The position numbers and the translations under genes are program-made. This document shows, piece by piece, positions 1-64,000 of a stretch of DNA of 64,000 nt. Source of the DNA: Phyllobacterium zundukense (GTDB taxonomy: Bacteria; Pseudomonadota; Alphaproteobacteria; Rhizobiales; Rhizobiaceae); NCBI RefSeq assembly GCF_002764115.1, contig NZ_CP017940.1, forward strand, positions 62,001 through 126,000. The letters are read 5' to 3'. The notes below the pieces were generated by a model, which was given only the letters and a program-made list of their open reading frames with translations, was not told the origin of the DNA and searched no databases. Within the stretch, counting starts at the first letter, position 1, and each line of letters starts with the position of its first letter.

Positions 1-161
1 GTTCACCGGGCAAGCTGGTTGATCTTGCGGACACCATCAAGGGCTTCAAGGGTCTTTGCAACGGTGACTATGATCACCTGCCGGAAGCAGCGTTCTACAT
101 GGTCGGTTCGATCGACGAAGCGATTGAAAAGGCACAGCGTCTGGCAGCAGAGGCTGCCTGA
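1..161 (+). CDS. atpD: ATP synthase F1 beta subunit, C-terminal end (partial)
   Basis: Reading frame 3 from the window edge gives 52 residues ending in a TGA at 159-161. It includes [20 protein letters not shown] and [20 protein letters not shown], the typical C-terminus of the F1-ATPase beta subunit, the catalytic nucleotide-binding subunit of the membrane ATP synthase. Only the tail is present; the catalytic P-loop lies outside the window. It is followed after about 70 bases by atpC, the usual order of the atp operon, so both are probably co-transcribed. No start can be given. Confidence 0.93.
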
Positions 162-233
162 TCTTAAGACGACAAGCGGGCTACGGCCCGCCATGTCCAC
201 CTTGGTCAAGACCTTTAGGATTGAGTGAATATC

Positions 234-641
234 ATGGCAGAAGCCTTCCAGTTCGAACTCGTGTCACCAGAGCGCCTACTCCTCTCGGAACAGGTCATTG
301 AAGTCGTGGTTCCGGGTACGGAAGGTTACATGACGGTCATGGCGCACCATGCACCGCTGATGGCAACCGTGAAGCCGGGTGTTGTCACCGTGAAGACGCC
401 TGACGGCAAGCCGGACAGCTACGTCGTATTCGGTGGTTTCGTCGATGTGACGCCGGATGGCTGCACGCTCCTCGCGGAATCGGCGGTACACGTCACCGAT
501 ATAAAGGCTGATGAATTGCAGCGCCGCATACAGGACGCCAAGGAAGACTTTGAAGACGCGACAACTCGCGAAGACCGGGCCAAGGCAGAAGATCTTCTCG
601 GCCAACTGACGACACTTGAGGAAGCCATCAAGGCTGCTTGA
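234..641 (+). CDS. atpC: ATP synthase F1 epsilon subunit
   Basis: Encodes a protein of about 135 residues with the N-terminal beta-sandwich of the epsilon subunit (FELVSPERLLLSEQVIEVVV, then GYMTVMAHHAPLMATVKPGV) and a helical Ala/Lys-rich C-terminus. Epsilon is part of the central rotor stalk of F1 and damps ATP hydrolysis. The ATG at 234 gives the usual MAEAF start. An in-frame GTG at 225 lies only 4 bases after an AGGA and cannot be excluded. It follows atpD and is closed by a strong terminator, so it is the last gene of the atp operon. Confidence 0.95.
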   Translation: MAEAFQFELVSPERLLLSEQVIEVVVPGTEGYMTVMAHHAPLMATVKPGVVTVKTPDGKPDSYVVFGGFVDVTPDGCTLLAESAVHVTDIKADELQRRIQDAKEDFEDATTREDRAKAEDLLGQLTTLEEAIKAA

Positions 642-663
642 GATCAGAATCGATTTTATTATT

Positions 664-690
664 AAAGCGGGCTTTGGGCCCGCTTTTTTA
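664..690 (+). terminator. Rho-independent terminator after atpC
   Basis: A 7-bp perfect stem AGCGGGC / GCCCGCT with a 5-base loop is followed by a run of six T. It lies 22 bases after the atpC stop and ends the atp operon. The minus-strand gene rppH ends a few bases beyond it. Confidence 0.9.
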
Positions 691-699
691 TTGCCGGAT

Positions 700-1224
700 T
701 CAGCCCGATAAATGCTGGAAAGCAGCGACGACTTCTTCGTAGACCCTGCGCTTGAAGGGCACGATAAGATCAGGAAGTTGCGACATGGGCTTCCAGGCCC
801 ACCGGTCGAACTCGGCTGTATGTCCACCGGGCGGCGGGTTTATCGCGATCTCGCTTTCGTCGCCCTCGAAGCGATAGGCAAACCACTTTTGGGTTTGGCC
901 GCGATACTTACCCTTCAATGCCAAGCCGACAAGGTGGGGTGGCAGGTCGTAATTTATCCAGTTTGGCGCTTCCGCGAGAAGAGTGACGGTCTTCATACCG
1001 GTCTCCTCATAGAGTTCGCGCAGCGCTGCAGGTTCAGGATCCTCACCTTTGTCGATACCGCCTTGCGGCATCTGCCAGAGCTGCGTCGCTCCATCCATTT
1101 CGTCATTCTGAATGACGATGCGATGACCGGCCCAGACAAGACCCTCCTGGTTAAGCACCATGATGCCAACACAGGGCCGATAGGGCAGGGTTTGCGGATC
1201 GGCAGGCTTGGTGTTTTTGCTCAT
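700..1224 (-). CDS. rppH: RNA pyrophosphohydrolase (Nudix hydrolase)
   Basis: 174 residues. It carries a full Nudix box starting at G55 (G-x5-E-x7-REUxEExGU, with REL at 69-71 and EETG at 73-76), preceded by [21 protein letters not shown] and LWQMPQGG, the signature of RppH/Ap4A-type enzymes. RppH removes pyrophosphate from the 5' end of mRNAs and primes decay. The ATG at 1224 is the natural start. It is the last gene of a minus-strand run after the polysaccharide deacetylase (32-base gap) and converges on the atpC terminator. Some alphaproteobacterial homologues are described as (di)nucleoside polyphosphate hydrolases, so the substrate is inferred from the family. Confidence 0.93.
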
Positions 1225-1256
1225 GTAGATGCTCCAAATCGCTGGCTGCGCCGGTG

Positions 1257-2402
1257 CTAACCTCTTTCGGGGTCACGTACAAGGGCGGACACGGGCACAA
1301 TCTCGATGCCTCTGGCCTTGGCTTCATTAACCCAGGAAGTGACTGCTTCCACTGTGACCTCGAAAGCGGAGCCCGTTGCTATTGCCGTACCCTTGGCGCG
1401 GGCTATGCGCTCCAGCTCGTCAAGTTTCTTCAGGATTGCGCCGCGATTCTGTGTGGAATCGATCAGCACATCGGCGGCGGCAAATGGCGTGCCCTGCTGC
1501 GCAGCAATAGCATCGGCCTGGCTGCGCGCGGAGGTACCATCGTCGAGATAAAGCAGGCCGCGTTTGGAAAGATCCTGGATAACAGGCGTCATTGCGTTGG
1601 CGTCAGCGGTAAAACGGGCTCCCATATAATTCATCACGCCGGTGTAATTCGTGATGCGACCCATGGCCCTGTGCAGATTTTCCAGCGTCGCTGCCGGCGG
1701 CGCATCGACGGTCAGCGTGTTGCGGCCTGGATTGACGCGTGGATAGTCGTACGGCTCCAGCGGAATCTGCATGAGGATTTCATGGCCGTCCTGGCGAGCC
1801 GCCTGCATCCAGCGGCCGAGGCTGTTGCCTTCCGGCGAGAAAGCCAGGGTTATCTCCGCCGGAAGCGCCCGAATTGCCTGTTGTGAGCCAGTCTGTGACA
1901 GGCCGAGTCCGCCTATGACGATGGCAACGCGGGCACCGCGTGCGCCGGACCAGGGACGGGCATAGACGTCGAGGGGGCGACGTCCGTCAGGCGCGACGAC
2001 CGGTAGCGGCCCTTGCGGGCTCTGCTCGAGCATATCCTGCTCTGGCAGATGCGCGGTGCGGGGATCCTGCGCGCGTTTCGTCGGGTCGCCGACAACGATG
2101 ATCTTGGGGCCGCCTTGGGGAGCAGCGATGTTTCCGGGCGAGCTGCTGGTATCACCTGCCGGTCCGGATGCGGCTTCGGCTTTAGGTGCCGCTGGGGGAA
2201 CGTCGGCGACCTGCGGCTTCGGCGCCTCGGGAACGGGGCGGCGAAAACCCTGGTGACTGGTGAAGGCGATAAGCGAAGCCAGACCGACAATGCCGAGAAC
2301 AGCCGCGGAAGGCAGAAGCCAGCGGATTGCCGTCTTTTTGTCAGTTTTCTTGCTGGGCCTTTGGCTGTTTTGCCCCAGCGGCCGGTTAATATCGGAATTC
2401 AC
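1257..2402 (-). CDS. Divergent polysaccharide deacetylase family protein (YibQ-like)
   Basis: 381 residues. A membrane anchor follows a short cytoplasmic lead ([20 protein letters not shown], residues about 29-48), then a Pro/Ala-rich linker, then a divergent NodB-like barrel from about residue 155 ([64 protein letters not shown]). This matches the divergent polysaccharide deacetylase family often found next to ctpA and envC in Proteobacteria, which act in the cell envelope. Enzymatic activity is not established for most members. The context (EnvC-like factor, CtpA protease) suggests a role in peptidoglycan remodelling at division. Confidence 0.88.
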
Positions 2403-2459
2403 GCGTTCTGGCCGATGCGGGGAGAGATGAAGGATGGGTATTCAAAAGGCCGATAAGCC

Positions 2460-2497
2460 AAGGGGACCAGACTAAAATGTGAAAGTCTGATCCCCTT
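2460..2497 (-). repeat. Intercistronic hairpin between ctpA and the deacetylase gene
   Basis: Two 14-base arms (2460-2473 and 2484-2497) pair with one mismatch around a 10-base loop. It starts 7 bases after the ctpA stop on the minus strand and has no T-run on its 3' side, so it may be a weak terminator or a 3'-end stabiliser rather than a strong stop. Confidence 0.6.
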
Positions 2498-2504
2498 GTG
2501 CATG

Positions 2505-3830
2505 TCAGTTAGGTACACCCTTTTTGGGGTCCGGCGGAAAGGCTGCATTCGCCTGCTCGCCGCGCAGAAGCTTCAAAGCCTGAATGAGCTGAAGATCATC
2601 CTTCAGATCCGGTGGCACGTAAGCGATGGAGCCAGAACCTTCCGCATCTTCCTGAGCGCCCTTGATATGGCCCTTCAGATCCGATTCACCGCGGGTAATA
2701 TCCTGTCCCTTGAGCTCATCTGGCAATGGTTGCTCGACTGCGATATCCGGTACGATGCCCTTGCCCTGGATGGACTTGCCGGCAGGCGTGTAATACAGCG
2801 CTGTCGTCAGACGCAGCGCGCCGTTTTCACCCAGCGGAATGATCGTCTGCACCGAACCCTTGCCGAATGAGCGGGTACCAAGGACTGTGCCACGGCGATG
2901 ATCCTGCAGCGCACCTGCCACGATTTCCGAAGCACTCGCCGAGCCGCCATTGATCAGAACGATCAATGGCTTGCCATTGGTCAGATCTCCTGCGCGAGCA
3001 TCGAAGCGGGTAATGTCCTGCGGATCGCGACCGCGCGTCGACACAACCTCGCCCTTGTCGAGGAAAGCATCGGAAACGGCAACTGCCTGATCGAGCAGAC
3101 CACCCGGATTGAGGCGCAGGTCGAGGACGAAGCCCTTCAGCTTGTCATCGGGGATCTTGCTCTCAATATCCTTGATTGCCTTCTGCAGGTCGTCGAATGT
3201 CTGTTCGGTGAACGAAATAACGCGGACATAGCCGACGTCATTTTCAACCCGGTACTTGACGGCTTTGACCTTGACCACATCACGGACGATGGTCAGCTTG
3301 ATTGGCTTGTCGGCACCCTGACGAATGAGCGTCAGTTCGATCGGCGTGTTGACCTCACCGCGCATCTTGTCGACGGCGTCTGTCAGGGTCAGGCCGCGCA
3401 CTTCGGTGCCGTCGATCTGTGAAATGTAGTCGCCGGCGAGTACACCGGCCTTGGATGCGGGAGTATCTTCGATTGGAGCGATGACTTTCACCAGCTCGTT
3501 TTCCATGGTGACTTCGATGCCGAGGCCACCAAACTCGCCCTTGGTCTGGACGCGCATGTCCTGAGCCTGTTCGGCGTTCATGTACGACGAATGGGGATCA
3601 AGCGAGGTCAGCATGCCGTTGATGGCGCTTTCGACCAGCTTCTTGTCATCCGGCGGCGTGACATACTGGGCGCGAACGCGCTCGAAAATATCACCAAAAA
3701 TTGATAGCTGTTTATAGGTGTCGGTGCCCGCAGCTTCTGCAGCGGTTGTGGGCAGAGCACCCTGCACAACGACCATTGCCGTCGCACCCAGCAGTGCTCC
3801 AGCCATAAGAAGCGATAACCTACGTATCAT
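2505..3830 (-). CDS. ctpA: C-terminal processing protease, S41 family
   Basis: 441 residues from the ATG at 3830, which has a GAAGG about 9 bases upstream; a longer frame to 3956 overlaps the EnvC-like gene and lacks a good start. Order: signal or anchor segment (residues 5-25), a PDZ domain around 95-185 (GEFGGLGIEVTMENELVKV, PASKAGVLAGDYISQIDG), then the S41 core with GFVLDLRLNPGG (233-244), NGGSASASEIVAGALQD (Ser of the Ser/Lys dyad near 299-301) and SFGKGSVQ (Lys324). Periplasmic CtpA trims proteins such as murein hydrolases and their regulators. Its start overlaps the stop of the EnvC-like gene by 11 bases, so the two are translationally coupled. Confidence 0.94.
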   Translation of the reverse strand: MIRRLSLLMAGALLGATAMVVVQGALPTTAAEAAGTDTYKQLSIFGDIFERVRAQYVTPPDDKKLVESAINGMLTSLDPHSSYMNAEQAQDMRVQTKGEFGGLGIEVTMENELVKVIAPIEDTPASKAGVLAGDYISQIDGTEVRGLTLTDAVDKMRGEVNTPIELTLIRQGADKPIKLTIVRDVVKVKAVKYRVENDVGYVRVISFTEQTFDDLQKAIKDIESKIPDDKLKGFVLDLRLNPGGLLDQAVAVSDAFLDKGEVVSTRGRDPQDITRFDARAGDLTNGKPLIVLINGGSASASEIVAGALQDHRRGTVLGTRSFGKGSVQTIIPLGENGALRLTTALYYTPAGKSIQGKGIVPDIAVEQPLPDELKGQDITRGESDLKGHIKGAQEDAEGSGSIAYVPPDLKDDLQLIQALKLLRGEQANAAFPPDPKKGVPN

Positions 3831-5193
3831 TTGCGGTCCTTCCAGCAAGCCGTGCCGCCCACCAGGGAGCGGGATTAACAGGTTTTGTATCCTTTCGGAA
3901 CTCAATGTAAAGCATTGGAGCTCCATTTCCCATCGGAACAGGTGCGGTACTGGCAATAAGTTGCTCGTTCATCACACCGACCGGCTCTCCCGCCAATACA
4001 AACTGATTCTGGGAGACATTGATCTTTTTCATCCCTGCCAAAACAACATGATATCCGTTCCCGGCATCAAGGATCAAGAGCTGTCCATAGGACCGGAATG
4101 CGCCAGCATAAAGGACAACTGCATCTGTCGGTGACGTAATTGTCGCACCGGCAGGCGTTTCCAGTGTATCACCCTGCACGGCGCCGCCCAATCCGTCGTC
4201 ATCGCCGAAATGCTTCACCAGTTTGCCCACAGCTGGCATGGAAAGATGGCCCTTCAGCGACGCGAAATTAACCTGCGCCGAAAGCCGGTCCTGGTTGGAG
4301 GCAAAATCGTCAGCACGTTGCTGACTCGCTGCCAGTTTCTGCTGTTCCTGGGCACTGGCGGCATCGGCGGCTCGTTTGACTTCCTGCATGTCCTGTTCCA
4401 TGGACGCAATGAGATCGCGGAGCGAAGTGGCTCGTTTGGCCAGATCTTCGGCGCGTTGCTGTTCTGCCTGCCGCGTTCCTTCCGATGTTGTCTGCAGTTT
4501 CTGTTTTTCGGTCAGGAGAAGATCAAGGCGTTTCTTCTCCTCTGCCTGGCTCGACAGTGCTGCAGTCAGGCGGCCCCGTTCTTCGGAGATCGAGGTTCTA
4601 ATCCGGGTCAATTCCTCAAGGTCGGCTATCAGGACCTCCGTCTGCTGGCGCATTTCAGGGACCACGGCGCCGAGCAGAACCGCGCTTCTGACCGAGGCGA
4701 GGGCGTCATCAGGACGAACGAGAAGAGCAGGCGGCGGGTTCAAGCCCATGCGCTGCAACGCAGCCAGCACCTCGGCGAGTGCGCCCCGCCGCTCTTTCAG
4801 CGAATTCTTGATCCCGTCTTCCTGCTCGCGGAGGCCAGTCAGTTTTTCACTGAAGCTGGCAATGTCCTCGCTCAGCTTCTTCTCCGTCTTGGCAGACTGG
4901 ATGAGCGCTGCAGTAATTGACGTTTGATCCTTTTTCAGGGCGGCAATTTCGTTGTCGAGCGTGGCTACACGTTCTGACGACAGGGATATCTGGCCCGTTA
5001 GATCTTCAAGCTCCTTGAGCGTTTGCGCCCGCTTCGCGTCCAGGGATTCCGGGGCAAGTTGCTGGTTCGGCGGCTGCACCATTTCTTGTGCCCGGGCCGG
5101 GGATGCACAGACAAGGGCAAGCGTCAGGACAACGACACATGAGAGGGCGTGTTTACCTGAATCCAAAATTGCCTTGTGTGCCTCAAATTTCAT
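3820..5193 (-). CDS. EnvC-like murein hydrolase activator (coiled coil + degenerate LytM/M23 domain)
   Basis: 457 residues: signal peptide (hydrophobic 17-33, cleavage near ARAQ-E), long coiled coil about 50-300, and a C-terminal M23/LytM-like domain (SMPAVGKLVKHFGDDDGLGG, ITSPTDAVVLYAGAFRSYGQ, LILDAGNGYHVVLAG). The HxH zinc motif reads YHVVLAG and the distal metal ligand is not evident, so the domain is probably non-catalytic, as in EnvC/NlpD, which activate amidases at the septum. It is first in the run with ctpA, the deacetylase and rppH. Confidence 0.9.
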   Translation of the reverse strand: MKFEAHKAILDSGKHALSCVVVLTLALVCASPARAQEMVQPPNQQLAPESLDAKRAQTLKELEDLTGQISLSSERVATLDNEIAALKKDQTSITAALIQSAKTEKKLSEDIASFSEKLTGLREQEDGIKNSLKERRGALAEVLAALQRMGLNPPPALLVRPDDALASVRSAVLLGAVVPEMRQQTEVLIADLEELTRIRTSISEERGRLTAALSSQAEEKKRLDLLLTEKQKLQTTSEGTRQAEQQRAEDLAKRATSLRDLIASMEQDMQEVKRAADAASAQEQQKLAASQQRADDFASNQDRLSAQVNFASLKGHLSMPAVGKLVKHFGDDDGLGGAVQGDTLETPAGATITSPTDAVVLYAGAFRSYGQLLILDAGNGYHVVLAGMKKINVSQNQFVLAGEPVGVMNEQLIASTAPVPMGNGAPMLYIEFRKDTKPVNPAPWWAARLAGRTANDT

Positions 5194-5424
5194 TGCCGGA
5201 CCGGAGCATAGGAATGGTTTGATCCCGACTTTAAGAAAAGTTCGATTAATGAAGCATTAACCATAAACCAGCCGGGTCGAAAGCCATTCATTTTTGTATC
5301 GATCGGCATGGCGGAATTGCGGCGCGACCGTACTCTTGCGTAAAATTGCTGTCCACCTATCTTCTTGCACTATAGTGAATACAGACCGGCCAAGCGCAAT
5401 TCGCAAGTGATTCACCGGCTCACA

Positions 5425-6156
5425 ATGGTTCTGAATATGCCCGATCTGACAATCGTAATTCCTGTCCACAACGAATCTGGAAATATCGGCTCCCTCGTCA
5501 AGGAAATCAATTCAGCCCTGGTTTCCGGGCCGACCTATGAAATCATTGTCGTCGACGATGGTTCCACAGATGAATCTGCCGAGGAGGCGATGAATGGCGG
5601 CAACCATGTTCGCGTGCTCCGCCATGAAAAACGTACCGGCAAGTCGCGGGCGCTTGTCAGCGGCTTTCAAGCGGCAAACGGGCAGTGGATCGCAACGCTG
5701 GACGGTGACGGGCAGAACGACCCGGTGGATATTGTTCGTTTGTGGCCACGGGTCCAGAGCTCAAAGCCGGCGCTTTTCGCGGGTATAAGAAAGCGACGCA
5801 ATGATGGTGCAGTGAAATTGCTGACATCGAAATTTGCCAATTTCGTCCGCAGGCGATTGCTGAAAGATGATTGCAGGGATGCCGGGTGTGGTTTCAAAAT
5901 ACTGCCTGCCAGTGTAGCGCAGAGCCTCCCCTATTTTGACAATATGCACCGCTTTCTTCCGGCCTTGTCGCGCCGGGCCGGTCTTCCGGTGATCGAAGTC
6001 GATGTAGAAGATCGACCGCGCCTTGCAGGTGTGTCGAAGTACGGTTTCTTTGATCGTGCTGTCGTCGCATTCCTGGATACGGTTGGCGTGTTCTGGCTTA
6101 TCCGCCGCTACTCTGATCCGGTAAGGGTAGTTGAGATGAATAACGCTGGAAGCTGA
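5425..6156 (+). CDS. Family 2 glycosyltransferase (dolichol-phosphate-mannose synthase-like)
   Basis: About 243 residues of GT-A fold: MPDLTIVIPVHNESGNIGSL, then the nucleotide-binding VVDDGSTDES and the metal-binding LDGDGQNDP. It resembles polyprenyl-phosphate sugar synthases (DPM1/ArnC-like) that load a sugar on undecaprenyl phosphate at the inner membrane. Start is uncertain: the frame opens with a TTG at 5365, but a -10-like TATAGT at 5371-5376 suggests transcription begins later, favouring ATG 5425 or 5437. It converges with, and overlaps by 59 bases, a GT39-type membrane transferase that could use its product; that pairing is inferred. Confidence 0.88.
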   Translation: MVLNMPDLTIVIPVHNESGNIGSLVKEINSALVSGPTYEIIVVDDGSTDESAEEAMNGGNHVRVLRHEKRTGKSRALVSGFQAANGQWIATLDGDGQNDPVDIVRLWPRVQSSKPALFAGIRKRRNDGAVKLLTSKFANFVRRRLLKDDCRDAGCGFKILPASVAQSLPYFDNMHRFLPALSRRAGLPVIEVDVEDRPRLAGVSKYGFFDRAVVAFLDTVGVFWLIRRYSDPVRVVEMNNAGS

Positions 6157-7615
6157 AGGTTCTGAGCTTGCCGCTTTGGTTTCTTGTTGGCGCGGTAACC
6201 CGCGTCACCGGTCCGATCGGCTCTGCATCCTCGGGCAGGTGCGACAGGGCATTGTCGCCAGGTGCATCGCCTCCCTGCCAGACGAGAACAATATCCTGTG
6301 CGCCGCCCCGCTCAGGCGGCCAATGGAGCAGGGCAGCTACATTCGCTGCATCGTCCTGGCGATTGGAGACAATCCTTGCGGGAGAGGGGTTCTGGGCGCG
6401 AATGGCCAAGCTGACCGCATCAAACGGAAAATTGAACCGTTCAGTGCCAAAGAGCGCAATGCCTGCTACGGCAACCGGAGCAACCAGATAGAGCGCGCCA
6501 GATATAGCCAACAGGTTTCGTGCGCCGAGAATCTGCGGCAGGTACAGTGCAATCAGGATAGCTGTGGGTGCGAGGATCGGCGCCATGTAGCGCTCGGCGA
6601 CGGAATGGTAGTCGGCCGCAAAAACAAGCACGGCGAAGGCGGCGAGACCTATGAGTACCGTGCGCAAAAGAACCTTGCGAACATCGGCGTCGCCATCTGG
6701 TGCAGGACGCGGATGGTCTCTTACCTGGCCAATAAGAAAGACGATGACTGCCGGTCCCGACCAGAGGAAAGTCGAAATCAGAAGACTGAGAAGCCCGTCA
6801 ATTCCGAGGTGCGGCAGATCAAGGGATTCGAGGTAACCAATTGCGTTGCTGAGCTTGGCCATCCTGCCGGCCGTAGCTGCCAATGGAGCGTTAAGGGACG
6901 CAATGACCACGGGGGTGAAGGCGGCCACAAAGATCGCGATCGAAATCCAGATGGGCCGGCGAAACAGCTGCCGGCGGATGCTTTTTGTCATCCACGCCGC
7001 AATCAAAAAACTGGTCAGGAAAATGAAAAAATTATACTTGGCCAAAGCGCCAACAGCAGTCCAGATACCGAACCAGACATAGGCACCAATGCCCTTGCCG
7101 GACCGCATCAAGGCAAGGGAATGGATGATACCAACCGATGCGACAATAACCAGAATCGTATGGGCCGTGGTTTGGATCGACATCCAGACAATTTGAGGCA
7201 GAAGCGCCGAAGCAGCCAACGCCAGAATGCCGGCGCGGCCACCTCCAAGTCGGCGTGCCGAGTCGAAACAAAGCCAATGATAAAGTCCAAGTAAGGAAAG
7301 CCTTACCAAAGCTACAGCGAGAACCCAGTTCCATCCGGTAAGTTCCAGCGCCAGACGGACCAGCCAGTTGTAGAGGGGCGGATGGGAGTTGCCATAATTC
7401 CAGGCAAATCCCACTTCGCCGACAAATTGCGCTTCGTCAATTTCCATAAAGGGTGAAAGGCTAAGACGCAGGGCGATGAGGATTGCGACATAGGCAATGA
7501 TGGCCCGAGGTGCCCGCCGGGCGAGGGAGGTCCAATTGATCGCTGGGCCGTCGAGCAAGGCACTGCTGAAATTTCGCCAGAACACTTTGGGCCTCGCGCT
7601 TCGTGTCATGGTCAC
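6098..7615 (-). CDS. GT39/ArnT-like membrane glycosyltransferase
   Basis: 505 residues with about ten hydrophobic segments and the early periplasmic acidic loop typical of GT-C enzymes (SPFMEIDEAQFVGEVGFAWN around 53-72, followed by SHPPLYNWLVRLAL). Such proteins (PMT_2/GT39 family) take a sugar from a polyprenyl-phosphate donor on the outer face of the inner membrane and put it on lipid A, glycans or proteins. The 3' end overlaps the family 2 transferase by 59 bases on the opposite strand. The acceptor cannot be read from sequence. Confidence 0.85.
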   Translation of the reverse strand: MTMTRSARPKVFWRNFSSALLDGPAINWTSLARRAPRAIIAYVAILIALRLSLSPFMEIDEAQFVGEVGFAWNYGNSHPPLYNWLVRLALELTGWNWVLAVALVRLSLLGLYHWLCFDSARRLGGGRAGILALAASALLPQIVWMSIQTTAHTILVIVASVGIIHSLALMRSGKGIGAYVWFGIWTAVGALAKYNFFIFLTSFLIAAWMTKSIRRQLFRRPIWISIAIFVAAFTPVVIASLNAPLAATAGRMAKLSNAIGYLESLDLPHLGIDGLLSLLISTFLWSGPAVIVFLIGQVRDHPRPAPDGDADVRKVLLRTVLIGLAAFAVLVFAADYHSVAERYMAPILAPTAILIALYLPQILGARNLLAISGALYLVAPVAVAGIALFGTERFNFPFDAVSLAIRAQNPSPARIVSNRQDDAANVAALLHWPPERGGAQDIVLVWQGGDAPGDNALSHLPEDAEPIGPVTRVTAPTRNQSGKLRTFSFQRYSSQLPLPDQSSGG

Positions 7616-7684
7616 CTACTACGAAAATATAATTTGCCGCAATCCCAAGTTCGGTTTCTCCGAGCTTGAAGTGCAGGAAACAAA

Positions 7685-7713
7685 AACCGCCAGCGCAGGG
7701 CTGGCGGTTTTTA
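7685..7713 (-). terminator. Terminator after the DUF1328 gene
   Basis: AACCGCCAGC pairs with GCTGGCGGTT around a 4-5 base loop, with A/T runs on both sides, so it can work in either direction. It starts 17 bases after the stop of the minus-strand DUF1328 gene, which it most likely ends. Confidence 0.85.
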
Positions 7714-7729
7714 TTCCGATAGCAGGCAT

Positions 7730-7894
7730 TTATGCCCGGCGAATGATGCTAGCGATAAGCGAGATCAGCAACAGTGCCAGGAACACATAGAATATAATTT
7801 GCGCGATACCTGCCGACGCACCGGCGATACCACCAAATCCCAAAGCGCCTGCAACAAGTGCTATGATCAGAAAAATTACAGCGTAGTAAAGCAT
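7730..7894 (-). CDS. Small DUF1328 (YtjA-like) membrane protein
   Basis: 54 residues beginning [20 protein letters not shown] and ending [10 protein letters not shown]: two hydrophobic helices separated by a glycine-rich turn ([11 protein letters not shown]), the classic DUF1328 pattern. The ATG at 7894 has GGGAG about 8 bases upstream. A perfect EcfG-type promoter lies 30-54 bases upstream, so it should be induced in the general stress response, as many small DUF1328 proteins are thought to be. It sits downstream of phyR on the same strand and has its own terminator. Molecular function is unknown. Confidence 0.9.
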
Positions 7895-7923
7895 TTATCA
7901 TCTCCCTGTTCTGTCAGATTCGA

Positions 7924-7948
7924 AACGGATGGAGCGCCGTTTTGTTCC
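7924..7948 (-). promoter_or_regulatory. EcfG-type stress promoter for the DUF1328 gene
   Basis: On the minus strand: GGAAC (7948-7944), spacer of exactly 16, CGTT (7927-7924). This matches the GGAAC-N16/17-CGTT consensus of alphaproteobacterial general stress sigma factors at all nine positions. The expected start of transcription is about 25 bases before the ATG. Confidence 0.85.
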
Positions 7949-7976
7949 CTCACCCGACGGAAGTGATGCTTGTTGC

Positions 7977-8771
7977 TTACACCTTTGCCTTGCTGTTTTC
8001 CTTGAAGAACAAGGCCTGTGTGATCAAAGCCTTGACCATATCCGGATTGAAGGGTTTCGTGACGAGGAATGTGGGTTCTGGTCTTTCGCCTGTCAGCAAG
8101 CGTTCGGGAAAGGCTGTGATGAAGATGACAGGTATTGAGTCCTGGCTAAGTATGTTGTTCACCGCATCGATGCCGGAACTTCCATCTGCCAATTGGATAT
8201 CGGCAAGGATCATGCTTGGGCGGGTGGCGGAATAGATTTTCAACGCTTCGTTGCGGGTTCGGGCAATGCCGACCACGCGGTGCCCGAGACTTTCGACCAT
8301 GTGCTCGATATCCATGGCGATCAGTGGTTCGTCTTCGATGATCAGAATATCGGTGGCAATCTGCTTCGAAATGCCGACGGATGCCTCGTCGAGAAGTTCA
8401 TAAAGTTCGCTCTCCGTGACATCGAGGATTTCCATCGTCTCTGCCTGGCTGAAGCCTTCGAGGCTGATCAGCAAAAAGGCCTGACGGGCCTTGGGCGCGA
8501 TGGCCGTCAGGTTGGCAGCTGCGTGTTTTTCCCAGCCGAACTCCGATTTTAGTTCGAGGGGGCGAACATTGACGGAGTTGAAGTGCTGAATCAGCAATCT
8601 ATAAATGCTCACCCTATCCGATGCTGTCTTGGGGAAGAGGGAAACATCCGTAATAAGGATTTCCAGTGTTGCCGCTACATAGGCATCGCCCGAAGACTGG
8701 GAGCCAGTGATGGCGCGGGCGAAACGGCGAAGATAGGGCAGATGTGGGGCTATCCTGGTGGACAATGACAT
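7977..8771 (-). CDS. phyR: General stress response anti-anti-sigma response regulator PhyR
   Basis: 264 residues from ATG 8771. Residues 1-135 form a sigma-factor-like domain (HLPYLRRFARAITGSQSSGD, ARQAFLLISLEGFSQAETME); residues 140-264 form a receiver (DILIIEDEPL, phospho-acceptor D191 in LADIQL, FITAF, TKPF). When phosphorylated, PhyR binds NepR and frees the EcfG sigma factor. It faces nepR-ecfG across a 184-base gap that holds an EcfG-type promoter reading into phyR, giving positive feedback. The longer frame up to 8843 would start within that control region, so the shorter start is preferred. Confidence 0.96.
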   Translation of the reverse strand: MSLSTRIAPHLPYLRRFARAITGSQSSGDAYVAATLEILITDVSLFPKTASDRVSIYRLLIQHFNSVNVRPLELKSEFGWEKHAAANLTAIAPKARQAFLLISLEGFSQAETMEILDVTESELYELLDEASVGISKQIATDILIIEDEPLIAMDIEHMVESLGHRVVGIARTRNEALKIYSATRPSMILADIQLADGSSGIDAVNNILSQDSIPVIFITAFPERLLTGERPEPTFLVTKPFNPDMVKALITQALFFKENSKAKV

Positions 8772-8830
8772 TATGGCGAGTTCCCTGTTATCGATGGGGG
8801 TATCAAGATGACGAAAGAGTTCACAACCAG

Positions 8831-8855
8831 AACACATTCGCAAAAAAAAAGTTCC
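8831..8855 (-). promoter_or_regulatory. EcfG-type promoter for phyR
   Basis: Minus strand GGAAC (8855-8851), 16-base spacer, TGTT (8834-8831): eight of nine consensus positions. A second GGAAC on the plus strand (8863-8867) sits 7 bases away back to back, pointing to nepR, but no good -10 follows it at the right distance (TATT after 16). Confidence 0.75.
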
Positions 8856-8955
8856 CCGTAACGGAACTTTTCCTTTGGTCAGGTATTGTCGTCATTAATG
8901 TGCCCCGGCCGTAAATTCATGAACAACGCAGCGACGAACCACCAGCAAAGATTAG

Positions 8956-9162
8956 ATGATGAACGCCAAAAAGAACTCCCTTGCCGCTCCCGAAAGGGGG
9001 CGTGTCCGTCGCCGCGACATCAAGAATGCGGAGACAGAAATTGGTTTGAAGCTACGCGCGCTTTTTGCATCGGTACAGGAGGAGGAAATTCCGGCTCGTT
9101 TTCTGGATCTTCTGGAGAAGCTTGATGAGGCTGAACGCAATCATGCACAATCATCCAAATAA
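8956..9162 (+). CDS. nepR: Anti-sigma factor NepR
   Basis: 68 residues (ATG at 8956 or the adjacent 8959). After a basic N-terminus comes the NepR core IGLKLRALFASVQEEEIPAR followed by FLDLLEKLDEAE, i.e. the two helices that grip EcfG or, alternatively, phosphorylated PhyR. It keeps the general stress sigma factor inactive in unstressed cells. It lies 12 bases upstream of ecfG and opposite phyR, the standard arrangement of this locus. Function is assigned from family, length and context together. Confidence 0.95.
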   Translation: MMNAKKNSLAAPERGRVRRRDIKNAETEIGLKLRALFASVQEEEIPARFLDLLEKLDEAERNHAQSSK

Positions 9163-9174
9163 ACAGGCCGCCGA

Positions 9175-9726
9175 ATGGTACATGAATCGAGCGATTTCAA
9201 GAAAAGCCTGATTGCGTCTCTGCCCAAGTTGCGGGCGTTTGCGGTTTCGCTTGTCGGTAATCCGGACCGGGCGGACGACCTCGTCCAAGACACGATCATG
9301 AAGGCCTGGGCCAAGCAGGATTCATTTGAACCCGGTACAAATATCAAGGCCTGGCTGTTCACCATCCTTCGCAATGAATTTTACAGCCAGATGCGCAAGC
9401 GCGGGCGCGAAGTTCAGGATTCGGATGGTATCTTTACCGAACAGCTTTCCGTTCACCCAGCGCAATATGGGGCGCTTGACCTTCAGGATTTCCGCAAAGC
9501 CCTTGAAAAGCTTCCCGATGACCAGCGTGAAGCGATAATTCTTGTTGGAGCTTCGGGCTTTTCCTATGAAGAGGCGGCTGAAATTTGCGAATGCGCAGTT
9601 GGAACGATTAAGAGCCGCGTGAGCCGTGCCAGGACGCGCTTGCAGGAACTGCTCGAGGTACAGGGCGAAGTCGACTATGGCCCTGATTCAATAGCGACAC
9701 AGGTTACATCAAACAAGTTTGCCTGA
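9175..9726 (+). CDS. ecfG: General stress ECF sigma factor EcfG
   Basis: 183 residues with region 2 (SLVGNPDRADDLVQDTIMKA, then FEPGTNIKAWLFTILRNEFY) and region 4 (LPDDQREAIILVGASGFSYE, then CAVGTIKSRVSRARTRLQEL). This is an ECF15/EcfG-type sigma factor, the output of the PhyR-NepR partner switch, recognising GGAAC-N16/17-CGTT promoters; at least five perfect copies lie within 9 kb of it. Its last 23 bases overlap the end of the convergent receiver gene. Confidence 0.95.
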   Translation: MVHESSDFKKSLIASLPKLRAFAVSLVGNPDRADDLVQDTIMKAWAKQDSFEPGTNIKAWLFTILRNEFYSQMRKRGREVQDSDGIFTEQLSVHPAQYGALDLQDFRKALEKLPDDQREAIILVGASGFSYEEAAEICECAVGTIKSRVSRARTRLQELLEVQGEVDYGPDSIATQVTSNKFA

Positions 9727-10105
9727 CCCTAGTTGGCTCGCTGGAGCCCAGGATGGAAGTCACTGCCTTCATTATCTCGTTTTTTCCGTAAGGTTTCACA
9801 ACGACCGGTGTGCCGGTAAATCCGTCAACGCCATCCCTTTGCTGGTCATAAGCAGTGGCAAACACGATAGGGACGCCGCGCTGCTGCAAAATCGAGGCTA
9901 GCGGCAAGGAGGAAACGCGGCGTGCCTGAACCTCAAGGATTGCAATGTCGCACTCAGCTTTGCTGTCGATCCAGATGGTGAGCTCATCTATGGCCGAGAC
10001 CAGATGAATGGATTTCGCCCCGCACTCCTCGGCGATGCGTTCCAGTTCCAGCCCGATCAGGTATTCATCTTCCAGGGCCAGTAACCGCAGGCCGGTCAAT
10101 TCCAT
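9704..10105 (-). CDS. Stand-alone receiver protein with Glu at the phospho-acceptor site
   Basis: 133 residues from ATG 10105, with GGGAG about 9 bases upstream. It is a single CheY-like receiver: LEDEYLIGLELERIAEECG (acidic pocket), FATAY (switch Thr) and VVKPYG (conserved Lys). In strand 3, where PhyR reads LADIQL, this protein reads ILEVQA, so the acceptor aspartate is Glu58. It may be unphosphorylatable or locked in an active-like form. It converges on ecfG with a 23-base overlap. Its place in the stress locus suggests a modulator of PhyR or of the kinases nearby, which is inference. Confidence 0.85.
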   Translation of the reverse strand: MELTGLRLLALEDEYLIGLELERIAEECGAKSIHLVSAIDELTIWIDSKAECDIAILEVQARRVSSLPLASILQQRGVPIVFATAYDQQRDGVDGFTGTPVVVKPYGKNEIMKAVTSILGSSEPTRVRQTCLM

Positions 10106-10265
10106 AGGTGATACTCCCAAGGCCGCGTTCACGACCAAAGAAACACCTATGCGCGCACCCGTGTCATTGTGTCATTTAACTAAGACATATCAATCGCAAA
10201 GAAATCTGAAGCAAATTGCAAGTGACATGATAGCGTGTCGCACAATGATCAACTGAGCAGCTAGG

Positions 10266-11015
10266 ATGAAAACGACAGCAGCGGCACGGCAGTTTCCCTG
10301 CGAAAAATGTCCATTGCAGGATTTTTCGCACTTCCAGCGGCACGAGAAAGACGAAGTGTCTTTCCTTTCCAGCTTCAAGATGGGGGAACTTGTTGCGGAT
10401 ACCGGTACCACTGTTCTCGTGGAAGGCGCCAACAGCGCGCACCTGTTTACAGTGCTCTCTGGCTGGGGCTTTCGTTACAAGACACTGGATGACGGCCGTC
10501 GGCAAATTCTCAACTATGTCTTGCCCGGGGACCTCATCGGGTTGCAAGGGTCTGTGATGAAAAAAATGCAGCATTCTATCGAGGCGTTGTCGCCGATGAT
10601 CCTTTGCATGTTCCAGCGCGACAACCTGGCAAATCTGTTTCGCAATTTCCCCGCCCTTGGCTATGACATTACCTGGCTTGCCTCCCGCGAGGAGCAGATG
10701 CTTGACGAAATTCTGTTGAGCGTGGGCAGACGCACTGCGCTGGAACGGGCAGCTTATCTCTTTGCCTTTATTTTTCAACGCGCCCAATCAGTGGGAATGG
10801 TCAAAAGCGGCAAGTTGACGGTACCGGTAACGCAACAGCATGTGGCGGATACGCTTGGCCTGTCGATCGTTCACACCAACAAGACGTTGAAAAAACTCGC
10901 AAGCCGAGGCGCGCTCCGCTGGCTTGACCGGGGGTGCGAAGTTCTTGATGAACAAATACTGATGGATATATCGGGATGGCAAGGTCTGCCGGCTACGCCT
11001 CGACCGTATATTTGA
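10266..11015 (+). CDS. Crp/Fnr family transcriptional regulator
   Basis: 249 residues: a cyclic-nucleotide-binding-like beta barrel (about 35-150; TVLVEGANSAHLFTVLSGWG, LNYVLPGDLIGLQG) and a C-terminal winged helix (VTQQHVADTLGLSIVHTNKT, LKKLASRGAL). The N-terminus has only two cysteines (C12, C15) and lacks the further FNR-type Cys spacing, so an oxygen-sensing Fe-S cluster is unlikely. Its stop TGA at 11013-11015 directly abuts the ATG of the histidine kinase at 11016, so the two are co-translated. Similar regulators flank stress-response kinases in rhizobia; targets here are unknown. Confidence 0.88.
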   Translation: MKTTAAARQFPCEKCPLQDFSHFQRHEKDEVSFLSSFKMGELVADTGTTVLVEGANSAHLFTVLSGWGFRYKTLDDGRRQILNYVLPGDLIGLQGSVMKKMQHSIEALSPMILCMFQRDNLANLFRNFPALGYDITWLASREEQMLDEILLSVGRRTALERAAYLFAFIFQRAQSVGMVKSGKLTVPVTQQHVADTLGLSIVHTNKTLKKLASRGALRWLDRGCEVLDEQILMDISGWQGLPATPRPYI

Positions 11016-12536
11016 ATGGTTAGCGACCCGAAACAAAGGATGTTCAATAAACGATCCGTTGCTTCGGGCAGTCGCGAACCTCTGAATGGGTATGGGCCGT
11101 TCATGGATTGGAAGGAATATTTTTTGCTTTGGTGGCGCAAACTTGTTCTGAATTTTTCCCAAAGGCCGTTGAGGGGATTGGCGATTATGCTATCGCTCGG
11201 CCTGATCATTGGTGCGGCTGGCTCGACCATTATTCTCGCCCGCAGTTTTAACAATCAGATCCATGATGTCGTCGCCACCTACAAGGTACGCGAACAGGCC
11301 TATAGTTTGCTGGCTTTCGTGAATGAGGCTCACAGCAACCAGCGCGGATTCCTCCTGACCAAGAATGCGGAATTTCTCGATCTTTACCGGAATTCGGCGG
11401 CACGGCTGGACGAGAATCTCAATACCCTTGCGGAAATGACCAGGGACAACCTGCGCCAGCAGGCCATGGTAACCAAAATCCGGGACATGGTGAAGGAAAA
11501 GCAAGCAACGGTTGAGACGGCGGTTTCGTTTGCCCTTACAGGCAAGGACGCCGAGGCTCTGGCTTCTCTTGGACCGAGTTTCGGCATTGGCCAGCTTGAT
11601 GAGATCACCAAGACTATCGACGGTTTCCTTGGTGAAGAAGATCGAAGGCTAATCGAGCGAAATATTGCAATGGACGGGATGAGAAGCTGGCTCACAATCG
11701 CATCGCTTTCATCGCTTGGCGGCGCGCTCATCCTGGCTTTCATTCTTGCAAGCCGCACGAGCCGCTATGTCCGCAGGCTGACGGAAGGTCAGTCAGCCCT
11801 GCTTTCCGAAAAATCCCTTCTTGAAAACATGGTGCAGAGCCGGACGGCGGAATTGGAAAAGGCCATGCTTGTCGCAAAGCGGGAAAGAGCGCGTGTGGAA
11901 GCATTGCTGCAGGACTCGGATCACCGCATCGGAAATTCGCTTGCGACGGTATCGTCACTGCTCGGTATCCAGATGCGCGACGTGTCCTCCGAGGAAATCC
12001 GCGGTGCACTTGGAGCGGCTCGCGACCGAATCCAAACAATATCGTCCGCTCATAGGCGCTTGCGGCTTGGAGCGGATCACGAAACAGTGCGAGCGGATGA
12101 GTATTTGCCTGATGTTATCGCAGACATCAAAGAAGCTAACGTCCATGATCGCGATATCAGTATTCAAGCCGACCTTGCGCCAATCAACCTCAGCTCTCGC
12201 GACGCAACGACACTTGGAATTATCATCGGAGAATTGACGATGAATGCCATAAAACATGCATTTCCGGGCAGGAGATCAGGAGAAATAAGAATCAATCTCT
12301 GGCACGGCGATGATGGCATATTGCGATTGAAGATTGCAGATACCGGTGTTGGCATTCCGAAAAGGCCGCACAGGCAGTCACCCGGTCTGGGGTCGCTCAT
12401 TGTCAATCAGCTTTGTCAACAGTTCGGCGGATCGGCCACCTATTCTGCCAATCCCGGTGGCGGCACGATAGTGACCCTCGATTTCCCGTCGCTCACTGAG
12501 GTAGAGCCCCCAGACGATGCAGAAGTCGATGAATAA
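11016..12536 (+). CDS. CHASE3-type sensor histidine kinase of the HisKA_2/HRxxN group
   Basis: 506 residues (a later ATG at 11104 is possible). Two membrane segments (about 49-70 and 224-248) flank a periplasmic helical domain of CHASE3 type (VNEAHSNQRGFLLTKNAEFL). Next come a coiled coil, the phosphorylation helix DSDHRIGNSLATVSSLLGIQ with the HRxxN motif of general stress (PhyK-type) kinases, and the ATP-binding domain (ELTMNAIKHAF, IADTGVGIP, GLGSLIVNQL). It directly abuts the Crp/Fnr gene. The HRxxN motif and the position 1.3 kb from ecfG suggest it phosphorylates PhyR in the inner membrane. Confidence 0.87.
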   Translation: MVSDPKQRMFNKRSVASGSREPLNGYGPFMDWKEYFLLWWRKLVLNFSQRPLRGLAIMLSLGLIIGAAGSTIILARSFNNQIHDVVATYKVREQAYSLLAFVNEAHSNQRGFLLTKNAEFLDLYRNSAARLDENLNTLAEMTRDNLRQQAMVTKIRDMVKEKQATVETAVSFALTGKDAEALASLGPSFGIGQLDEITKTIDGFLGEEDRRLIERNIAMDGMRSWLTIASLSSLGGALILAFILASRTSRYVRRLTEGQSALLSEKSLLENMVQSRTAELEKAMLVAKRERARVEALLQDSDHRIGNSLATVSSLLGIQMRDVSSEEIRGALGAARDRIQTISSAHRRLRLGADHETVRADEYLPDVIADIKEANVHDRDISIQADLAPINLSSRDATTLGIIIGELTMNAIKHAFPGRRSGEIRINLWHGDDGILRLKIADTGVGIPKRPHRQSPGLGSLIVNQLCQQFGGSATYSANPGGGTIVTLDFPSLTEVEPPDDAEVDE

Positions 12537-12545
12537 TCAGTTCAG

Positions 12546-12767
12546 TCAGAGCGTCGCTGCGCCTGTCTCAGGTGTCGCGGCGTTCAATTGATCAAGAGCC
12601 AATTCGATATCGCGCAAATTCCTAGTCACGCCATCGTTCGGATCCATGCCGCCTTCCGTGGCCGCGCGTTGCAGGCCCCGAGCTTCGCTCAAGAGTTCTT
12701 CCAGTTTGGCAATCTTTTGAATTCTGCTCAGACTTTCGTCGGAAAGAATGTCGTTGGGTTCCTGCAT
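12546..12767 (-). CDS. Small acidic stress-regulated protein of unknown function
   Basis: 73 residues, acidic and mostly helical (SRIQKIAKLEELLSEARGLQ, then NLRDIELALDQLNAATPE), with no signal peptide or membrane segment. I do not recognise the family. The ATG at 12767 has an AGGAG at proper distance, and a perfect EcfG promoter lies 28-52 bases upstream, so it is a real, stress-induced gene. It is transcribed divergently from the HWE kinase through paired promoters. It could be a small regulatory partner of the neighbouring sensor kinases, but only the location hints at this. Confidence 0.75.
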   Translation of the reverse strand: MQEPNDILSDESLSRIQKIAKLEELLSEARGLQRAATEGGMDPNDGVTRNLRDIELALDQLNAATPETGAATL

Positions 12768-12794
12768 GTCGGTCTCCTTTGGTCGCTGAACAGA

Positions 12795-12819
12795 AACGAA
12801 GCTGCCGATTAATTGTTCC
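12795..12819 (-). promoter_or_regulatory. EcfG promoter for the 73-residue protein
   Basis: Minus strand: GGAAC (12819-12815), 16-base spacer, CGTT (12798-12795). All consensus positions match. Only 6 bases separate its -35 from the -35 of the divergent promoter at 12826. Confidence 0.88.
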
Positions 12820-12825
12820 CCACAA

Positions 12826-12850
12826 GGAACAAAGCCGAAATGGTTGCGTT
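12826..12850 (+). promoter_or_regulatory. EcfG promoter for the HWE kinase
   Basis: Plus strand: GGAAC (12826-12830), 16-base spacer, CGTT (12847-12850). A full match. It implies transcription starts near 12857, which rules out the upstream start codon of the long frame and supports ATG 12911 for the kinase. Confidence 0.88.
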
Positions 12851-12910
12851 GATGGGGAAAGCGTTTCGATTTTGAGTATAGGGCGCCTCATTGAGGGACG
12901 TCGCGTAGAT

Positions 12911-14413
12911 ATGAGAGCAAGGGACATTTCAGAAAACACGTTCGAATATTTATCAGGAGCGTCTCGTCGCGATGTTCTTTCGACGTTGAGAACGCTTGAG
13001 GTCCAGCAAGACAGTGACCTGAGCAGTTTGACGGAACTGGCACTCTCCATGTCTGGTACAGGTGGCGCGCAAATCTCGCTGGTCCATGATAGGCAGAGCC
13101 GGGTATTATCTCGCACTGGTGGCCTTGGTGCCGCGAACATCTGGATAATCGAGGCGAGTTCACTCATTGCTCCTGAGCCGAATTGTCTGGTCGTCCTCAA
13201 TGCCGCTGAAGATGTTCGTTTTGCTGAAATCGATGCGGTTACCCATTCACCAAAGATACGATTTGTCGCCGTCGCGCCGATTTGTGTTTCGGGTGAATGC
13301 ATAGGCGCGTTGAGTGTGATGTCGGATGAGCCGAGACTTGAATTCGGCCTGATGCAGCAGAAGCAGCTTGTGCAATCGGCCAAACTTGCAGGATCTCTCA
13401 TCGAGCTTAAACGAGATTCCCGCCTGGGTGCTGATGCGATTGCAACACTGCATCTGGACGAAGATCGCAGCGCGATGGCGCTTGAAGTGGGCAATGTCGG
13501 CAGTTGGGTTTGGGATTTGCGCACAGGAATATTCACAGGTAACAGGATGGCCTATTCCATGTTGGGTTTGCGCGACGACGAACCCATGACTGGCGAAGAC
13601 GTATTTCGCGCAATGCACGCAGACGACTTCCCCAGGATGAAATCTGCCTTCATCCGGGCGCTTGTACATAATCAAGATTATGTCGGTGAGTTTCGCGCAG
13701 CTTCATCAGGTCGATGGCTTCTTGGCCGCGGACGCATTTTCGAGCGGGATGCGGCGGGGAAGCCGGTTGTCGCGGTTGGTGTGAATATCGATATAACCGA
13801 CACCAAGAATGCAGCCGAGAAAACGCGGCTTCTGCTGCGAGAGTTGAATCACCGGGTAAAGAATACACTGGCGATGTTGCAATCGCTGGCAAGACAGACG
13901 CTAAATCGCACATCGGATCCCGCGGAGTTCATGGAGGCGTTCTCAGGACGCTTACGCGCGATTTCCGAAGCCCATACATTGCTTTCCGATCGTGAGTGGA
14001 GCGGTATTGGCTTGGTCGATCTGATCGCCAAGCAAGTGGAGCCCTATGCCATTTATGATCCCGCACAGATCGAACTTTCCGGCGAGGATATGGTGCTGCC
14101 ACCCGACCATGCCCTTGGTCTGGGCATTGCGTTGCATGAACTTGCCACCAACGCTGCCAAGCATGGTGCTCTTTCGATTGCTAGCGGGCGTGTACGGGTT
14201 TCCTGGCAATTGGAGACAGGGTTGAACGAATCCCGCGTTGTTATCCATTGGATCGAATCCAACGGTCCACCAGTGGTTCCGCCGCAGATACGGGGGCTGG
14301 GGGAGAGACTGATCGAGCGCAGCCTGGACAAGGTTTTGTCGAGCAGCGTCAGGTTAAGTTATCCCGAAACCGGTATGGAGGCTTTGATCTCCATGCCGAT
14401 CGCGACCATTTAA
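12911..14413 (+). CDS. Cytoplasmic GAF-PAS HWE-family histidine kinase
   Basis: 500 residues from ATG 12911, chosen because the EcfG promoter ends at 12850. No membrane segment. Order: GAF-like sensor (about 35-160; ALSMSGTGGAQISLVHDRQS), PAS domain (about 185-305; VGNVGSWVWDLRTGIF, GRGRIFERDAAGKPVV), then the HWE phosphorylation box (LLRELNHRVKNTLAMLQSLA, residues about 314-333) and ATP-binding domain (GLGIALHELATNAAKHGALS, HWIESNGP, GLGERLIERSL). HWE kinases often feed the PhyR pathway, so the EcfG promoter would make a feedback loop. The 3' end overlaps the convergent holin-like gene by 4 bases. Confidence 0.9.
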   Translation: MRARDISENTFEYLSGASRRDVLSTLRTLEVQQDSDLSSLTELALSMSGTGGAQISLVHDRQSRVLSRTGGLGAANIWIIEASSLIAPEPNCLVVLNAAEDVRFAEIDAVTHSPKIRFVAVAPICVSGECIGALSVMSDEPRLEFGLMQQKQLVQSAKLAGSLIELKRDSRLGADAIATLHLDEDRSAMALEVGNVGSWVWDLRTGIFTGNRMAYSMLGLRDDEPMTGEDVFRAMHADDFPRMKSAFIRALVHNQDYVGEFRAASSGRWLLGRGRIFERDAAGKPVVAVGVNIDITDTKNAAEKTRLLLRELNHRVKNTLAMLQSLARQTLNRTSDPAEFMEAFSGRLRAISEAHTLLSDREWSGIGLVDLIAKQVEPYAIYDPAQIELSGEDMVLPPDHALGLGIALHELATNAAKHGALSIASGRVRVSWQLETGLNESRVVIHWIESNGPPVVPPQIRGLGERLIERSLDKVLSSSVRLSYPETGMEALISMPIATI

Positions 14414-14877
14414 ATCCCGTCGCCCGCTGACGAGGTATCCCTTGGCCGTGGCCTCTTCTTCTTGGTCAGCAGGGAAAGACCGCCAAATGCAATCGCCGGA
14501 ACCGCAAGCATGAGCAGCGCCCTTGAACGCAGGACGGTTGGTGCAGCCGCAAGTGCGGCGATTGTCAGAAGGGTAGATGTGTCGATCGCGCTGCGATTAC
14601 GCTGATGCTTGCGCGTAGCGGCTTCGGAAATCTTCATGATGATATAGGCAAAAATTGCCAAACCGAAAGCGCATCCGGCAAGGGTCAGGGAAGCGCGCAT
14701 TTCCCCATACCGCTCGGCAAGAATGATATAGGCGGCGACTAGCAGGAAAAACACGCCGATCGCCGCAAGGATCGCTACGGCAGCCATGAAGATCGCCCGT
14801 CGCTTGGCTCTGGTTACAGCTAGACCGACCTCGCCGGCCGCCAGGCTGGTCAAAAACGGTGTCAACAGTTTCAACAT
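14410..14877 (-). CDS. Phage holin superfamily III-like (DUF1469/YqjE-type) membrane protein
   Basis: 155 residues from ATG 14877, one base after the stop of the DUF883 gene; a TTG at 14892 would only extend into that gene. Two long hydrophobic helices near the middle (FMAAVAILAAIGVFFLLVAA and LTLAGCAFGLAIFAYIIMKI) and a third near the C-terminus precede a basic tail (LLTKKKRPRPRD). The pairing of this fold with a DUF883/YqjD protein recurs widely (yqjD-yqjE in enterics), where the proteins sit in the inner membrane in stationary phase. It should be under the same stress promoter as the upstream gene. Confidence 0.83.
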   Translation of the reverse strand: MLKLLTPFLTSLAAGEVGLAVTRAKRRAIFMAAVAILAAIGVFFLLVAAYIILAERYGEMRASLTLAGCAFGLAIFAYIIMKISEAATRKHQRNRSAIDTSTLLTIAALAAAPTVLRSRALLMLAVPAIAFGGLSLLTKKKRPRPRDTSSAGDGI

Positions 14878-14878
14878 G

Positions 14879-15217
14879 TCAGCGGCGGGCAATCAGTGCC
14901 AGAAGGAAGCCTACACCGGCGGCGACAGCAATCGTTGTCAAAGGGTTTTCGCGAACAGTCTCGGCAAGCTGATCTTCGAGCTCGCGTGCTTGCGAACGAA
15001 TATCATCCAGTGTCTCCTCGCCGCGGAGCTTCGCGGTTTCATAGGAGTTGGCTGCACTGCGTGTCGCGTCCTTCGCAGAATTTCTACCGATCTTAGCGAG
15101 TGTTGCAGCAATATTCGCAATGTCTTCCTTCAACGCAGCAACCTGCGCTTGCAAATCGGGATTGGTGTCAGTCGCATCATCGACTGCCTTGCGAATTTTT
15201 GAAGTGGCAGTAGCCAT
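14879..15217 (-). CDS. DUF883/ElaB-YqjD family membrane-anchored protein
   Basis: 112 residues from ATG 15217, with AGGAG well placed. A long amphipathic helical part (DLQAQVAALKEDIANIAATL, then DATRSAANSYETAKLRGEET) is followed by a single C-terminal membrane helix (LTTIAVAAGVGFLLALIARR), the DUF883 layout. YqjD and ElaB of E. coli are membrane-anchored proteins made in stationary phase, and YqjD binds ribosomes. A perfect EcfG promoter lies 40-64 bases upstream of the start, which excludes the longer frame to 15283. It is paired with the holin-like gene downstream. Confidence 0.88.
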   Translation of the reverse strand: MATATSKIRKAVDDATDTNPDLQAQVAALKEDIANIAATLAKIGRNSAKDATRSAANSYETAKLRGEETLDDIRSQARELEDQLAETVRENPLTTIAVAAGVGFLLALIARR

Positions 15218-15256
15218 GGGAGAACTCCTTGAGAAAACAGCTGTATAGGGTCCGGA

Positions 15257-15281
15257 AACGCCAGTTGCAGTGATTTGTTCC
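15257..15281 (-). promoter_or_regulatory. EcfG promoter for the DUF883/holin-like pair
   Basis: Minus strand GGAAC (15281-15277), 16-base spacer, CGTT (15260-15257). Full consensus match. Confidence 0.87.
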
Positions 15282-15331
15282 ATGCCACGAGAGCCACTGC
15301 ATGGTTGCAGCGGCTCGCGCGTTTACAACTT

Positions 15332-15415
15332 CTACGACAGATAGCCCAAAAGCCATAGAATGAGGATGATCGGAAGCGGCAAGCCAATGAGCCAAAGCAA
15401 AGCACCACGCATCAT
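15332..15415 (-). CDS. 27-residue hydrophobic membrane peptide
   Basis: A very short frame starting ATG-ATG at 15415/15412, preceded by AAGGAG with a 9-base spacing and ending with TAG at 15332. The product (MMRGALLWLIGLPLPIILIL, then WLLGYLS) is one hydrophobic helix. The strong ribosome site, the clean stop and the position between two stress-regulated membrane-protein genes support it as a real small protein. It may be read from the DUF3309 promoter upstream. No family is recognised with certainty and no function can be given. Confidence 0.6.
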   Translation of the reverse strand: MMRGALLWLIGLPLPIILILWLLGYLS

Positions 15416-15437
15416 GTCAGAAAACTCCTTCACAAAT

Positions 15438-15456
15438 CCCCCTGAGCATCAGGGGG
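15438..15456 (-). repeat. Perfect hairpin between DUF3309 and the 27-residue peptide gene
   Basis: CCCCCTGA and TCAGGGGG form an 8-bp perfect stem with a 3-base loop, about 20 bases after the DUF3309 stop. The 3' side on the minus strand is ATTTGT rather than a T-run, so it is at most a partial terminator and may allow read-through. Confidence 0.6.
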
Positions 15457-15474
15457 AGGTTTAAAACGGTCCCG

Positions 15475-15633
15475 CTAAATGCGGCCCATCAAGAGCAGTA
15501 CCAAAAGCACGACAAGAACGATGCCAAGCAGGCCGGACGGACCATACCCCCAATTTCTGGCGTGCGGCCAAGTCGGTAAGACGCCAACCAACGCCAAAAT
15601 AAGAATGATAATCAGAATTGTCGTAATGGGCAT
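15475..15633 (-). CDS. DUF3309 small membrane protein
   Basis: 52 residues: MPITTILIIILILALVGVLP, then TWPHARNWGYGPSGLLGI and VLVVLLVLLLMGRI. Two hydrophobic helices flank a polar WPHARNWGYGPSG loop, the hallmark of DUF3309. The ATG at 15633 is 35 bases downstream of an EcfG-type promoter and is preceded by a GGGAGG. Members are small conserved proteins common in Proteobacteria that live with frequent stress; their function is unknown. Confidence 0.88.
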   Translation of the reverse strand: MPITTILIIILILALVGVLPTWPHARNWGYGPSGLLGIVLVVLLVLLLMGRI

Positions 15634-15667
15634 TTTTTCCTCCCATTGGGAAACTGTACAGTGCCGA

Positions 15668-15692
15668 AACACGCCAATTGAGTTTTGGTTCC
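15668..15692 (-). promoter_or_regulatory. EcfG-type promoter for the DUF3309 gene
   Basis: Minus strand GGAAC (15692-15688), 16-base spacer, TGTT (15671-15668): eight of nine positions. A second, weaker copy lies upstream at 15745-15769 (GGAAC-N16-GGTT), so the gene may have tandem stress promoters. Confidence 0.7.
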
Positions 15693-15823
15693 AACCGGCT
15701 ACTGGTTCCCATTGGGCCGCCATGAAGATTCGCGAAGCAGATGCAACCAAACTGAGCCGACTTCGTTCCTGTCCCGGTTTCAACGGAGACGGGTATCCAT
15801 GAATTTCATGCCGGGGGACTTTC

Positions 15824-17788
15824 ATGCCTTCTGAGAATGTCGGAGGGAAGTCGCCGCGCGCCGTCGAGCGGGTCACGCAAAGGTCGATTTACACAACTAG
15901 CTCCGGGGACGCGAGCAGCCGGACGCAGTTTCCGCCAGTCGTTGTGGCAATTGCCATTGTCGCGGCGCTTTATTTTGCCCGCGATATCTTCGTGCCGCTG
16001 GCACTGGCGCTGCTTCTGACGTTTGCATTGTCACCGTTGGTCACTCGTCTGTACCGTTCCGGCGTCCCAAAGGCTGTTGCGGTTATAAGCGTGGTCGTGA
16101 CAGCATTTTTGGTGATTTTCATTTTCGTCAGCATCGTGGTGAGCCAGCTTACCGTATTGGCGCAGAACTTGCCCAGTTATCAGTACAATATCGAGACAAA
16201 GATTCGCACGATCAAGGATGCGCAATCGGGCAACAGCATCTTCGACCGAGGCGCGCGCATGTTCAAGCGGTTCAGTGAGGAAATAGGTCGCTCCGATGAG
16301 GTCGAGCGATTCACCCTAGGCGATGACGTCAAGAATCCCGACCCACAGCGGCAACCCCCACAGAATGTTGAAACGCAGCAGGAGAAGCCGCCTTTGCGCG
16401 GACAGGACCCAAACAAGCCTGTTCCTGTGGAGATCCGCTATCCGCCACCTGATCCGCTGAGCCTCCTACAGACATTTGCGGGGCCACTGATCCAGCCGAT
16501 GGCGACAATCGGCATCGTTATCGTTGTCGTCATCTTCATGTTGATGCGCCGGGAAGATTTGCGTGATCGCTTCATCAAGCTGGTCGGGGCGAGCGACATC
16601 CACCGGACGACGACGGCGCTGCACGACGCGGGAAAACGCGTTGGTCAATATCTGCTGATGCAATTGATCATCAATATCAGCTTCGGCGTCCCGATCGGCA
16701 TCGGACTGTGGTTCATCGGCATACCCAATCCGATGTTGTGGGGAATGCTGGCGATCGTGCTGCGTTTCGTGCCCTATATCGGGCCAATAATCGCAGCTTC
16801 TTTTCCCTTGATTCTGTCGCTTGCAGTCGACCCTGGCTGGATGCTTCTGGTCTGGACAGCCACGCTGTTCGTCGTACTTGAGCTGATCAGCAGCAATGTC
16901 ATGGAACCGCTGCTCTATGGCTCGAAGACTGGCCTTTCACCCGTTGCCATTTTGATGGCGGCGATTGTCTGGACATGGATCTGGGGGCCAATCGGGCTCA
17001 TTCTTTCCACGCCCCTTACGGTCTGCCTCGTGGTTCTCGGACGGCATGTACCAACGTTCGAATTCCTCGATGTATTGCTCGGAAATGAACCGGTGCTGCT
17101 GCCGCCACAACAGCTTTATCAACGGCTTTTGTCTGGTGATCCGGATGAGGCGACGGAGAAGGCCGAAGAATATCTGCAATCGTCAGCAATCGCGGACTAT
17201 TATGCGGCGGTCGCCATTCCGGCGCTATTCCTAGCCGAGTATGACAGGGGAAGAGGTGTCCTCGATGCGGCGCGGCGGGCGCGTGTGGCACAAAGCATGA
17301 TCCTGCTGGTCGAGAACCTTTCCGATCACCAGGACGTAGTAGACGAGGCAGAGGACGCTGAGGAAGTTGACCAGAACGACGCACCAGCGAATAAAAAGCC
17401 GAAATCAGACAAGCAGAAGACGATCATCTCCGCCGGCGGGCGCGGCGATCTCGACGATGCGGCCGCGGTGATCGTCGGCGATATTCTCGAGCGCGAAGAC
17501 TTCGATGTCCACGATATTACTCACGATGAGCTCGAGGCCGCCAATATCGGCAAGCTCGATCTTGCTGGCGTCAGTGCCATCTATGTGAGCTATCTCAATA
17601 CGTCCTCGGTCGCTCATGCACGCTATCTTGTCCGCCGGTTAAGACGGCGCAACGCGCGCATCAAGATCATCATCGGTTTCTGGGCGGAATGCGCAGACAA
17701 GGTCGATGGTGAGAAGATCGTAGGAGCGACACGCAACTGCCATGTTGAATCGTCGATTCAGGCGGCGATTGAGCGGGTTTGCGAATGA
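15824..17788 (+). CDS. AI-2E/PerM family transporter with long C-terminal extension
   Basis: 654 residues. Residues about 30-410 are a PerM/AI-2E-type permease: TM helices 1-3 (VVVAIAIVAALYFARDIFVP, LALALLLTFALSPLV), a polar Pro/Gln-rich insert (about 165-210), then the C-terminal helix set (LWGMLAIVLRFVPYIGPIIA, SSNVMEPLLYGSKTGLSPVA, GLILSTPLTVCLVVLGRH). Unlike the usual members of about 350 residues, it carries about 240 more: a helical part, an acidic linker (EAEDAEEVDQND) and an alpha/beta piece (IYVSYLNTSSVAHARYLVRR, then IKIIIGFWAE) that looks like a Rossmann or B12-binding-like module. Substrate unknown. It lies inside the stress-gene cluster but shows no EcfG promoter. Confidence 0.85.
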   Translation: MPSENVGGKSPRAVERVTQRSIYTTSSGDASSRTQFPPVVVAIAIVAALYFARDIFVPLALALLLTFALSPLVTRLYRSGVPKAVAVISVVVTAFLVIFIFVSIVVSQLTVLAQNLPSYQYNIETKIRTIKDAQSGNSIFDRGARMFKRFSEEIGRSDEVERFTLGDDVKNPDPQRQPPQNVETQQEKPPLRGQDPNKPVPVEIRYPPPDPLSLLQTFAGPLIQPMATIGIVIVVVIFMLMRREDLRDRFIKLVGASDIHRTTTALHDAGKRVGQYLLMQLIINISFGVPIGIGLWFIGIPNPMLWGMLAIVLRFVPYIGPIIAASFPLILSLAVDPGWMLLVWTATLFVVLELISSNVMEPLLYGSKTGLSPVAILMAAIVWTWIWGPIGLILSTPLTVCLVVLGRHVPTFEFLDVLLGNEPVLLPPQQLYQRLLSGDPDEATEKAEEYLQSSAIADYYAAVAIPALFLAEYDRGRGVLDAARRARVAQSMILLVENLSDHQDVVDEAEDAEEVDQNDAPANKKPKSDKQKTIISAGGRGDLDDAAAVIVGDILEREDFDVHDITHDELEAANIGKLDLAGVSAIYVSYLNTSSVAHARYLVRRLRRRNARIKIIIGFWAECADKVDGEKIVGATRNCHVESSIQAAIERVCE

Positions 17789-17832
17789 CAAAAGCTTGAT
17801 TTCGCATTTTATACCAGTGCCTCTCTTTCACC

Positions 17833-17857
17833 GGAACCAAGACATGCCTGTTACGTT
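17833..17857 (+). promoter_or_regulatory. Perfect EcfG promoter not followed by a protein gene
   Basis: Plus strand GGAAC (17833-17837), 16-base spacer, CGTT (17854-17857). The predicted transcript starts near 17863 and immediately contains a strong hairpin instead of an ORF. The next gene, csbD, starts 190 bases later. Confidence 0.85.
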
Positions 17858-17862
17858 TTCCT

Positions 17863-17960
17863 GAAGCTGATCGAAGCGTTGATCAGTAGCATGAGGCCCG
17901 GTACCTGTTCCCCCGTGGGTGCCGGGCCGTCTCTGCTACTATGATTTCCTCCATTTTTTT
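17863..17960 (+). ncRNA. Candidate stress-induced small RNA with a C-rich loop
   Basis: Downstream of a perfect EcfG promoter. The core is a two-part stem: outer AGTAGCA (17885-17891) with TGCTACT (17934-17940), inner 11 bp with one G-U pair (17895-17905 with 17918-17928). It presents a 12-base loop, TGTTCCCCCGTG. A T-run (17954-17960) follows about 13 bases after the stem. A single-stranded UUCCCCC could pair with G-rich ribosome-binding sites. The layout recalls GsrN of Caulobacter, a sigma-T-dependent small RNA with a C-rich loop; homology is not claimed. It could instead be a leader of csbD or a terminator for the transporter gene. Confidence 0.6.
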
Positions 17961-17988
17961 CAATAATTTGCAAATAATTCACTTAAGC

Positions 17989-18015
17989 GGAACCAAGAGA
18001 AAGTTTGTGCCGTTT
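17989..18015 (+). promoter_or_regulatory. Possible EcfG-type promoter for csbD (long spacer)
   Basis: GGAAC (17989-17993) and CGTT (18012-18015) are separated by 18 bases, one or two more than the consensus spacing, and lie 36 bases before the csbD ATG. CsbD genes are typical general-stress genes, so this is plausible but weaker than the other sites. Confidence 0.5.
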
Positions 18016-18050
18016 AGCTCTGGTAAGTGAACGTTTCAGGGAGGCTACCC

Positions 18051-18242
18051 ATGGGCAGCACAAGTGACAAAGTTTCCGGAATGGCCAACAAGGCGGCGGG
18101 AAACATCAAGCAGGCCGCCGGGAAGATGACCGGCTCAAAGAGCATGCAGGCCAAAGGAAAAATGCAGGAAATCAAGGGTGACGCCCAGCAGGCTAAAGGC
18201 AAAGCCAAGGATGCTGTGAAAAAGGTTGTCGACAGGGCCTGA
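18051..18242 (+). CDS. CsbD family stress protein
   Basis: 63 residues from ATG 18051, with GGGAGG 8 bases upstream. The sequence is made of lysine/alanine/glycine-rich helical repeats (MGSTSDKVSGMANKAAGNIK, KMTGSKSMQAKGKMQEIKGD, AQQAKGKAKDAVKKVV), the CsbD pattern. CsbD proteins are small, soluble and strongly induced by general stress; the molecular role is unknown. An EcfG-like element just upstream and a terminator just downstream define a single-gene unit, though read-through from the putative small RNA promoter is possible. Confidence 0.9.
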   Translation: MGSTSDKVSGMANKAAGNIKQAAGKMTGSKSMQAKGKMQEIKGDAQQAKGKAKDAVKKVVDRA

Positions 18243-18263
18243 TACCCTTGATGCCGTCAGATT

Positions 18264-18295
18264 CAGCCGGTCCATTTTGGGCCGGTTGCTTTTTA
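18264..18295 (+). terminator. Terminator after csbD
   Basis: CAGCCGGTCC pairs with GGGCCGGTTG (one G-U pair) around ATTTT, followed by CTTTTT. It lies 22 bases after the csbD stop. Confidence 0.8.
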
Positions 18296-18363
18296 TCCAA
18301 TAGTCTGTCGTGCTGTGTTTTTTGTATCGAGATCAGAATTCCAACTTTTAAGAGGACCTGCCG

Positions 18364-19170
18364 ATGAGAATCAATGTGGGGTGTGAACTGACTTTCGAGT
18401 TTGCGCAGGAAACGCCTCTGATTGCCATTTTGAACGTCCATCATTCACGATTTGCGGATTTGGAAGGCGTGGAGGTATTCCACGCCACTTTTGGCGCCAG
18501 TGTCGGTGGGTATCACGACCAGTTCGGCAATTGGTGCAATCGCGTCCTCGCGGCACCCGGCATATTCATGTGTTCGACAAATGCCATTGTGAACGATAGC
18601 GGTTTACCGGATCCCATTGTGTTGGATGCCGTCCAACATCGCGTTCAGGATTTGCCCGATGATACTCTCGTTTATCTGATGGGCAGCCGCTATTGCGAAA
18701 CCGATTTGCTGAGCGAAGAAGCATGGCGCCTGTTCGGCAATGAGCCCGAGGGTTGGCGGCGTGTTCAGGCAGTATGCGACTTTGTACATAATCATATTGT
18801 CTTCGGCTACGAACATTCGAATCCCACACGCACCGCTTCGTCGGGATATTTCGAGGGACGTGGTGTATGCCGTGATTTCACCCATCTTGCGGTGGCCTTT
18901 TGCCGATGCCTGAACATCCCAACACGCTATTGCACTGGATATATTACCGATATCGGCATACCCTTGCCGCACGCGGAAATGGACTTCTGCGCATGGATGG
19001 AGGTTTACCTCGGTGGGCAATGGCACACCTTCGATCCGCGCAATAATGAGCCGCGTATAGGCCGGATCAAGGTTGCGCATGGGCGCGACGCGGCGGATGT
19101 GCCTCTGACGAATATATTTGGCCCAAACCTCTTGACGAAGTTCAAGGTATGGGCCGATGAAGCCGCCTAG
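18364..19170 (+). CDS. Transglutaminase-like (bacterial cysteine protease-type) protein
   Basis: 268 residues with an N-terminal beta-rich part and a transglutaminase-like core: GYFEGRGVCRDFTHLAVAFC with the nucleophile Cys near 161, then IPTRYCTGYITDIG, and WHTFDPRNNEPRIGRIKVAH. At the position of the usual catalytic His (HAW) it has CAW (MDFCAWMEVYLGGQW), a departure worth noting. Members may act as peptidases or acyl transferases; function is unknown. The ATG at 18364 has AGAGG upstream. No EcfG site is seen, so it may have an independent promoter. Confidence 0.85.
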   Translation: MRINVGCELTFEFAQETPLIAILNVHHSRFADLEGVEVFHATFGASVGGYHDQFGNWCNRVLAAPGIFMCSTNAIVNDSGLPDPIVLDAVQHRVQDLPDDTLVYLMGSRYCETDLLSEEAWRLFGNEPEGWRRVQAVCDFVHNHIVFGYEHSNPTRTASSGYFEGRGVCRDFTHLAVAFCRCLNIPTRYCTGYITDIGIPLPHAEMDFCAWMEVYLGGQWHTFDPRNNEPRIGRIKVAHGRDAADVPLTNIFGPNLLTKFKVWADEAA

Positions 19171-19244
19171 TTGGCGATTTTTGCAACCTTCTCGGCTTCC
19201 GGAAGTTTTGTCCGGAAGGGATTGGCTATGCCAAGGAGGAAAAT

Positions 19245-19487
19245 ATGAGCCAAAGAGCGATCGATTTCGTCAATAACTGGATCTCGACCAATGTGGATGC
19301 CAGCCGTCCGGCGGATATGGCGCATCACGACCGGCGACCGAAGCAACTGGCCGCAAAGTGTGCGGCTGATGCGGAAGCTGCTGGTATTTCGGTGTCCGAG
19401 ATCAAGGATGGCCTGGGCGATCTCGAAATCTGCATGATCACGGCCATTGACAGGGCGGCGCTGGCCAAGGAGAGCAAGCAGGCTTGA
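19245..19487 (+). CDS. DUF768 domain protein
   Basis: 80 residues: MSQRAIDFVNNWISTNVDAS, then LAAKCAADAEAAGISVSEIK and LEICMITAIDRAAL. This is the short DUF768 domain found almost only in rhizobial relatives, often in several copies per genome; its role is unknown. The ribosome site (CCAAGGAGG) is strong. Its stop lies one base from the stop of the convergent dnaE2. Confidence 0.85.
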   Translation: MSQRAIDFVNNWISTNVDASRPADMAHHDRRPKQLAAKCAADAEAAGISVSEIKDGLGDLEICMITAIDRAALAKESKQA

Positions 19488-19488
19488 A

Positions 19489-22400
19489 TTAATGAAAATC
19501 CCTCGATTTCGGCAGAATGCGCACCTTGCGTGGATGACTGGCCCTCGGCTGATCCGGAACAGGGTGAAGTACTTCGTCGCTACGTGACACAGGCAGCGCG
19601 GGGCGCTGCTCGGAAAGACGATAAAGATCCTCGGTGCGGTCAAAGAGCTTTCTGGCGACAACATGCACGACATTTTCAGCGCTCTGGACTGTGCCTTCGA
19701 TCAATATCAGGCGTGACCCCATGACCTCCTTGCGATATCTCTCCAACAATTTTGGCCAGACTATGATATTGGCGATACCCGTTTCATCCTCGATGGTCAT
19801 GAACACAACCCCCTTGGCACTGCCGGGCCTCTGGCGGACGGTGATCACGCCGGCGAGCTTTACCCGACGATTATTGCCCAAACTGTTTGCTTGCCTGCAG
19901 GTCGAGACATTTTGCGCGATAAACCTCTCACGCAGGAATTGCATTGGATGACCCTTGAGCGAAAGACGCGTCGCCTCATAATCGGCAATTACATGCTCCG
20001 ACATTTTCATTAGCGGTAATCTGGTCTCGACTTCCTTTGCCAGTTCATTTGTTTCAGCAGCCTGAAACAGGGGCAGCGTTTCATTGTCAGGAAAACGGCG
20101 GACTGCCCAGAGCGCCTCGCGCCGGTCAATATCGAGCGAACGAAACGCATCAGCATCGGCTAGAAGAACAAAGGCGCGCCTTTCCAGCCGCGTCAGACGG
20201 CGCAATTCTTCAATGCCGGTGTAGTGATGTTCGCGTCTTGCACAGATTTCGTCTGCCCAGACTTTCGAAAATCCCTCGACCTGACGAAAACCAAGACGCA
20301 ACGCAAGCTTTGCAGGTTCAACGCGTTCCAGTGTGTTGTCCCACTCGCTGAAATTAATGTCTACGGGTCGCATTTCGACGCCGTGCTCGCGCGCATCGCG
20401 GATGATCTGTGCCGGAGCGTAGAAGCCCATGGGCTGCGAATTCAACAATGCAGCCGCGAAGGCCGCTGGATGGTGACATTTGATCCAGGAGGAAATGTAG
20501 ACAAGGATGGCGAAGCTCGCCGCATGGCTTTCGGGGAACCCATATTCACCAAAGCCCTTGATCTGGTTGAAACAGTTCTCGGCGAAGCTACGCTCATAAC
20601 CGCGGCGAACCATGCCTTCCACCATTTGCTCCTGCATAGTGTGAATGGTTCCGACATTGCGGAAAGTCGCCATGGCACGGCGCAATTTGTTCGCTTCGTC
20701 AGGGGTGAATCTTGCCGCTTCGATGGCAATGCGCATTGCCTGTTCTTGAAACAGGGGAACGCCGAGGGTTTTTTTGAGAACGTTGCGCAATTCATCCTTA
20801 TCGCCATGTTTGGGAGAAGGGGAGGGATAGTCGACTTTTTCTATTTTATTGCGCCGGCGCAGGTAGGGGTGAACCATGTCGCCCTGAATGGGGCCGGGAC
20901 GGACAATGGCTACCTCGATCACAAGATCATAAAACTTTCTCGGTCGCAGCCGCGGCAGCATGTTCATCTGGGCGCGGCTTTCCACCTGAAAAACGCCGAG
21001 AGAATCGGCGTTGCAAAGCATATCGTAAACTTTTGAATCTTCCTGAGGGACCGTCGCCAATTCAAAGCGGTTACCACCATGCAGATGAATAAGATCAAAG
21101 GCCTTGCGGATGCAGGTCAGCATGCCGAGCGACAGCACATCAACCTTCATGATGTTGAGCGCATCAATATCATCCTTGTCCCATTCGATGAAGGAGCGAT
21201 CTGCCATGGCAGCGGGGCCGATCGGCACGGTTTCGTCGAGCCGCTGCTGGGTCAGGACAAAACCACCGACATGCTGGGAAAGGTGACGCGGAAAGCCGAT
21301 CAGTTCCGTCGCCAACCTGACGGCACAGCGTATCATGACATTATCGGGGTCCAGCCCGGCCTGGCGCACTTCGTTCTTTTCAACTGTCGTTCCCCAACTG
21401 CCCCAAACTGTGTTGGCAAGCGCAGCGGTGACATCTTCCGTCAATCCCAAAGCCTTGCCAACATCGCGGATGGCACTGCGCGGACGATAGCTGATGACGG
21501 TTGCAACAATGGCAGCACGGTCGCGTCCATAGCGCTCGTATACCCATTGCATCACTTCTTCGCGCCTTTCATGCTCGAAATCGACATCGATATCCGGTGG
21601 TTCCTTGCGCTCCGCCGAAAGAAAGCGCTCGAACAGTAGATTGATCTTGACCGGATCAACGGCGGTGATGGCGAGGCAATAACAGACGGCGGAATTGGCG
21701 GACGACCCGCGTCCCTGGCACAAGATATTCAGCGAACGGGCATGGGTGACGATGTCATAGACTGTCAGAAAATAGGGCGCGTAATTGAGCTTCCCGATCA
21801 GTGCCAGTTCCTTTTCCACAAGTTCACAAACCTTATCAGGAATGCCTTCAGGATAGCGCTTTGCCGCACCTTTCCATGTCTCATCAATCAAATGCTGTTG
21901 CGGTGTCTTGCCGGGCGGCACCGGCTCGTCGGGATAGTCATATCTCAGTTGGTCGAGGGAAAAGTTGATTGGCTCAATGAAGTGCTTCGTTTCCAAAACA
22001 GCAGCGGGGAAATGCCGGAAGAGACGCCGCATTTCATCTGGCGATTTCAAATGCCGTTCGGCATTCTTCTCCAATCGGCGTCCGGCCGTATCGATGGTGA
22101 CATGCTCGCGAATGCAGGTCAGCACGTCCTGGAGCGGCCGTCGGGCCGGGGTATGATAGAGCACATCATTGAGGGCAAGAAGAGGAACATTGGCCTCGGC
22201 AGCAAGGCGCGCCAATCGTTCGCCATGCCGCCTGTCTGCCCCCTTATGCGGCATGGCAAGGCCAAGCCAAACAGCTCCCGGCGCTGCAAGAGAGAGTTTC
22301 TTGAGGAACGCAGCGAGGTTCTTATCTGCATTGGCAGGTGCCATAACTGCTATCTGAAAATCCTTTGCACGAAATAGGAAATCCTCGAATATTAGATGGC

Positions 22401-22746
22401 ATTCGCCCTTGATGGCGGCGCGTATCTTGCCTTCGCTCAAAAGACGGCAGAGCTGGCCATAGGCGAAGCGGTTGCGCGGATATACGAGAAGGTCGGGTGT
22501 GCCGTCGATGAACACCAGCCTGCACCCGATGAACAGTTGTAGGGGGCTGCCTGTCTTTTCCTTAAGTTCCTTGTGGGCCGAATAGGCGCGCACCACACCG
22601 GCCAATGTATTGCGGTCGGCGATGCCAAGGCCATTGAGGCCGAGCAGTGCGGCAGCCTTCACCAGTTCTTGCGGCTGGGAGGCGCCTTCCAGAAAAGAAA
22701 AATTGCTGGTGACGGAAAGCTCGGTGTAATCCGGCATGGTGATCAC
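19489..22746 (-). CDS. dnaE2: Error-prone DNA polymerase III alpha subunit DnaE2 (ImuC)
   Basis: 1085 residues. PHP domain at the N-terminus (YTELSVTSNFSFLEGASQPQ), polymerase core with the catalytic acidic motif PPDIDVDFEHERREEVMQWV and the upstream NILCQGRGSSANSAVCYC, then helix-hairpin-helix and OB-fold (ITVRQRPGSAKGVVFMTIED, with IANIIVWP). DnaE2 is the catalytic polymerase of the ImuA-ImuB-DnaE2 mutasome that performs mutagenic bypass of DNA damage. The GTG at 22746 overlaps the imuB stop (GTGA), suggesting coupled translation; an ATG at 22737 is the alternative. SOS control comes from the LexA box in front of imuA. Confidence 0.97.
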   Translation of the reverse strand: MITMPDYTELSVTSNFSFLEGASQPQELVKAAALLGLNGLGIADRNTLAGVVRAYSAHKELKEKTGSPLQLFIGCRLVFIDGTPDLLVYPRNRFAYGQLCRLLSEGKIRAAIKGECHLIFEDFLFRAKDFQIAVMAPANADKNLAAFLKKLSLAAPGAVWLGLAMPHKGADRRHGERLARLAAEANVPLLALNDVLYHTPARRPLQDVLTCIREHVTIDTAGRRLEKNAERHLKSPDEMRRLFRHFPAAVLETKHFIEPINFSLDQLRYDYPDEPVPPGKTPQQHLIDETWKGAAKRYPEGIPDKVCELVEKELALIGKLNYAPYFLTVYDIVTHARSLNILCQGRGSSANSAVCYCLAITAVDPVKINLLFERFLSAERKEPPDIDVDFEHERREEVMQWVYERYGRDRAAIVATVISYRPRSAIRDVGKALGLTEDVTAALANTVWGSWGTTVEKNEVRQAGLDPDNVMIRCAVRLATELIGFPRHLSQHVGGFVLTQQRLDETVPIGPAAMADRSFIEWDKDDIDALNIMKVDVLSLGMLTCIRKAFDLIHLHGGNRFELATVPQEDSKVYDMLCNADSLGVFQVESRAQMNMLPRLRPRKFYDLVIEVAIVRPGPIQGDMVHPYLRRRNKIEKVDYPSPSPKHGDKDELRNVLKKTLGVPLFQEQAMRIAIEAARFTPDEANKLRRAMATFRNVGTIHTMQEQMVEGMVRRGYERSFAENCFNQIKGFGEYGFPESHAASFAILVYISSWIKCHHPAAFAAALLNSQPMGFYAPAQIIRDAREHGVEMRPVDINFSEWDNTLERVEPAKLALRLGFRQVEGFSKVWADEICARREHHYTGIEELRRLTRLERRAFVLLADADAFRSLDIDRREALWAVRRFPDNETLPLFQAAETNELAKEVETRLPLMKMSEHVIADYEATRLSLKGHPMQFLRERFIAQNVSTCRQANSLGNNRRVKLAGVITVRQRPGSAKGVVFMTIEDETGIANIIVWPKLLERYRKEVMGSRLILIEGTVQSAENVVHVVARKLFDRTEDLYRLSEQRPALPVSRSDEVLHPVPDQPRASHPRKVRILPKSRDFH

Positions 22747-24305
22747 GCAAAAAGCCCGTGCAGATACCAGCGGGGGTTAGGGTTTCCGCGTTCAATCAAT
22801 CCTTCACGGTAGACCCAGAAGCGCTTCCCGGAACTATCCTCCAGCCGATAATAATCCCGAGTCAGAGCACCCGCATGTTCGCGCCACCATTCTGGCGCTA
22901 TACGTTCCGGTCCTTCAGCCAGAACGATGGTGTGTCGGACCCGACGCCAGACAAATTGCGCCGGCGCGGCGTCTGGCACTTCAAAGGTGGCATCGATACG
23001 TTCCGGAGGCTGGAACAGCCTTATGGGGCGCTCTGGCGGATTGCCCGGATGAAAATCCGGCGACCATTCAAGTGCATTATCCTGTTTTGTCCTGGCAGCG
23101 GGTTCGAGCGAAACAGCGCGTTCGGGAATGTGCGTGTCGACAGGAACAGGGCGAAGGACACGGGCGTTGCCAAGCCGTATGGAAAGCCGGTCAACAAGCG
23201 TGTTGATTTCTTCTGTCTCCTGCGCACTGTTGTCGAGGCTCTTCTGGATGGCTTGGCGTCTCTCGACACGGACTACTGCAAGCCGGAGAATGTCAAACCC
23301 ATAACCGGCATCGAGCGGGTCGCTAAGTGTGGAGAGTCGCTCCTTTAGCAATCGGAAGAGGGTCTTCGTCTCGGTTACAGGCCGCCCGGTCTGGATGCTG
23401 ATCCGGCGCACATCACCATCGGCGCGAAAGAAACTTGCTTCGACCTCGCGCGCACCTTCCACTCGTTGCTGCAGACGGCGGAAGAGTTCGTCGCTCAAGG
23501 ATAGAAGCACATGCTCGATGGTTTCCATGGCGATGAGCGGCTCGGCCATGCGTCGCTCGACCATGCAAACCGGGACAAGGCGGCGTGGGGAAATGGGCTC
23601 GCCAGCCCGTCCGAACAGTATATCGAGGCGGTTCACCAGATTTACACCGAAACGAGCAGTGAGAGCTGCACGGGGCAGCACCTCCACATCGCCAATACTC
23701 CGCAAGCCGGCCCGCTTGAGCCCGGCAAGATGTGCTTCCTCGATATCGAGGCTGTGAAGCGGCAAAGCGAATAATCTAGACCCTTGATCGTTCTCGCTGA
23801 TAATGCCGCCCGCTGAATGACGGGCGAGCGCTCTTGCAGCGGCCGCATTGGTAGCAAACGCGCTGCGAACGATAATGCCAAGCTTGTGAAACCTCCTGTG
23901 TATGTCCTTTAAAAGAGAGATCTCATCGCCAAAAAGATGGATACAGCCAGTCATGTCGAGGATGAGGCCATGCGGCTCATCAAGCGCGACAAGCGGTGTA
24001 TAGCGGTCGCACCAATCGGCCAGCTTTTCCAATAGCGCGGCATCCTTGCGGGGCGAGGCGAAAGCGATATCCAGATGCTCGAATTGCGCACGCGCATCGG
24101 TCAAGGCCATGCCTTTGTAAAGGCCTGCCTTGGCGGCTTTTTCATCGACAGCGGTCAGCCGCAGGGCATTGGCGAGTTTGTCCACCACGATCAGGTGCTG
24201 GTCAGTATGGCTGCGCCCAGGATTTTCGCGTTTGAGGCGGTCGGTAGGCAGGTGTGGAAACCACAGCGCCAGAAACCGGTTCGACCTGTTTGAAAACATG
24301 AACAT
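22743..24305 (-). CDS. imuB: ImuB, Y-family polymerase-like mutasome subunit
   Basis: 520 residues starting MFMFSNRSNRFLALWFPHLP. It has the Y-family fold with LDMTGCIHLFGDE and a helix-hairpin-helix (GLRSIGDVEVLPRAALTARF) but lacks the catalytic acidic residues of active Y-family polymerases, as known for ImuB, which bridges the beta clamp to DnaE2. Its first 104 bases overlap the 3' end of imuA in another frame, and its stop overlaps the dnaE2 start. Confidence 0.95.
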   Translation of the reverse strand: MFMFSNRSNRFLALWFPHLPTDRLKRENPGRSHTDQHLIVVDKLANALRLTAVDEKAAKAGLYKGMALTDARAQFEHLDIAFASPRKDAALLEKLADWCDRYTPLVALDEPHGLILDMTGCIHLFGDEISLLKDIHRRFHKLGIIVRSAFATNAAAARALARHSAGGIISENDQGSRLFALPLHSLDIEEAHLAGLKRAGLRSIGDVEVLPRAALTARFGVNLVNRLDILFGRAGEPISPRRLVPVCMVERRMAEPLIAMETIEHVLLSLSDELFRRLQQRVEGAREVEASFFRADGDVRRISIQTGRPVTETKTLFRLLKERLSTLSDPLDAGYGFDILRLAVVRVERRQAIQKSLDNSAQETEEINTLVDRLSIRLGNARVLRPVPVDTHIPERAVSLEPAARTKQDNALEWSPDFHPGNPPERPIRLFQPPERIDATFEVPDAAPAQFVWRRVRHTIVLAEGPERIAPEWWREHAGALTRDYYRLEDSSGKRFWVYREGLIERGNPNPRWYLHGLFA

Positions 24306-24987
24306 TACTTTCCCATTGCAGGGTCCAATGGCCGGTCATGCCTTGCCTGTTACGAATGAGCGTGACGTCAAACACCGGATGACCTGGTGCATTGGCCCCG
24401 CTTGATTGAGAAGAGGTGGCGCGGATCAGCCAGCGAGTGACCGCCGCGTTTTCACCCGGGCTAGCGCCCAGCCTCAGAAGGAAGGCGGGCACATCCGTCT
24501 GTTGTGCTGTCAGGAGCAATTTGCGTGAGGCAGTGAGATCCAGGCACTTCGGATTGCCCCATGGCGCGATGATGACGGCGCCCGTGCCACGAATGCCGAG
24601 GCTATCCGAGGCGGCTTTCAGAACATCCTGCGGCGAGGTGCAACGCACTATGATGAGGCGCTGCGGATCAAGACCGATATTCTGCAAGCCGGGTGCGTAG
24701 GGGAAACCATGTTCCTGCGCTGTAAAATCTTCTTCCACCCACAGAATTGGGCTTTGATCCGAAGAGGCGCGCAGGGCAAGAGCAATGACAAACCCCGTTG
24801 CGGCGCCAGCATCACCGGATTCGTCCGCAAAGATTTCGTGTACGGCGCCGCGCTGCAGGCCATCCCGGAAGACGCGGTCAATGGCATCGTCACCGAAGTC
24901 AAAGGCGGAGCGATGCGCGGCCAGCGTATTCTGCTCACTCAGAGACGCAATGTCGCGCCTCAACGCCGCAAGATCGACGGTTGTCAC
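24202..24987 (-). CDS. imuA: ImuA, RecA/SulA-like mutasome protein
   Basis: 261 residues. It starts with GTG at 24987 (MTTVDLAALRRDIASLSEQN) and shows a RecA-like core (GAVHEIFADESGDAGAATGF, PILWVEEDFTAQEHGFPYAP, LIIVRCTSPQDVL). ImuA is needed for DnaE2-dependent induced mutagenesis and interacts with RecA and ImuB. A perfect SOS box is centred 25 bases upstream of the start. It is the first gene of the imuA-imuB-dnaE2 operon. Confidence 0.93.
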   Translation of the reverse strand: MTTVDLAALRRDIASLSEQNTLAAHRSAFDFGDDAIDRVFRDGLQRGAVHEIFADESGDAGAATGFVIALALRASSDQSPILWVEEDFTAQEHGFPYAPGLQNIGLDPQRLIIVRCTSPQDVLKAASDSLGIRGTGAVIIAPWGNPKCLDLTASRKLLLTAQQTDVPAFLLRLGASPGENAAVTRWLIRATSSQSSGANAPGHPVFDVTLIRNRQGMTGHWTLQWESNVHVFKQVEPVSGAVVSTPAYRPPQTRKSWAQPY

Positions 24988-25004
24988 TACGGTGGCCTTT
25001 CAAT

Positions 25005-25019
25005 GTTCATGATATGTTC
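25005..25019 (-). promoter_or_regulatory. LexA (SOS) box upstream of imuA
   Basis: GTTC at 25005-25008 and GTTC at 25016-25019 are separated by 7 bases, exactly the GTTC-N7-GTTC direct repeat bound by alphaproteobacterial LexA. It lies 17 bases before the imuA start codon, where bound LexA would block transcription. Confidence 0.9.
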
Positions 25020-25071
25020 TATTATGGAATCCTATGATGGCAAGAGTCAAGAAGGATGTACGAAGGTGTTC

Positions 25072-25500
25072 TTAGCGGTTGATGCGGGTGGAGAGAATGA
25101 TCGACGACATGGTGCGTTCGACGCCTTCCAGGGCCCCTATCTCATCCAGCAATTTGTCGAGTTCCTGGATTGATGGCGCTTCGACGATGACGATCATATC
25201 GAATTGGCCACTGATCGAATGCAAGGTCCTCACCCATGGGATTTTCCGCAGAGCCGCTTCAACCTTGGTCGCCAGTTTGGGCACAGCGGTCACGAGCACA
25301 TGCGCCTTGACCAGGTTTTGCTCATATTCCGGCGATAGCTGAACACTGTATCCACGGATCATGCCGCGCTTTTCCAGTCGCTCGATGCGGCTTTGCACAG
25401 TGGTACGCGATACACCGAGCTTGCGTGCAAGATCGGCTGTCGAGGCCCTGGCGTTCTCCCGCAGCAACGAGAGCAGGGAATGATCGGCTTCTGTCAGCAT
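25072..25500 (-). CDS. Lrp/AsnC family transcriptional regulator
   Basis: 142 residues: N-terminal helix-turn-helix (ADHSLLSLLRENARASTADL, KLGVSRTTVQSRIERLEKRG) and C-terminal effector-binding RAM domain (VRTLHSISGQFDMIVIVEAP, SIQELDKLLDEIGALEGVER). Lrp-type regulators are octamers that sense amino acids. It is divergent from a saccharopine-dehydrogenase-family gene across a 120-base AT-rich gap, so it probably controls that gene in response to lysine or a related amino acid (inference). Confidence 0.93.
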   Translation of the reverse strand: MLTEADHSLLSLLRENARASTADLARKLGVSRTTVQSRIERLEKRGMIRGYSVQLSPEYEQNLVKAHVLVTAVPKLATKVEAALRKIPWVRTLHSISGQFDMIVIVEAPSIQELDKLLDEIGALEGVERTMSSIILSTRINR

Positions 25501-25620
25501 AATGACAAATTAACTCGGCATATTGTTTAAAATTAGAGTGTCATATCGTCAGTTTACATACTTCATTTCGCCGAGCAATCTGCGAAATTCATATAAGTTT
25601 TTATTTCCAAGGGGAATCAG

Positions 25621-26724
25621 ATGAAAGAGATCGTTGTTGTAGGGGCAGGGAAAATTGGCGGGACGATCGCCAATCTTCTTGCGAACACCGGAGATTACCA
25701 CGTTACCGTTGTCGACCGGGCACAGAGCCAGCTCGAGGCGCTTGAGATTTCTTCTGTTGTTGCGACAAAGCAGATCGAAATCGCAGAAGCTGGCGCGCTG
25801 GAACAGGTTCTCGATGGCAAATTCGCCGTGCTCAGTGCTGCGCCTTTTCACCTGACCACCCGCATTGCTGAAGCCGCCGCCAAGTCAGGCGTCCATTATC
25901 TCGATCTCACGGAAGATGTGGCCAGCACGCGCATCGTCAAGCAGCTTTCGGCTACGGCAAAGACCGCTTTCATTCCCCAGTGCGGTCTGGCGCCAGGTTT
26001 TATCTCGATCGTCGCCAATGATCTGGCCAAGCGCTTCGATACGCTGGAAAGCGTCCGCATGCGCGTTGGCGCATTGCCGCAATACCCATCCAATGCGCTC
26101 AACTACAACCTGACCTGGAGCACGGACGGCGTCATCAACGAATATTGCGAGCCCTGCGAAGCTATCGTCGATGGCGAATTAACGGAAGTGCCGCCGCTGG
26201 AAGAACGCGAGGAATTCTCGCTTGACGGCGTGACCTATGAGGCATTCAACACCTCCGGCGGTCTGGGCACATTGTGCGAAACCTTGCTCGGCAAGGTGCG
26301 TACGCTCAACTATCGTACGATCCGTTACCCCGGCCATGCGGCCATCATGAAGGCGCTGCTTAATGACCTTGGGCTGCGCGACCGTCGCGACGTCTTCAAG
26401 GACATTCTGGAAAACGCCCTGCCATCGACCCTGCAGGACGTTGTCGTGATTTTCGTCACGGTCAGCGGCCGCAAGAAGGGCCGTCTCCTGCAGGAGACCT
26501 ATGCGAACAAGGTCTATAGTGGCCACATAGGTGCGCAGCTCTATAGCGGCATCCAGATCACCACGGCATCGGCCATCTGTGCCGTGCTCGACATGCTGGC
26601 AAAGGGCGACCTGTCACAGCAGGGCTTCATCAAGCAGGAAGATATCGCACTCGATGCATTCCTCGCCAATCGCTTTGGCAAGGCTTACGCTCAGGCAGAA
26701 TCAGCTGGACGTCTCGTCGCCTGA
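25621..26724 (+). CDS. Saccharopine dehydrogenase family protein (lysine dehydrogenase-like)
   Basis: 367 residues. Rossmann NAD(P)-binding motif at the very start (IVVVGAGKIGGTIANLLANT), then the family's DLTEDVASTR and QCGLAPGFISIVANDLAKRF. It is shorter than fungal saccharopine reductases and fits the bacterial group that includes lysine 6-dehydrogenases and carboxynorspermidine dehydrogenases. The ATG at 25621 follows an AGGGGAATCAG. The divergent Lrp/AsnC regulator favours a role in lysine or another amino acid's breakdown. The exact substrate cannot be read from sequence. It ends in a strong terminator. Confidence 0.85.
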   Translation: MKEIVVVGAGKIGGTIANLLANTGDYHVTVVDRAQSQLEALEISSVVATKQIEIAEAGALEQVLDGKFAVLSAAPFHLTTRIAEAAAKSGVHYLDLTEDVASTRIVKQLSATAKTAFIPQCGLAPGFISIVANDLAKRFDTLESVRMRVGALPQYPSNALNYNLTWSTDGVINEYCEPCEAIVDGELTEVPPLEEREEFSLDGVTYEAFNTSGGLGTLCETLLGKVRTLNYRTIRYPGHAAIMKALLNDLGLRDRRDVFKDILENALPSTLQDVVVIFVTVSGRKKGRLLQETYANKVYSGHIGAQLYSGIQITTASAICAVLDMLAKGDLSQQGFIKQEDIALDAFLANRFGKAYAQAESAGRLVA

Positions 26725-26742
26725 AAATAGGCCGAAATAACC

Positions 26743-26775
26743 AATCGCCACCGCACCTGCGGTGGCGATTTTTTA
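26743..26775 (+). terminator. Terminator after the saccharopine dehydrogenase family gene
   Basis: AATCGCCACCGCA pairs perfectly with TGCGGTGGCGATT around CC, followed by TTTT. It lies 19 bases after the stop and next to the convergent aminopeptidase gene, so it may also serve that gene. Confidence 0.92.
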
Positions 26776-26792
26776 TATCCTAAAATGAACAA

Positions 26793-28043
26793 TCAGACCC
26801 ATTCGCCCTTGCGCATTACCGGAACCGACGAACCGTCCTTGTTGATACCATCGACGTCGATTTCGCCGGAACCAATCATCCAGTCGATGTGAATGAGGCT
26901 CTTGTTGCCGCCGCGCGCTGCAACCTCTTCAGGCGTCAGCTCCCCGCCGTTGACGAAGCACTTCGAATAGCACTGGCCAAGGGCGATATGGCTGGCGGCG
27001 TTTTCATCGAACAGCGTGTTGAAAAACAACAAGCCCGAGGCTGAAATAGGTGAGGAGTGCGGGACAAGTGCCACTTCTCCGAGACGCCGCGCACCCTCGT
27101 CAGTTCCCAAGACCTTGTTGAAGACTTCTTCGCCGCGCGTGGCCTTGGCCTCGACGATCTTGCCGCCCTCGAAGCGCACCTTGATATTCTCGATCAATGT
27201 GCCCTGATGTGACAACGGCTTGGTGCTGGACACATGGCCATCGACACGAAGTGCGTGCGGCGTTGTGAACACTTCCTCGGTAGGGATGTTCGGATTGCAA
27301 GTAATGCCGTTCTTGGCGACGGAAGCGCCGCCGTGCCATTCATGTTCATCTGCAAGGCCGACGGTAAGATCCGTGCCCGGCCCCTTGAAATGCAGAGCCG
27401 AGAATGTCCGTGCGTTCAGAAATTCCGTCCGCTTGCGCAAGGACGCATTATGGTCGCGCCAGGCGCTGACCGGATCGTCAATATCGACACGCGAGGCGGC
27501 AAAGATCGCGTCGGCCAGCATGGTGACCGCAACCTCCGGATCCTGATCGGGGAACACCTGCTTTGCCCAGGATGGGTTCGGATAGGACACAATGTTCCAG
27601 TTAATATCGAAACCGGCGATCTTCTCCAGCGCTGGCTGATAGGCTCGCGACTGTGCCTTGTTGGCGCGAGCAACCTTTTCCGGATCCTCCGCGGAAAGCA
27701 GCATCGGATTATCGCCGGCAACGGCAAGACGCGCGGTATTTGCGGAGAAAGCCTTGGCCATACCCTCATAGAGCCAGCCGGCGGAGCGGTCGAAACTGTT
27801 ATCCGGCGCATTGCGGTAGCGCATGAGGGTTGCTTCTTCATCGCTGTAAAGGGGAGTCACCAGTCCTGCCCCCGCTTTGTAGGCGTGTTCGGTGATGCGG
27901 CGTACCAGCGGCAGTGCCGCAAGCGGGGCGGTGATCAGAAGATCCTGGCCGGGCTGCAGCTGCAGGCCGATCTTGACGGCGACTTCCGCAAGGCGATCGA
28001 GCTTGACGGGATCAACGGAGGGGATTTTGGGTGATGAGGTCAT
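26793..28043 (-). CDS. M29 family metallo-aminopeptidase
   Basis: 416 residues from ATG 28043 (a frame to 28082 adds 13 unlikely residues). It shows the M29 pattern: VKIGLQLQPGQDLLITAPLA near the N-terminus, AGAGLVTPLYSDEEAT, TDLTVGLADEHEWHGG, NIPTEEVFTTPHALRVDGHV, HIALGQCYSKCFVNG and SLIHIDWMIGS, where the Glu, His and Asp metal ligands lie. M29 enzymes are cytoplasmic di-metal dimers that remove N-terminal residues from peptides. It stands alone, converging on the preceding terminator. Confidence 0.92.
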   Translation of the reverse strand: MTSSPKIPSVDPVKLDRLAEVAVKIGLQLQPGQDLLITAPLAALPLVRRITEHAYKAGAGLVTPLYSDEEATLMRYRNAPDNSFDRSAGWLYEGMAKAFSANTARLAVAGDNPMLLSAEDPEKVARANKAQSRAYQPALEKIAGFDINWNIVSYPNPSWAKQVFPDQDPEVAVTMLADAIFAASRVDIDDPVSAWRDHNASLRKRTEFLNARTFSALHFKGPGTDLTVGLADEHEWHGGASVAKNGITCNPNIPTEEVFTTPHALRVDGHVSSTKPLSHQGTLIENIKVRFEGGKIVEAKATRGEEVFNKVLGTDEGARRLGEVALVPHSSPISASGLLFFNTLFDENAASHIALGQCYSKCFVNGGELTPEEVAARGGNKSLIHIDWMIGSGEIDVDGINKDGSSVPVMRKGEWV

Positions 28044-28169
28044 GGTGAATCCACATTGTTCAACGGAACGATGCCTCAACATAGAACCGGACCATCCGCC
28101 ACTTCAAGGCGCAAGGTTTGCTTACGACATCAATCCTCCGAGCTCCGATCCAGATCCAGGGGTCGCCTC

Positions 28170-29015
28170 TCACAAATCCTTTTTCAAGAAAGCGGCAAAT
28201 TCGCTTTCATAATCGGGGTGCCAGCGCGACAAAGGCGGGCGGTTCTGGATGATGTCATTGGCCGACCAGAGGATACGCCGTTCGTCCAGACTGCGGACCA
28301 CATCATTGTCCGGGCAGAGAATGTAGAAATCGTCAGCTGACACACGGTCCAGCATGAAATCGACGGTTTGTTCAGGCGTCCAGGCGCCAGCAGGCTTTTC
28401 GGTGCGAACGCCAGCAGTCAGTGGCGTGTAGACAAAGCCCGGAATGAACAGGTGAGCCGTTACCTGACAATCCTTGGTGTTACGTAACTCATGTTGCAAC
28501 GCCTCGGTGAAGGTTTTCACCCCGGATTTCGAGACATTATAGGCGGGATCGCCGGGCGGCGTGGTGATGCCCTGTTTTGAACCGGTGTTGATGATGAGGC
28601 CCGGCTTTTTCCGAAGGACCATCCTCGGGCCGAAGACCTGGCAGCCGCGAATGATACCGAACAAGTTGACCGCGATGATACGATCCCAATTGTCTGTGTT
28701 GAATATGCCGCTGCCGGGCTGAATGCCGGCATTGTTCATCAGAATATCGACGCCGCCGAATTCTTTCTCGACCGTTTGTCGCAGGTGCTGCAAATTATCG
28801 ACGCTGGTTACATCTGTCGCGATGGCGATGACGCTTTCCGGTTTGGTGTGCTTAGCGACCAGGCCATGGGCTTTTTCGAGTTTTTCGCCGGCGAGATCAG
28901 CCATGGCAACCTTCAACCCCATGGCGGCGAAACGCTTGGCCGCGGCAAGGCCAATACCGGATGCACCCCCGGTGACGACTGCCACATTGGATCGTGAAAA
29001 GGCCGGATGCGTCAT
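28170..29015 (-). CDS. Short-chain dehydrogenase/reductase
   Basis: 281 residues from ATG 29015 (preceded by GAGG); a start at 29030 is possible but lacks a ribosome site. Classical SDR motifs: TGGASGIGLAAAKRF (cofactor), MNNAGIQPGSG, INTGSKQGITTPPGDPAYNV and SKSGVKTF with the Ser, Tyr and Lys catalytic residues. The C-terminal part (MLDRVSADDFYILCPDNDVV) resembles SDRs annotated as putative alcohol dehydrogenases in rhizobia. Substrate unknown; it is 126 bases from the aminopeptidase gene on the same strand. Confidence 0.88.
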   Translation of the reverse strand: MTHPAFSRSNVAVVTGGASGIGLAAAKRFAAMGLKVAMADLAGEKLEKAHGLVAKHTKPESVIAIATDVTSVDNLQHLRQTVEKEFGGVDILMNNAGIQPGSGIFNTDNWDRIIAVNLFGIIRGCQVFGPRMVLRKKPGLIINTGSKQGITTPPGDPAYNVSKSGVKTFTEALQHELRNTKDCQVTAHLFIPGFVYTPLTAGVRTEKPAGAWTPEQTVDFMLDRVSADDFYILCPDNDVVRSLDERRILWSANDIIQNRPPLSRWHPDYESEFAAFLKKDL

Positions 29016-29103
29016 GGGGTTTGTCCTCATGGTTGTTGCAGCGTTTGAGAGTGTTGTGTCTCATCAGGCTAACAGAAGACGGGAACAGAAGTAAAACAAG
29101 GCA

Positions 29104-29532
29104 TCAGCCGAAATTTGGAACACGCACATAATGGACGAGGGGTGTCACCTGTTCCTTTACTTCGCGATTTTCAGTTTTCCTGGCGGCCAGGGCTTCCTTG
29201 TGCCGGCGTGCTTCAAGAATTTCCTTCTCCGAACTTTCGCCCATGCACAGCGCCTGCAACAGGACCATGCGTGCCGCGTCGGCGATGCCTGAGCGATTTT
29301 CATTAAGGGCAATGTCGAGAATGACGCGGCGGAAGTCCGTCTGTTCTACGGGTCGTCCAGTTACGTAACGCCCGCGGCGGGCATTTTCCGCCTCGATGAG
29401 AGTGTAGAGTTTCTCACGCAGGTCAGCACCTACATTTTCATATTGCGCGGCAAGGTCGGGCGCAGCAGCGGCGAGTTTTTGCTTCTGCCGTTCGCGGTGC
29501 CGCCTCTGCCTCTCTGCATTGCTGAGTGCCAT
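29104..29532 (-). CDS. Conserved basic hypothetical protein
   Basis: 142 residues. The N-terminus is very basic and helical (MALSNAERQRRHRERQKQKL), followed by a helical middle (DLREKLYTLIEAENARRGRY, RRVILDIALNENRSGIADAA, RMVLLQALCMG) and a charged C-terminus. The basic start suggests nucleic-acid binding; no membrane segment or signal is seen. I do not recognise a named family. GTTACGTAAC palindromes occur in its own coding region and 128 bases upstream of its start, so self-regulation is possible but untested. No clear ribosome site precedes the ATG. Confidence 0.65.
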   Translation of the reverse strand: MALSNAERQRRHRERQKQKLAAAAPDLAAQYENVGADLREKLYTLIEAENARRGRYVTGRPVEQTDFRRVILDIALNENRSGIADAARMVLLQALCMGESSEKEILEARRHKEALAARKTENREVKEQVTPLVHYVRVPNFG

Positions 29533-29659
29533 GTCTGCTTGTCTGCGCCGTAACGAATGCGAATCACTTTACCCCAACTTGATAAGCGTGCATGCCGTAA
29601 CCGGCAACATTATGGTCTCGTTACGCACAATCTGTTTGCCAGCTTGCGATGCGGAATTC

Positions 29660-29669
29660 GTTACGTAAC
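29660..29669. repeat. GTTACGTAAC palindrome, intergenic copy
   Basis: A perfect 10-bp palindrome. The same 10-mer also occurs at 28479-28488 (inside the SDR gene) and 29360-29369 (inside the 142-residue gene). Related CGTAACG/CGTTACG sequences are at about 29550 and 29618 in the same 257-base intergenic stretch. Otherwise no feature is seen in 29533-29789. Confidence 0.45.
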
Positions 29670-29789
29670 TGTGCCGTAGCGAAATTGCGAACCCGGCCAA
29701 AGGCCTGTCGAAACAAATTGTTAGGATAATTTCCGCTATCGTCAGGCGAATCAATTGCCAGGCAAAGTCTTGCCGGACCGGGAAGAAAA

Positions 29790-30086
29790 ATGAGCATGTT
29801 CGAAGCCGAATCCTCAATGCCATGCCAAGTCATTCCATTTCCTCTGACACGACGAGTAACAAAGGTCCGCGACGTGGCGGCAAAGATCATGGACAAGGCG
29901 ACAGACCGGCAAGCAGAAGCCTACCGAAACCAGGTTGCAGATGGGCTGTTCCGGCACTTGGCCAAGATCGGCGTTCCGGAAGACGAGCAGGATGAGCAGG
30001 TCGGGGCCTTCTTCACCGCAGTCGAATTGGAGCTCTCGCGACTGTTCGACCTGCAGGACGCCAACGGCGAAACATCTGCCTATTAG
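29790..30086 (+). CDS. Small protein, probably DUF6074-like
   Basis: 98 residues: MSMFEAESSMPCQVIPFPLT, RRVTKVRDVAAKIMDKATDR, then VADGLFRHLAKIGVPEDEQD and AFFTAVELELSRLF. The opening VIPFP-x-x-RR and the short helical body are like the DUF6074 group of small rhizobial proteins; that assignment is from memory of the pattern and is tentative. It is soluble and acidic towards the C-terminus. It stands alone at the edge of the carbohydrate region. Confidence 0.65.
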   Translation: MSMFEAESSMPCQVIPFPLTRRVTKVRDVAAKIMDKATDRQAEAYRNQVADGLFRHLAKIGVPEDEQDEQVGAFFTAVELELSRLFDLQDANGETSAY

Positions 30087-30493
30087 GCACCAATGCTGCC
30101 TTATTCCGTGACCGTTGCTGCCGTCTTCGGTGCGCTCGTCTGCTCATACAGTGAGGGGCGCAAGGCGCTGCTGAAGGCTCATGTTATGTAGTAGTGGTGC
30201 CCTGATCGCGAAACAGCGTCTTAATCCAGAATGCAAATTGACACACGCCACTCATACGGCCAACGACGCTGAGCCAATCGACGAGCAGAGTGGTCTTCTC
30301 ACGCCGCAAATTTGATGGGGGGTCCGCAGTTCGTGGGCTTGATCATGCGCGGCAAGCCGATGGAAAATTCCGCGCGCTAATTTCTTTATTGACGCGATAA
30401 AAGATGGAGCATAGGCATAAACTTCTTGAGATCTGGCGGGCACGTTCTCGGGAAGAGTCGAGAAACCGGCTATAGGGAGAAGATCCGGAGTCC
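30087..30493 (+). other. Non-coding stretch upstream of the PfkB kinase gene
   Basis: 407 bases with no convincing gene. A 32-codon frame from 30093 lacks a ribosome site. Near the 3' end TTGACG (30389-30394) could be a -35 element for the kinase operon. GCATAGGCATAA just after it resembles the GCATAA elements at 43.3 kb and might be an operator. No repeats, tRNA or insertion-sequence ends are visible. Confidence 0.5.
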
Positions 30494-31447
30494 ATGAAAA
30501 AAGTTCTGAGTGCCGGAGAAATCGTTGTCGAGATCATGGCGGAGCGCATTGGGCAGAGCTTTTTTGAGCCAGGGCCATTGATCGGGCCTTTCCCGTCAGG
30601 AGCGCCAGCGATATTCATCGCGCAGGCAGCGCGGCTTGGCCAGCCGGCCGGTCTTATCAGCGCGGTGGGTGACGATGATTTCGGCCAGTTGAACATCAAC
30701 CGACTCCTGAGCTGCGGCGTGGACGTCTCAGCGATCGCAGTTCACCCCGGATGCGCTACCGGTACGGCTTTCGTCACCTACAACGTCGATTCCAGTCGTC
30801 ATTTCGTCTATAATATCAAGAACAGCGCCGCCGGATTGATCGAGGTGGGTCCATCCGCGAAGATGCTGCTTGCTGGAGCCGACCATTTTCACGTCATGGG
30901 TTCCTCGCTGTTTTCCGAGGGTGCCATTGCCGCCGTACGAGCTGGGATTGACGCGGTAAAGGCGAAGGGCGGCACTGTTTCCTTTGATCCCAATATCCGA
31001 AAGGAAATGATCAATCTGCCCGGCATGCGGGCAGCGCTCGATCATGTCCTGGCGCTGACTGACGTCTTCCTGCCGAGCGGGGAAGAGTTGTTTATCTTTA
31101 CTGGCGCGAGCGACGAGGCGTCTGCCGTCAAGGAGATGCTGGATCGCGGACCGTCGGCGGTTGTCATCAAGAAAGGTGCGGAGGGCGCGGTCTATTATGA
31201 CAAAGCCCGACGTCTCGTTTCGCCTGGGTTTGCCGTTACAGAAATCGATCCGACCGGCGCGGGGGACTGCTTCGGTGCAGGTTTTGTTTCGTTCTGGTTG
31301 CGTGGTGCGGCGACGGAAGAGGCGTTGCAAATTGCGACGGCTTGCGGAGCATTGGCCGTTACGTGCAAGGGGCCGATGGAAGGTATTTTTCCTCTTGCAG
31401 GCGTCGAGACCTTTATCAAAACCGCGGCACGGAGGACAGAGCCATGA
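30494..31447 (+). CDS. PfkB family sugar kinase (probable D-tagatose 6-kinase)
   Basis: 317 residues. Ribokinase fold: VLSAGEIVVEIMAERIGQSF and GPFPSGAPAIFIAQAARLGQ near the start, then the PfkB signature DPTGAGDCFGAGFVSFW with the catalytic Asp near residue 257. Its stop overlaps the kbaZ start in an ATGA. In Agrobacterium a PfkB kinase beside a KbaZ/GatZ protein was shown to phosphorylate D-tagatose at C6; the same pairing here supports tagatose or a close ketohexose as substrate (inference). Other PfkB substrates remain possible. Confidence 0.85.
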   Translation: MKKVLSAGEIVVEIMAERIGQSFFEPGPLIGPFPSGAPAIFIAQAARLGQPAGLISAVGDDDFGQLNINRLLSCGVDVSAIAVHPGCATGTAFVTYNVDSSRHFVYNIKNSAAGLIEVGPSAKMLLAGADHFHVMGSSLFSEGAIAAVRAGIDAVKAKGGTVSFDPNIRKEMINLPGMRAALDHVLALTDVFLPSGEELFIFTGASDEASAVKEMLDRGPSAVVIKKGAEGAVYYDKARRLVSPGFAVTEIDPTGAGDCFGAGFVSFWLRGAATEEALQIATACGALAVTCKGPMEGIFPLAGVETFIKTAARRTEP

Positions 31448-32727
31448 GCGCCGCGCTGGAAAACATGTTGCGCATACCGGCACGGCGGCATGCTGGGAAA
31501 CGATGTGGCATCACGTCGATCTGCTCGGCGCATCCATTGGTTATCGAGGCGGCTTTACTGCACGGCAAGACCCACAATAGGGACGTTCTCATCGAAGCGA
31601 CCTGCAATCAGGTTAATCAGGACGGTGGCTATACGGGAATGACCCCCACTGGTTTTCGACACTTTGTGGAGGACATTGCCGAAAAGGTGGGCTTCCCGGT
31701 CGATCGCCTCATTCTCGGTGGTGACCATCTTGGGCCTAATCCCTGGAAACATCTTGCTCCGGATGAAGCGATGCGAAAAGCATCGGTGATGATGGACGCC
31801 TTCGCGTCCGCGGGCTTCACCAAGATTCACCTGGATACCAGTATGGCCTGTGCGGGCGAGCTTGCAGGTCTTGCCGATCAAATAATCGCGTCACGTGCGG
31901 CCGATCTGGCACGCATCGCTGAAGTTGCGGTCGAGCGGACAGGTGGCGAGAAACCTGTCTACATCATAGGAACAGAGGTTCCGATTCCCGGCGGTGCTCT
32001 TGAAGCGCTCGACCATCTTCACGTAACGACGCCCGAGAGTGCCCTCAAAACCGTCGATATTCATCGCGCCGCCTTTGCAAAGCTGGGTTTGAACGAGGCC
32101 TTTTCGCGCGCAATAGGTGTCGTGGTCCAGCCGGGTGTAGAATTTGGCAATGCCGATGTCGTCGCGTATAAACCCGAAAATGCCAGAGAACTCGTCGCTG
32201 CACTTGATGATATGCCTCAATTCGTGTTCGAGGCCCACTCAACTGACTACCAGTCAGTTGAGGCTTTGAAAGCGCTTGTCGGGGATGGGTTTGCGATCCT
32301 TAAAGTCGGTCCGTGGCTGACGTTTGCGCTGCGCGAAGCGCTTTACGGCCTCAGTCATATCGCCGATATACTCGTGCCCGATCCAGCACGCGAAAGCCTG
32401 CCATCGGCGATGGAGCGGGCGATGCTGGCACTGCCCGGCAACTGGCAGAATTACTATCCGGGATCAGTGGCCGAACAGAGGATCCAACGCCATTTTTCCT
32501 TCAGCGATCGCATCCGTTACTATTGGCCGTCGCATATCGCGCAGGATGCTACCAGTGCGCTGATGACGGCTCTGGAGGGCGTAGACATCCCCCGTCCTTT
32601 GATCAGCCAATATCTGGGCCACCTGGATTCCACTGTTGCTGACGGTTCGTTCAAGACCTCAGCGCATAACCTTCTGATCGCCAGCATCACACGTGTTCTT
32701 GATATCTATGCCGAAGCCACGCATTAG
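31444..32727 (+). CDS. kbaZ: KbaZ/GatZ family protein (likely D-tagatose-6-phosphate 4-epimerase)
   Basis: 427 residues. TIM-barrel protein with GITSICSAHPLVIEAALLHG, EATCNQVNQDGGYTGMTP, LILGGDHLGPNPW, KIHLDTSMACAGE, FEAHSTDYQS and LKVGPWLTFALREALYGL. The family is usually annotated as the non-catalytic subunit of tagatose-bisphosphate aldolase, but no KbaY/GatY catalytic subunit occurs in this window. An Agrobacterium member paired with a PfkB kinase works as tagatose-6-phosphate 4-epimerase, giving fructose 6-phosphate. The ATGA overlap with the kinase supports that two-step route here. Confidence 0.88.
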   Translation: MSAALENMLRIPARRHAGKRCGITSICSAHPLVIEAALLHGKTHNRDVLIEATCNQVNQDGGYTGMTPTGFRHFVEDIAEKVGFPVDRLILGGDHLGPNPWKHLAPDEAMRKASVMMDAFASAGFTKIHLDTSMACAGELAGLADQIIASRAADLARIAEVAVERTGGEKPVYIIGTEVPIPGGALEALDHLHVTTPESALKTVDIHRAAFAKLGLNEAFSRAIGVVVQPGVEFGNADVVAYKPENARELVAALDDMPQFVFEAHSTDYQSVEALKALVGDGFAILKVGPWLTFALREALYGLSHIADILVPDPARESLPSAMERAMLALPGNWQNYYPGSVAEQRIQRHFSFSDRIRYYWPSHIAQDATSALMTALEGVDIPRPLISQYLGHLDSTVADGSFKTSAHNLLIASITRVLDIYAEATH

Positions 32728-32878
32728 AATGCCGAATTCCCGCACGTAAGCTCGTCAATACAGATTCTGAATTGTGGCGGAACAGCACCGCGTCGCGCTT
32801 CTGAGATCATAACGGAAAACAGCGAGCGGAAATGACTGCTGGGTGGCGTTGTCGGGCCAAAGCTGTAAACTATTCGCC

Positions 32879-33703
32879 ATGGCATACAATGATTCCCGCA
32901 ACCCTTCCCAAGGCGTTTCCGAGACGAACAGCAACGCATTGCCTGCCATGCGTCAGAACCGCTTGATCGAACTCCTTCAGGAACATGGGCAAGTCACGGT
33001 TGCCGAACTCGTGGTGCTGTTCGATGTATCGCGCGACACAATCCGCCGGGATCTGGATTTGCTCGAACAACGTGGCCTTCTGGTCCGCACGCACGGCGGC
33101 GCTGTTCACAACGCCAAGCTTGTCCGGGTGGATACAACGTTCGGCCTGCGAATGGACGAGCATGTCGACGCGAAACGCCGTATCGGACAGGCTGCGGCAA
33201 ATCTGGTGCGTGACAGCGAAACTCTTATTATCAATGGCGGCTCAACGACGTGTTATTTTGCCGCCGCGCTGACGGAGCGGCGCAATCTGACGGTCGTGAC
33301 GAACAATCTGCGCTTGCCACCGATCACACCTGAACCATCTGTCAGCTCAATCCATATTATCGGCGGCACCTATTGGTCCGTCTCGCAGGTCACGATAGGG
33401 ACGATCGGATTTCCCTCAGTCTCGGGTATCAGCGCAGACTCGGCGGTCATTGGGGTTACCGGAATCTCGCCGTCCGGCATTTCAATGGGACGCCTTGAGG
33501 AAGCTACGGCGACTGCAGGTATGATCGATGTCGCGAAGCGAACCATCGTGCTCGTTGATAGCAGTAAATTCAACGTCACGGCATTTGCCAATATTGCGCC
33601 GCTTCATCGTATTCAATACGTCGTCACCGATGCGAAACCGCCAGAGGAAATAGCGGAGGCTCTCGATCAGGCGGGAGTCCAGATACTGATTTGCGAAGGC
33701 TGA
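32879..33703 (+). CDS. DeoR family transcriptional regulator
   Basis: 274 residues from ATG 32879; a shorter start at 32948 (MRQNRLIELLQEHGQVTVAE) is also possible. Winged helix with the DeoR signature VSRDTIRRDLDLLEQRGLLV, then RTHGGAVHN, and a sugar-phosphate sensing DeoRC domain (NGGSTTCYFAAALTERRNLT, VDSSKFNVTAFANI). Such repressors release DNA on binding a phosphorylated sugar. It lies between the tagatose kinase/epimerase pair and the large ABC operon and could regulate either. Phased GCAT repeats at 43.3 kb are a candidate operator. Confidence 0.9.
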   Translation: MAYNDSRNPSQGVSETNSNALPAMRQNRLIELLQEHGQVTVAELVVLFDVSRDTIRRDLDLLEQRGLLVRTHGGAVHNAKLVRVDTTFGLRMDEHVDAKRRIGQAAANLVRDSETLIINGGSTTCYFAAALTERRNLTVVTNNLRLPPITPEPSVSSIHIIGGTYWSVSQVTIGTIGFPSVSGISADSAVIGVTGISPSGISMGRLEEATATAGMIDVAKRTIVLVDSSKFNVTAFANIAPLHRIQYVVTDAKPPEEIAEALDQAGVQILICEG

Positions 33704-33743
33704 TCCCACTACGCAACTTTACCCCAATTGGTCGAACAATGTC

Positions 33744-34862
33744 CTAAGACACCCTTAATTTTTCGGCCAGGAGTGGGTGCCTGGCGAGATGGGGCAGCGC
33801 ATTTCCGTTCGCATCAAAGACATGCACAGAATCGGATTCAAAGGACAGGCGCACTGCTTCTCCAGGCTGGATTGGATTGTCACCTTCGGTCTGGACCAGG
33901 ATCATAGTCCCCCCAACATCGACGTGCAGAACGGTAAGTCCACCAAGCCGCTCAGCAATCAATGTTTGCCCGTGTAGCTCGCCCTTCGGATCGATTCGCA
34001 GATGCTCAGGCCTGATGCCGATGGTGACCTCGGCTCCTGGGGTTACCCCGCGTGGCTCCACCGGGACGTTGAGCGGGGCGCGATCGGGCAAAGTCAGTGT
34101 GACGCCCCTGGGGTCAAATTGAGCTATCTCGGCTTTCAGGAAGTTCATTTTGGGCGACCCGATGAATCCAGCGACGAAGAGATTCCTGGGATGATGATAG
34201 AGGTCGAGCGGCGATCCGACCTGTTCGATTTCGCCCGCGTTGAGGACTACGATCTTGTCCGCCATCGTCATGGCTTCGACCTGGTCATGCGTGACATAAA
34301 TCATCGTGGCATCAAGACTCTTGTGCAGGCGCATCAGTTCGATACGCATCTGGACGCGCAAAGCGGCATCAAGATTCGACAGCGGCTCATCGAACAGAAA
34401 CACCTTGGGATTGCGGACAATTGCCCGGCCAATGGCAACACGCTGCCGCTGGCCACCGGAAAGCTCCTTCGGATGACGCTGCAGCAGTGGGCCCAATTGC
34501 AGCACTTCCGCCGCAGCCTTCACCTTTGCCTCGCGTTCTGCTTTCGGTGTGCCGGCGATCTTCAATGCAAAGCCCATGTTTTCCGCAATCGTCATGTGGG
34601 GATAGAGCGCATAGGACTGGAACACCATGGCCAAGCCGCGATCGGCGGGGCCAACCTCATTGGCGCGAATGCCATCGATCAGAAGTTCACCGTCAGAAAT
34701 CTTCTCGAGCCCAGCAATCATGCGTAACAACGTCGACTTGCCGCAACCGGACGGGCCGACAAAAACGACGAATTCACGGTCTGCAACCTCGAGGTCAACG
34801 CCCTTTATCACCTGAACCGTACCGTAGGTCTTCTTGATGTCGTTCAGTGTCAGCGTTGCCAT
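33744..34862 (-). CDS. CUT1 sugar ABC transporter ATPase (UgpC/MalK type)
   Basis: 372 residues. Walker [22 protein letters not shown]-loop [19 protein letters not shown], signature [17 protein letters not shown], Walker [14 protein letters not shown], switch [14 protein letters not shown], then the C-terminal TOBE-type regulatory domain ([15 protein letters not shown]). It energises import of an oligosaccharide or sugar derivative. It is the last gene of the minus-strand operon that begins with the binding protein and two permeases 6-9 kb upstream; ATPase and permeases are separated by the catabolic genes. Confidence 0.94.
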
Positions 34863-34871
34863 GGTTCCCTC

Positions 34872-35846
34872 CTATTGAATCGCTTCTGGTTCGGGCTTGT
34901 GCTGCCCGTTGAAGATCATGCTTGCCGCGCCAATGAGACCGGCATTGCGTCCGAGTTCGGCCGCAATGACTGGAACATCCCGATAAGCCGACATCGCGCG
35001 TTCGTTGATGACACGCTCAATACCTTCGTGCATCAGCTCAAGCAGGTTGCCGACACCGCCGCCAATGATGAGCCGTTCCGGTGAATAGAGATGCAGAAGG
35101 TTGGCAAGACCGATCCCCAACCATCGCGCCTCATCGGCAAGGAGCGACAACGCAATCTTGTCACTTTCATGCGCGGCCTGGGCAATATGATGCCCCGTAA
35201 CCGGCCCGGAACCCGCCAGTTTCTTGAGCAGGGACGCCTCGCCGGATGCAGCCAATCGAGTTGCGTCGCGCGATAGCGCCGTGCCGGAGGCCATTGCTTC
35301 CCAGCAGCCGCGTGCGCCGCAGGCACAGAGCTCATCGCTATCAGCCGCAATTGTCATGTGGCCGATTTCGGCAGCGAGGCCTCGGCGGCCGTGCAGCAAC
35401 TTGCCATCCGCAATGATGCCACCGCCGATGCCGGTCGAAACGGTCACAAAGGCCATCGATTGTGTGCCGCGCCCCGCACCGAAACGCCATTCGCCGAGCG
35501 CCGCCGTATTCGCGTCGTTCTCCAGGAGCACCGGCATTGCCAGCCGATCGCGCAGAATTGCCGCCAGAGGTACGTCACGCCAGCCATGCAATGTGGGCGG
35601 TGCAATGACCGTACCCGTTAACGGATCAAGCGGGCCAGCTGAACCAATCCCCAAGCCCATAATTGAGCAGGAACCCGCTTCCACCCGCACTTGGTCGACC
35701 AATGAGACGATTTGTGCGATGACAGCGTTCGGGCCGCCTCTCGCATCAGTAGGTGTCGCCGCGAAGGCGATCAACTGGCCATTTCTGTCGACGATAGCTG
35801 CACGCAGCTCCGTTCCACCCAAATCAATGGCGAGCGCGCAGTGCAT
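34872..35846 (-). CDS. ROK family sugar kinase
   Basis: 324 residues without an N-terminal helix-turn-helix, so a kinase rather than a ROK repressor. ATP motif LAIDLGGTELRAAIVDRNGQ, then LGIGSAGPLDPLTGTV, catalytic Asp in LENDANTAALGEW, VSTGIGGGIIADGKLLHGRR, and the zinc-type CACGARGCWEAMASG. ROK kinases phosphorylate glucose, N-acetylated sugars or related compounds. It sits 9 bases upstream of the ABC ATPase and abuts the RPE-like gene, so it probably phosphorylates the product of the pathway encoded by this operon. Confidence 0.9.
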   Translation of the reverse strand: MHCALAIDLGGTELRAAIVDRNGQLIAFAATPTDARGGPNAVIAQIVSLVDQVRVEAGSCSIMGLGIGSAGPLDPLTGTVIAPPTLHGWRDVPLAAILRDRLAMPVLLENDANTAALGEWRFGAGRGTQSMAFVTVSTGIGGGIIADGKLLHGRRGLAAEIGHMTIAADSDELCACGARGCWEAMASGTALSRDATRLAASGEASLLKKLAGSGPVTGHHIAQAAHESDKIALSLLADEARWLGIGLANLLHLYSPERLIIGGGVGNLLELMHEGIERVINERAMSAYRDVPVIAAELGRNAGLIGAASMIFNGQHKPEPEAIQ

Positions 35847-36575
35847 TTACTGTGCCGCCTCTGCAACTGGCAGCCCATGCAGCCAGCCCGTGCGAGCCTT
35901 GAGGTCCGGATCGCCAAAAGCCAACGAGCCCAGCACGACTGTTTCCGCGCCAGCAGCCCGCAGCTTTGGTACCGTCGTCTCGCGAATGCCACCGTCAGCT
36001 GCAAGACGAACATCCTCGCGGCCGGCATCCTGTAATAATCTGCGTGCGGCCAGGAGACGCGGGCAGGCCTCATCGGACAGCCCCTGTCCTTTGACGCCGA
36101 TCGCTGTACCAAGCAAGGTGATAAAGGCAACATCGTTAAGCCAGGGCTTGAGCGCTTCGACCGGTGTTTCCAGCCGCAGGACGATGCCGGCCTCGACGCC
36201 AAGCTGCTTGATCAGCGCCAATGCCTCGCCGGTTACCGTGCCGTTCTCGGCGTGAACGGTGATGAGATCAGCTCCAGCTTCCGCGAACTGGCGGATCTGT
36301 TCAAGCACGATGTCGCCTTCGACCATGAGATGGACATGCAGTGGCTTCGTCGTCAAGGCGCGGATGCGCGCCACCTGATCTGCAAAGAACAGGAAGGAGG
36401 GTGCAAAGCGCCCGTCGGCAACGTCGATATGATAGAGGTCAACGAAGGGTTCCGTGCGCGCGACATCCCGTTCGAGATTGGCAAGATCGGCTGACCACAG
36501 GGAGAATTCGCCAAGCAGGCGGTCGCGCGGCAAGGCCTTCAGCCAGTCGCGTGCAGGGGCGGTTTTCGCGGTCAT
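35847..36575 (-). CDS. Ribulose-phosphate 3-epimerase family protein
   Basis: 242 residues of the RPE/allulose-6-phosphate epimerase TIM barrel: FVDLYHIDVADGRFAPSFLF (metal His and Asp), PLHVHLMVEGDI, DLITVHAENG, DVRLAADGGIRETTVPKLRA with the catalytic Asp, and VLGSLAF. The core genome copy of rpe is normally elsewhere, so this is probably a specialised C3-epimerase acting on a ketose phosphate. It overlaps the hydrolase stop by 4 bases (ATGA) and directly abuts the ROK kinase. Confidence 0.85.
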   Translation of the reverse strand: MTAKTAPARDWLKALPRDRLLGEFSLWSADLANLERDVARTEPFVDLYHIDVADGRFAPSFLFFADQVARIRALTTKPLHVHLMVEGDIVLEQIRQFAEAGADLITVHAENGTVTGEALALIKQLGVEAGIVLRLETPVEALKPWLNDVAFITLLGTAIGVKGQGLSDEACPRLLAARRLLQDAGREDVRLAADGGIRETTVPKLRAAGAETVVLGSLAFGDPDLKARTGWLHGLPVAEAAQ

Positions 36576-37399
36576 GAAGGATGCTCCTCGGATGCAAGAA
36601 TATGTTGCAGGAAAGTGTCGAGCGCGTGGCGAAACTGGGCGACATGCAGGGGCTTCTGCGTGGCTTTTGGTGCTATTTCAACGAACTTCGCACCTGGAAT
36701 GAGAGATGCCAGCTCCCGCGCGTAAGCGATGGGATGAACGTAGTCGATCTCATGACCGATAACCAAAGCTGGGATATTGATCGCAGCAGCCTGATGGCGT
36801 GCTACGTTTGGGCCATCATTGGCGATGCCGCCAAGAAGGTCAGAGGTTATGGCAGGGTCGGAACGATCAAAGAATTTCAGCAGAGATGCAAGGTTATCGG
36901 GCGCTACCAACGCGAGATCGCGCGCCGTCGCCGACTCCGCGAAATCCTCACGCGCCATGTCAGACGACGCGGTTTTCAGCACGGCTGCAACCTCCGAGAA
37001 CGGGCGCATGTTGGTTGGTGCGGGGTCGAAAAGCCATGCAGGCCGGGCCAGCACCAACCCGACGATCCGCTCGGGATGGTAAACCGCAAGATGCAGGGCA
37101 ATCGCCGCACCCATCGAAATGCCGCCCGCAACAAAGCGGTTGATGCCCCGCGCATCGCAGGCAGCAAGGATATCAGCTGCGAACATCGAGATTGAAAATG
37201 GCCGCGCATTGCCGGGCTCCGACATGCCTTGGGCACGGCATTCGAGCGTAAGGCGGCGATAGGCGGGGCCATCAGGAAAATTTCCGGCAACTTGCGCCTC
37301 ATCGCCGCCAAGCCCATGCTGAAAGACCACCGGAAAGCCGCTGCCACTATCGAGGAGGTTGAGTTTGACGTCGTCGCGGATCAAGGTTGTCGTGCTCAT
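36572..37399 (-). CDS. Alpha/beta hydrolase
   Basis: 275 residues. Alpha/beta hydrolase fold with oxyanion HGLGG (residues 28-32), nucleophile elbow GGISMGAAIALHLAVYHPER and a late Asp/His pair (IGHEIDYVHPIAYA, QKPLHVAQFRHALDTFL). It could open a lactone formed by the neighbouring dehydrogenases, or hydrolyse an ester; the sequence alone does not decide. It is joined to both neighbours by 4-base overlaps, so it is an integral part of the sugar operon. Confidence 0.85.
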   Translation of the reverse strand: MSTTTLIRDDVKLNLLDSGSGFPVVFQHGLGGDEAQVAGNFPDGPAYRRLTLECRAQGMSEPGNARPFSISMFAADILAACDARGINRFVAGGISMGAAIALHLAVYHPERIVGLVLARPAWLFDPAPTNMRPFSEVAAVLKTASSDMAREDFAESATARDLALVAPDNLASLLKFFDRSDPAITSDLLGGIANDGPNVARHQAAAINIPALVIGHEIDYVHPIAYARELASLIPGAKFVEIAPKATQKPLHVAQFRHALDTFLQHILASEEHPS

Positions 37400-38220
37400 C
37401 GACCGGTCAGCCCATGGAGGTAGGCGGCAACGCCCGGAGCTTCATTCGCTGACAGACCGTGGGTTACCACCGCGCCTTTGAAGTCTGCGGCTTTCAGGCG
37501 CGCGACGAAATCAGCAAAATCGACCACGCCGGTGCCGGCCGTCGCAAAACTTCCATCCGGATGACGATCCTTCGCATGTGCCATGGCGATGGCTGGACCG
37601 AGGACATCGATCGCCTCGGCGATAATCCGTTGTGCTTGCAGACGATCCGCAACTTCGAACAGATTGGCCGGGTCGAGGACGATGCGAATACGCTTTGACC
37701 CGATCGCGTCGATCAATTTCTTTGCATCCTCTGACGACGTAACGACATTCGCCTGTTCGGGTTCGATGCCCAGATCGACACCCAGCAAATCGGCCATGCG
37801 GACGGCGCTTTCCATCTCGCTGATGAGATCCGACCAGGCTTCCGGCGCGGCGTTATCGGGGTGGTGTCTCCACTGATCCTCGGCATCGCGCGTACCGGTG
37901 CAAAGCGTCACCAGCGGGATATTGAGCTTGCGCGCAGCTTCGAGCAGCACCTGCAAGCGGCGTAGTCCCTCGTTCCGTACGGTTTTGTCCGGATGGATCA
38001 TGTTGTAGGTCCCGGAGAGCGCCACGAGCTTGACCCCTGACGTCTTTACCGCCTCCTCTATTGCCATGATTGTCTCGTTGGCGATCGCATCGGGCATTGC
38101 GGGCAAGCCGCAGCAGGCCATGTTGAACTGCGCACAATCGTACCCTGCCGAGCGCACTGCGTTCAGTACAGATAGAGGTTCCGTACCCGGGAAGGTCTTG
38201 GCGAAAATGCCCACCTGCAT
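37396..38220 (-). CDS. Sugar phosphate isomerase/epimerase-type TIM barrel (first)
   Basis: 274 residues of the xylose-isomerase-like (AP endonuclease 2) superfamily: VGIFAKTFPGTEPLSVLNAV, AQFNMACCGLPAMP, LVTLCTGTRDAEDQW, GVDLGIEPEQANVV (Glu ligand), RIVLDPANLFEV (Asp) and IAMAHAKDRHPDGSFA (His), the typical metal site. Relatives include inosose dehydratases, epimerases and 3-keto-sugar lyases or hydratases. It overlaps the hydrolase by 4 bases and the oxidoreductase stop by 1 base (TGATG). Confidence 0.85.
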   Translation of the reverse strand: MQVGIFAKTFPGTEPLSVLNAVRSAGYDCAQFNMACCGLPAMPDAIANETIMAIEEAVKTSGVKLVALSGTYNMIHPDKTVRNEGLRRLQVLLEAARKLNIPLVTLCTGTRDAEDQWRHHPDNAAPEAWSDLISEMESAVRMADLLGVDLGIEPEQANVVTSSEDAKKLIDAIGSKRIRIVLDPANLFEVADRLQAQRIIAEAIDVLGPAIAMAHAKDRHPDGSFATAGTGVVDFADFVARLKAADFKGAVVTHGLSANEAPGVAAYLHGLTGR

Positions 38221-39296
38221 CAGACGGCTCCGGTCATGCTGGCAACACTGACAGCCTTGCCCGTTCGAGCGGATTCGGCAATTGCGGCCATGGCGCGCAC
38301 AGAGGCAAGGCCATCCTCAATGTCAGCTCCGCGCATTGGTTTGCCGGTCAAAACGGCTTCGGCAAAACCCTCGACCTGGCGCCGGAAGAAATGTCCATCC
38401 GCGCCGAGCGGCCGGTGATATGTCGCGTCTTTCTCCGAAAATATCTCGACATCGCTCGATTTGTAGTACCAGGGATTATAGGTCTTGGCCAAAACACTGC
38501 CGTTTTCGCCGTAGAGCTGAAACCCTTCGTGCCAATCCATGCGCACGGCCACAGTCAGGTCGAGATGGCCAAGTGTGCCGTCGGCAAATTCGGTCTCGAC
38601 AAACCAGCAATAGGCTCCGAAACGTTCGAGCAATCTCGCGCGGACCTCAACAATTTCCCCGCAAAGAAAACGGGCTGTATCGACGAGATGACTGCCGTGG
38701 GCGAGCATATAGTAACGCCTGAGATCGGCCTTTGGATTGCCATGGGGCTTGCGCTGCCGATTGCTGGTGACAGGCAGCGGTTGCACTGCGTCTGTCATCG
38801 TGTAGCGATGAGTGCTGTCGCAGTACCAGGCTTTCAAGGCGAGAAGCTGGCCCATCTCGTTCTGGATGAAATCATGTGCGGCCTCGAGCCCCGGGTCGAA
38901 ACGCTTCATGTGCCCGACCTGCAGAATACGGCCCGTGCGTTTGACAACGTCACGCAGTTCCTCCACCTCCTCGACGCTGACGCCGAGCGGCTTTTCGCAG
39001 AGTACGTGCTTGCCAGCTTCGAGGGCCTTGATCGACATCGGTACATGGAAGGGATCGGAAGTGGCAACGATCACGGCTTCCACATCCGGATCGGCCAGCA
39101 TTGCCGCAAAGTCGTCAAAGGTGCGCTCAGGCTCGTATGTCGCAGCCATACGCGCCAGAAGATCGGGAGCAGCATCGCAGATTGCGTAAAGATCGGCGTT
39201 GCGTGCTTTCACGCAGGATTCCAGATGGGCGAACTGGGCTATGGGCCCGGCGCCGAGGACACCAATCCGCAGCCGGCGTTCTTGCTTTGTCAACAT
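38220..39296 (-). CDS. Gfo/Idh/MocA family oxidoreductase (operon copy)
   Basis: 358 residues. N-terminal NAD(P) Rossmann fold (LRIGVLGAGPIAQFAHLESC) with the EKP motif (HVLCEKPLGVSVEEVEELRD), and a C-terminal substrate domain with YMLAHGSHLVDTARFLCGEI and GHLDLTVAVRMDWHEGFQLY. The family oxidises or reduces sugars, inositols and 3-keto-sugars. It lies between two TIM-barrel isomerase genes, a combination seen in pathways that oxidise a sugar at C3 and then eliminate, hydrate or epimerise. Exact chemistry is inferred. Confidence 0.9.
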   Translation of the reverse strand: MLTKQERRLRIGVLGAGPIAQFAHLESCVKARNADLYAICDAAPDLLARMAATYEPERTFDDFAAMLADPDVEAVIVATSDPFHVPMSIKALEAGKHVLCEKPLGVSVEEVEELRDVVKRTGRILQVGHMKRFDPGLEAAHDFIQNEMGQLLALKAWYCDSTHRYTMTDAVQPLPVTSNRQRKPHGNPKADLRRYYMLAHGSHLVDTARFLCGEIVEVRARLLERFGAYCWFVETEFADGTLGHLDLTVAVRMDWHEGFQLYGENGSVLAKTYNPWYYKSSDVEIFSEKDATYHRPLGADGHFFRRQVEGFAEAVLTGKPMRGADIEDGLASVRAMAAIAESARTGKAVSVASMTGAV

Positions 39297-39313
39297 TTCA
39301 CAAACCTCTACTC

Positions 39314-40153
39314 TTAGGCGACCAGGCGACGCATGGTTTCACGGTTGCGGCGGACGCCTGCGGCGGGATCAGCCGCTGCCGTATCGGATTCCTCTTCAAG
39401 CACTAGCCAGCCGTTGAAGTTGGGGGCACCGGCGACGAGATCGACAATAGCTCGGGTGTCGCAAACGCCTTCACCGAGCATCGCCCATTTACCGCTGGTA
39501 TCGACATCTTTCAGATGCAGGTAGCGGACGCGGCCGAGATAGGTGCGGATGGTATCGAGAATATCCATCCTTCCGCGCAGGATGTGGCCCGTGTCCGGAA
39601 CCCATCCGATGAGCGCCGGGTCGGTCAGAGCCATGATGCGATCATAATCGGCGCGCGTTCCAAGAAGTGTATTGTGGTGGGAACTCGGATGAAGGGCCAC
39701 CTCGACGCCAGCACGTTTTCCACGTTCGCCCGCACTATTGTAGAACTCCGCTGCGACCTTGAATTTGTCATCGATCGGACCGGGATTCATGATCGTCGCG
39801 CTGCCATAGGAGAGCAGTGCTCCAGGGAATTGGACAACGAATTCCAATGCTCTGTCGACGGAAGCCAGATCGTCGGCAAGCGCCGACGGCTCGGTGAAGC
39901 CGCTGTCGCTGCCGCATGCATAGGCAACAAGGGTCAGGCCGTGAGATTTGAGCGCGCTCGCAAAGGCGGCTGGCTTGCCGAAATAATCACCAATCATCGT
40001 GTCGGTTATCTCAATGCCTGCATAGCCTGCACCTGCGATGGCGTGGAGAAGATCGTCGGGACCGCCGCTCCATTTGTTGCCCAGCATTTCCCAGGTGAAG
40101 GTCTGGCAGCCAACCTTCAACGTTTTGTTCTGGATTGACGACACGCCATTCAT
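39314..40153 (-). CDS. Sugar phosphate isomerase/epimerase-type TIM barrel (second, IolE-like)
   Basis: 279 residues from ATG 40153, which overlaps the permease stop in an ATGA; the frame continues to 40264 only inside the permease gene. KVGCQTFTWEMLGNKWSGGP and HAIAGAGYAGIEITDTMIGD at the start resemble inosose dehydratase (IolE) and its relatives. VALHPSSHHNTLLGTRADYD, IGWVPDTGHILRG and VRYLHLKDVD carry probable metal ligands. It is distinct from the other TIM barrel of the operon, so two different steps on one substrate are likely. Confidence 0.85.
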   Translation of the reverse strand: MNGVSSIQNKTLKVGCQTFTWEMLGNKWSGGPDDLLHAIAGAGYAGIEITDTMIGDYFGKPAAFASALKSHGLTLVAYACGSDSGFTEPSALADDLASVDRALEFVVQFPGALLSYGSATIMNPGPIDDKFKVAAEFYNSAGERGKRAGVEVALHPSSHHNTLLGTRADYDRIMALTDPALIGWVPDTGHILRGRMDILDTIRTYLGRVRYLHLKDVDTSGKWAMLGEGVCDTRAIVDLVAGAPNFNGWLVLEEESDTAAADPAAGVRRNRETMRRLVA

Positions 40154-40983
40154 TCCTTGACTGCTCCTTGCGTAAGCCCTTCGATGATGTGACGCTGGAA
40201 AATCAGAACCAGCGCGACCAGGGGCACGGTGACCACAACCGATGCCGCGGAAATATCGCCCCACGGCTGGTAGTAGAGATTGGTGAAATTCGCGATGCCG
40301 ACCGGGATCGTCTGATGATCAATAGTCGAGGTGAAGGCGAGCGCGAACATGAACTCGTTCCAGGCAGCGATGAAGGCGAGCAGCCCAGTGGTTACAAGGC
40401 TTGGCAGGGACATGGGCAGGATGATGCGTACCAGCAGCCCGATTGGCCCGACGCCATCCATGCGCGCTGCCTCGTCGATCTCGCGCGGCAAGGTTTCGAA
40501 GTAGCCAAACAGCACCCAGGTCACCAGGGGCAGACCAAGCGCCAGATAGGTAATGATGAGACCAAGATAGGTATCGAGCAGCCCAAGATTGGACGCGATC
40601 AGATAGAGGGGACCGACGATTGCGATTTGCGGGAACATCGAGACGGAGAGGATGAGTCCAAGAATGCCGAAGCGGTTCTTGACCTCGAGCCGTGACAAGG
40701 AGAAAGCAGCAAGCGCACCAACTACCAAGCAAAGCAGCGTGGTGAGCCCGGCCACGATGATCGAGTTCAGAATATAGTACTGGAACTGCTTGACGAAGAA
40801 CACATTGTAATAATGCTCGAAGGTCAGCGGTGAAGGCCAGAAGGAAGGCGTTTCTGCCGTCAACGCGGCATCCTGCTGCAATGACGTCAGGAATTGCCAG
40901 ATGAAGGGCCCTCCCGACCAGACGACGATCAGGATTGCGCCAGCATAGACAAACAATTTGCGGAAGGTCTCGCTGCGCATCAT
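40150..40983 (-). CDS. CUT1 sugar ABC transporter permease (MalG type)
   Basis: 277 residues from the ATGATG at 40983/40980. Six membrane helices beginning FVYAGAILIVVWSGGPFIWQ; large loop FWPSPLTFEHYYNVFFVKQF; and the EAA loop DEAARMDGVGPIGLLVRIIL that docks on the ATPase. MalG-type permeases pair with a MalF-type partner, here the gene just upstream, whose stop it overlaps by 4 bases. Confidence 0.93.
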   Translation of the reverse strand: MMRSETFRKLFVYAGAILIVVWSGGPFIWQFLTSLQQDAALTAETPSFWPSPLTFEHYYNVFFVKQFQYYILNSIIVAGLTTLLCLVVGALAAFSLSRLEVKNRFGILGLILSVSMFPQIAIVGPLYLIASNLGLLDTYLGLIITYLALGLPLVTWVLFGYFETLPREIDEAARMDGVGPIGLLVRIILPMSLPSLVTTGLLAFIAAWNEFMFALAFTSTIDHQTIPVGIANFTNLYYQPWGDISAASVVVTVPLVALVLIFQRHIIEGLTQGAVKE

Positions 40984-41909
40984 CCCTGCCTCCGCATCTG
41001 ACGTACAATGAAAAATCCGAAGCCGAGGGCGAGAAGCGCTTCCGTAATGAACATGGCCGTCGACAGTGCCGAGCCGTAGCCGAATTGCAGCGTCGAAAAC
41101 ATGGTTTTGTAGCTGAGTGTGGACAGGACTTCGGTGGAATCCCCAGGACCGCCGCCTGTCAGCACATAGACCAGGTCGAAGACACGGAAGGCATCGAGCG
41201 CACGGAAGAGACCTGCGATGAGCATGGTCGGCAGCAAGAGTGGCAGACGAATATGCCAGAACGTTTGCCAGGCATTGGTGCCATCCATATGTGCCGCCTC
41301 GATCAGCGATTTCGGAACGGTCTGGAGGCCAGCCAGAATGAGGAGTGCCATGAAGGGCGCTGTTTTCCACACGTCGGCGAAAATGATCGTGCCAAGTGCA
41401 TTGTCGACGGAGCCGTACCAGTTGACGTTCTCGCTGATCAGCCCAACGGAGCGGAGGAGATAGTTGATCAGGCCGTGCTGGCCGTCAAAGAGCCAGCCGA
41501 ACATCTTGGATGTCACGACTGTGGGCATCGCCCAGGGAACAAGCATGGCTGCGCGTACGATCGAGCGGCCCGTGAAGGGTTCGTATAGCAAGAGTGCCAT
41601 GCCAAGGCCGAGAATGGTTTCCAGCAGGGTAGAAACGAGTGTGAAATAGACCGTGTGATACCATGCGTTCCAGAATAGAGGATCGCCCCACATCGACACG
41701 TAATTCTCGAAGCCGACGAAATCCGATTGCTGCAAAGCCAGGGATGTGTTGGTGAACGAGAGCCAGAACCCGTTGATGATCGGATAGACCGACACGGTCG
41801 CCAAGGCGACGAACACCGGTACCAGAAGCAGGATCGGCGTCCATGATGCTGGCCACAAGCCGGCCCCGGTAAGGGGGCCGGCTGCGGGGGAGATGCTGCG
41901 CGTGTTCAT
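40980..41909 (-). CDS. CUT1 sugar ABC transporter permease (MalF type)
   Basis: 309 residues, six helices (ILLLVPVFVALATVSVYPII first), the conserved LVPWAMPTVVTSKMFGWLFD and the EAA loop IEAAHMDGTNAWQTFWHIRL. It forms the inner-membrane channel with the MalG-type permease. Four-base overlaps with the binding-protein gene before it and the second permease after it show one transcript. Confidence 0.94.
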   Translation of the reverse strand: MNTRSISPAAGPLTGAGLWPASWTPILLLVPVFVALATVSVYPIINGFWLSFTNTSLALQQSDFVGFENYVSMWGDPLFWNAWYHTVYFTLVSTLLETILGLGMALLLYEPFTGRSIVRAAMLVPWAMPTVVTSKMFGWLFDGQHGLINYLLRSVGLISENVNWYGSVDNALGTIIFADVWKTAPFMALLILAGLQTVPKSLIEAAHMDGTNAWQTFWHIRLPLLLPTMLIAGLFRALDAFRVFDLVYVLTGGGPGDSTEVLSTLSYKTMFSTLQFGYGSALSTAMFITEALLALGFGFFIVRQMRRQG

Positions 41910-43249
41910 CCTACGATCTTGGTTATGCGATCATTGGCTGCGTCGAGTTCTTCCTTGACCTTACCGGTGACGAGGGCGCGCGATACGCCGGACTGGATGG
42001 CAAGTGTCACCTGGGCATAAGTTGGTGTAACGGGCCGTGGCGTTGCTCCAGTGAAGACGCTTTTCAGCTGCTTCATGAAGGGCTGTTCCGCTCCGAGCTT
42101 CGCATCTTCATAGACGTCGGGGCGGGTTGGGGCGATGCCGAGTTGAAGGGCGTAGCGCAACTGTGTTTCAGCCGAAGACATCCAGGTCAGGAAGTCGATG
42201 GCAGCTTCGGGGTTCTTGGTCGCTGCATTGACACCATATTGATAACCGCCGAGGCAGGCCGAGCTCTTCCCGCCTGCGAAGTGCGGCAGGGGAGCGACAC
42301 CTACCTTGTCGACGACCTGGGATTCCTTCTTGTCCTGCGCGATTCCGTAAACATAGGACCAGTTACGCAGGAACGCTGACTGGCCGGCTGTGAATGGTCG
42401 ACGAGAAGGCTCCTCGTCCCAGCTGAGAACGTCCGCCGGGCTGATTTTGGTCTTGTTGATCGTGTCGTAGAGGAATTGAATGGCCTCGATGGACTTTGCA
42501 TCGTTTAGAATGCCAGTTTTTCCATCTGGCGAGAGAATCGATCCACCATTGGACGCGATCACCTCGACGGCATCGCAAACGAGAACTTCAGCCTGCTTGC
42601 CCTGCCAGAGATAGCCGAACTTGGCTTTGCCTGACTTCTGGATCTCGGCAGCTGCCGTTGCAAGCTCGTCCCAGGTTTCCGGTACTTTCGCACCGGCGCC
42701 CTCAAGCAGATCCTTGCGATAGAACAACATGCCGGAATCGACGAACCAGGGCAAAGCAGTCAGTTTGCCGCCATAGGTGCAGGCAGCGATCGTGCCGGGG
42801 AAATATTGTTTCTGTGTGTCTGCATTAAAGTATTGGTCGAGCGGCAGTGCCCAGCCGGCACCGGCAAATTCGGCAATCCAGACCACGTCCTGCGTAAAGA
42901 CGTCCGGTGTACCTGTGCGGCGGGCAAGCTGCTGCACCAGGGCCTGGTGCACTTCGGTAGATGCACTTGGCGGTGGCAGCTCGACATAGGTGACATGAAC
43001 CTTGCTCTGCGCCTCATTATAGGCATTCACCACATCGGAAATGGTTTCTTTGCCGAAGAATTTTGCACTGGCAAAGGTGATCTCCGTGCGGCTTTGTGCA
43101 CGAGCGGGCCGGGGGAGCCCGAACGCCAGGGCACCGGCGGATGCCCCCGCGCCAAGCAGGAATTGACGTCTGCCAGTTTCAACGGTCAAAAGCTTCGATG
43201 CAGATTTCGGTAAATTATTCAGAATCGTATCGGATTTCTTGTCAGACAT
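41906..43249 (-). CDS. Tat-exported CUT1 sugar-binding protein
   Basis: 447 residues. The N-terminus has a twin-arginine signal (TGRRQFLLGAGASAGALAFG, cleavage near ARAQ), so the protein is probably exported folded. The rest is a family 1 solute-binding protein (VQQLARRTGTPDVFTQDVVW, GKLTALPWFVDSGMLFYRKD, AIDFLTWMSSAETQLRYALQ). It captures the sugar in the periplasm for the MalF/MalG-type permeases. It is the first gene of the nine-gene minus-strand operon, and its upstream region holds phased GCAT repeats. Confidence 0.92.
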   Translation of the reverse strand: MSDKKSDTILNNLPKSASKLLTVETGRRQFLLGAGASAGALAFGLPRPARAQSRTEITFASAKFFGKETISDVVNAYNEAQSKVHVTYVELPPPSASTEVHQALVQQLARRTGTPDVFTQDVVWIAEFAGAGWALPLDQYFNADTQKQYFPGTIAACTYGGKLTALPWFVDSGMLFYRKDLLEGAGAKVPETWDELATAAAEIQKSGKAKFGYLWQGKQAEVLVCDAVEVIASNGGSILSPDGKTGILNDAKSIEAIQFLYDTINKTKISPADVLSWDEEPSRRPFTAGQSAFLRNWSYVYGIAQDKKESQVVDKVGVAPLPHFAGGKSSACLGGYQYGVNAATKNPEAAIDFLTWMSSAETQLRYALQLGIAPTRPDVYEDAKLGAEQPFMKQLKSVFTGATPRPVTPTYAQVTLAIQSGVSRALVTGKVKEELDAANDRITKIVG

Positions 43250-43320
43250 AGTCCTCTCCTCCCAGAGTAAGGTGAAATGTCACCGGAACGGGAGTATGCG
43301 GTAATGTGCGCATTAGTCAA

Positions 43321-43360
43321 GCATATTGCTGCATAAAATTGCATAAAGTCGCATTTTTGA
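43321..43360. promoter_or_regulatory. Four 10-bp phased GCAT direct repeats (candidate operator)
   Basis: GCATATTGCT, GCATAAAATT, GCATAAAGTC and GCATTTTTGA follow one another with GCAT at 43321, 43331, 43341 and 43351, exactly one helical turn apart. More GCATTA/GCATAA elements lie at about 43306 and 43401. The array lies between the divergent binding-protein and Gfo/Idh/MocA genes and is a likely site for a cooperative repressor, for example the DeoR protein. Confidence 0.65.
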
Positions 43361-43422
43361 CTTGAGTGATGGCGCGGCTTGGCGCAAGAATGCAAAAGAG
43401 CGCATAAATCCAAATTATTTGA

Positions 43423-43440
43423 ATCCATTTTCAAATGGAT
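43423..43440. repeat. 18-bp palindrome before the divergent oxidoreductase gene
   Basis: ATCCATTT-TC-AAATGGAT is a perfect inverted repeat 31 bases before the start codon at 43471. It could be an operator half of the divergent control region or a short leader hairpin. Confidence 0.55.
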
Positions 43441-43470
43441 GGCTCAAGAGCCAAGAGGAAACAGCCTGCA

Positions 43471-44616
43471 ATGAGCACTTCACGCAGAAACCTTCGCATC
43501 GGTGTCGTTGGATGCGGCAATATCTCCATGACTTATTTGCGCAATTCCGCACTTTTTCGCGGTATTAAGCTCGCTGCCTGCGCGGATATTTCGACAGACA
43601 TGGCGCAGCTTCGCGCCAGCGAATATGGCATACGCGCTCAATCGGTGGATGAGCTCCTGAAATCCGAAGATATCGATCTGGTTCTAAATCTAACGATCCC
43701 GACAGCCCATTTCGATATCTCGATGTCGGCGCTTTCAGCGGGCAAACATGTCTTCACCGAAAAGCCGCTGGCTGTCACCGCCGTTGAGGGGCGCACGCTC
43801 GTGGCTGAAGCCCGCAGCCGTAATCTGCTGATAGGTTCGGCGCCGGATACATTTCTTGGTGCCGCCGGCCGCTTGGCGCGCCGATTTGTCGATGGCGGCA
43901 GGATTGGCCGCCCCGTTACTGGCACCGCTTTCATGATGGGCCGCGGAATGGAGCATTGGCATCCAAACCCGCAATTCTACTATCAGCCTGGCGGCGGACC
44001 AGTTCTCGACATGGGGCCGTATTACATCACCATGCTGGTTAATCTCATTGGCCCGGCAAAACGTGTTGTAGCGATGTCCAGTATAGCTTCAGCCGAGCGC
44101 CTGATCACAGCCGACGGACCGTTCAAGGGTACAAGTTTCAAGGTTGGTACACCAACGACGATTCAAGCAGTGGTCGAATTCGTCAACGGTGCAGTTATCA
44201 GCATTGGCATGAGCTGGGATGTGTTCAAGCACTCCAATCATCCGATCGAGTTACACGGTACCGAGGGCTCGCTGCGTTTGCCTGATCCTGATACGTTTGG
44301 CGGCGTGCTGGCGCTGAGCGAACGGGGCAGCGAATGGCAGGAGTTTTCAACAGCGGACAGCCTGCACGGTCAGATCAATTGGCCATTCAACGCGCCTGAT
44401 CGCGCAAATTACCGCATGATTGGTGTCGCTGACCTCGCCAATGCGATTGCGACTGGCGGCAAACCGCGTGCATCCGGGGATCTGGCGCTGCACGTACTGG
44501 AGGTCATGGAAGCAATCCTCGAAGCGGGCGCAACCGGTAAGGCAATCGATATTCCCGGAAGTGGAGTGCAACCGGCGGCACTTCCCGAAGATGAAGCAGC
44601 AGCTCTTGGTGCCTGA
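43471..44616 (+). CDS. Gfo/Idh/MocA family oxidoreductase (divergent copy)
   Basis: 381 residues from ATG 43471, with AGAGGA upstream. Rossmann start LRIGVVGCGNISMTYLRNSA, EKP motif HVFTEKPLAVTAVEGRTLVA, then GGGPVLDMGPYYITMLVNLI and HSNHPIELHGTEGSLRLPDP. It is only modestly similar to the oxidoreductase of the facing operon, so the two probably act at different steps (for example oxidation of the incoming sugar and reduction of a keto product). It shares the control region with that operon and is followed by an esterase gene. Confidence 0.9.
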   Translation: MSTSRRNLRIGVVGCGNISMTYLRNSALFRGIKLAACADISTDMAQLRASEYGIRAQSVDELLKSEDIDLVLNLTIPTAHFDISMSALSAGKHVFTEKPLAVTAVEGRTLVAEARSRNLLIGSAPDTFLGAAGRLARRFVDGGRIGRPVTGTAFMMGRGMEHWHPNPQFYYQPGGGPVLDMGPYYITMLVNLIGPAKRVVAMSSIASAERLITADGPFKGTSFKVGTPTTIQAVVEFVNGAVISIGMSWDVFKHSNHPIELHGTEGSLRLPDPDTFGGVLALSERGSEWQEFSTADSLHGQINWPFNAPDRANYRMIGVADLANAIATGGKPRASGDLALHVLEVMEAILEAGATGKAIDIPGSGVQPAALPEDEAAALGA

Positions 44617-44646
44617 ACTTGTGTAGCCGGTACGAGGGAGGAACTT

Positions 44647-45600
44647 GTGATCATGGAACTGAATGAAGGTGCGCAACGCGTACTCGCCATGCAGCGTGAA
44701 ATCGGCGGTGCACCATTCGAGACCTTGACGGTGCATGCGGCACGCACGGCCTTCAACGCGGGCAATCCGCTGTGGCAGCCCGAAGCGCCAGAGGTGGGCA
44801 CGTCGTATGATCTAACGGCGCCGGGTCCCCACGGACCGATTCCAATAAGATTTTATCGCGGAAGGGACGCGGCGGTCGAAAAGCCTTTGCCTGCTCTTGT
44901 CTATTTTCACGGTGGTGGCTGGGTTGTCGGCGGTCTCGATTCGCATGATGTTGTCTGCCGTGCCCTGGCTAATGCCGCCGGCGCTATCGTCATTTCGGTC
45001 GGCTACAGGCTGGCGCCCGAGCACAAATTTCCTGCAGGTATCGATGATGCCGTTGCCGCAATGCGGTTCGTCTTCGATCAGGCAGGATCGCTGGGAATTG
45101 ATCCCGCGCGCATTGCCGTCGGGGGTGACAGTGCCGGCGGCAATATTGCGACCGTCGTTGCACTCACCGCGCGCAATGGCGATGTTCCGCCGGTGAATTA
45201 TCAGATACTGTTTTATCCCAACACCGATGCTGCTCAAAAACATACCTCCTACCGGACAAAGGGCGAGGGATACGGGCTGACGGCATCAACCATGCGCTGG
45301 TATCGGGACCATTACATTCGCGATGCAACCGATATTGACGACTGGCGCGTTTCCCCGCTGCGCGTTGCCAGTCTTGTGGGTGTTGCTTCCACCTACATCG
45401 TGACCGCAGCTTATGACCCGCTATGCGACGAAGGAATGGAATATGCCAATCGGCTGAGAGCTGAGGGCGTTCTCGTTACGCATCGTCATTTGCAGGATCA
45501 GATCCATGGCTTTGTAAGCATGGGACGTTACATCCCGGAAGCTAAAAGCACGATCGAGGATGCTGCCACAGCCTGGAAAGCGGCGAACTCCCAAGCGTGA
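44647..45600 (+). CDS. Alpha/beta hydrolase of the hormone-sensitive lipase (HSL) family
   Basis: 317 residues; starts GTG 44647 or ATG 44653 after a GGGAGG. Signature oxyanion motif YFHGGGWVVGGLDSHD, YRLAPEHKFPA, nucleophile VGGDSAGGNIATVV, Asp in YIVTAAYDPLCDEG and catalytic His in DQIHGFVSMG. HSL enzymes cleave short acyl esters, so it may deacylate a sugar ester before the pathway of the neighbouring operon. It follows the oxidoreductase by 30 bases on the same strand. Confidence 0.92.
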   Translation: MIMELNEGAQRVLAMQREIGGAPFETLTVHAARTAFNAGNPLWQPEAPEVGTSYDLTAPGPHGPIPIRFYRGRDAAVEKPLPALVYFHGGGWVVGGLDSHDVVCRALANAAGAIVISVGYRLAPEHKFPAGIDDAVAAMRFVFDQAGSLGIDPARIAVGGDSAGGNIATVVALTARNGDVPPVNYQILFYPNTDAAQKHTSYRTKGEGYGLTASTMRWYRDHYIRDATDIDDWRVSPLRVASLVGVASTYIVTAAYDPLCDEGMEYANRLRAEGVLVTHRHLQDQIHGFVSMGRYIPEAKSTIEDAATAWKAANSQA

Positions 45601-45648
45601 CCAGCGCGGGCCACGCCAACACTCATGGGGAAATGTTAGCGGCGGCCC

Positions 45649-46395
45649 CTAACCGCCGATCATGAGCTTGACCACTTCGTCATGGGTCGTTTCGCTGATC
45701 TTTCTTTCCCCGGCGACAATTCCGCGGCGCAGAACAACAATGCGATCTGAGACAGCAAAAATATCCTGGAGATTGTGGGAGATGAAAATCACCCCGCGGC
45801 CCTGTGCCTTGAGCGACTTGATCAGTGCTACTACCTTGCGCTGTTCAGGTACACCAAGGGCGGCGGTCGGCTCATCCATGATCAGAATCTTGGCGTTCCA
45901 GTAAACGGCCCGGCCGATTGCGACCGCTTGCCGTTGGCCGCCGGAAAAATTGCTGACCGGTGCATCGAGCCGCTTCACATGGAAGTCCAGCATGGCCATT
46001 GTCTTCTTGGCGGCTTCCGCCATGGCTTTGCGGTCCAGTACCGGCAGGAAGCCGAAGGCTTTACGCATGGGCTCGCGTCCAAGGAATATGTTGGCTCCGA
46101 TGGTAAGGTTGTCGGCCAACGCCAAGTCCTGATAGATCGTCTCTATACCCTTGCCGCGCGCATCTTGAGGTGAGGAAAAGGAAACAGGGTTGCCCTCGAT
46201 GAGGATTTCTCCCGATGTCGGCGGATAGACGCCCGAGATCGCCTTGATCATCGTGGTCTTGCCCGCACCGTTATCACCGGCAAGTGCCACGACTTCACCT
46301 GGGCGTACGATCATGGAACAATTGTCGAGCGCGCGGACTGCACCGAAGTGACGGGAAAGATTGCGGACTTCGAGAAGAGGGGTGGTGCTATTCAT
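45649..46395 (-). CDS. CUT2 sugar ABC transporter ATPase, half-size (FrcA type)
   Basis: 248 residues with one ATPase domain: Walker A ALAGDNGAGKTTMIKAISGV, Q-loop IETIYQDLALADNLTIGANI, signature NFSGGQRQAVAIGRAVYW, Walker B ILIMDEPTAALG and switch FISHNLQDIFAVSDRIVV. The classic RbsA has two such domains in about 500 residues; rhizobia often use the half-size FrcA type, which works as a dimer. It overlaps the permease gene by 8 bases and is last in the operon. Confidence 0.93.
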   Translation of the reverse strand: MNSTTPLLEVRNLSRHFGAVRALDNCSMIVRPGEVVALAGDNGAGKTTMIKAISGVYPPTSGEILIEGNPVSFSSPQDARGKGIETIYQDLALADNLTIGANIFLGREPMRKAFGFLPVLDRKAMAEAAKKTMAMLDFHVKRLDAPVSNFSGGQRQAVAIGRAVYWNAKILIMDEPTAALGVPEQRKVVALIKSLKAQGRGVIFISHNLQDIFAVSDRIVVLRRGIVAGERKISETTHDEVVKLMIGG

Positions 46396-47452
46396 CTTGC
46401 TTGGCTCCGCTGAACCGGCGCTGCGCCTGGTCGATAAGAACGGAAATGATGATCACGATACCGACGGCGATAAACTGCCAGAACGGTTCGACATCGAGGA
46501 AGACGAGGCCATACTGAATAACGGCGATGACAAGTGCTCCGGCGACCGTGCCGAGAATCGAGCCCGAACCGCCAAAGAGGCTTGCCCCGCCGATGACGAC
46601 CGCGGCAACGCTGTCGAGCAGCAGCGGCTCACCCGCCTGAGCGGCGCCGGCGGTGAAGCGGGCGGCATAGAGAGCGCCTCCGAGCCCAGCGCACATGGCC
46701 GATAGAATGTAGAGACGGAGGAGATGCGCCTTGATGTCGATACCGGCACGGCGCGCCGCCTGAGCATTGGCCCCGATCGCATAATTATGCTGGCCGAAAC
46801 GCGTCTGGCTCAGAAGATAATGCATGATCAGGACGAAGACCGCCGTGACCAGCACGAGATAGGGAATGCCAAAGAAGCGGCCATTGCCGAGCATGGCAAA
46901 GTGCTCGTTCTTCACCGGAACGGTGGTGCCTCCCGCCAGGAGAAAAGCCGTTCCACGGGCGACGCCGAACATGCCGAGCGTGCCAATAAAGGGGGGCACC
47001 TTGAGGCGCGAGATCAGGAGCCCGTTGACAATGCCAGGGACACCAGCAGCAAGGACAGCGACCAGAATGCCGAAAAGCATGGCGAAGGGCAGCGGCATAT
47101 AGAGGCCGGCAATATTCGTCATATGGGCCGCGACGACCGCCGCAAGTCCCATGATGAACCCACTGGACAGATCGATGCCGCCGGAGATGATGACGAAAGT
47201 CTGTCCAACGGCAAGCAGAAGCGGCGCGACGGCGAAAACGGCTACGGACTGCCAATTGAACGAAGAAAAGACAAAGGTCCCGCCAAAGGCGATACGTGAC
47301 CATATCTCGAAGGTGATGAGCAATCCGGCCAGGAAAAGCCAGGCACGCAACTGGGCAACGCGCGCCAGATAGGTCTTGGTCTGGTCAGCGTGATCTGCTT
47401 GCGGCGCTACGTATTTTTCCGCTTGCGGCGGTTCAAGGCTGGTCAATGTCAT
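46388..47452 (-). CDS. CUT2 sugar ABC transporter permease (RbsC/FrcC type)
   Basis: 354 residues from ATG 47452 (an upstream TTG adds 6). About ten hydrophobic helices with family motifs PLLLAVGQTFVIISGGIDLS, SSGFIMGLAAVVAAHM, ISRLKVPPFIGTLGMFGVAR, YAIGANAQAARRAGI, and GGASLFGGSGSILGTVAGAL. Pairs with the FrcA-type ATPase and the RbsB-like binding protein to import a monosaccharide or polyol. Confidence 0.93.
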   Translation of the reverse strand: MTLTSLEPPQAEKYVAPQADHADQTKTYLARVAQLRAWLFLAGLLITFEIWSRIAFGGTFVFSSFNWQSVAVFAVAPLLLAVGQTFVIISGGIDLSSGFIMGLAAVVAAHMTNIAGLYMPLPFAMLFGILVAVLAAGVPGIVNGLLISRLKVPPFIGTLGMFGVARGTAFLLAGGTTVPVKNEHFAMLGNGRFFGIPYLVLVTAVFVLIMHYLLSQTRFGQHNYAIGANAQAARRAGIDIKAHLLRLYILSAMCAGLGGALYAARFTAGAAQAGEPLLLDSVAAVVIGGASLFGGSGSILGTVAGALVIAVIQYGLVFLDVEPFWQFIAVGIVIIISVLIDQAQRRFSGAKQDE

Positions 47453-47567
47453 CGATATATCCGAATACAATACACGGTGCGTAGCCGCAGCATGGTTGTT
47501 TAAAAACAGGATGTTGTCAGGTGCCGATGCTCTCTGGATTCAAAGAGCACCGGTCGCCATGTCCGAA

Positions 47568-48560
47568 TTAGTCAGAGTAGATGTATTTCGCGACGTTCGG
47601 GTCGGTTACGTTCGTCTTGTCGATGACGGTAAATCCCGTGCCGATCGAGGTCGGAATGGAATTTCCTGTCAGATGCGCATAGGCCGACATAACGCCAAAA
47701 TAGCCGATTTCGGCTGGATGCTGGGCGATGGCGAGATCGACGAGACCACTATTGATATTATCAACGATACTGGTCGGGGCATCAAATGCAACGACTCTGA
47801 TTTTGCCGGTTTCACCGGCTTGTTGCACGCCATTGGCGCCGCCAAGTGCCGAGAACAGATTGGCGCCAAAGACGCCGACGAGGTCCGGATTACGCGCAAA
47901 CACGGCCTGAAGCTGGGAAGCAGCCTTGTTGGCATCATTATCGTTGTATTGTGTTTCCAACACCTGAATACCCGGATGATTGGCTGCCATTTCCTTCTTG
48001 AAGCCTTCCTCGCGCTGGTCGGTTGTCGAGATGCCCGGCTTCACATTGGATACGTAGACCTTGCCCTTTTCGCCCACGGCCTTGGCGAGCGCACGGGCGG
48101 CGATTTCACCACCGAGAATATTATCGGAAGCGATATAGGCGAGGGGGAAATCCGAGTCGCCTGCTCCGGTCTGGTAGACACCGGAACCAATGAATGTATC
48201 AACCGTAATAACCGGAATACCCGCATCAGCCGCTTTTTTCAGGGGCTGGACCAACTGGTCTTTGTCGGTCGGCGCAATCAGGATGGCATCGGGCTTTTTC
48301 GCGATAACGGCGTCAAGCACTGGCACCTGGGTGACCGGGTTGAAATCCGGAGCGCCCTGGAAGACGATTTCAGCACCAATGGCTTTTGCGGCGGCTTCTG
48401 CGCCCTTTCGCATGGTGATGTAAAACGCGTCCGTTGTCAGACCCGGAACAAGTGCAATGGTAAATTTCTTATCCTGCGCATTGGCAGGTGCGCCCGCCAA
48501 TGCAAATGCAGAAACGAGCGTCAAGGCTGCGGCAGCCTTGACAAATGAACGGCGCTCCAT
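47568..48560 (-). CDS. RbsB-like periplasmic sugar-binding protein
   Basis: 330 residues. Sec-type signal peptide (hydrophobic 8-24, AGAPANAQ-DKK), although an RR pair at 3-4 leaves Tat export conceivable. It has the family fold of LacI-like binding proteins: KFTIALVPGLTTDAFYITMR, AVIAKKPDAILIAPTDKDQL, VITVDTFIGSG, FGANLFSALGGANGVQQAG and VVAFDAPTSIVDNINSGLVD. It is the first transporter gene, 240 bases after the SorC regulator on the same strand, preceded by a GTGCA-N6-TGCAC element. Substrate not readable. Confidence 0.92.
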   Translation of the reverse strand: MERRSFVKAAAALTLVSAFALAGAPANAQDKKFTIALVPGLTTDAFYITMRKGAEAAAKAIGAEIVFQGAPDFNPVTQVPVLDAVIAKKPDAILIAPTDKDQLVQPLKKAADAGIPVITVDTFIGSGVYQTGAGDSDFPLAYIASDNILGGEIAARALAKAVGEKGKVYVSNVKPGISTTDQREEGFKKEMAANHPGIQVLETQYNDNDANKAASQLQAVFARNPDLVGVFGANLFSALGGANGVQQAGETGKIRVVAFDAPTSIVDNINSGLVDLAIAQHPAEIGYFGVMSAYAHLTGNSIPTSIGTGFTVIDKTNVTDPNVAKYIYSD

Positions 48561-48690
48561 GGTTTCCTCCCTGGGTGAGCAAGTTCAAACTGACATCAAT
48601 TCCCTGACAATTCCTCGATCTGTCCGGTAGCACATCATCATGTCGATACTATCCACTCGTCAAGTGCAATTCGTTCCAGAAAATAATTTC

Positions 48691-48706
48691 GTGCATTTTT
48701 TTGCAC
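48691..48706. promoter_or_regulatory. GTGCA-N6-TGCAC inverted repeat (candidate operator)
   Basis: A perfect 5-bp inverted repeat separated by six T, 131 bases before the binding-protein start codon. Another GTGCAAT is at 48664. The position fits a binding site for the SorC regulator encoded next door. Confidence 0.5.
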
Positions 48707-48800
48707 TTTTTTGCTGTTTTATAAAGCGTTTTTGATTGCCACTTGTACCGGAAGATGGTGTCGGGTCCACCCACCATCATCATTCCGTGCCCTGGAGGTT

Positions 48801-49706
48801 TCAGGCGGCGGGAAGGCTGTCGAGAATAGCCTGTGCTGTTTTGGTGTCAGTGACGAGTGCATTGATCATCCTGGCACGAACCGCGCCGATAATTGCCGGT
48901 GCTTTTTCCGCAGTGGCTGCGACACCGATGACCAGCGGTGTCGCCCGCAATTGTTCTGGAGATGCGGCTATCATGCTGTTTTCGCCGTCCCAGTGCAGTA
49001 CCGCGCCATTTTCGTCAATATAGTGGCGAATGACGTCACCGACGGCCCTTGTCAGCGCCTGTTCGCTTGGAGTAGCAGCACTTGCTTCCGGCGGGTTGAT
49101 GGCGTGCGGCAGTCCGATACCGACGATCGCTACATCCATGCGATCCCAAAGCGCCAGGATTTCCTTCACCGACGCGTCGTTCAAGAACGCCTCACGCAAT
49201 TCTTGCGAAGAAAGGTAGGGCGCGTGCAGGAAATGTGGTGTGCCGCCCATTTGCTCGGCCGCCAGGCGGACAAATTCGTTAATCTGAAAATGCGGCGCTG
49301 ACAGTTGCATGCCGCCCGTGACCGGGACCGTAATAATGTCGGGAATGCGCGGCAGACCGGCGCGCACCACTTCGCGAATGGCCCGGCCCCAACCGATACC
49401 GAAAACGGAACCGGCTCCAAGGCCGGCTTCCTTAAGCATCGCGCCAAGCGGTGTCGCAAGGGAAGCGAGTGCGCCCGCGCTTGGCGTTTCGACCACGGCG
49501 GCCGTTTTGAGACCCAGGCGATCCACCAGTTCCGCGGTGATTTCCTCTGGAGAGATCAGATCAATCACTTCGATGCGCACAATGCCCAAGGCACGCGCTC
49601 GCTGAAGGAGGCGCGATATTGTCGCCGTCGACACACCGAGGCGCTTGGCGATATCCACCTGCGACATCTCCGCCTCGTAATGCAGCTTGGCGACCATATG
49701 CAGCAT
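48801..49706 (-). CDS. SorC family sugar-responsive transcriptional regulator
   Basis: 301 residues. Helix-turn-helix YEAEMSQVDIAKRLGVSTAT then ISRLLQRARALGIVRIEV, and a SorC sugar-phosphate-binding domain (FGIGWGRAIREVVRAGLP, VTGGMQLSAPHFQINEFVRL, DVAIVGIGLPHAINPP). The ATG at 49706 leaves a very short N-terminus; the frame stays open to a TAA some 70 bases upstream without another ATG, and a CTG preceded by AAAGGA is a possible rarer start. It lies upstream of the CUT2 transporter and opposite the aldolase/double-kinase pair, so it probably controls both. Confidence 0.88.
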   Translation of the reverse strand: MLHMVAKLHYEAEMSQVDIAKRLGVSTATISRLLQRARALGIVRIEVIDLISPEEITAELVDRLGLKTAAVVETPSAGALASLATPLGAMLKEAGLGAGSVFGIGWGRAIREVVRAGLPRIPDIITVPVTGGMQLSAPHFQINEFVRLAAEQMGGTPHFLHAPYLSSQELREAFLNDASVKEILALWDRMDVAIVGIGLPHAINPPEASAATPSEQALTRAVGDVIRHYIDENGAVLHWDGENSMIAASPEQLRATPLVIGVAATAEKAPAIIGAVRARMINALVTDTKTAQAILDSLPAA

Positions 49707-49987
49707 TGTTTTGGATGCGGCGGTCGTATCCTGGATAGATTGCGTTGACAGCTTGCAATTCCTTTCTGCAACGTGTTACACGATAATCAGCGTTGAAGAT
49801 GTTGTCGCTCAAAATTCCAAAATCCGCAATGCGGCACCGATAGAAGCACTATTGCCCCGTGACCCGCCAGATGGAGGATCGTGGGGCTGTGAGTGCCTGT
49901 CATGCCCTGCGGACCCGATCTTTGATGGCAACGTGCAACATTTTTCGAAACACCTTTCGTCTGAAAGGCCGACATAAGGAGAGCGCT

Positions 49988-50905
49988 ATGGCGACGATGA
50001 CAACAGCGGAATTACGCGGATATCAACAGATTTGCGGTCCGGATGGCGCAATGATGGTGATTGCCTGCGATCAGCGCGGCGGCATGCGCACCCTGCTGGC
50101 AACTGATCCGGAGGCACAGGCTCAGATCGGCAATGATGTTCTTGGCCAGACAAAGGCTGATATCACCCGTTATCTTGCAAGCAAGGCCTCCTGTGTGTTG
50201 GTCGATCCCATCTGCGCCGTACCCCATCTCGTTGATGACGGTGTAATTGCTCGCGATACGGCGCTATTGATTGGTCTCGATGCTTCGGGCTGGGATACTT
50301 CGCCAGAAGGTTACCGGCTGTCGAAGCTCGTCCCCGACATCACGGCACGCCGAGTACGTGAACTGGGAGCGACCGGCGGCAAGATCATGGTTTATCTGCG
50401 CGCCGACAAGCCGGAAGCCAATACACACAACATCGCGATCCTGCGCCAGAGCATCGAAGACTTTGCCAGGGAGGACCTGCTTTTGGTCGTCGAGTTCCTG
50501 ACCTATCGGCTTGATAGCGAAAGCGCTGAGGATTATGCGGCAAAGGTTCCATGGCTGGTCGAGGAAGGCACCCGGATTTCACTGGATTGCGGCGCCAAGG
50601 TATTGAAATTGCCCTATCCGGGCTCACCGGAGGCCTGCGCCACTGTCACCGAACTTGCCGGAGATGTCCCTTGGGCGGTATTGTCGGCTGGTGTTGATCA
50701 TGAAACATTTCTTGGACAGGTCGAGATCGCGATGCAGAACGGGGCGTCCGGGGTGATTGCAGGACGGTCGCTCTGGAAGGATTGCATTTCGCTGGACCGC
50801 ATGGTCACCCGCGAAAAACTTGAAACTGTCGCCGTACCGCGGCTGCGCGAAATCCAGGCTGTTATTGCCAGGTACCGCAACGTCGGCGTTCACAAAGCGG
50901 CCTGA
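49988..50905 (+). CDS. LacD/YihT-like class I aldolase
   Basis: 305 residues from ATG 49988, with AAGGAG 7 bases upstream. TIM barrel of the DeoC/LacD group: MMVIACDQRGGMRTLLATDP near the start, SKASCVLVDPICAVPHL, ATGGKIMVYLRADKPE, VVEFLTYRLDSESAEDY, CGAKVLKLPYPGSPEACATV and GVIAGRSLWKDCI. LacD cleaves tagatose 1,6-bisphosphate and YihT cleaves 6-deoxy-6-sulfofructose 1-phosphate, both through Schiff-base lysines; candidate lysines are in GGKIM and AKVLK. It is 8 bases upstream of the double-kinase gene, so the substrate is probably a ketose phosphate that this kinase makes. Confidence 0.85.
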   Translation: MATMTTAELRGYQQICGPDGAMMVIACDQRGGMRTLLATDPEAQAQIGNDVLGQTKADITRYLASKASCVLVDPICAVPHLVDDGVIARDTALLIGLDASGWDTSPEGYRLSKLVPDITARRVRELGATGGKIMVYLRADKPEANTHNIAILRQSIEDFAREDLLLVVEFLTYRLDSESAEDYAAKVPWLVEEGTRISLDCGAKVLKLPYPGSPEACATVTELAGDVPWAVLSAGVDHETFLGQVEIAMQNGASGVIAGRSLWKDCISLDRMVTREKLETVAVPRLREIQAVIARYRNVGVHKAA

Positions 50906-50913
50906 CCCATCGG

Positions 50914-52395
50914 ATGATCCCTATGCCGGACAGTGCAATGGCTATCGGAGTCGACATCGGTGGCACTAATCTGCGTGCCGCGCGCATATCATCTCACGGG
51001 GAAATTCTCGAAAAGGTCTCGGAGAAGAGCCACCCAGATCCTGAAATCGCCTTAGCGCGAATTGTCGATCTTATCCGGAGGGTTGACCGGCCCGCTGTAA
51101 AGGCCATCGGTATCGGTATTCCCGGGCGTGTCGATCAGCGGCAGCGCCAGGTATTATCGGGTGGGTATCTCGATCTCTCCTGCGTGCCAGTCGCCGATCA
51201 TATCGAAGCGGCTACCGGCCGCCCCGTGATCATCGACAATGATTGCAGCATGGCGCTCATGGCCGAAATTGCCATTGGAGCTGCACGAGGTCACGGCAAT
51301 GTGGTGATGTTCACGATCGGTACGGGCATTGGCGGTGCCATTTCAGAGAATGGAACGATTGTGCGAGGTAGCAGAGCTGCCGGGCAATTAGGACATATCA
51401 CGGTCGATCGGCATGGGCGGGAATGCGTTTGCGGGCGGCGCGGTTGTGTCGAAGCGGAGAGTTCGGGCACAGCGTGGCGGCGTCATGTAGCCGAAGCAGG
51501 ATATGCAGCAGACACACCGGTAGACCAGATCCTTGCCTTGGGCGAAAGGGGCGACAAAGAAGCGCTAGCGGTGCTTTGTGCCTGGGCCGGACCCTTGCGG
51601 GCGGCGATTGATACGATATCCGCCACCCTCGATCCAGATATGGTGCTGCTGGGTGGCGGACTTGGCAAAGCTGCGGAGCGCGCGCTCGCATATGCTCCAG
51701 CACAGGCAGCATGGTTTCAGACGTCAGTCCGGGCGGCAGAACTCGCAGACGATGCCGGCGTGATCGGCGCTGGTCTTGCAGCACTCTCGTTTCCTGGCGC
51801 GGTTTCAGTCCATGCATCGGCAGCCACCGGTCGAAGCGGTAAGCGGGCGGTGCTCGTCAATGGGATACCGGCGGCCGGCAAGAGCCAGATGTCAAAGGCA
51901 ATTTCGGATCGGACTGGCTGGCCGATCCTCACGCTAGACACGATCAAGAACCCGTTCCTGGAGCAGCTTGGCGGCGCGGATCGCGAATTTAACCGGACGC
52001 TTGGCAAGGCAAGCTATCAGGCGATCTGGTCTATCGTCCGTGATGCGCCGGACGGTTCCACTTTCATCGTCGACGCATGGTTCGGGTTTCAGCCTCTCGC
52101 TCTATTGCAAAAACACCTCGCGACGGCGGGCGTGGAACATATTGCGGAGATCTGGTGCCATGCGCCCGGAGAGGTGCTTGCCGAACGTTACGCTGCGCGG
52201 CTGCACGAGCGGCCTGCCGGTCATCCTGGTGCGGCTTACATTCCCGAACTCATCGAGCTTTCCAAGAAGGCTGAACCGACTGGCCTTGGGCCAAACCATG
52301 CCGTCGATACGACGACGCCGATCGACTTCGACGCGGTGACCGGATGGGTGAACTACGTCTTATGTGATGGACATGGCGATACCGCGCACGAATAG
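50914..52395 (+). CDS. Fused ROK sugar kinase and P-loop kinase
   Basis: 493 residues; start 50914, 50923 or 50938. Residues about 9-300 are a ROK kinase: AIGVDIGGTNLRAARISSHG, GIGIPGRVDQ, catalytic Asp in IIDNDCSMALMAEIA, FTIGTGIGGAIS and the metal-type CVCGRRGCVEAESSGTAWRR. Residues about 310-490 are a P-loop phosphotransferase with Walker A AVLVNGIPAAGKSQMSKAIS, then TLDTIKNPFLEQLG and FIVDAWFGFQPLALLQKHLA, like zeta-toxin/chloramphenicol-kinase-type AAA_33 domains. I know of no standard pathway with this fusion. It is co-transcribed with the aldolase. Confidence 0.85.
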   Translation: MIPMPDSAMAIGVDIGGTNLRAARISSHGEILEKVSEKSHPDPEIALARIVDLIRRVDRPAVKAIGIGIPGRVDQRQRQVLSGGYLDLSCVPVADHIEAATGRPVIIDNDCSMALMAEIAIGAARGHGNVVMFTIGTGIGGAISENGTIVRGSRAAGQLGHITVDRHGRECVCGRRGCVEAESSGTAWRRHVAEAGYAADTPVDQILALGERGDKEALAVLCAWAGPLRAAIDTISATLDPDMVLLGGGLGKAAERALAYAPAQAAWFQTSVRAAELADDAGVIGAGLAALSFPGAVSVHASAATGRSGKRAVLVNGIPAAGKSQMSKAISDRTGWPILTLDTIKNPFLEQLGGADREFNRTLGKASYQAIWSIVRDAPDGSTFIVDAWFGFQPLALLQKHLATAGVEHIAEIWCHAPGEVLAERYAARLHERPAGHPGAAYIPELIELSKKAEPTGLGPNHAVDTTTPIDFDAVTGWVNYVLCDGHGDTAHE

Positions 52396-52460
52396 GACAA
52401 AACTAGCAGCATTCTCTGGCCTGATCAGAGACGCTCACCATTGTTCCAACGGAATGTGCA

Positions 52461-53393
52461 TCACTTTAGTGAATCGGCTTCCGCAGACAGCCTAGCGAAC
52501 TCTGCGCGCAGGCGCGGGGCAGCAAAATCTATGAAAGCTCGCACTTTCGGCACTGACAGTCGACCGTGAGGCGTTACGAGGTGAACTGGCAGAGCAGCAG
52601 ACTCCGCATTTCGCAGTACAAGTTTGAGCGAACCGTCCTGCACACTCTCGGCTACGTGGTAGGTATAAAGCCGAGTAACGCCGCGCCCGTCGATTGCTGA
52701 CGCGAGAGCAGCCCGAACGCTGTTGACGACGAGCCGGGGCTTGAAGTGGACCGATCGCGCGATCGAGCTGCCAGCCGCCGGCGGGAAGACCCAGGTGTCT
52801 TGGCCAAAGTGCGTGGTGGTCACAATCTGGTGTTTGGCGAGGTCGGACGGCTCGTTGATGTGAGGGTGTTTGGCAAGGTATCGCGGCGACGCAACGATGA
52901 CCCGCTTTACGTCGCCCCCAACGCGAACAGCAACCATCGAGGAATCCGGGAGTTGAGCGACACGGAGGGCAACGTCAATCCCCTCATCGACAAGATTGGC
53001 GTGGCGGTCGAGTAGTATCAGGTTCACCGAGACGGCAGGGAAAGCGTCAAGATAAGCATCAACGATTGGGCGCAAAATCTCTTCGCCGCTGATGGGTGGT
53101 GCCGTTATGGTGAGTGTCCCCCGCGGAGCGGTACGCTCGCCTGCGACGCTCATGTCCGCTTCTTCGAGATCGATCAGAACCCGCCGGCAGGCCGAAGCAT
53201 AGCGCTCGCCGGCCTCGCTGAGTTTGATCGAACGCGTGGTCCGGTGCAGGAGCTCTGCTCCCACATAGGTCTCCAGAAATGCAATCGCCCGGCTGACGGC
53301 GGCAGGCGAGCGGCCTAAACGGCGTCCCGCACCGGCAAGGCTACCCTCATCGATAGCCGCAACGAACACCTTCATCGCTTCAATGCGATCCAT
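52461..53393 (-). CDS. LysR family transcriptional regulator
   Basis: 310 residues: N-terminal winged helix (MDRIEAMKVFVAAIDEGSLA, GAGRRLGRSPAAVSRAIAFL) and periplasmic-binding-type effector domain (RGTLTITAPPISGEEILRPI, VDEGIDVALRVAQLPDSSMV). It belongs to the large AaeR/DsdC-like cluster of LTTRs often found beside short oxidoreductase operons. It is divergent from the SDR-tautomerase genes across 237 bases and probably regulates them. The inducer is unknown. Confidence 0.93.
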   Translation of the reverse strand: MDRIEAMKVFVAAIDEGSLAGAGRRLGRSPAAVSRAIAFLETYVGAELLHRTTRSIKLSEAGERYASACRRVLIDLEEADMSVAGERTAPRGTLTITAPPISGEEILRPIVDAYLDAFPAVSVNLILLDRHANLVDEGIDVALRVAQLPDSSMVAVRVGGDVKRVIVASPRYLAKHPHINEPSDLAKHQIVTTTHFGQDTWVFPPAAGSSIARSVHFKPRLVVNSVRAALASAIDGRGVTRLYTYHVAESVQDGSLKLVLRNAESAALPVHLVTPHGRLSVPKVRAFIDFAAPRLRAEFARLSAEADSLK

Positions 53394-53630
53394 ACTTATT
53401 CTTTCGCAGGACGGAGCACTGAACGCCGATGATCGAACATTCGATTGATTTCAGCAAGGGTACGACCCTGCGAAGTCAACACCGCCGAACCCAGATTATT
53501 CCACTTTAAGGAACAATCAATGCCGTATAACGGCTATTCTATCAATCAATGGTGGGTCCTAAATTGACGGCCTGTCCCAATGCGGACCGCCGGCAGCAAT
53601 TCCGCCAGCCGGAATAAATAGAGGCCTATC

Positions 53631-54341
53631 ATGAGTAATGAACGGAAAGTAGCGATCATCACCGGTGGATCGCAGGGAATTGGTGCCGGTCTGGTGAAAG
53701 CTTATCGCGATCGGAACTATCGGGTCGTGGCGACCTCCCGCTCGATCAAGCAGAGCGGCGACCCTGATATTTTCGCCATCTCTGGTGACATCAGCGATCC
53801 TGAAACAGCTGAGCGTGTGGTGAAAGAGACAATTTCGCGTTTCGGCCGGATCGACACGCTTGTCAACAATGCCGGTATCTTCATCGCCAAGCCTTTCACC
53901 GAGTACACAGCAGAGGACTTCGCGTCGAAAATTGCAACCAACGTTGCAGGCTTCTTCCACATCACACAGGGTGTGGTTGCCGAAATGCTCAAGCAGGGGT
54001 CCGGCCACATCGTCAGCATAACAACAAGCCTGACCGATAATCCGGTCGCAGGCGTTCCTTCGGTACTCGCCAATCTTACCAAGGGCGGCATCAACTCGGC
54101 CACCAAGTCACTCGCCATCGAATATGCTACAAGGGGCATACGCGTGAATGCGGTCTCGCCTGGCATCATCAGTACCCCTATGCACGCCCCGGAGACCCAC
54201 GAGTTTCTTGCCGGGCTGCATCCAGTAAAACACATGGGCGAAATTCGCGACATCGTTGACGCCGTTCTCTATTTGGAGTCCGCCGGCTTCGTGACGGGCG
54301 AAATCCTTCATGTCGACGGCGGCCAGAGTGCTGGTCATTAA
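53631..54341 (+). CDS. SDR family oxidoreductase lacking the usual catalytic Tyr
   Basis: 236 residues, start ATG 53631. Cofactor motif IITGGSQGIGAGLVKAYRDR, NNAGIFIAKPF, and the C-terminal VNAVSPGIISTPMHAPETHE. At the YxxxK site the sequence is SVLANLTKGGINSATKSLAI: the Lys is kept but Ala stands where the Tyr should be. It may be an atypical SDR subgroup or a non-catalytic binder. First gene of a plus-strand set opposite the LysR regulator, 11 bases before the tautomerase. Confidence 0.87.
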   Translation: MSNERKVAIITGGSQGIGAGLVKAYRDRNYRVVATSRSIKQSGDPDIFAISGDISDPETAERVVKETISRFGRIDTLVNNAGIFIAKPFTEYTAEDFASKIATNVAGFFHITQGVVAEMLKQGSGHIVSITTSLTDNPVAGVPSVLANLTKGGINSATKSLAIEYATRGIRVNAVSPGIISTPMHAPETHEFLAGLHPVKHMGEIRDIVDAVLYLESAGFVTGEILHVDGGQSAGH

Positions 54342-54352
54342 AGGAGGCTGTC

Positions 54353-54589
54353 ATGCCAATCGTCACAATCCAAGTAACCAAGGAAGGCTTCGGTCCCGGC
54401 CGCGATTCCGTCACGTCTGAAGAAAAGGCGAAACTCATCGCCGGCGTCAGCCAGCTCCTGCTCGACGTGCTTCACAAGCCTCTCGAAGCGACTTTCGTCG
54501 TCATCGAGGAGGTTGAACTGGAGAATTGGGGCTGGGGCGGCTTGCCGGTGCCAGAATACCGCAAGCGGCTTGCAGCGGGCGGCGACTAA
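54353..54589 (+). CDS. 4-oxalocrotonate tautomerase family protein
   Basis: 78 residues: MPIVTIQVTKEGFGPGRDSV, LIAGVSQLLLDVLHKPLEAT and FVVIEEVELENWGWGGLPVP. Proline follows Met and would be the catalytic base after Met removal, as in the tautomerase superfamily. Such proteins isomerise unsaturated keto acids or dehalogenate. It follows the SDR by 11 bases and has its own AAAGGAGG ribosome site, so the two form an operon. Confidence 0.9.
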   Translation: MPIVTIQVTKEGFGPGRDSVTSEEKAKLIAGVSQLLLDVLHKPLEATFVVIEEVELENWGWGGLPVPEYRKRLAAGGD

Positions 54590-54869
54590 GCCCGTACTGC
54601 GGCTGCCGTTGCCCCAAGCGGCAATGGCAGCCCGGGGGTGGTGCGTTCTGCCGCATCGCAACAGGAGTTTCATTTGAATGATTGCTATTTTTTCGTTAAG
54701 AATCCTCGTGCAGGCAAGGGACTGGGAAAAGGCCCATCCTCATCCCCCGAGTTAGAACAGCGGGAATTCTGTTTGGTCCGAAACGCAAGGTGGACTACGC
54801 CGGCTGCTTTCGTATTGCCGACTTCGAGACCAATTCCATCGCTGCCGGTAAGAAGTCCACACTGACCTC

Positions 54870-55055
54870 GAGAGCTCCGGGCCGGTTATTGATCAAGCCA
54901 ATATTGCCCTGAATTGTTCAGGCCGTCGCGACTATAGCAAACTGCTCTACTTCAACCGGGTCGACAATGGCGGCCACTTTGCCGCCTGGGAAGAGCCAGA
55001 ACTCTTCAGTGCCGAGCGCCGGGCAGCGTTCAGGTCGCTGCGTAAGTCGATTTGA
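54870..55055 (+). pseudogene. Remnant of an epoxide-hydrolase-type alpha/beta hydrolase
   Basis: Between the tautomerase and the VOC gene there are about 520 bases without an intact gene. A frame ending in the TGA at 55053-55055 reads KLLYFNRVDNGGHFAAWEEP, then ELFSAERRAAFRSLRKSI. This is the C-terminus, with the catalytic His, of the EHN-type epoxide hydrolase family. Upstream the same frame meets a TAA near 54850, and no N-terminal part is found, so only the tail of a deleted gene remains. The rest of 54590-54870 shows nothing recognisable. Confidence 0.7.
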
Positions 55056-55108
55056 GAAATACACGGCGCGCTGCGCCAACCTTCACAGGCATCAAGGAGG
55101 ACCATGCC

Positions 55109-55774
55109 ATGCCAACTGCACAGACACCTAGTTCGCGGACAATCGACATGAAGCTCGAAATCGTCGTCATCCCTGTTTCGGACGCCGATCGCTCGAAGGA
55201 ATTCTACGCGAGCCTCGGATGGAGGCTGGACGCCGATTTCGCCAGCACCGACTTCCGCGTGATGCAGTTCACTCCGCCTGGCTCCGGGTGCTCGGTCATC
55301 TTCGGCAAGAATGTCACAGCCGCCGCCCCGGGCTCCGCTCAAGGACTGTATCTGATCGTGTCCGACATCGAGGCCGCCCGCAAAGAGCTGCTCGACCGCG
55401 GCGTCAAGGTCAGCGAGGTGTTCCACCCTGAAGGCGACGTTTATACAGGCCCGGACGAGCCCTATCTGTTTGGACGAGTCCGGGCTGGCGGTCTGGCGCC
55501 AGAGCGCGGTAGCTACCGCTCGTTCGCCTCGTTCAGCGATCCCGACGGCAATGGCTGGCTGTTCCAGGAGGTCACAGCGCGATTGCCCGGACGCGTGGAC
55601 GCGAACGAAACGACCTTCACCTCATCGAAAGAGCTCGCGTCCGCGCTTCTCCGCGCCGCGACTGCTCACGGCGAGCACGAGAAGCGGGAGGGCGGAAAGC
55701 ACGACGAGAATTGGCCGAACTGGTACGCCGAGTACATGGTCCGGGAGCAGGCCGGACAAGAGCTTCCATTATAG
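55109..55774 (+). CDS. VOC (glyoxalase/bleomycin resistance) family protein
   Basis: 221 residues from ATG 55109, with AAGGAGG 8 bases upstream. The VOC beta-alpha-beta-beta-beta modules are seen in MKLEIVVIPVSDADRSKEFY, SLGWRLDADFASTDF, GLYLIVSDIEAARKELLDRG and SYRSFASFSDPDGNGWLFQE. The C-terminus is extended by a helical Arg/Glu/Trp-rich part (NWPNWYAEYMVREQAGQELP). VOC proteins are metal-dependent isomerases, dioxygenases or resistance proteins; the substrate is unknown. It lies downstream of the SDR-tautomerase pair in an accessory set. Confidence 0.87.
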   Translation: MPTAQTPSSRTIDMKLEIVVIPVSDADRSKEFYASLGWRLDADFASTDFRVMQFTPPGSGCSVIFGKNVTAAAPGSAQGLYLIVSDIEAARKELLDRGVKVSEVFHPEGDVYTGPDEPYLFGRVRAGGLAPERGSYRSFASFSDPDGNGWLFQEVTARLPGRVDANETTFTSSKELASALLRAATAHGEHEKREGGKHDENWPNWYAEYMVREQAGQELPL

Positions 55775-55856
55775 ACGGAGCCGGCTGCAATCGTCATTCT
55801 ACAACTGCGCCAAACGCTTATCGGTCACGCGCCATCAGTAATGAAGGAAACTGACA

Positions 55857-56534
55857 ATGAACATATTGATGGTACTTACCTCGCACAACCAGCTTGGCAA
55901 CACCGGCAAGCCGACCGGCTTCTGGCTCGAGGAATTCGCTGCACCCTACTATGTGTTCAAGGACGCAGGGGCCAAGGTGACCTTGGCCTCGCCGAAAGGT
56001 GGCCAGCCACCGATCGATCCGAAGAGCGACGAACCGGGCAACCAGACCGAGGCCATGGCGCGTTTCAAGAAAGATGCGGAAGCTCAGAAAGTCTTGGCCA
56101 GTACCGCCAGGCTCGCCGAGGTCAGGGCTAATGATTATGACACCGTTTTCTATCCGGGTGGTCATGGACCGATGTGGGACCTGGCCGAAGATCCAACGTC
56201 GATTGCCTTGATCGAAGCCTTCTACAATGCCGGCAAACCGGTCGCCGCGGTCTGCCACGCCCCGGGTGTCCTTCATAGAGTCACGTACCAAGGACAGCCC
56301 ATCGTCAAGGGCAAGCGGGTCACCGGCTTTACAAACACCGAAGAAGAAGCCGTGCACCTGACAGAAGTCGTACCATTCCTTGTCGAGGACGAGCTCAAGC
56401 GTCTGGGCGGCATTTTTGAAAAGGCCGCCGATTGGGCTGATTTTACCATTGTCGACGGGCGACTGATCACCGGCCAGAACCCTGCCTCGTCTGCCTCTGC
56501 GGCCATGGAGCTGGTCAAACTGCTGCAGGCTTAA
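55857..56534 (+). CDS. DJ-1/PfpI (type 1 glutamine amidotransferase-like) protein
   Basis: 225 residues. N-terminal ILMVLTSHNQLGNTGKPTGF, the PGGHGPMWDL loop, and the nucleophile elbow PVAAVCHAPGVLHRVTYQGQ with the reactive Cys near residue 136. It resembles HchA/YajL-like and ThiJ-type proteins that act on glyoxals or as chaperones under carbonyl stress. An AAGGAA precedes the ATG. It follows the VOC gene by 82 bases, another carbonyl-related protein, which hints at electrophile detoxification (inference). Confidence 0.9.
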   Translation: MNILMVLTSHNQLGNTGKPTGFWLEEFAAPYYVFKDAGAKVTLASPKGGQPPIDPKSDEPGNQTEAMARFKKDAEAQKVLASTARLAEVRANDYDTVFYPGGHGPMWDLAEDPTSIALIEAFYNAGKPVAAVCHAPGVLHRVTYQGQPIVKGKRVTGFTNTEEEAVHLTEVVPFLVEDELKRLGGIFEKAADWADFTIVDGRLITGQNPASSASAAMELVKLLQA

Positions 56535-56628
56535 CTACGATCCGTTTGCAGCGCGCCCCGGATAGGCCATACCGAGCAGTCGCTCGGCCGCCGCCGGTCG
56601 CTGCACGATCACGATTGTCTCTGAACCC

Positions 56629-57066
56629 TCATGCAACGGGAGGGGTATCTGGTCCCGGGTCGCCGCCAGCCGCGGCTACGGCCAGCCTGCGCAGATAGTG
56701 GTTCCAGCCCTTTTCGTGGCTGGCGCGTTCCTTCTCGTCGGGCAGTCCGCCGTGGGTGAAGCGCACCAGCGTGCCTCCATCCTTCTCCACGAGATCGATC
56801 TCGATCAAGCCTGACCCGGGCGGCACATTCTCGTGTCCTTCCCAGCCGAAGCTGTAGGCCAGGCGATGGACCGGGATTACCTCCGTGAATTGGCCGCGGG
56901 CAGTGTGCGTGTCGTTCATACTGAGGAGATAGATGCCTCCTGGATATGGCTCGACCGTCGCTTTCGTACCCATCCAGCGCAAAATCTTGTCGGGATCGGT
57001 GAGGAAGGCGAATACCGTTGCTTGTGGAGCTGCTATCTCGATCTCACTGCGAAACGTCTCGGTCAT
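56629..57066 (-). CDS. SRPBCC/AHSA1 domain protein
   Basis: 145 residues from ATG 57066 (GGGAGGG upstream). The AHSA1 fold is clear: FRSEIEIAAPQATVFAFLTD, KILRWMGTKATVEPYPGGIY and RLAYSFGWEGHENVPPGSGL, then VRFTHGGLPDEKERASHEKG and WNHYLRRL. These small proteins bind hydrophobic ligands or act near ArsR regulators; no ArsR gene is adjacent. It is divergent from the cyclase with 86 bases between starts. Confidence 0.88.
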   Translation of the reverse strand: MTETFRSEIEIAAPQATVFAFLTDPDKILRWMGTKATVEPYPGGIYLLSMNDTHTARGQFTEVIPVHRLAYSFGWEGHENVPPGSGLIEIDLVEKDGGTLVRFTHGGLPDEKERASHEKGWNHYLRRLAVAAAGGDPGPDTPPVA

Positions 57067-57152
57067 CGACGATTCCCTCCCAGGACGCAATGTCATTTCC
57101 AGCATCGGCGCAATGTAAGCCAATCGAGATTTCGCGCAAGAAACAAAATCTC

Positions 57153-58259
57153 ATGACAGGCGCCAGAAATCGCTGCATGATGGTGGTTATGCGACTGCCT
57201 TCCGCTCTTTCCTTCCTGGTCGACAAGGCGATCGACGCGCCGGGTGGCGACGCCTTCCTCACAGCGCTTGCAGCAGGGCTCATCGCCGACGGCATGCCGC
57301 TGGCCGGCGGTGCGCTCACCCAAGCGGCGCCGCATCCGGTCATCGAGCGGCGCACTTGGCTGTGGCGCGCCGATACGGGGAGAGTGATAGAGGCGCTGAA
57401 CTTGGCCATGCCTGCCGATCCCGAGCATACCCACGTCGCTCGCAACTGGCTGACCAGCATCGGCACAGGTGTTGTACAGGAGGATTTCGCCGGCGGCGCA
57501 TCTGACAGTGCTGTGCTTGGCTGGATCGCGAACCGGCCCTTCAGCGGATCCGAATCGGAACTGCTGCGTGAGGTTGCGCGCTTTGCCGCTGCGCCGCTTA
57601 ACCTGCTGGCCGCGCGGTCAACCATGGCTGCGCTGTTAACGACCTACCTCGGTCGGCGCAGCGCGGCGCAGGTGCTGGCCGGCCGTTTGCGGCGCGAGCC
57701 CGGTGAGACCATCCAGGCGGTCCTGCTTTTTGCCGACCTACGCGGATTCACCGAGTTGTCAGAGTCGACTGAGGCAAGGAAAGTGATTGCCGCACTCGAC
57801 GCCTGGTTCGACCGTATCGCCGGTGCCGTCCATGCCTTCGGCGGCGAGGTACTGAAATTCATTGGCGACGGCGTGCTGGCGATCTTCCCGATTGGAGAGC
57901 GTGACGCCGCCGGCGCATGTGATGCGGCGCTGCGCGCGGTCGCCGCCGCACGTGCCGGGATGGACCACCTTCACCGCGCCCGCGCCGCACAAGGCGAGCC
58001 GCCTCTGTCGTTCGGGACGGCGCTGCATCTTGGCGAGATGCTGTGGGGCAATATCGGCACTGCCGACCGGCTGGATTTCACCGCGATCGGCTCTGCAGTG
58101 AATCTGGTGAGCCGACTGGAGGGCCTGTGCAAGCCGCTCGGCCACACGGTGTTGCTCTCCGGCACCTTTGCGGCCGCAACGACGCAGCGATTGATCCCGC
58201 TCGGCGAGCACAGGCTGCGCGGCATTGCGGCGCCGTGCGCGGTTTTTACGCTTCAGTAG
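57153..58259 (+). CDS. Class III adenylate/guanylate cyclase
   Basis: 368 residues from ATG 57153 (57177 or later also possible). An N-terminal globular region of about 170 residues of unknown sensor type (ALSFLVDKAIDAPGGDAFLT, WLTSIGTGVVQEDFAGG) precedes the cyclase homology domain: VLLFADLRGFTELSESTEAR with the first metal Asp, AFGGEVLKFIGDGVLAIFPI with the second, then LHLGEMLWGNIGTADRLDFT and AIGSAVNLVSRLEGLCKPLG. No membrane helix is evident, so it is probably soluble. Such cyclases are numerous in rhizobia. The Ser in AIGSAVN replaces the more usual Asp; its effect is unknown. Confidence 0.9.
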   Translation: MTGARNRCMMVVMRLPSALSFLVDKAIDAPGGDAFLTALAAGLIADGMPLAGGALTQAAPHPVIERRTWLWRADTGRVIEALNLAMPADPEHTHVARNWLTSIGTGVVQEDFAGGASDSAVLGWIANRPFSGSESELLREVARFAAAPLNLLAARSTMAALLTTYLGRRSAAQVLAGRLRREPGETIQAVLLFADLRGFTELSESTEARKVIAALDAWFDRIAGAVHAFGGEVLKFIGDGVLAIFPIGERDAAGACDAALRAVAAARAGMDHLHRARAAQGEPPLSFGTALHLGEMLWGNIGTADRLDFTAIGSAVNLVSRLEGLCKPLGHTVLLSGTFAAATTQRLIPLGEHRLRGIAAPCAVFTLQ

Positions 58260-58496
58260 TGAAATGCCGCGCCTCTCTCGTCCGCTCCTTGGCTGAATTC
58301 CCGTAGTGCCAGCTTCTGACCTCAGTCGTCACTCGATGCTGGAAATTAATTCAAAGGTCATCTACGAGCAGCTGTTCGCCAGATTTAGAATAGAATGTAC
58401 AGGTCATTTCAACTGCGTCCATGATCCACGTACAAACTCCAGCGGCCGCTGGTTCAGTCGCTAAGTTTCTGATATGTATAAATAACTAATAAGAAC

Positions 58497-58586
58497 TGGC
58501 GGAGAGGGAGGGATTTGAACCCCCGATGGAGTTGCCCCCATGCCGCATTTCGAGTGCGGTGCTTTCAACCACTCAGCCACCTCTCC
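58497..58586 (-). tRNA. tRNA-Ser (anticodon CGA)
   Basis: On the minus strand the 90-base sequence folds as a class II tRNA: acceptor GGAGAGG with CCTCTCC, discriminator G and encoded CCA; anticodon arm CCGCA-CTCGAAA-TGCGG with anticodon CGA; long variable arm (ATGGGGGCAACTCCAT); T arm with GGTTCAAATCC. It reads UCG serine codons. Its 3' end points toward the accessory region on the left, as expected at an island attachment site, but no integrase or duplicated 3' end is seen. Confidence 0.96.
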
Positions 58587-58740
58587 GCGTGTGGGATCAA
58601 TTGTAAAGACCCCTTATAATAATGGCGGGAAGTTATATCCTGCCGGTGCCGCGATGCCCCGAAGGACTTGGCTTGAGCGTGCGGCGTGCTAGATAGCGGG
58701 CAAAGCTTCAGGATACAAGAGCAATTTTGCGTTAAATTTC

Positions 58741-58770
58741 TTGACTCTGTGACAAAGCTGATCTTATAAG
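58741..58770 (+). promoter_or_regulatory. Sigma-70-type promoter for rplU-rpmA
   Basis: TTGACT (58741-58746), 18-base spacer, TATAAG (58765-58770). It lies about 170 bases before the rplU start codon; the leader between carries no other recognised gene. The rest of the 351-base gap from the tRNA to rplU holds nothing else recognised. Confidence 0.7.
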
Positions 58771-58937
58771 CGCCCGACGACTGGCGTGGGGGGATTCTCC
58801 GCGCCGTTTGTTTTTGAATTCGGGTGCCTTTATTCTTACGGGTCAAGGCGCCTTTCGATCAATCTGTCACGACTGACAAAAAGACGGTTATTGCCGCAAA
58901 ACGGCACAAAACCGAACCGAACTCCGAAAGGGAAAAA

Positions 58938-59423
58938 ATGTTCGCAGTCATCAAGACCGGTGGTAAGCAGTATCGCGTTGCCGCCAATGACCTCCTGAAG
59001 GTCGAGAAAGTTACCGGCAATGCCGGTGATATCGTTGAATTTGCCGAAGTTCTGATGGTTGGCGTCGGAGCTGATGCAACGATCGGTGCTCCTGTTGTAA
59101 GCGGCGCGCTGGTCACAGCCGAAGTCGTTGAGCAGGGCCGTGCACGCAAGGTCATCGCCTTCAAGAAGCGTCGCCGCCAGAATTCCAAGCGTACGCGTGG
59201 TCATCGTCAGGAATTGACGACGATCCGTATCTCGGAAATTCTCACCGGTGGTGCGAAGCCTTCCAAGAAGGCCGCTGAAAAGTCGGCCAAGAAGGAAGCT
59301 GCTCCGAAGGCAGAAGCTGCCGCTGCGGACGTAACCGCAACCGAGACGAAAGCCGCCCCAAAGGCCAAGGCTGCGCCGAAGAAGGCTGCTGCCAAGGCTG
59401 AGAAGCCCGCTTCGGGCGAATAA
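58938..59423 (+). CDS. rplU: Large ribosomal subunit protein bL21
   Basis: 161 residues from ATG 58938, with GGGAAAAA upstream. Core bL21: [60 protein letters not shown]. After residue 105 a Lys/Ala-rich tail of about 55 residues ([19 protein letters not shown]) is added, typical of Hyphomicrobiales bL21 and absent in E. coli. The product binds 23S rRNA. It is 24 bases from rpmA, the universal pair. Confidence 0.97.
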
Positions 59424-59447
59424 GAACAGGTTTAAAGGAGCAATCCG

Positions 59448-59720
59448 ATGGCACATAAAAAAGCTGGTGGTTCGTCACGCAACGGTCGTGATTCAGAATC
59501 GAAGCGCCTTGGCGTGAAGAAGTTCGGCGGCGAGCGCGTGCTCGCTGGCAACATCCTCGTCCGTCAACGCGGCACCAAATGGCATCCCGGCGTCAACGTT
59601 GGCCTGGGCAAGGATCATACTTTGTTTGCACTTGAAGCAGGCACTGTTTCCTTCCGCACCAAAGCCAACGGCCGTAGCTACGTGTCGATCGTCAACCCGA
59701 TCGCCGAAGCAGCAGAATAG
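59448..59720 (+). CDS. rpmA: Large ribosomal subunit protein bL27
   Basis: 90 residues: [60 protein letters not shown]. The N-terminal AHKKAGGS reaches the peptidyl-transferase centre. The ribosome site AAAGGAG precedes it, downstream of rplU in the same operon. A strong hairpin follows before the GNAT gene. Confidence 0.98.
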
Positions 59721-59784
59721 CCGGTCCTGCTTGAAGCACCGGCGTCCCATCGGACCCGGTGTATGGCAACCAAGCCAAAAGATC

Positions 59785-59819
59785 AAAGGGGAGATGGGAT
59801 TACCACCCATCTCCCCTTT
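59785..59819 (+). terminator. Terminator between rpmA and the GNAT gene
   Basis: A perfect 14-base inverted repeat (59785-59798 with 59806-59819, AAAGGGGAGATGGG) around a 7-base loop, with A/T ends. It lies 65 bases after rpmA and 21 before the acetyltransferase start codon, so it may attenuate rather than fully separate the units. Confidence 0.8.
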
Positions 59820-59839
59820 CGTATCTGGAGGAACGACAA

Positions 59840-60460
59840 ATGGTTGCTGAAATACTGGAAGACGATGAAGAACGGCTGGATCTGATAGACTGTCCGGTTC
59901 TCGTTACGGAACGCCTTGTTTTGCGCGCGCCTCGTAAAGAGGACGTGGATGCAATTGCCCGTCTCGCCGATAACCTTCATGTGGCCGAAATGCTTTCCCG
60001 CATGCCGCACCCCTATACGAAGGATCATGCGGTGGATTTCGTTCGCCGCGCCAATGCGGGCGAGATCGGCAAATGCGTCTACGCGATTACCCTTGCGCAA
60101 TCGGGTACCTTCATTGGTTGCTGCGGTATCAATTACCGGCGCAACAAGGATGAGTATGGCGGCTCGCGCAAGGATGAGCTGGAGATTGGTTACTGGCTGG
60201 GCGAGCCCCATTGGGGCAAAGGCTATGCAACGGAAGCTGCACATGCGCTGGTAGATCTGGTATTCCGGGCGACACAGGTGGAAAAGCTGCACGCTTCCTG
60301 CCGCGTTTCGAATATCGCTTCACGCCGGGTGATCTATAAGAGCGGATTCCAGTATGCCAACACCGGCATGATGGATTCGCTGGTGGCTGGTAATGTGCCC
60401 GTCGAGCGTTACATGCTCGACCGACGCACGTGGATTGGCCTTCGCAGCTGGACATCATGA
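59840..60460 (+). CDS. GNAT family N-acetyltransferase (RimJ/RimL-like)
   Basis: 206 residues from ATG 59840 (GGAGG 9 bases upstream). GNAT motifs: VLVTERLVLRAPRKEDVDAI at the start, AITLAQSGTFIGCCGINY, then the acetyl-CoA loop ELEIGYWLGEPHWGKGYATE and the final NIASRRVIYKSGFQYANTGM. Similar to RimJ/RimL-type enzymes that acetylate N-termini of ribosomal proteins or small molecules. Its place between rpmA and obgE is conserved in many Hyphomicrobiales, suggesting a translation-related role. Confidence 0.92.
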   Translation: MVAEILEDDEERLDLIDCPVLVTERLVLRAPRKEDVDAIARLADNLHVAEMLSRMPHPYTKDHAVDFVRRANAGEIGKCVYAITLAQSGTFIGCCGINYRRNKDEYGGSRKDELEIGYWLGEPHWGKGYATEAAHALVDLVFRATQVEKLHASCRVSNIASRRVIYKSGFQYANTGMMDSLVAGNVPVERYMLDRRTWIGLRSWTS

Positions 60461-60548
60461 TTATCTATTGGCCGCCTTCGAGATTGCTGCGGCCAGTTTT
60501 CTTCTCCGGGATTTTCCTGTAATGCCTCGGAACATCAAAAAGGACTGA

Positions 60549-61589
<1,041 letters not shown>

Positions 61590-61614
61590 GTGATGGTAAC
61601 CATCGAGTGATGCA

Positions 61615-62811
61615 ATGTCCGTGAAATCCGCACAGATCCGCGAAGCGCAAGACGAGGCAAGGCAAGTCCTGTTGCCGAAGCTTTCCAGTTATCGTCGGAT
61701 TGTCGTGAAGATCGGGTCGGCATTGCTCGTGGATCGCGCCAGCGGCTTGAAGCGCGACTGGCTTGAAAGCCTGGGTAGGGACGTCGCTGCGCTTAGTGCA
61801 TCGGGCGTAGAGATGATGATCGTCTCGTCAGGCGCGATTGCGCTGGGCCGGACCGTTTTGGGCTTGCCAAAAGGCGCGTTGCGGCTTGAGGAAAGCCAGG
61901 CAGCGGCGGCCGCTGGTCAGATCGAGCTGGCCAAGGCCTATGCGGAAGTCCTCAGTCACCACAAGTTGCGTGCCGGACAAATCCTGTTGACTCTCGCCGA
62001 TACGGAAGAGCGCCGCCGCTACCTCAATGCGCGCGCTACAGTCGGGACCTTGCTGCGGCTGAAAGCCGTGCCTGTGATCAATGAAAATGACACAGTAGCC
62101 ACCACCGAAATTCGTTACGGTGACAATGACCGGCTTGCGGCACGCGTCGCGACCATGATGGGTGCGGATCTGTTGATCCTGCTTTCCGATATCGATGGGC
62201 TCTATACGGCTCCACCGCACCAGAATCCTGATGCGCAATTCCTGCCTGTCGTCGAGGCGATCACGCCGGAAATCGAGGCGATGGCTGGAGCGGCTGCGTC
62301 GGAATATTCACGCGGTGGCATGAAGACCAAGCTCGACGCCGGCAAGATCGCCAATGCAGCGGGCACGGCCATGATCATCGCATCGGGCACGCGCTTCAAT
62401 CCGCTGGCGGCGATCGACAAAGGTGAGCGCTCCACACTTTTCAAGGCAAGCTCGACGCCAGTTAACGCCTGGAAGACGTGGATATCCGGTAATCTTGAGC
62501 CATCAGGGCGGCTGGTGATCGACGAGGGCGCTCTGGTTGCGCTGAAGTCCGGGAAGTCACTGCTCGCCGCAGGTGTGCGCGAAGTCGCCGGCCAGTTCAT
62601 GCGAGGCGACACCGTTGCGGTCTATGGTCCCGATGGACGCGAGGCGGCGCGCGGCCTTGTTGCCTATGATGCAGCAGATGCTACAAAAATTGCCGGGCGC
62701 AAGACCAATGAGATTGCGACAATTCTCGGTTATGATGCGCGTTCCGCGATCATTCATCGCGACGATCTGGTGGTGCGTGCGGCAAGGCGCGTGGCCACCG
62801 CCAAGGAGTGA
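61615..62811 (+). CDS. proB: Glutamate 5-kinase
   Basis: 398 residues. Amino acid kinase domain ([76 protein letters not shown]) and a C-terminal PUA domain ([40 protein letters not shown]). It catalyses the first step of proline synthesis, ATP-dependent phosphorylation of glutamate, and is feedback-inhibited by proline. It is 3 bases upstream of proA, with which it forms a complex. Confidence 0.97.
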
Positions 62812-62814
62812 ACG

Positions 62815-64000
62815 ATGTTGAGACGAGTGGATGCAGAGCAATCCGTTGCGGAATTGATGGCCGATATCGGTCGTAAGGCGCGCGCAGCTGCACAGCCACT
62901 ATCCATCGCGCCTCCAGACCAGAAAACGGCGGCTCTCTTGGCCATGGCCGACGCGATCGATCGCCGCAGCGCCGAAATCCTTACGGCGAACAAGCGCGAT
63001 ATGGCAAACGGCTTGGAAGCGGGCATGGCTGCTTCCCTCCTCGACCGGCTGAAGCTCGACGACAAGCGTATCGCCGGCATTTCGGAAAGCATCCGCACGA
63101 TCGCCGAGCTTAAGGATCCAGTTGGAGATATCATTGCCGAATGGGATCGCCCCAATGGTCTGCACATCGAGCGCGTGCGCACACCGCTCGGTGTCATCGG
63201 GGTGATTTACGAGAGCCGTCCAAACGTGACGGCAGATGCAGGTGCGCTTTGCCTCAAATCCGGCAATGCGGTGATCCTGCGCGGCGGCTCGGATTCGATC
63301 CATTCGTCGAATGCCATTTGCGAGGCTCTGTTGGAAGGCCTTGAAGTTTCTGGCCTGCCGAAGGATGCGATCCAACTGGTCCCGACCACGGATCGTGCGG
63401 CGGTTGGCGAAATGCTCAAAGGTCTTGGGGGCAATCTCGATGTGATCATTCCGCGCGGCGGCAAAAGCCTTGTGGCGCGTGTACAATCGGAAGCCCGAGT
63501 GCCGGTCTTTGCCCATCTGGAGGGGCTCTGCCATCTCTACATAGATGCCTCTGCTGATCTTGCCATGGCACGCAAGATCGCGGTGAACGCGAAAATGCGC
63601 CGGACGGGGGTTTGCGGCTCTGCCGAAACACTTCTCGTCGATAGGCTCATCGCGCCATCGCATCTGGTGCCCTTGCTCGAGGATCTGCGTGCAGCAGGCT
63701 GCGAAATTCGCGGCGACAGCGCAGTGACCGAGCTCTTTGCTGACGCCAAACGCGCTACGGATGAAGATTGGTCGACGGAATATCTGGATGCGATCATCTC
63801 GGTAAAGCTGGTCGACGGCATCGGCGGCGCGATCGGACATATCAATCACTATTCGTCGCATCATACGGAAGCCGTGATCGCCGAGGATTTGCATGTCGTG
63901 GAGCGGTTTTTCAACGAGATCGACTCGGCCATTCTCCTGCACAATGCCTCGACGCAATTTGCCGATGGCGGCGAATTTGGCATGGGTGCCGAGATCGGCA
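62815..64000 (+). CDS. proA: Gamma-glutamyl phosphate reductase (partial, runs off the window)
   Basis: From ATG 62815 the frame is open to the window end (395 residues of about 427). Aldehyde-dehydrogenase fold: [80 protein letters not shown] and the catalytic Cys in [20 protein letters not shown]. It reduces glutamyl phosphate to glutamate semialdehyde with NADPH, the second step of proline synthesis. It directly follows proB. The last 30 or so residues lie outside the window. Confidence 0.97.

Follow-up and report, generated by a model that had tools for sequence, protein, structure and literature searches.

The window, a stretch of 64,000 nucleotides from Phyllobacterium zundukense, contains a general stress locus and, downstream of an AI-2E family transporter gene, a short element in which an EcfG-type promoter precedes two hairpins. 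The features on which the following account draws are these:

7977-8843, minus strand: phyR (Pfam PhyR domains)
8956-9162, plus strand: nepR (Pfam NepR domain)
9175..9726, plus strand: gene for an EcfG-type sigma factor, the presumed source of the regulator (Pfam Sigma70_r2/r4 and PhyR_sigma2 domains)
11016-12536 and 12779-14413: sensor kinase genes within the general stress locus
15824..17788, plus strand: AI-2E family transporter gene, the upstream neighbour (Pfam PF01594, E 2.7e-48)
17833..17857, plus strand: EcfG-type promoter GGAAC-N16-CGTT (exact motif match; extended -35 GGAACCAAG)
17863..17866, plus strand: predicted transcription start, 6-9 nt 3' of CGTT, placed from promoter spacing only
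17866..17887, plus strand: hairpin 1, 8 pairs (17866-17873 / 17880-17887), with covariation, at the 5' end of the predicted RNA
17895..17928, plus strand: hairpin 2, 11 pairs (17895-17905 / 17918-17928), with arms GGCCCGGTACC / GGTGCCGGGCC, presenting the C-rich loop
17906..17917, plus strand: loop TGTTCCCCCGTG, with a near-invariant core, the presumed seed
17989..18014, plus strand: separate EcfG-type promoter of csbD, GGAAC-N17-CGTT (motif match)
18051..18242, plus strand: csbD, a neighbour outside the element (Pfam PF05532, E 7.5e-17)

The sequence-only reading had assigned the element to the general stress locus, and it does lie about 8 kb from phyR-nepR-ecfG. Searching with the protein of the upstream gene retrieved 18 Phyllobacterium-type loci and one Rhodobacter MAG. 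The element lies downstream of the AI-2E transporter gene in all 18 of the former, as it does in two further loci, L010 and L019. Behind the AI-2E homologue of the Rhodobacter MAG, no promoter-plus-C-rich-hairpin element was found; an EcfG-like promoter at that place leads into a protein gene and was set aside. Elsewhere in the window, at 12795-12850, two divergent EcfG-type promoter matches are separated by 6 nt; they are flanked by an HWE kinase gene and by a frame of 73 residues that has no Pfam match.

The perfect GGAAC-N16-CGTT promoter described in the sequence-only reading is present on the plus strand, and its conserved letters, GGAACCAAG and CGTT, do not vary among the 19 copies of the conservation profile, each scoring 1.0 there. 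Outside this 19-copy set, the -35 element is GGAACCAAG in L019 and GGAACCAAC in L010. Exact matches to the pattern number five in the window, against 0.52 expected from shuffling. Over the whole genome, however, there are 102 matches compared with 116 for a reversed-pattern control, and the pattern by itself is therefore uninformative genome-wide. The credibility of the element rests on conservation, not on the motif count in the window or on folding energy.

Conservation was assessed on an alignment (A1) of 20 of the 21 distinct copies, namely the window, L019 and L020-L037. L010 stands outside both this alignment and the model R1, as the selection pattern required GGAACCAAG where this locus carries GGAACCAAC; both hairpins and the loop are nevertheless intact in L010, which also has the same neighbour genes. 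The 104-nt region of the window folds with -41.3 kcal/mol (z -4.74; none of 200 shuffles did as well), and every one of the 20 copies folds better than its shuffles, with z values from -2.3 to -5.8. Across the two hairpins, with 19 pairs in total, 98.4% of the cells in the alignment are paired, and six pairs have changed on both sides, a number matched by 3 of 500 shuffles. The observed pairing percentage and the covariation score were reached by none of the 500; among the five covariation measures, one, the number of further pair types, was not above the shuffles (107 of 500 reach the value). Sliding the partners against each other lowers pairing to 24-49% for the two hairpins, and RNAalifold recovers the same two hairpins unaided. 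Taken singly, hairpin 1 has 96.3% of its cells paired and three of eight pairs changed on both sides, and hairpin 2 has 100% paired in the 20 sequences with three of 11 pairs so changed.

The exposed C-rich loop is likewise present as described. It belongs to hairpin 2, the loop of hairpin 1 not being C-rich, and 19 of the 20 aligned copies share the core CCTGTTCCCCCGTGGG, the exception being L028, in which the core reads CCTGTGCCCCCCGTGGG, with six C and a length change of 1 nt. In the conservation profile, which covers 19 sequences without L019 and whose loop bin is offset by one base (17907-17918), the loop scores 0.996 and the stems 0.78-0.96; the promoter spacer and the linker score 0.61-0.62, and the upstream, start and downstream regions average 0.47-0.57. 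Because the stem does not need this loop sequence, which is nevertheless conserved like the promoter letters, we count the loop in favour of a small RNA (sRNA). The sequence-only reading had staked itself on conservation of stem and loop in related genomes, and the inner stem and the loop are indeed conserved. Its drawing of the structure, an 18-pair stem in two parts, holds for the inner 11 pairs that carry the C-rich loop; the outer seven pairs (AGTAGCA/TGCTACT) can form in the window but are not conserved in the relatives, with 37.7% of cells paired against 33-56% in slid controls, and were rejected. The conserved partner of hairpin 2 is instead the separate 5' hairpin at 17866-17887, which that reading did not contain. 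The promoter and the C-rich hairpin are thus real and conserved.

The 3' end is less sharply drawn. The run of T at 17954-17960, previously read as the tail of the stem, starts 25 nt past the conserved stem and is not recognizable as a canonical terminator tail; no intrinsic terminator was scored at this place by a scan that accepts loops of up to 8 nt and a tail no more than 2 nt away. Directly after hairpin 2, at least five T occur within 8 nt in 11 of the 20 copies, so that the hairpin is terminator-like in about half of them, and in the species of the window the tail is T-poor, with at most four of eight (four of eight in the window itself). The T-poor tail, together with the lack of a scored terminator in the window, leaves the 3' end of the RNA uncertain. 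By eye, many of the 20 copies have a similar TTTTCAA stretch about 28-34 nt 3' of hairpin 2, which suggests that the T-run of the window may belong to the region upstream of the promoter of csbD.

These terminator-like traits raise the question of whether hairpin 2 is merely the terminator of the AI-2E transporter gene, with an incidental promoter match in front of it. The hairpin does begin 106 nt past the stop codon of the transporter gene, and in 7 of 20 copies the conserved CCGGG has a run of at least four T starting no more than 3 nt away. A terminator, however, requires neither an invariant loop nor a promoter whose GGAACCAAG and CGTT letters are unchanged in 19 of 19 copies; hairpin 1 also covaries, and in L027 the element is intact although about 130 nt more separate the transporter gene from the promoter. 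We therefore regard a mere terminator as very improbable.

The gene on the other side calls for similar scrutiny, as the element could be a long 5' leader of the csbD mRNA, an attenuator or a processed leader, with hairpins that control or cap csbD. Such a leader would have to extend across a second EcfG-type promoter, which lies 3' of the element and before the gene in 17 of the 18 loci (none was found by the same pattern in L027), and across a stretch from hairpin 2 to this promoter that is unconserved (0.50-0.54); it would also leave the near-invariant loop unexplained. The arrangement itself is compatible with a leader: csbD is on the same strand with its start about 190 nt downstream, it stands behind the element in 17 of the 18 loci (in L023 with its first 46 residues only) and also in L010 and L019, and the only terminator scored in 17780-18360, at 18264-18288, comes after it. 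In the remaining locus, L020 of P. brassicacearum, a csbD search gave no match, yet the promoter, the hairpins and the loop are all kept. (The promoter before the place of csbD is kept in L020 as well, and the frame there reads ATG GCT TGA.) Because L020 retains the element without a csbD match and a second EcfG-type promoter stands before the place of csbD in 17 of the 18 loci, the element appears to be independent of csbD, which we count in its favour; the leader explanation is unlikely, if less so than the terminator. A peptide-coding reading was also rejected. The short frames differ from species to species, that of the window being lost in relatives, and the loop of L028 differs in length by 1 nt; we therefore judge the element to be noncoding.

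The element is found across the genus. Among 59 genomes including its own, BLAST matches were obtained in 18 of 19 other genomes of the genus, G012 being the one without a match, compared with 0 of 39 outside it. A 16-mer of the loop was found in 3 of 3 Phyllobacterium genomes as opposed to 0 of 148 other genomes of the family. A search of related genomes with a model of the stems had been suggested with the sequence-only reading, and in the family sample the strong matches are those of Phyllobacterium. In this sample of 394 genomes, model R1 matched 8 of 8 Phyllobacterium genomes at E <=4e-15, with one strong match in each, and the next best match (1.4e-5) is not preceded by an EcfG promoter. 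With the cutoff relaxed to E 1, something was matched in 130 of 386 other family genomes; of the 38 out-of-genus loci opened, 37 lack an EcfG-like promoter in the preceding 100 nt and resemble ordinary terminators or different C-rich hairpins. The remaining one, L054 (G235:C2:163613-163699, minus strand, same family; E 0.003), is a candidate for a C-rich RNA with a near-EcfG promoter: GGAAC-N16-TGTT precedes three hairpins whose loops are C-rich, and the third is terminator-like. In the order (297-genome sample), 18 of 296 other genomes match R1 at E up to 0.01. Twelve of these loci were opened, and in one, L301 (G665:C1, E 5.9e-6), an exact EcfG promoter lies 41 nt upstream of the match. In this genome, from another family of the order, the promoter (at 9874 in L313) is followed by two hairpins, the second with a UGUCCCCCG loop, and the whole stands behind a DUF2171 gene; inspection by eye of the 20 kb read there did not reveal phyR or ecfG. 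The G665 and G235 matches may be distant relatives or convergent cases.

On this evidence, we consider it probable that the element encodes an EcfG-dependent, trans-acting sRNA of about 70-100 nt, the C-rich loop of which pairs with G-rich sites in mRNAs. Elsewhere in the class, it is established that PhyR frees EcfG from NepR. By the same route, PhyR would release EcfG in Phyllobacterium, and EcfG, to judge from the promoter, would transcribe the element from 17833-17857. The RNA would start at about 17863-17866, fold into two hairpins, as the covariation indicates, the 5' one short and the second one strong, and probably end soon after hairpin 2 by weak intrinsic termination or by processing. 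Its loop UGUUCCCCCGUG would be held open and could pair with G-rich sites, among which GGGGGAA-type ribosome-binding sites are the likeliest, and translation of the targets under stress might be lowered or, by analogy with GsrN and katG, raised. Antisense action on G-rich leaders is proposed here because of four precedents, as far as the cited accounts describe them. The C-rich loop of GsrN acts on G-rich targets, with katG documented (PMC5869019), the C-rich loops of sX13 act on G-rich motifs near starts (PMC3771888), the C/U-rich terminator loop of RepG is the pairing part and meets a G-repeat in an mRNA leader (PMC8295292), and B11 pairs through its C-rich terminator loop, which serves as the antisense seed (PMC12395582).

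The constancy of the loop across the genus would also fit an RNA that binds or titrates a protein, such as an RNA chaperone or a ribosomal component, with the C-rich loop as the protein site, and the search for targets described below established no mRNA. We know of no protein site of the UUCCCCC-loop kind, however, and in GsrN, RepG, sX13 and B11, C-rich loops are antisense as far as the published descriptions go; we therefore hold a protein site to be improbable and retain the antisense reading.

Candidate targets were sought with the loop as seed. In the genome of the window, CGGGGGAAC occurs within 25 nt of an ATG 13 times compared with 3 for the reversed control, and it is also commoner near starts than the reversed control in the genus, an excess that purine-rich ribosome-binding sites would produce in any case. 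The best conserved start-site match is the nuoJ ribosome-binding site CGGGGGAACCCATG, found in 13 of 14 genomes among the matches listed (20 searched); the window's own genome has it too. The three CGGGGGAACCCATG loci opened contain the same gene, for the NADH dehydrogenase chain 6/NuoJ protein (Pfam PF00499), and a pairing of nine letters is possible between the element's loop and CGGGGGAAC at the start of this gene. Directly before the start codon, GGGGGAAC forms a conserved nuoJ ribosome-binding site (G000, L271). It is also present in 10 of 28 other-genus nuoJ leaders (among the best 30 NuoJ loci opened; 121 genomes searched). Since GGGGGAAC is thus common in genera without a convincing R1 copy, the site is no evidence of co-evolution: the seed prediction has yielded nuoJ as a candidate, and nuoJ as a co-evolved target was rejected. 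As a target, katG was rejected as well. At E 1e-20, PF00141 matches 2 of 20 Phyllobacterium genomes and has no match in that of the window, although it matched the Caulobacter genome used as control.

When the genus was searched for EcfG promoters with CCCCC behind them, a second sRNA family with C-rich loops came to light, here called R2, which consists of ACUGGUCCCCCAACCAG and two more hairpins behind EcfG or near-EcfG promoters. Model R2 has matches in 20 of 20 Phyllobacterium genomes, with two or more in 18. In the window's genome (G000), they lie at C1:2173944-2174029, with four C in the loop, and at C1:1813206-1813293, with five (L210, L214), and the -10 elements of both loci deviate from CGTT (AGTT and CATT). 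Three loci with members of this type gave no Rfam match at gathering scores. Outside the genus, R2 matched one of 196 family genomes, weakly and at an ordinary terminator; the R2 match in L106 was discarded as a terminator. AT-rich stretches resembling TTTTCAA precede several R2 promoters. R2 shares with the RNA of the window an EcfG-type or near-EcfG promoter, a C-run loop and the genus, but it has three hairpins, another sequence and usually two loci per genome, and the window contains no match to model R2. No phyR-linked RNA of the ReC64/GsrN type was seen in either of the Phyllobacterium phyR loci viewed (the window and L089). It is possible, though doubtful, that Phyllobacterium has rebuilt the post-transcriptional arm of its stress response, with at least three lineage-specific RNAs (that of the window and two R2) replacing the phyR-linked ReC64/GsrN-type RNA; their loops of four to five C would then converge on G-rich ribosome-binding sites, and the link between EcfG promoter and C-rich loop would be conserved while the RNA genes turn over.

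Among the titles listed by a literature search, none concerned this Phyllobacterium RNA. If our reading is correct, it adds a genus-wide RNA with covariation support to a part of the alphaproteobacterial stress response that has received little study, and does so in plant-associated bacteria that mostly lack katG, the known target of GsrN. Together with R2, it poses the question of whether EcfG regulons select C-rich loops rather than particular RNA genes. The exact site for deletion and the loop for mutation are now defined.

The sequence-only reading had expected that a counterpart of GsrN in this order would be new, an expectation overtaken by published RNAs. EcfG has been called exclusive to alphaproteobacteria, and ReC64 of Rhizobium etli is an EcfG-dependent RNA of 88 nt with a mapped start (PMC3892343); GsrN-like RNAs have been predicted in R. 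etli, S. meliloti, B. abortus, Agrobacterium, R. palustris and B. diazoefficiens (PMC5869019). We found ReC64-like candidates in 20 of 59 phyR loci of other genera (for example, L090, L095, L096, L100, L105 and L126), picked by eye and likened to ReC64 by its description; 16 of them were measured and aligned, and a family-wide covariance model was abandoned in view of the poor quality of the alignment (mean identity 42%). From what is described of ReC64, it and these candidates resemble the element in the EcfG-type promoter, the general stress locus and the C-rich loops. The candidates, however, mostly have two C-rich hairpins and a third, terminator hairpin, with the promoter 0.3-2.1 kb from phyR (16 measured), whereas the RNA of the window has two hairpins, one of them C-rich, and lies about 8 kb beyond ecfG; it thus has neither the three-hairpin design nor a place within about 2 kb of phyR. 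Model R1 had no match on the ReC64-like candidates in the 59 phyR loci; the comparison with Caulobacter GsrN draws on its published description.

At gathering scores, Rfam 15 identified only a tRNA in the window. Actinobacterial 6C and B11 are one RNA (Rfam RF01066), which shares C-rich loops with the element. Membership was rejected, with 23.7 bits and E 0.32 on 261 bases compared with a gathering score of 47, in another phylum; for 17 relatives, 6C was not listed at E up to 3, in a 52 kb search in which such a score would not show. RepG comes from an unrelated organism, Helicobacter pylori, and is like the RNA of the window in design only. The Xanthomonas RNA sX13 shares C-rich loops directed at G-rich motifs near starts, but has three such loops, lies at the polA locus and is not from an alphaproteobacterium.

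The main comparison is with GsrN of Caulobacter, which, as described (PMC5869019), is a noncoding RNA with an EcfG/SigT-class promoter, an exposed C-rich loop and a link to the general stress response. The element has the promoter and lies near phyR-nepR-ecfG, about 8 kb from ecfG, and gsrN of C. crescentus is itself distal to that locus according to the same source. GsrN has its functional C-rich loop on the 5' side, followed 3' by a separate terminator, whereas in the element the C-rich loop sits on the second, terminator-like hairpin, and the C-rich 5' hairpin before a separate terminator is absent; the search for katG, the proven GsrN target, gave no match in 18 of the 20 Phyllobacterium genomes. 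The element is very probably a small regulatory RNA and, by analogy, would be GsrN-like not demonstrably by descent but by logic.
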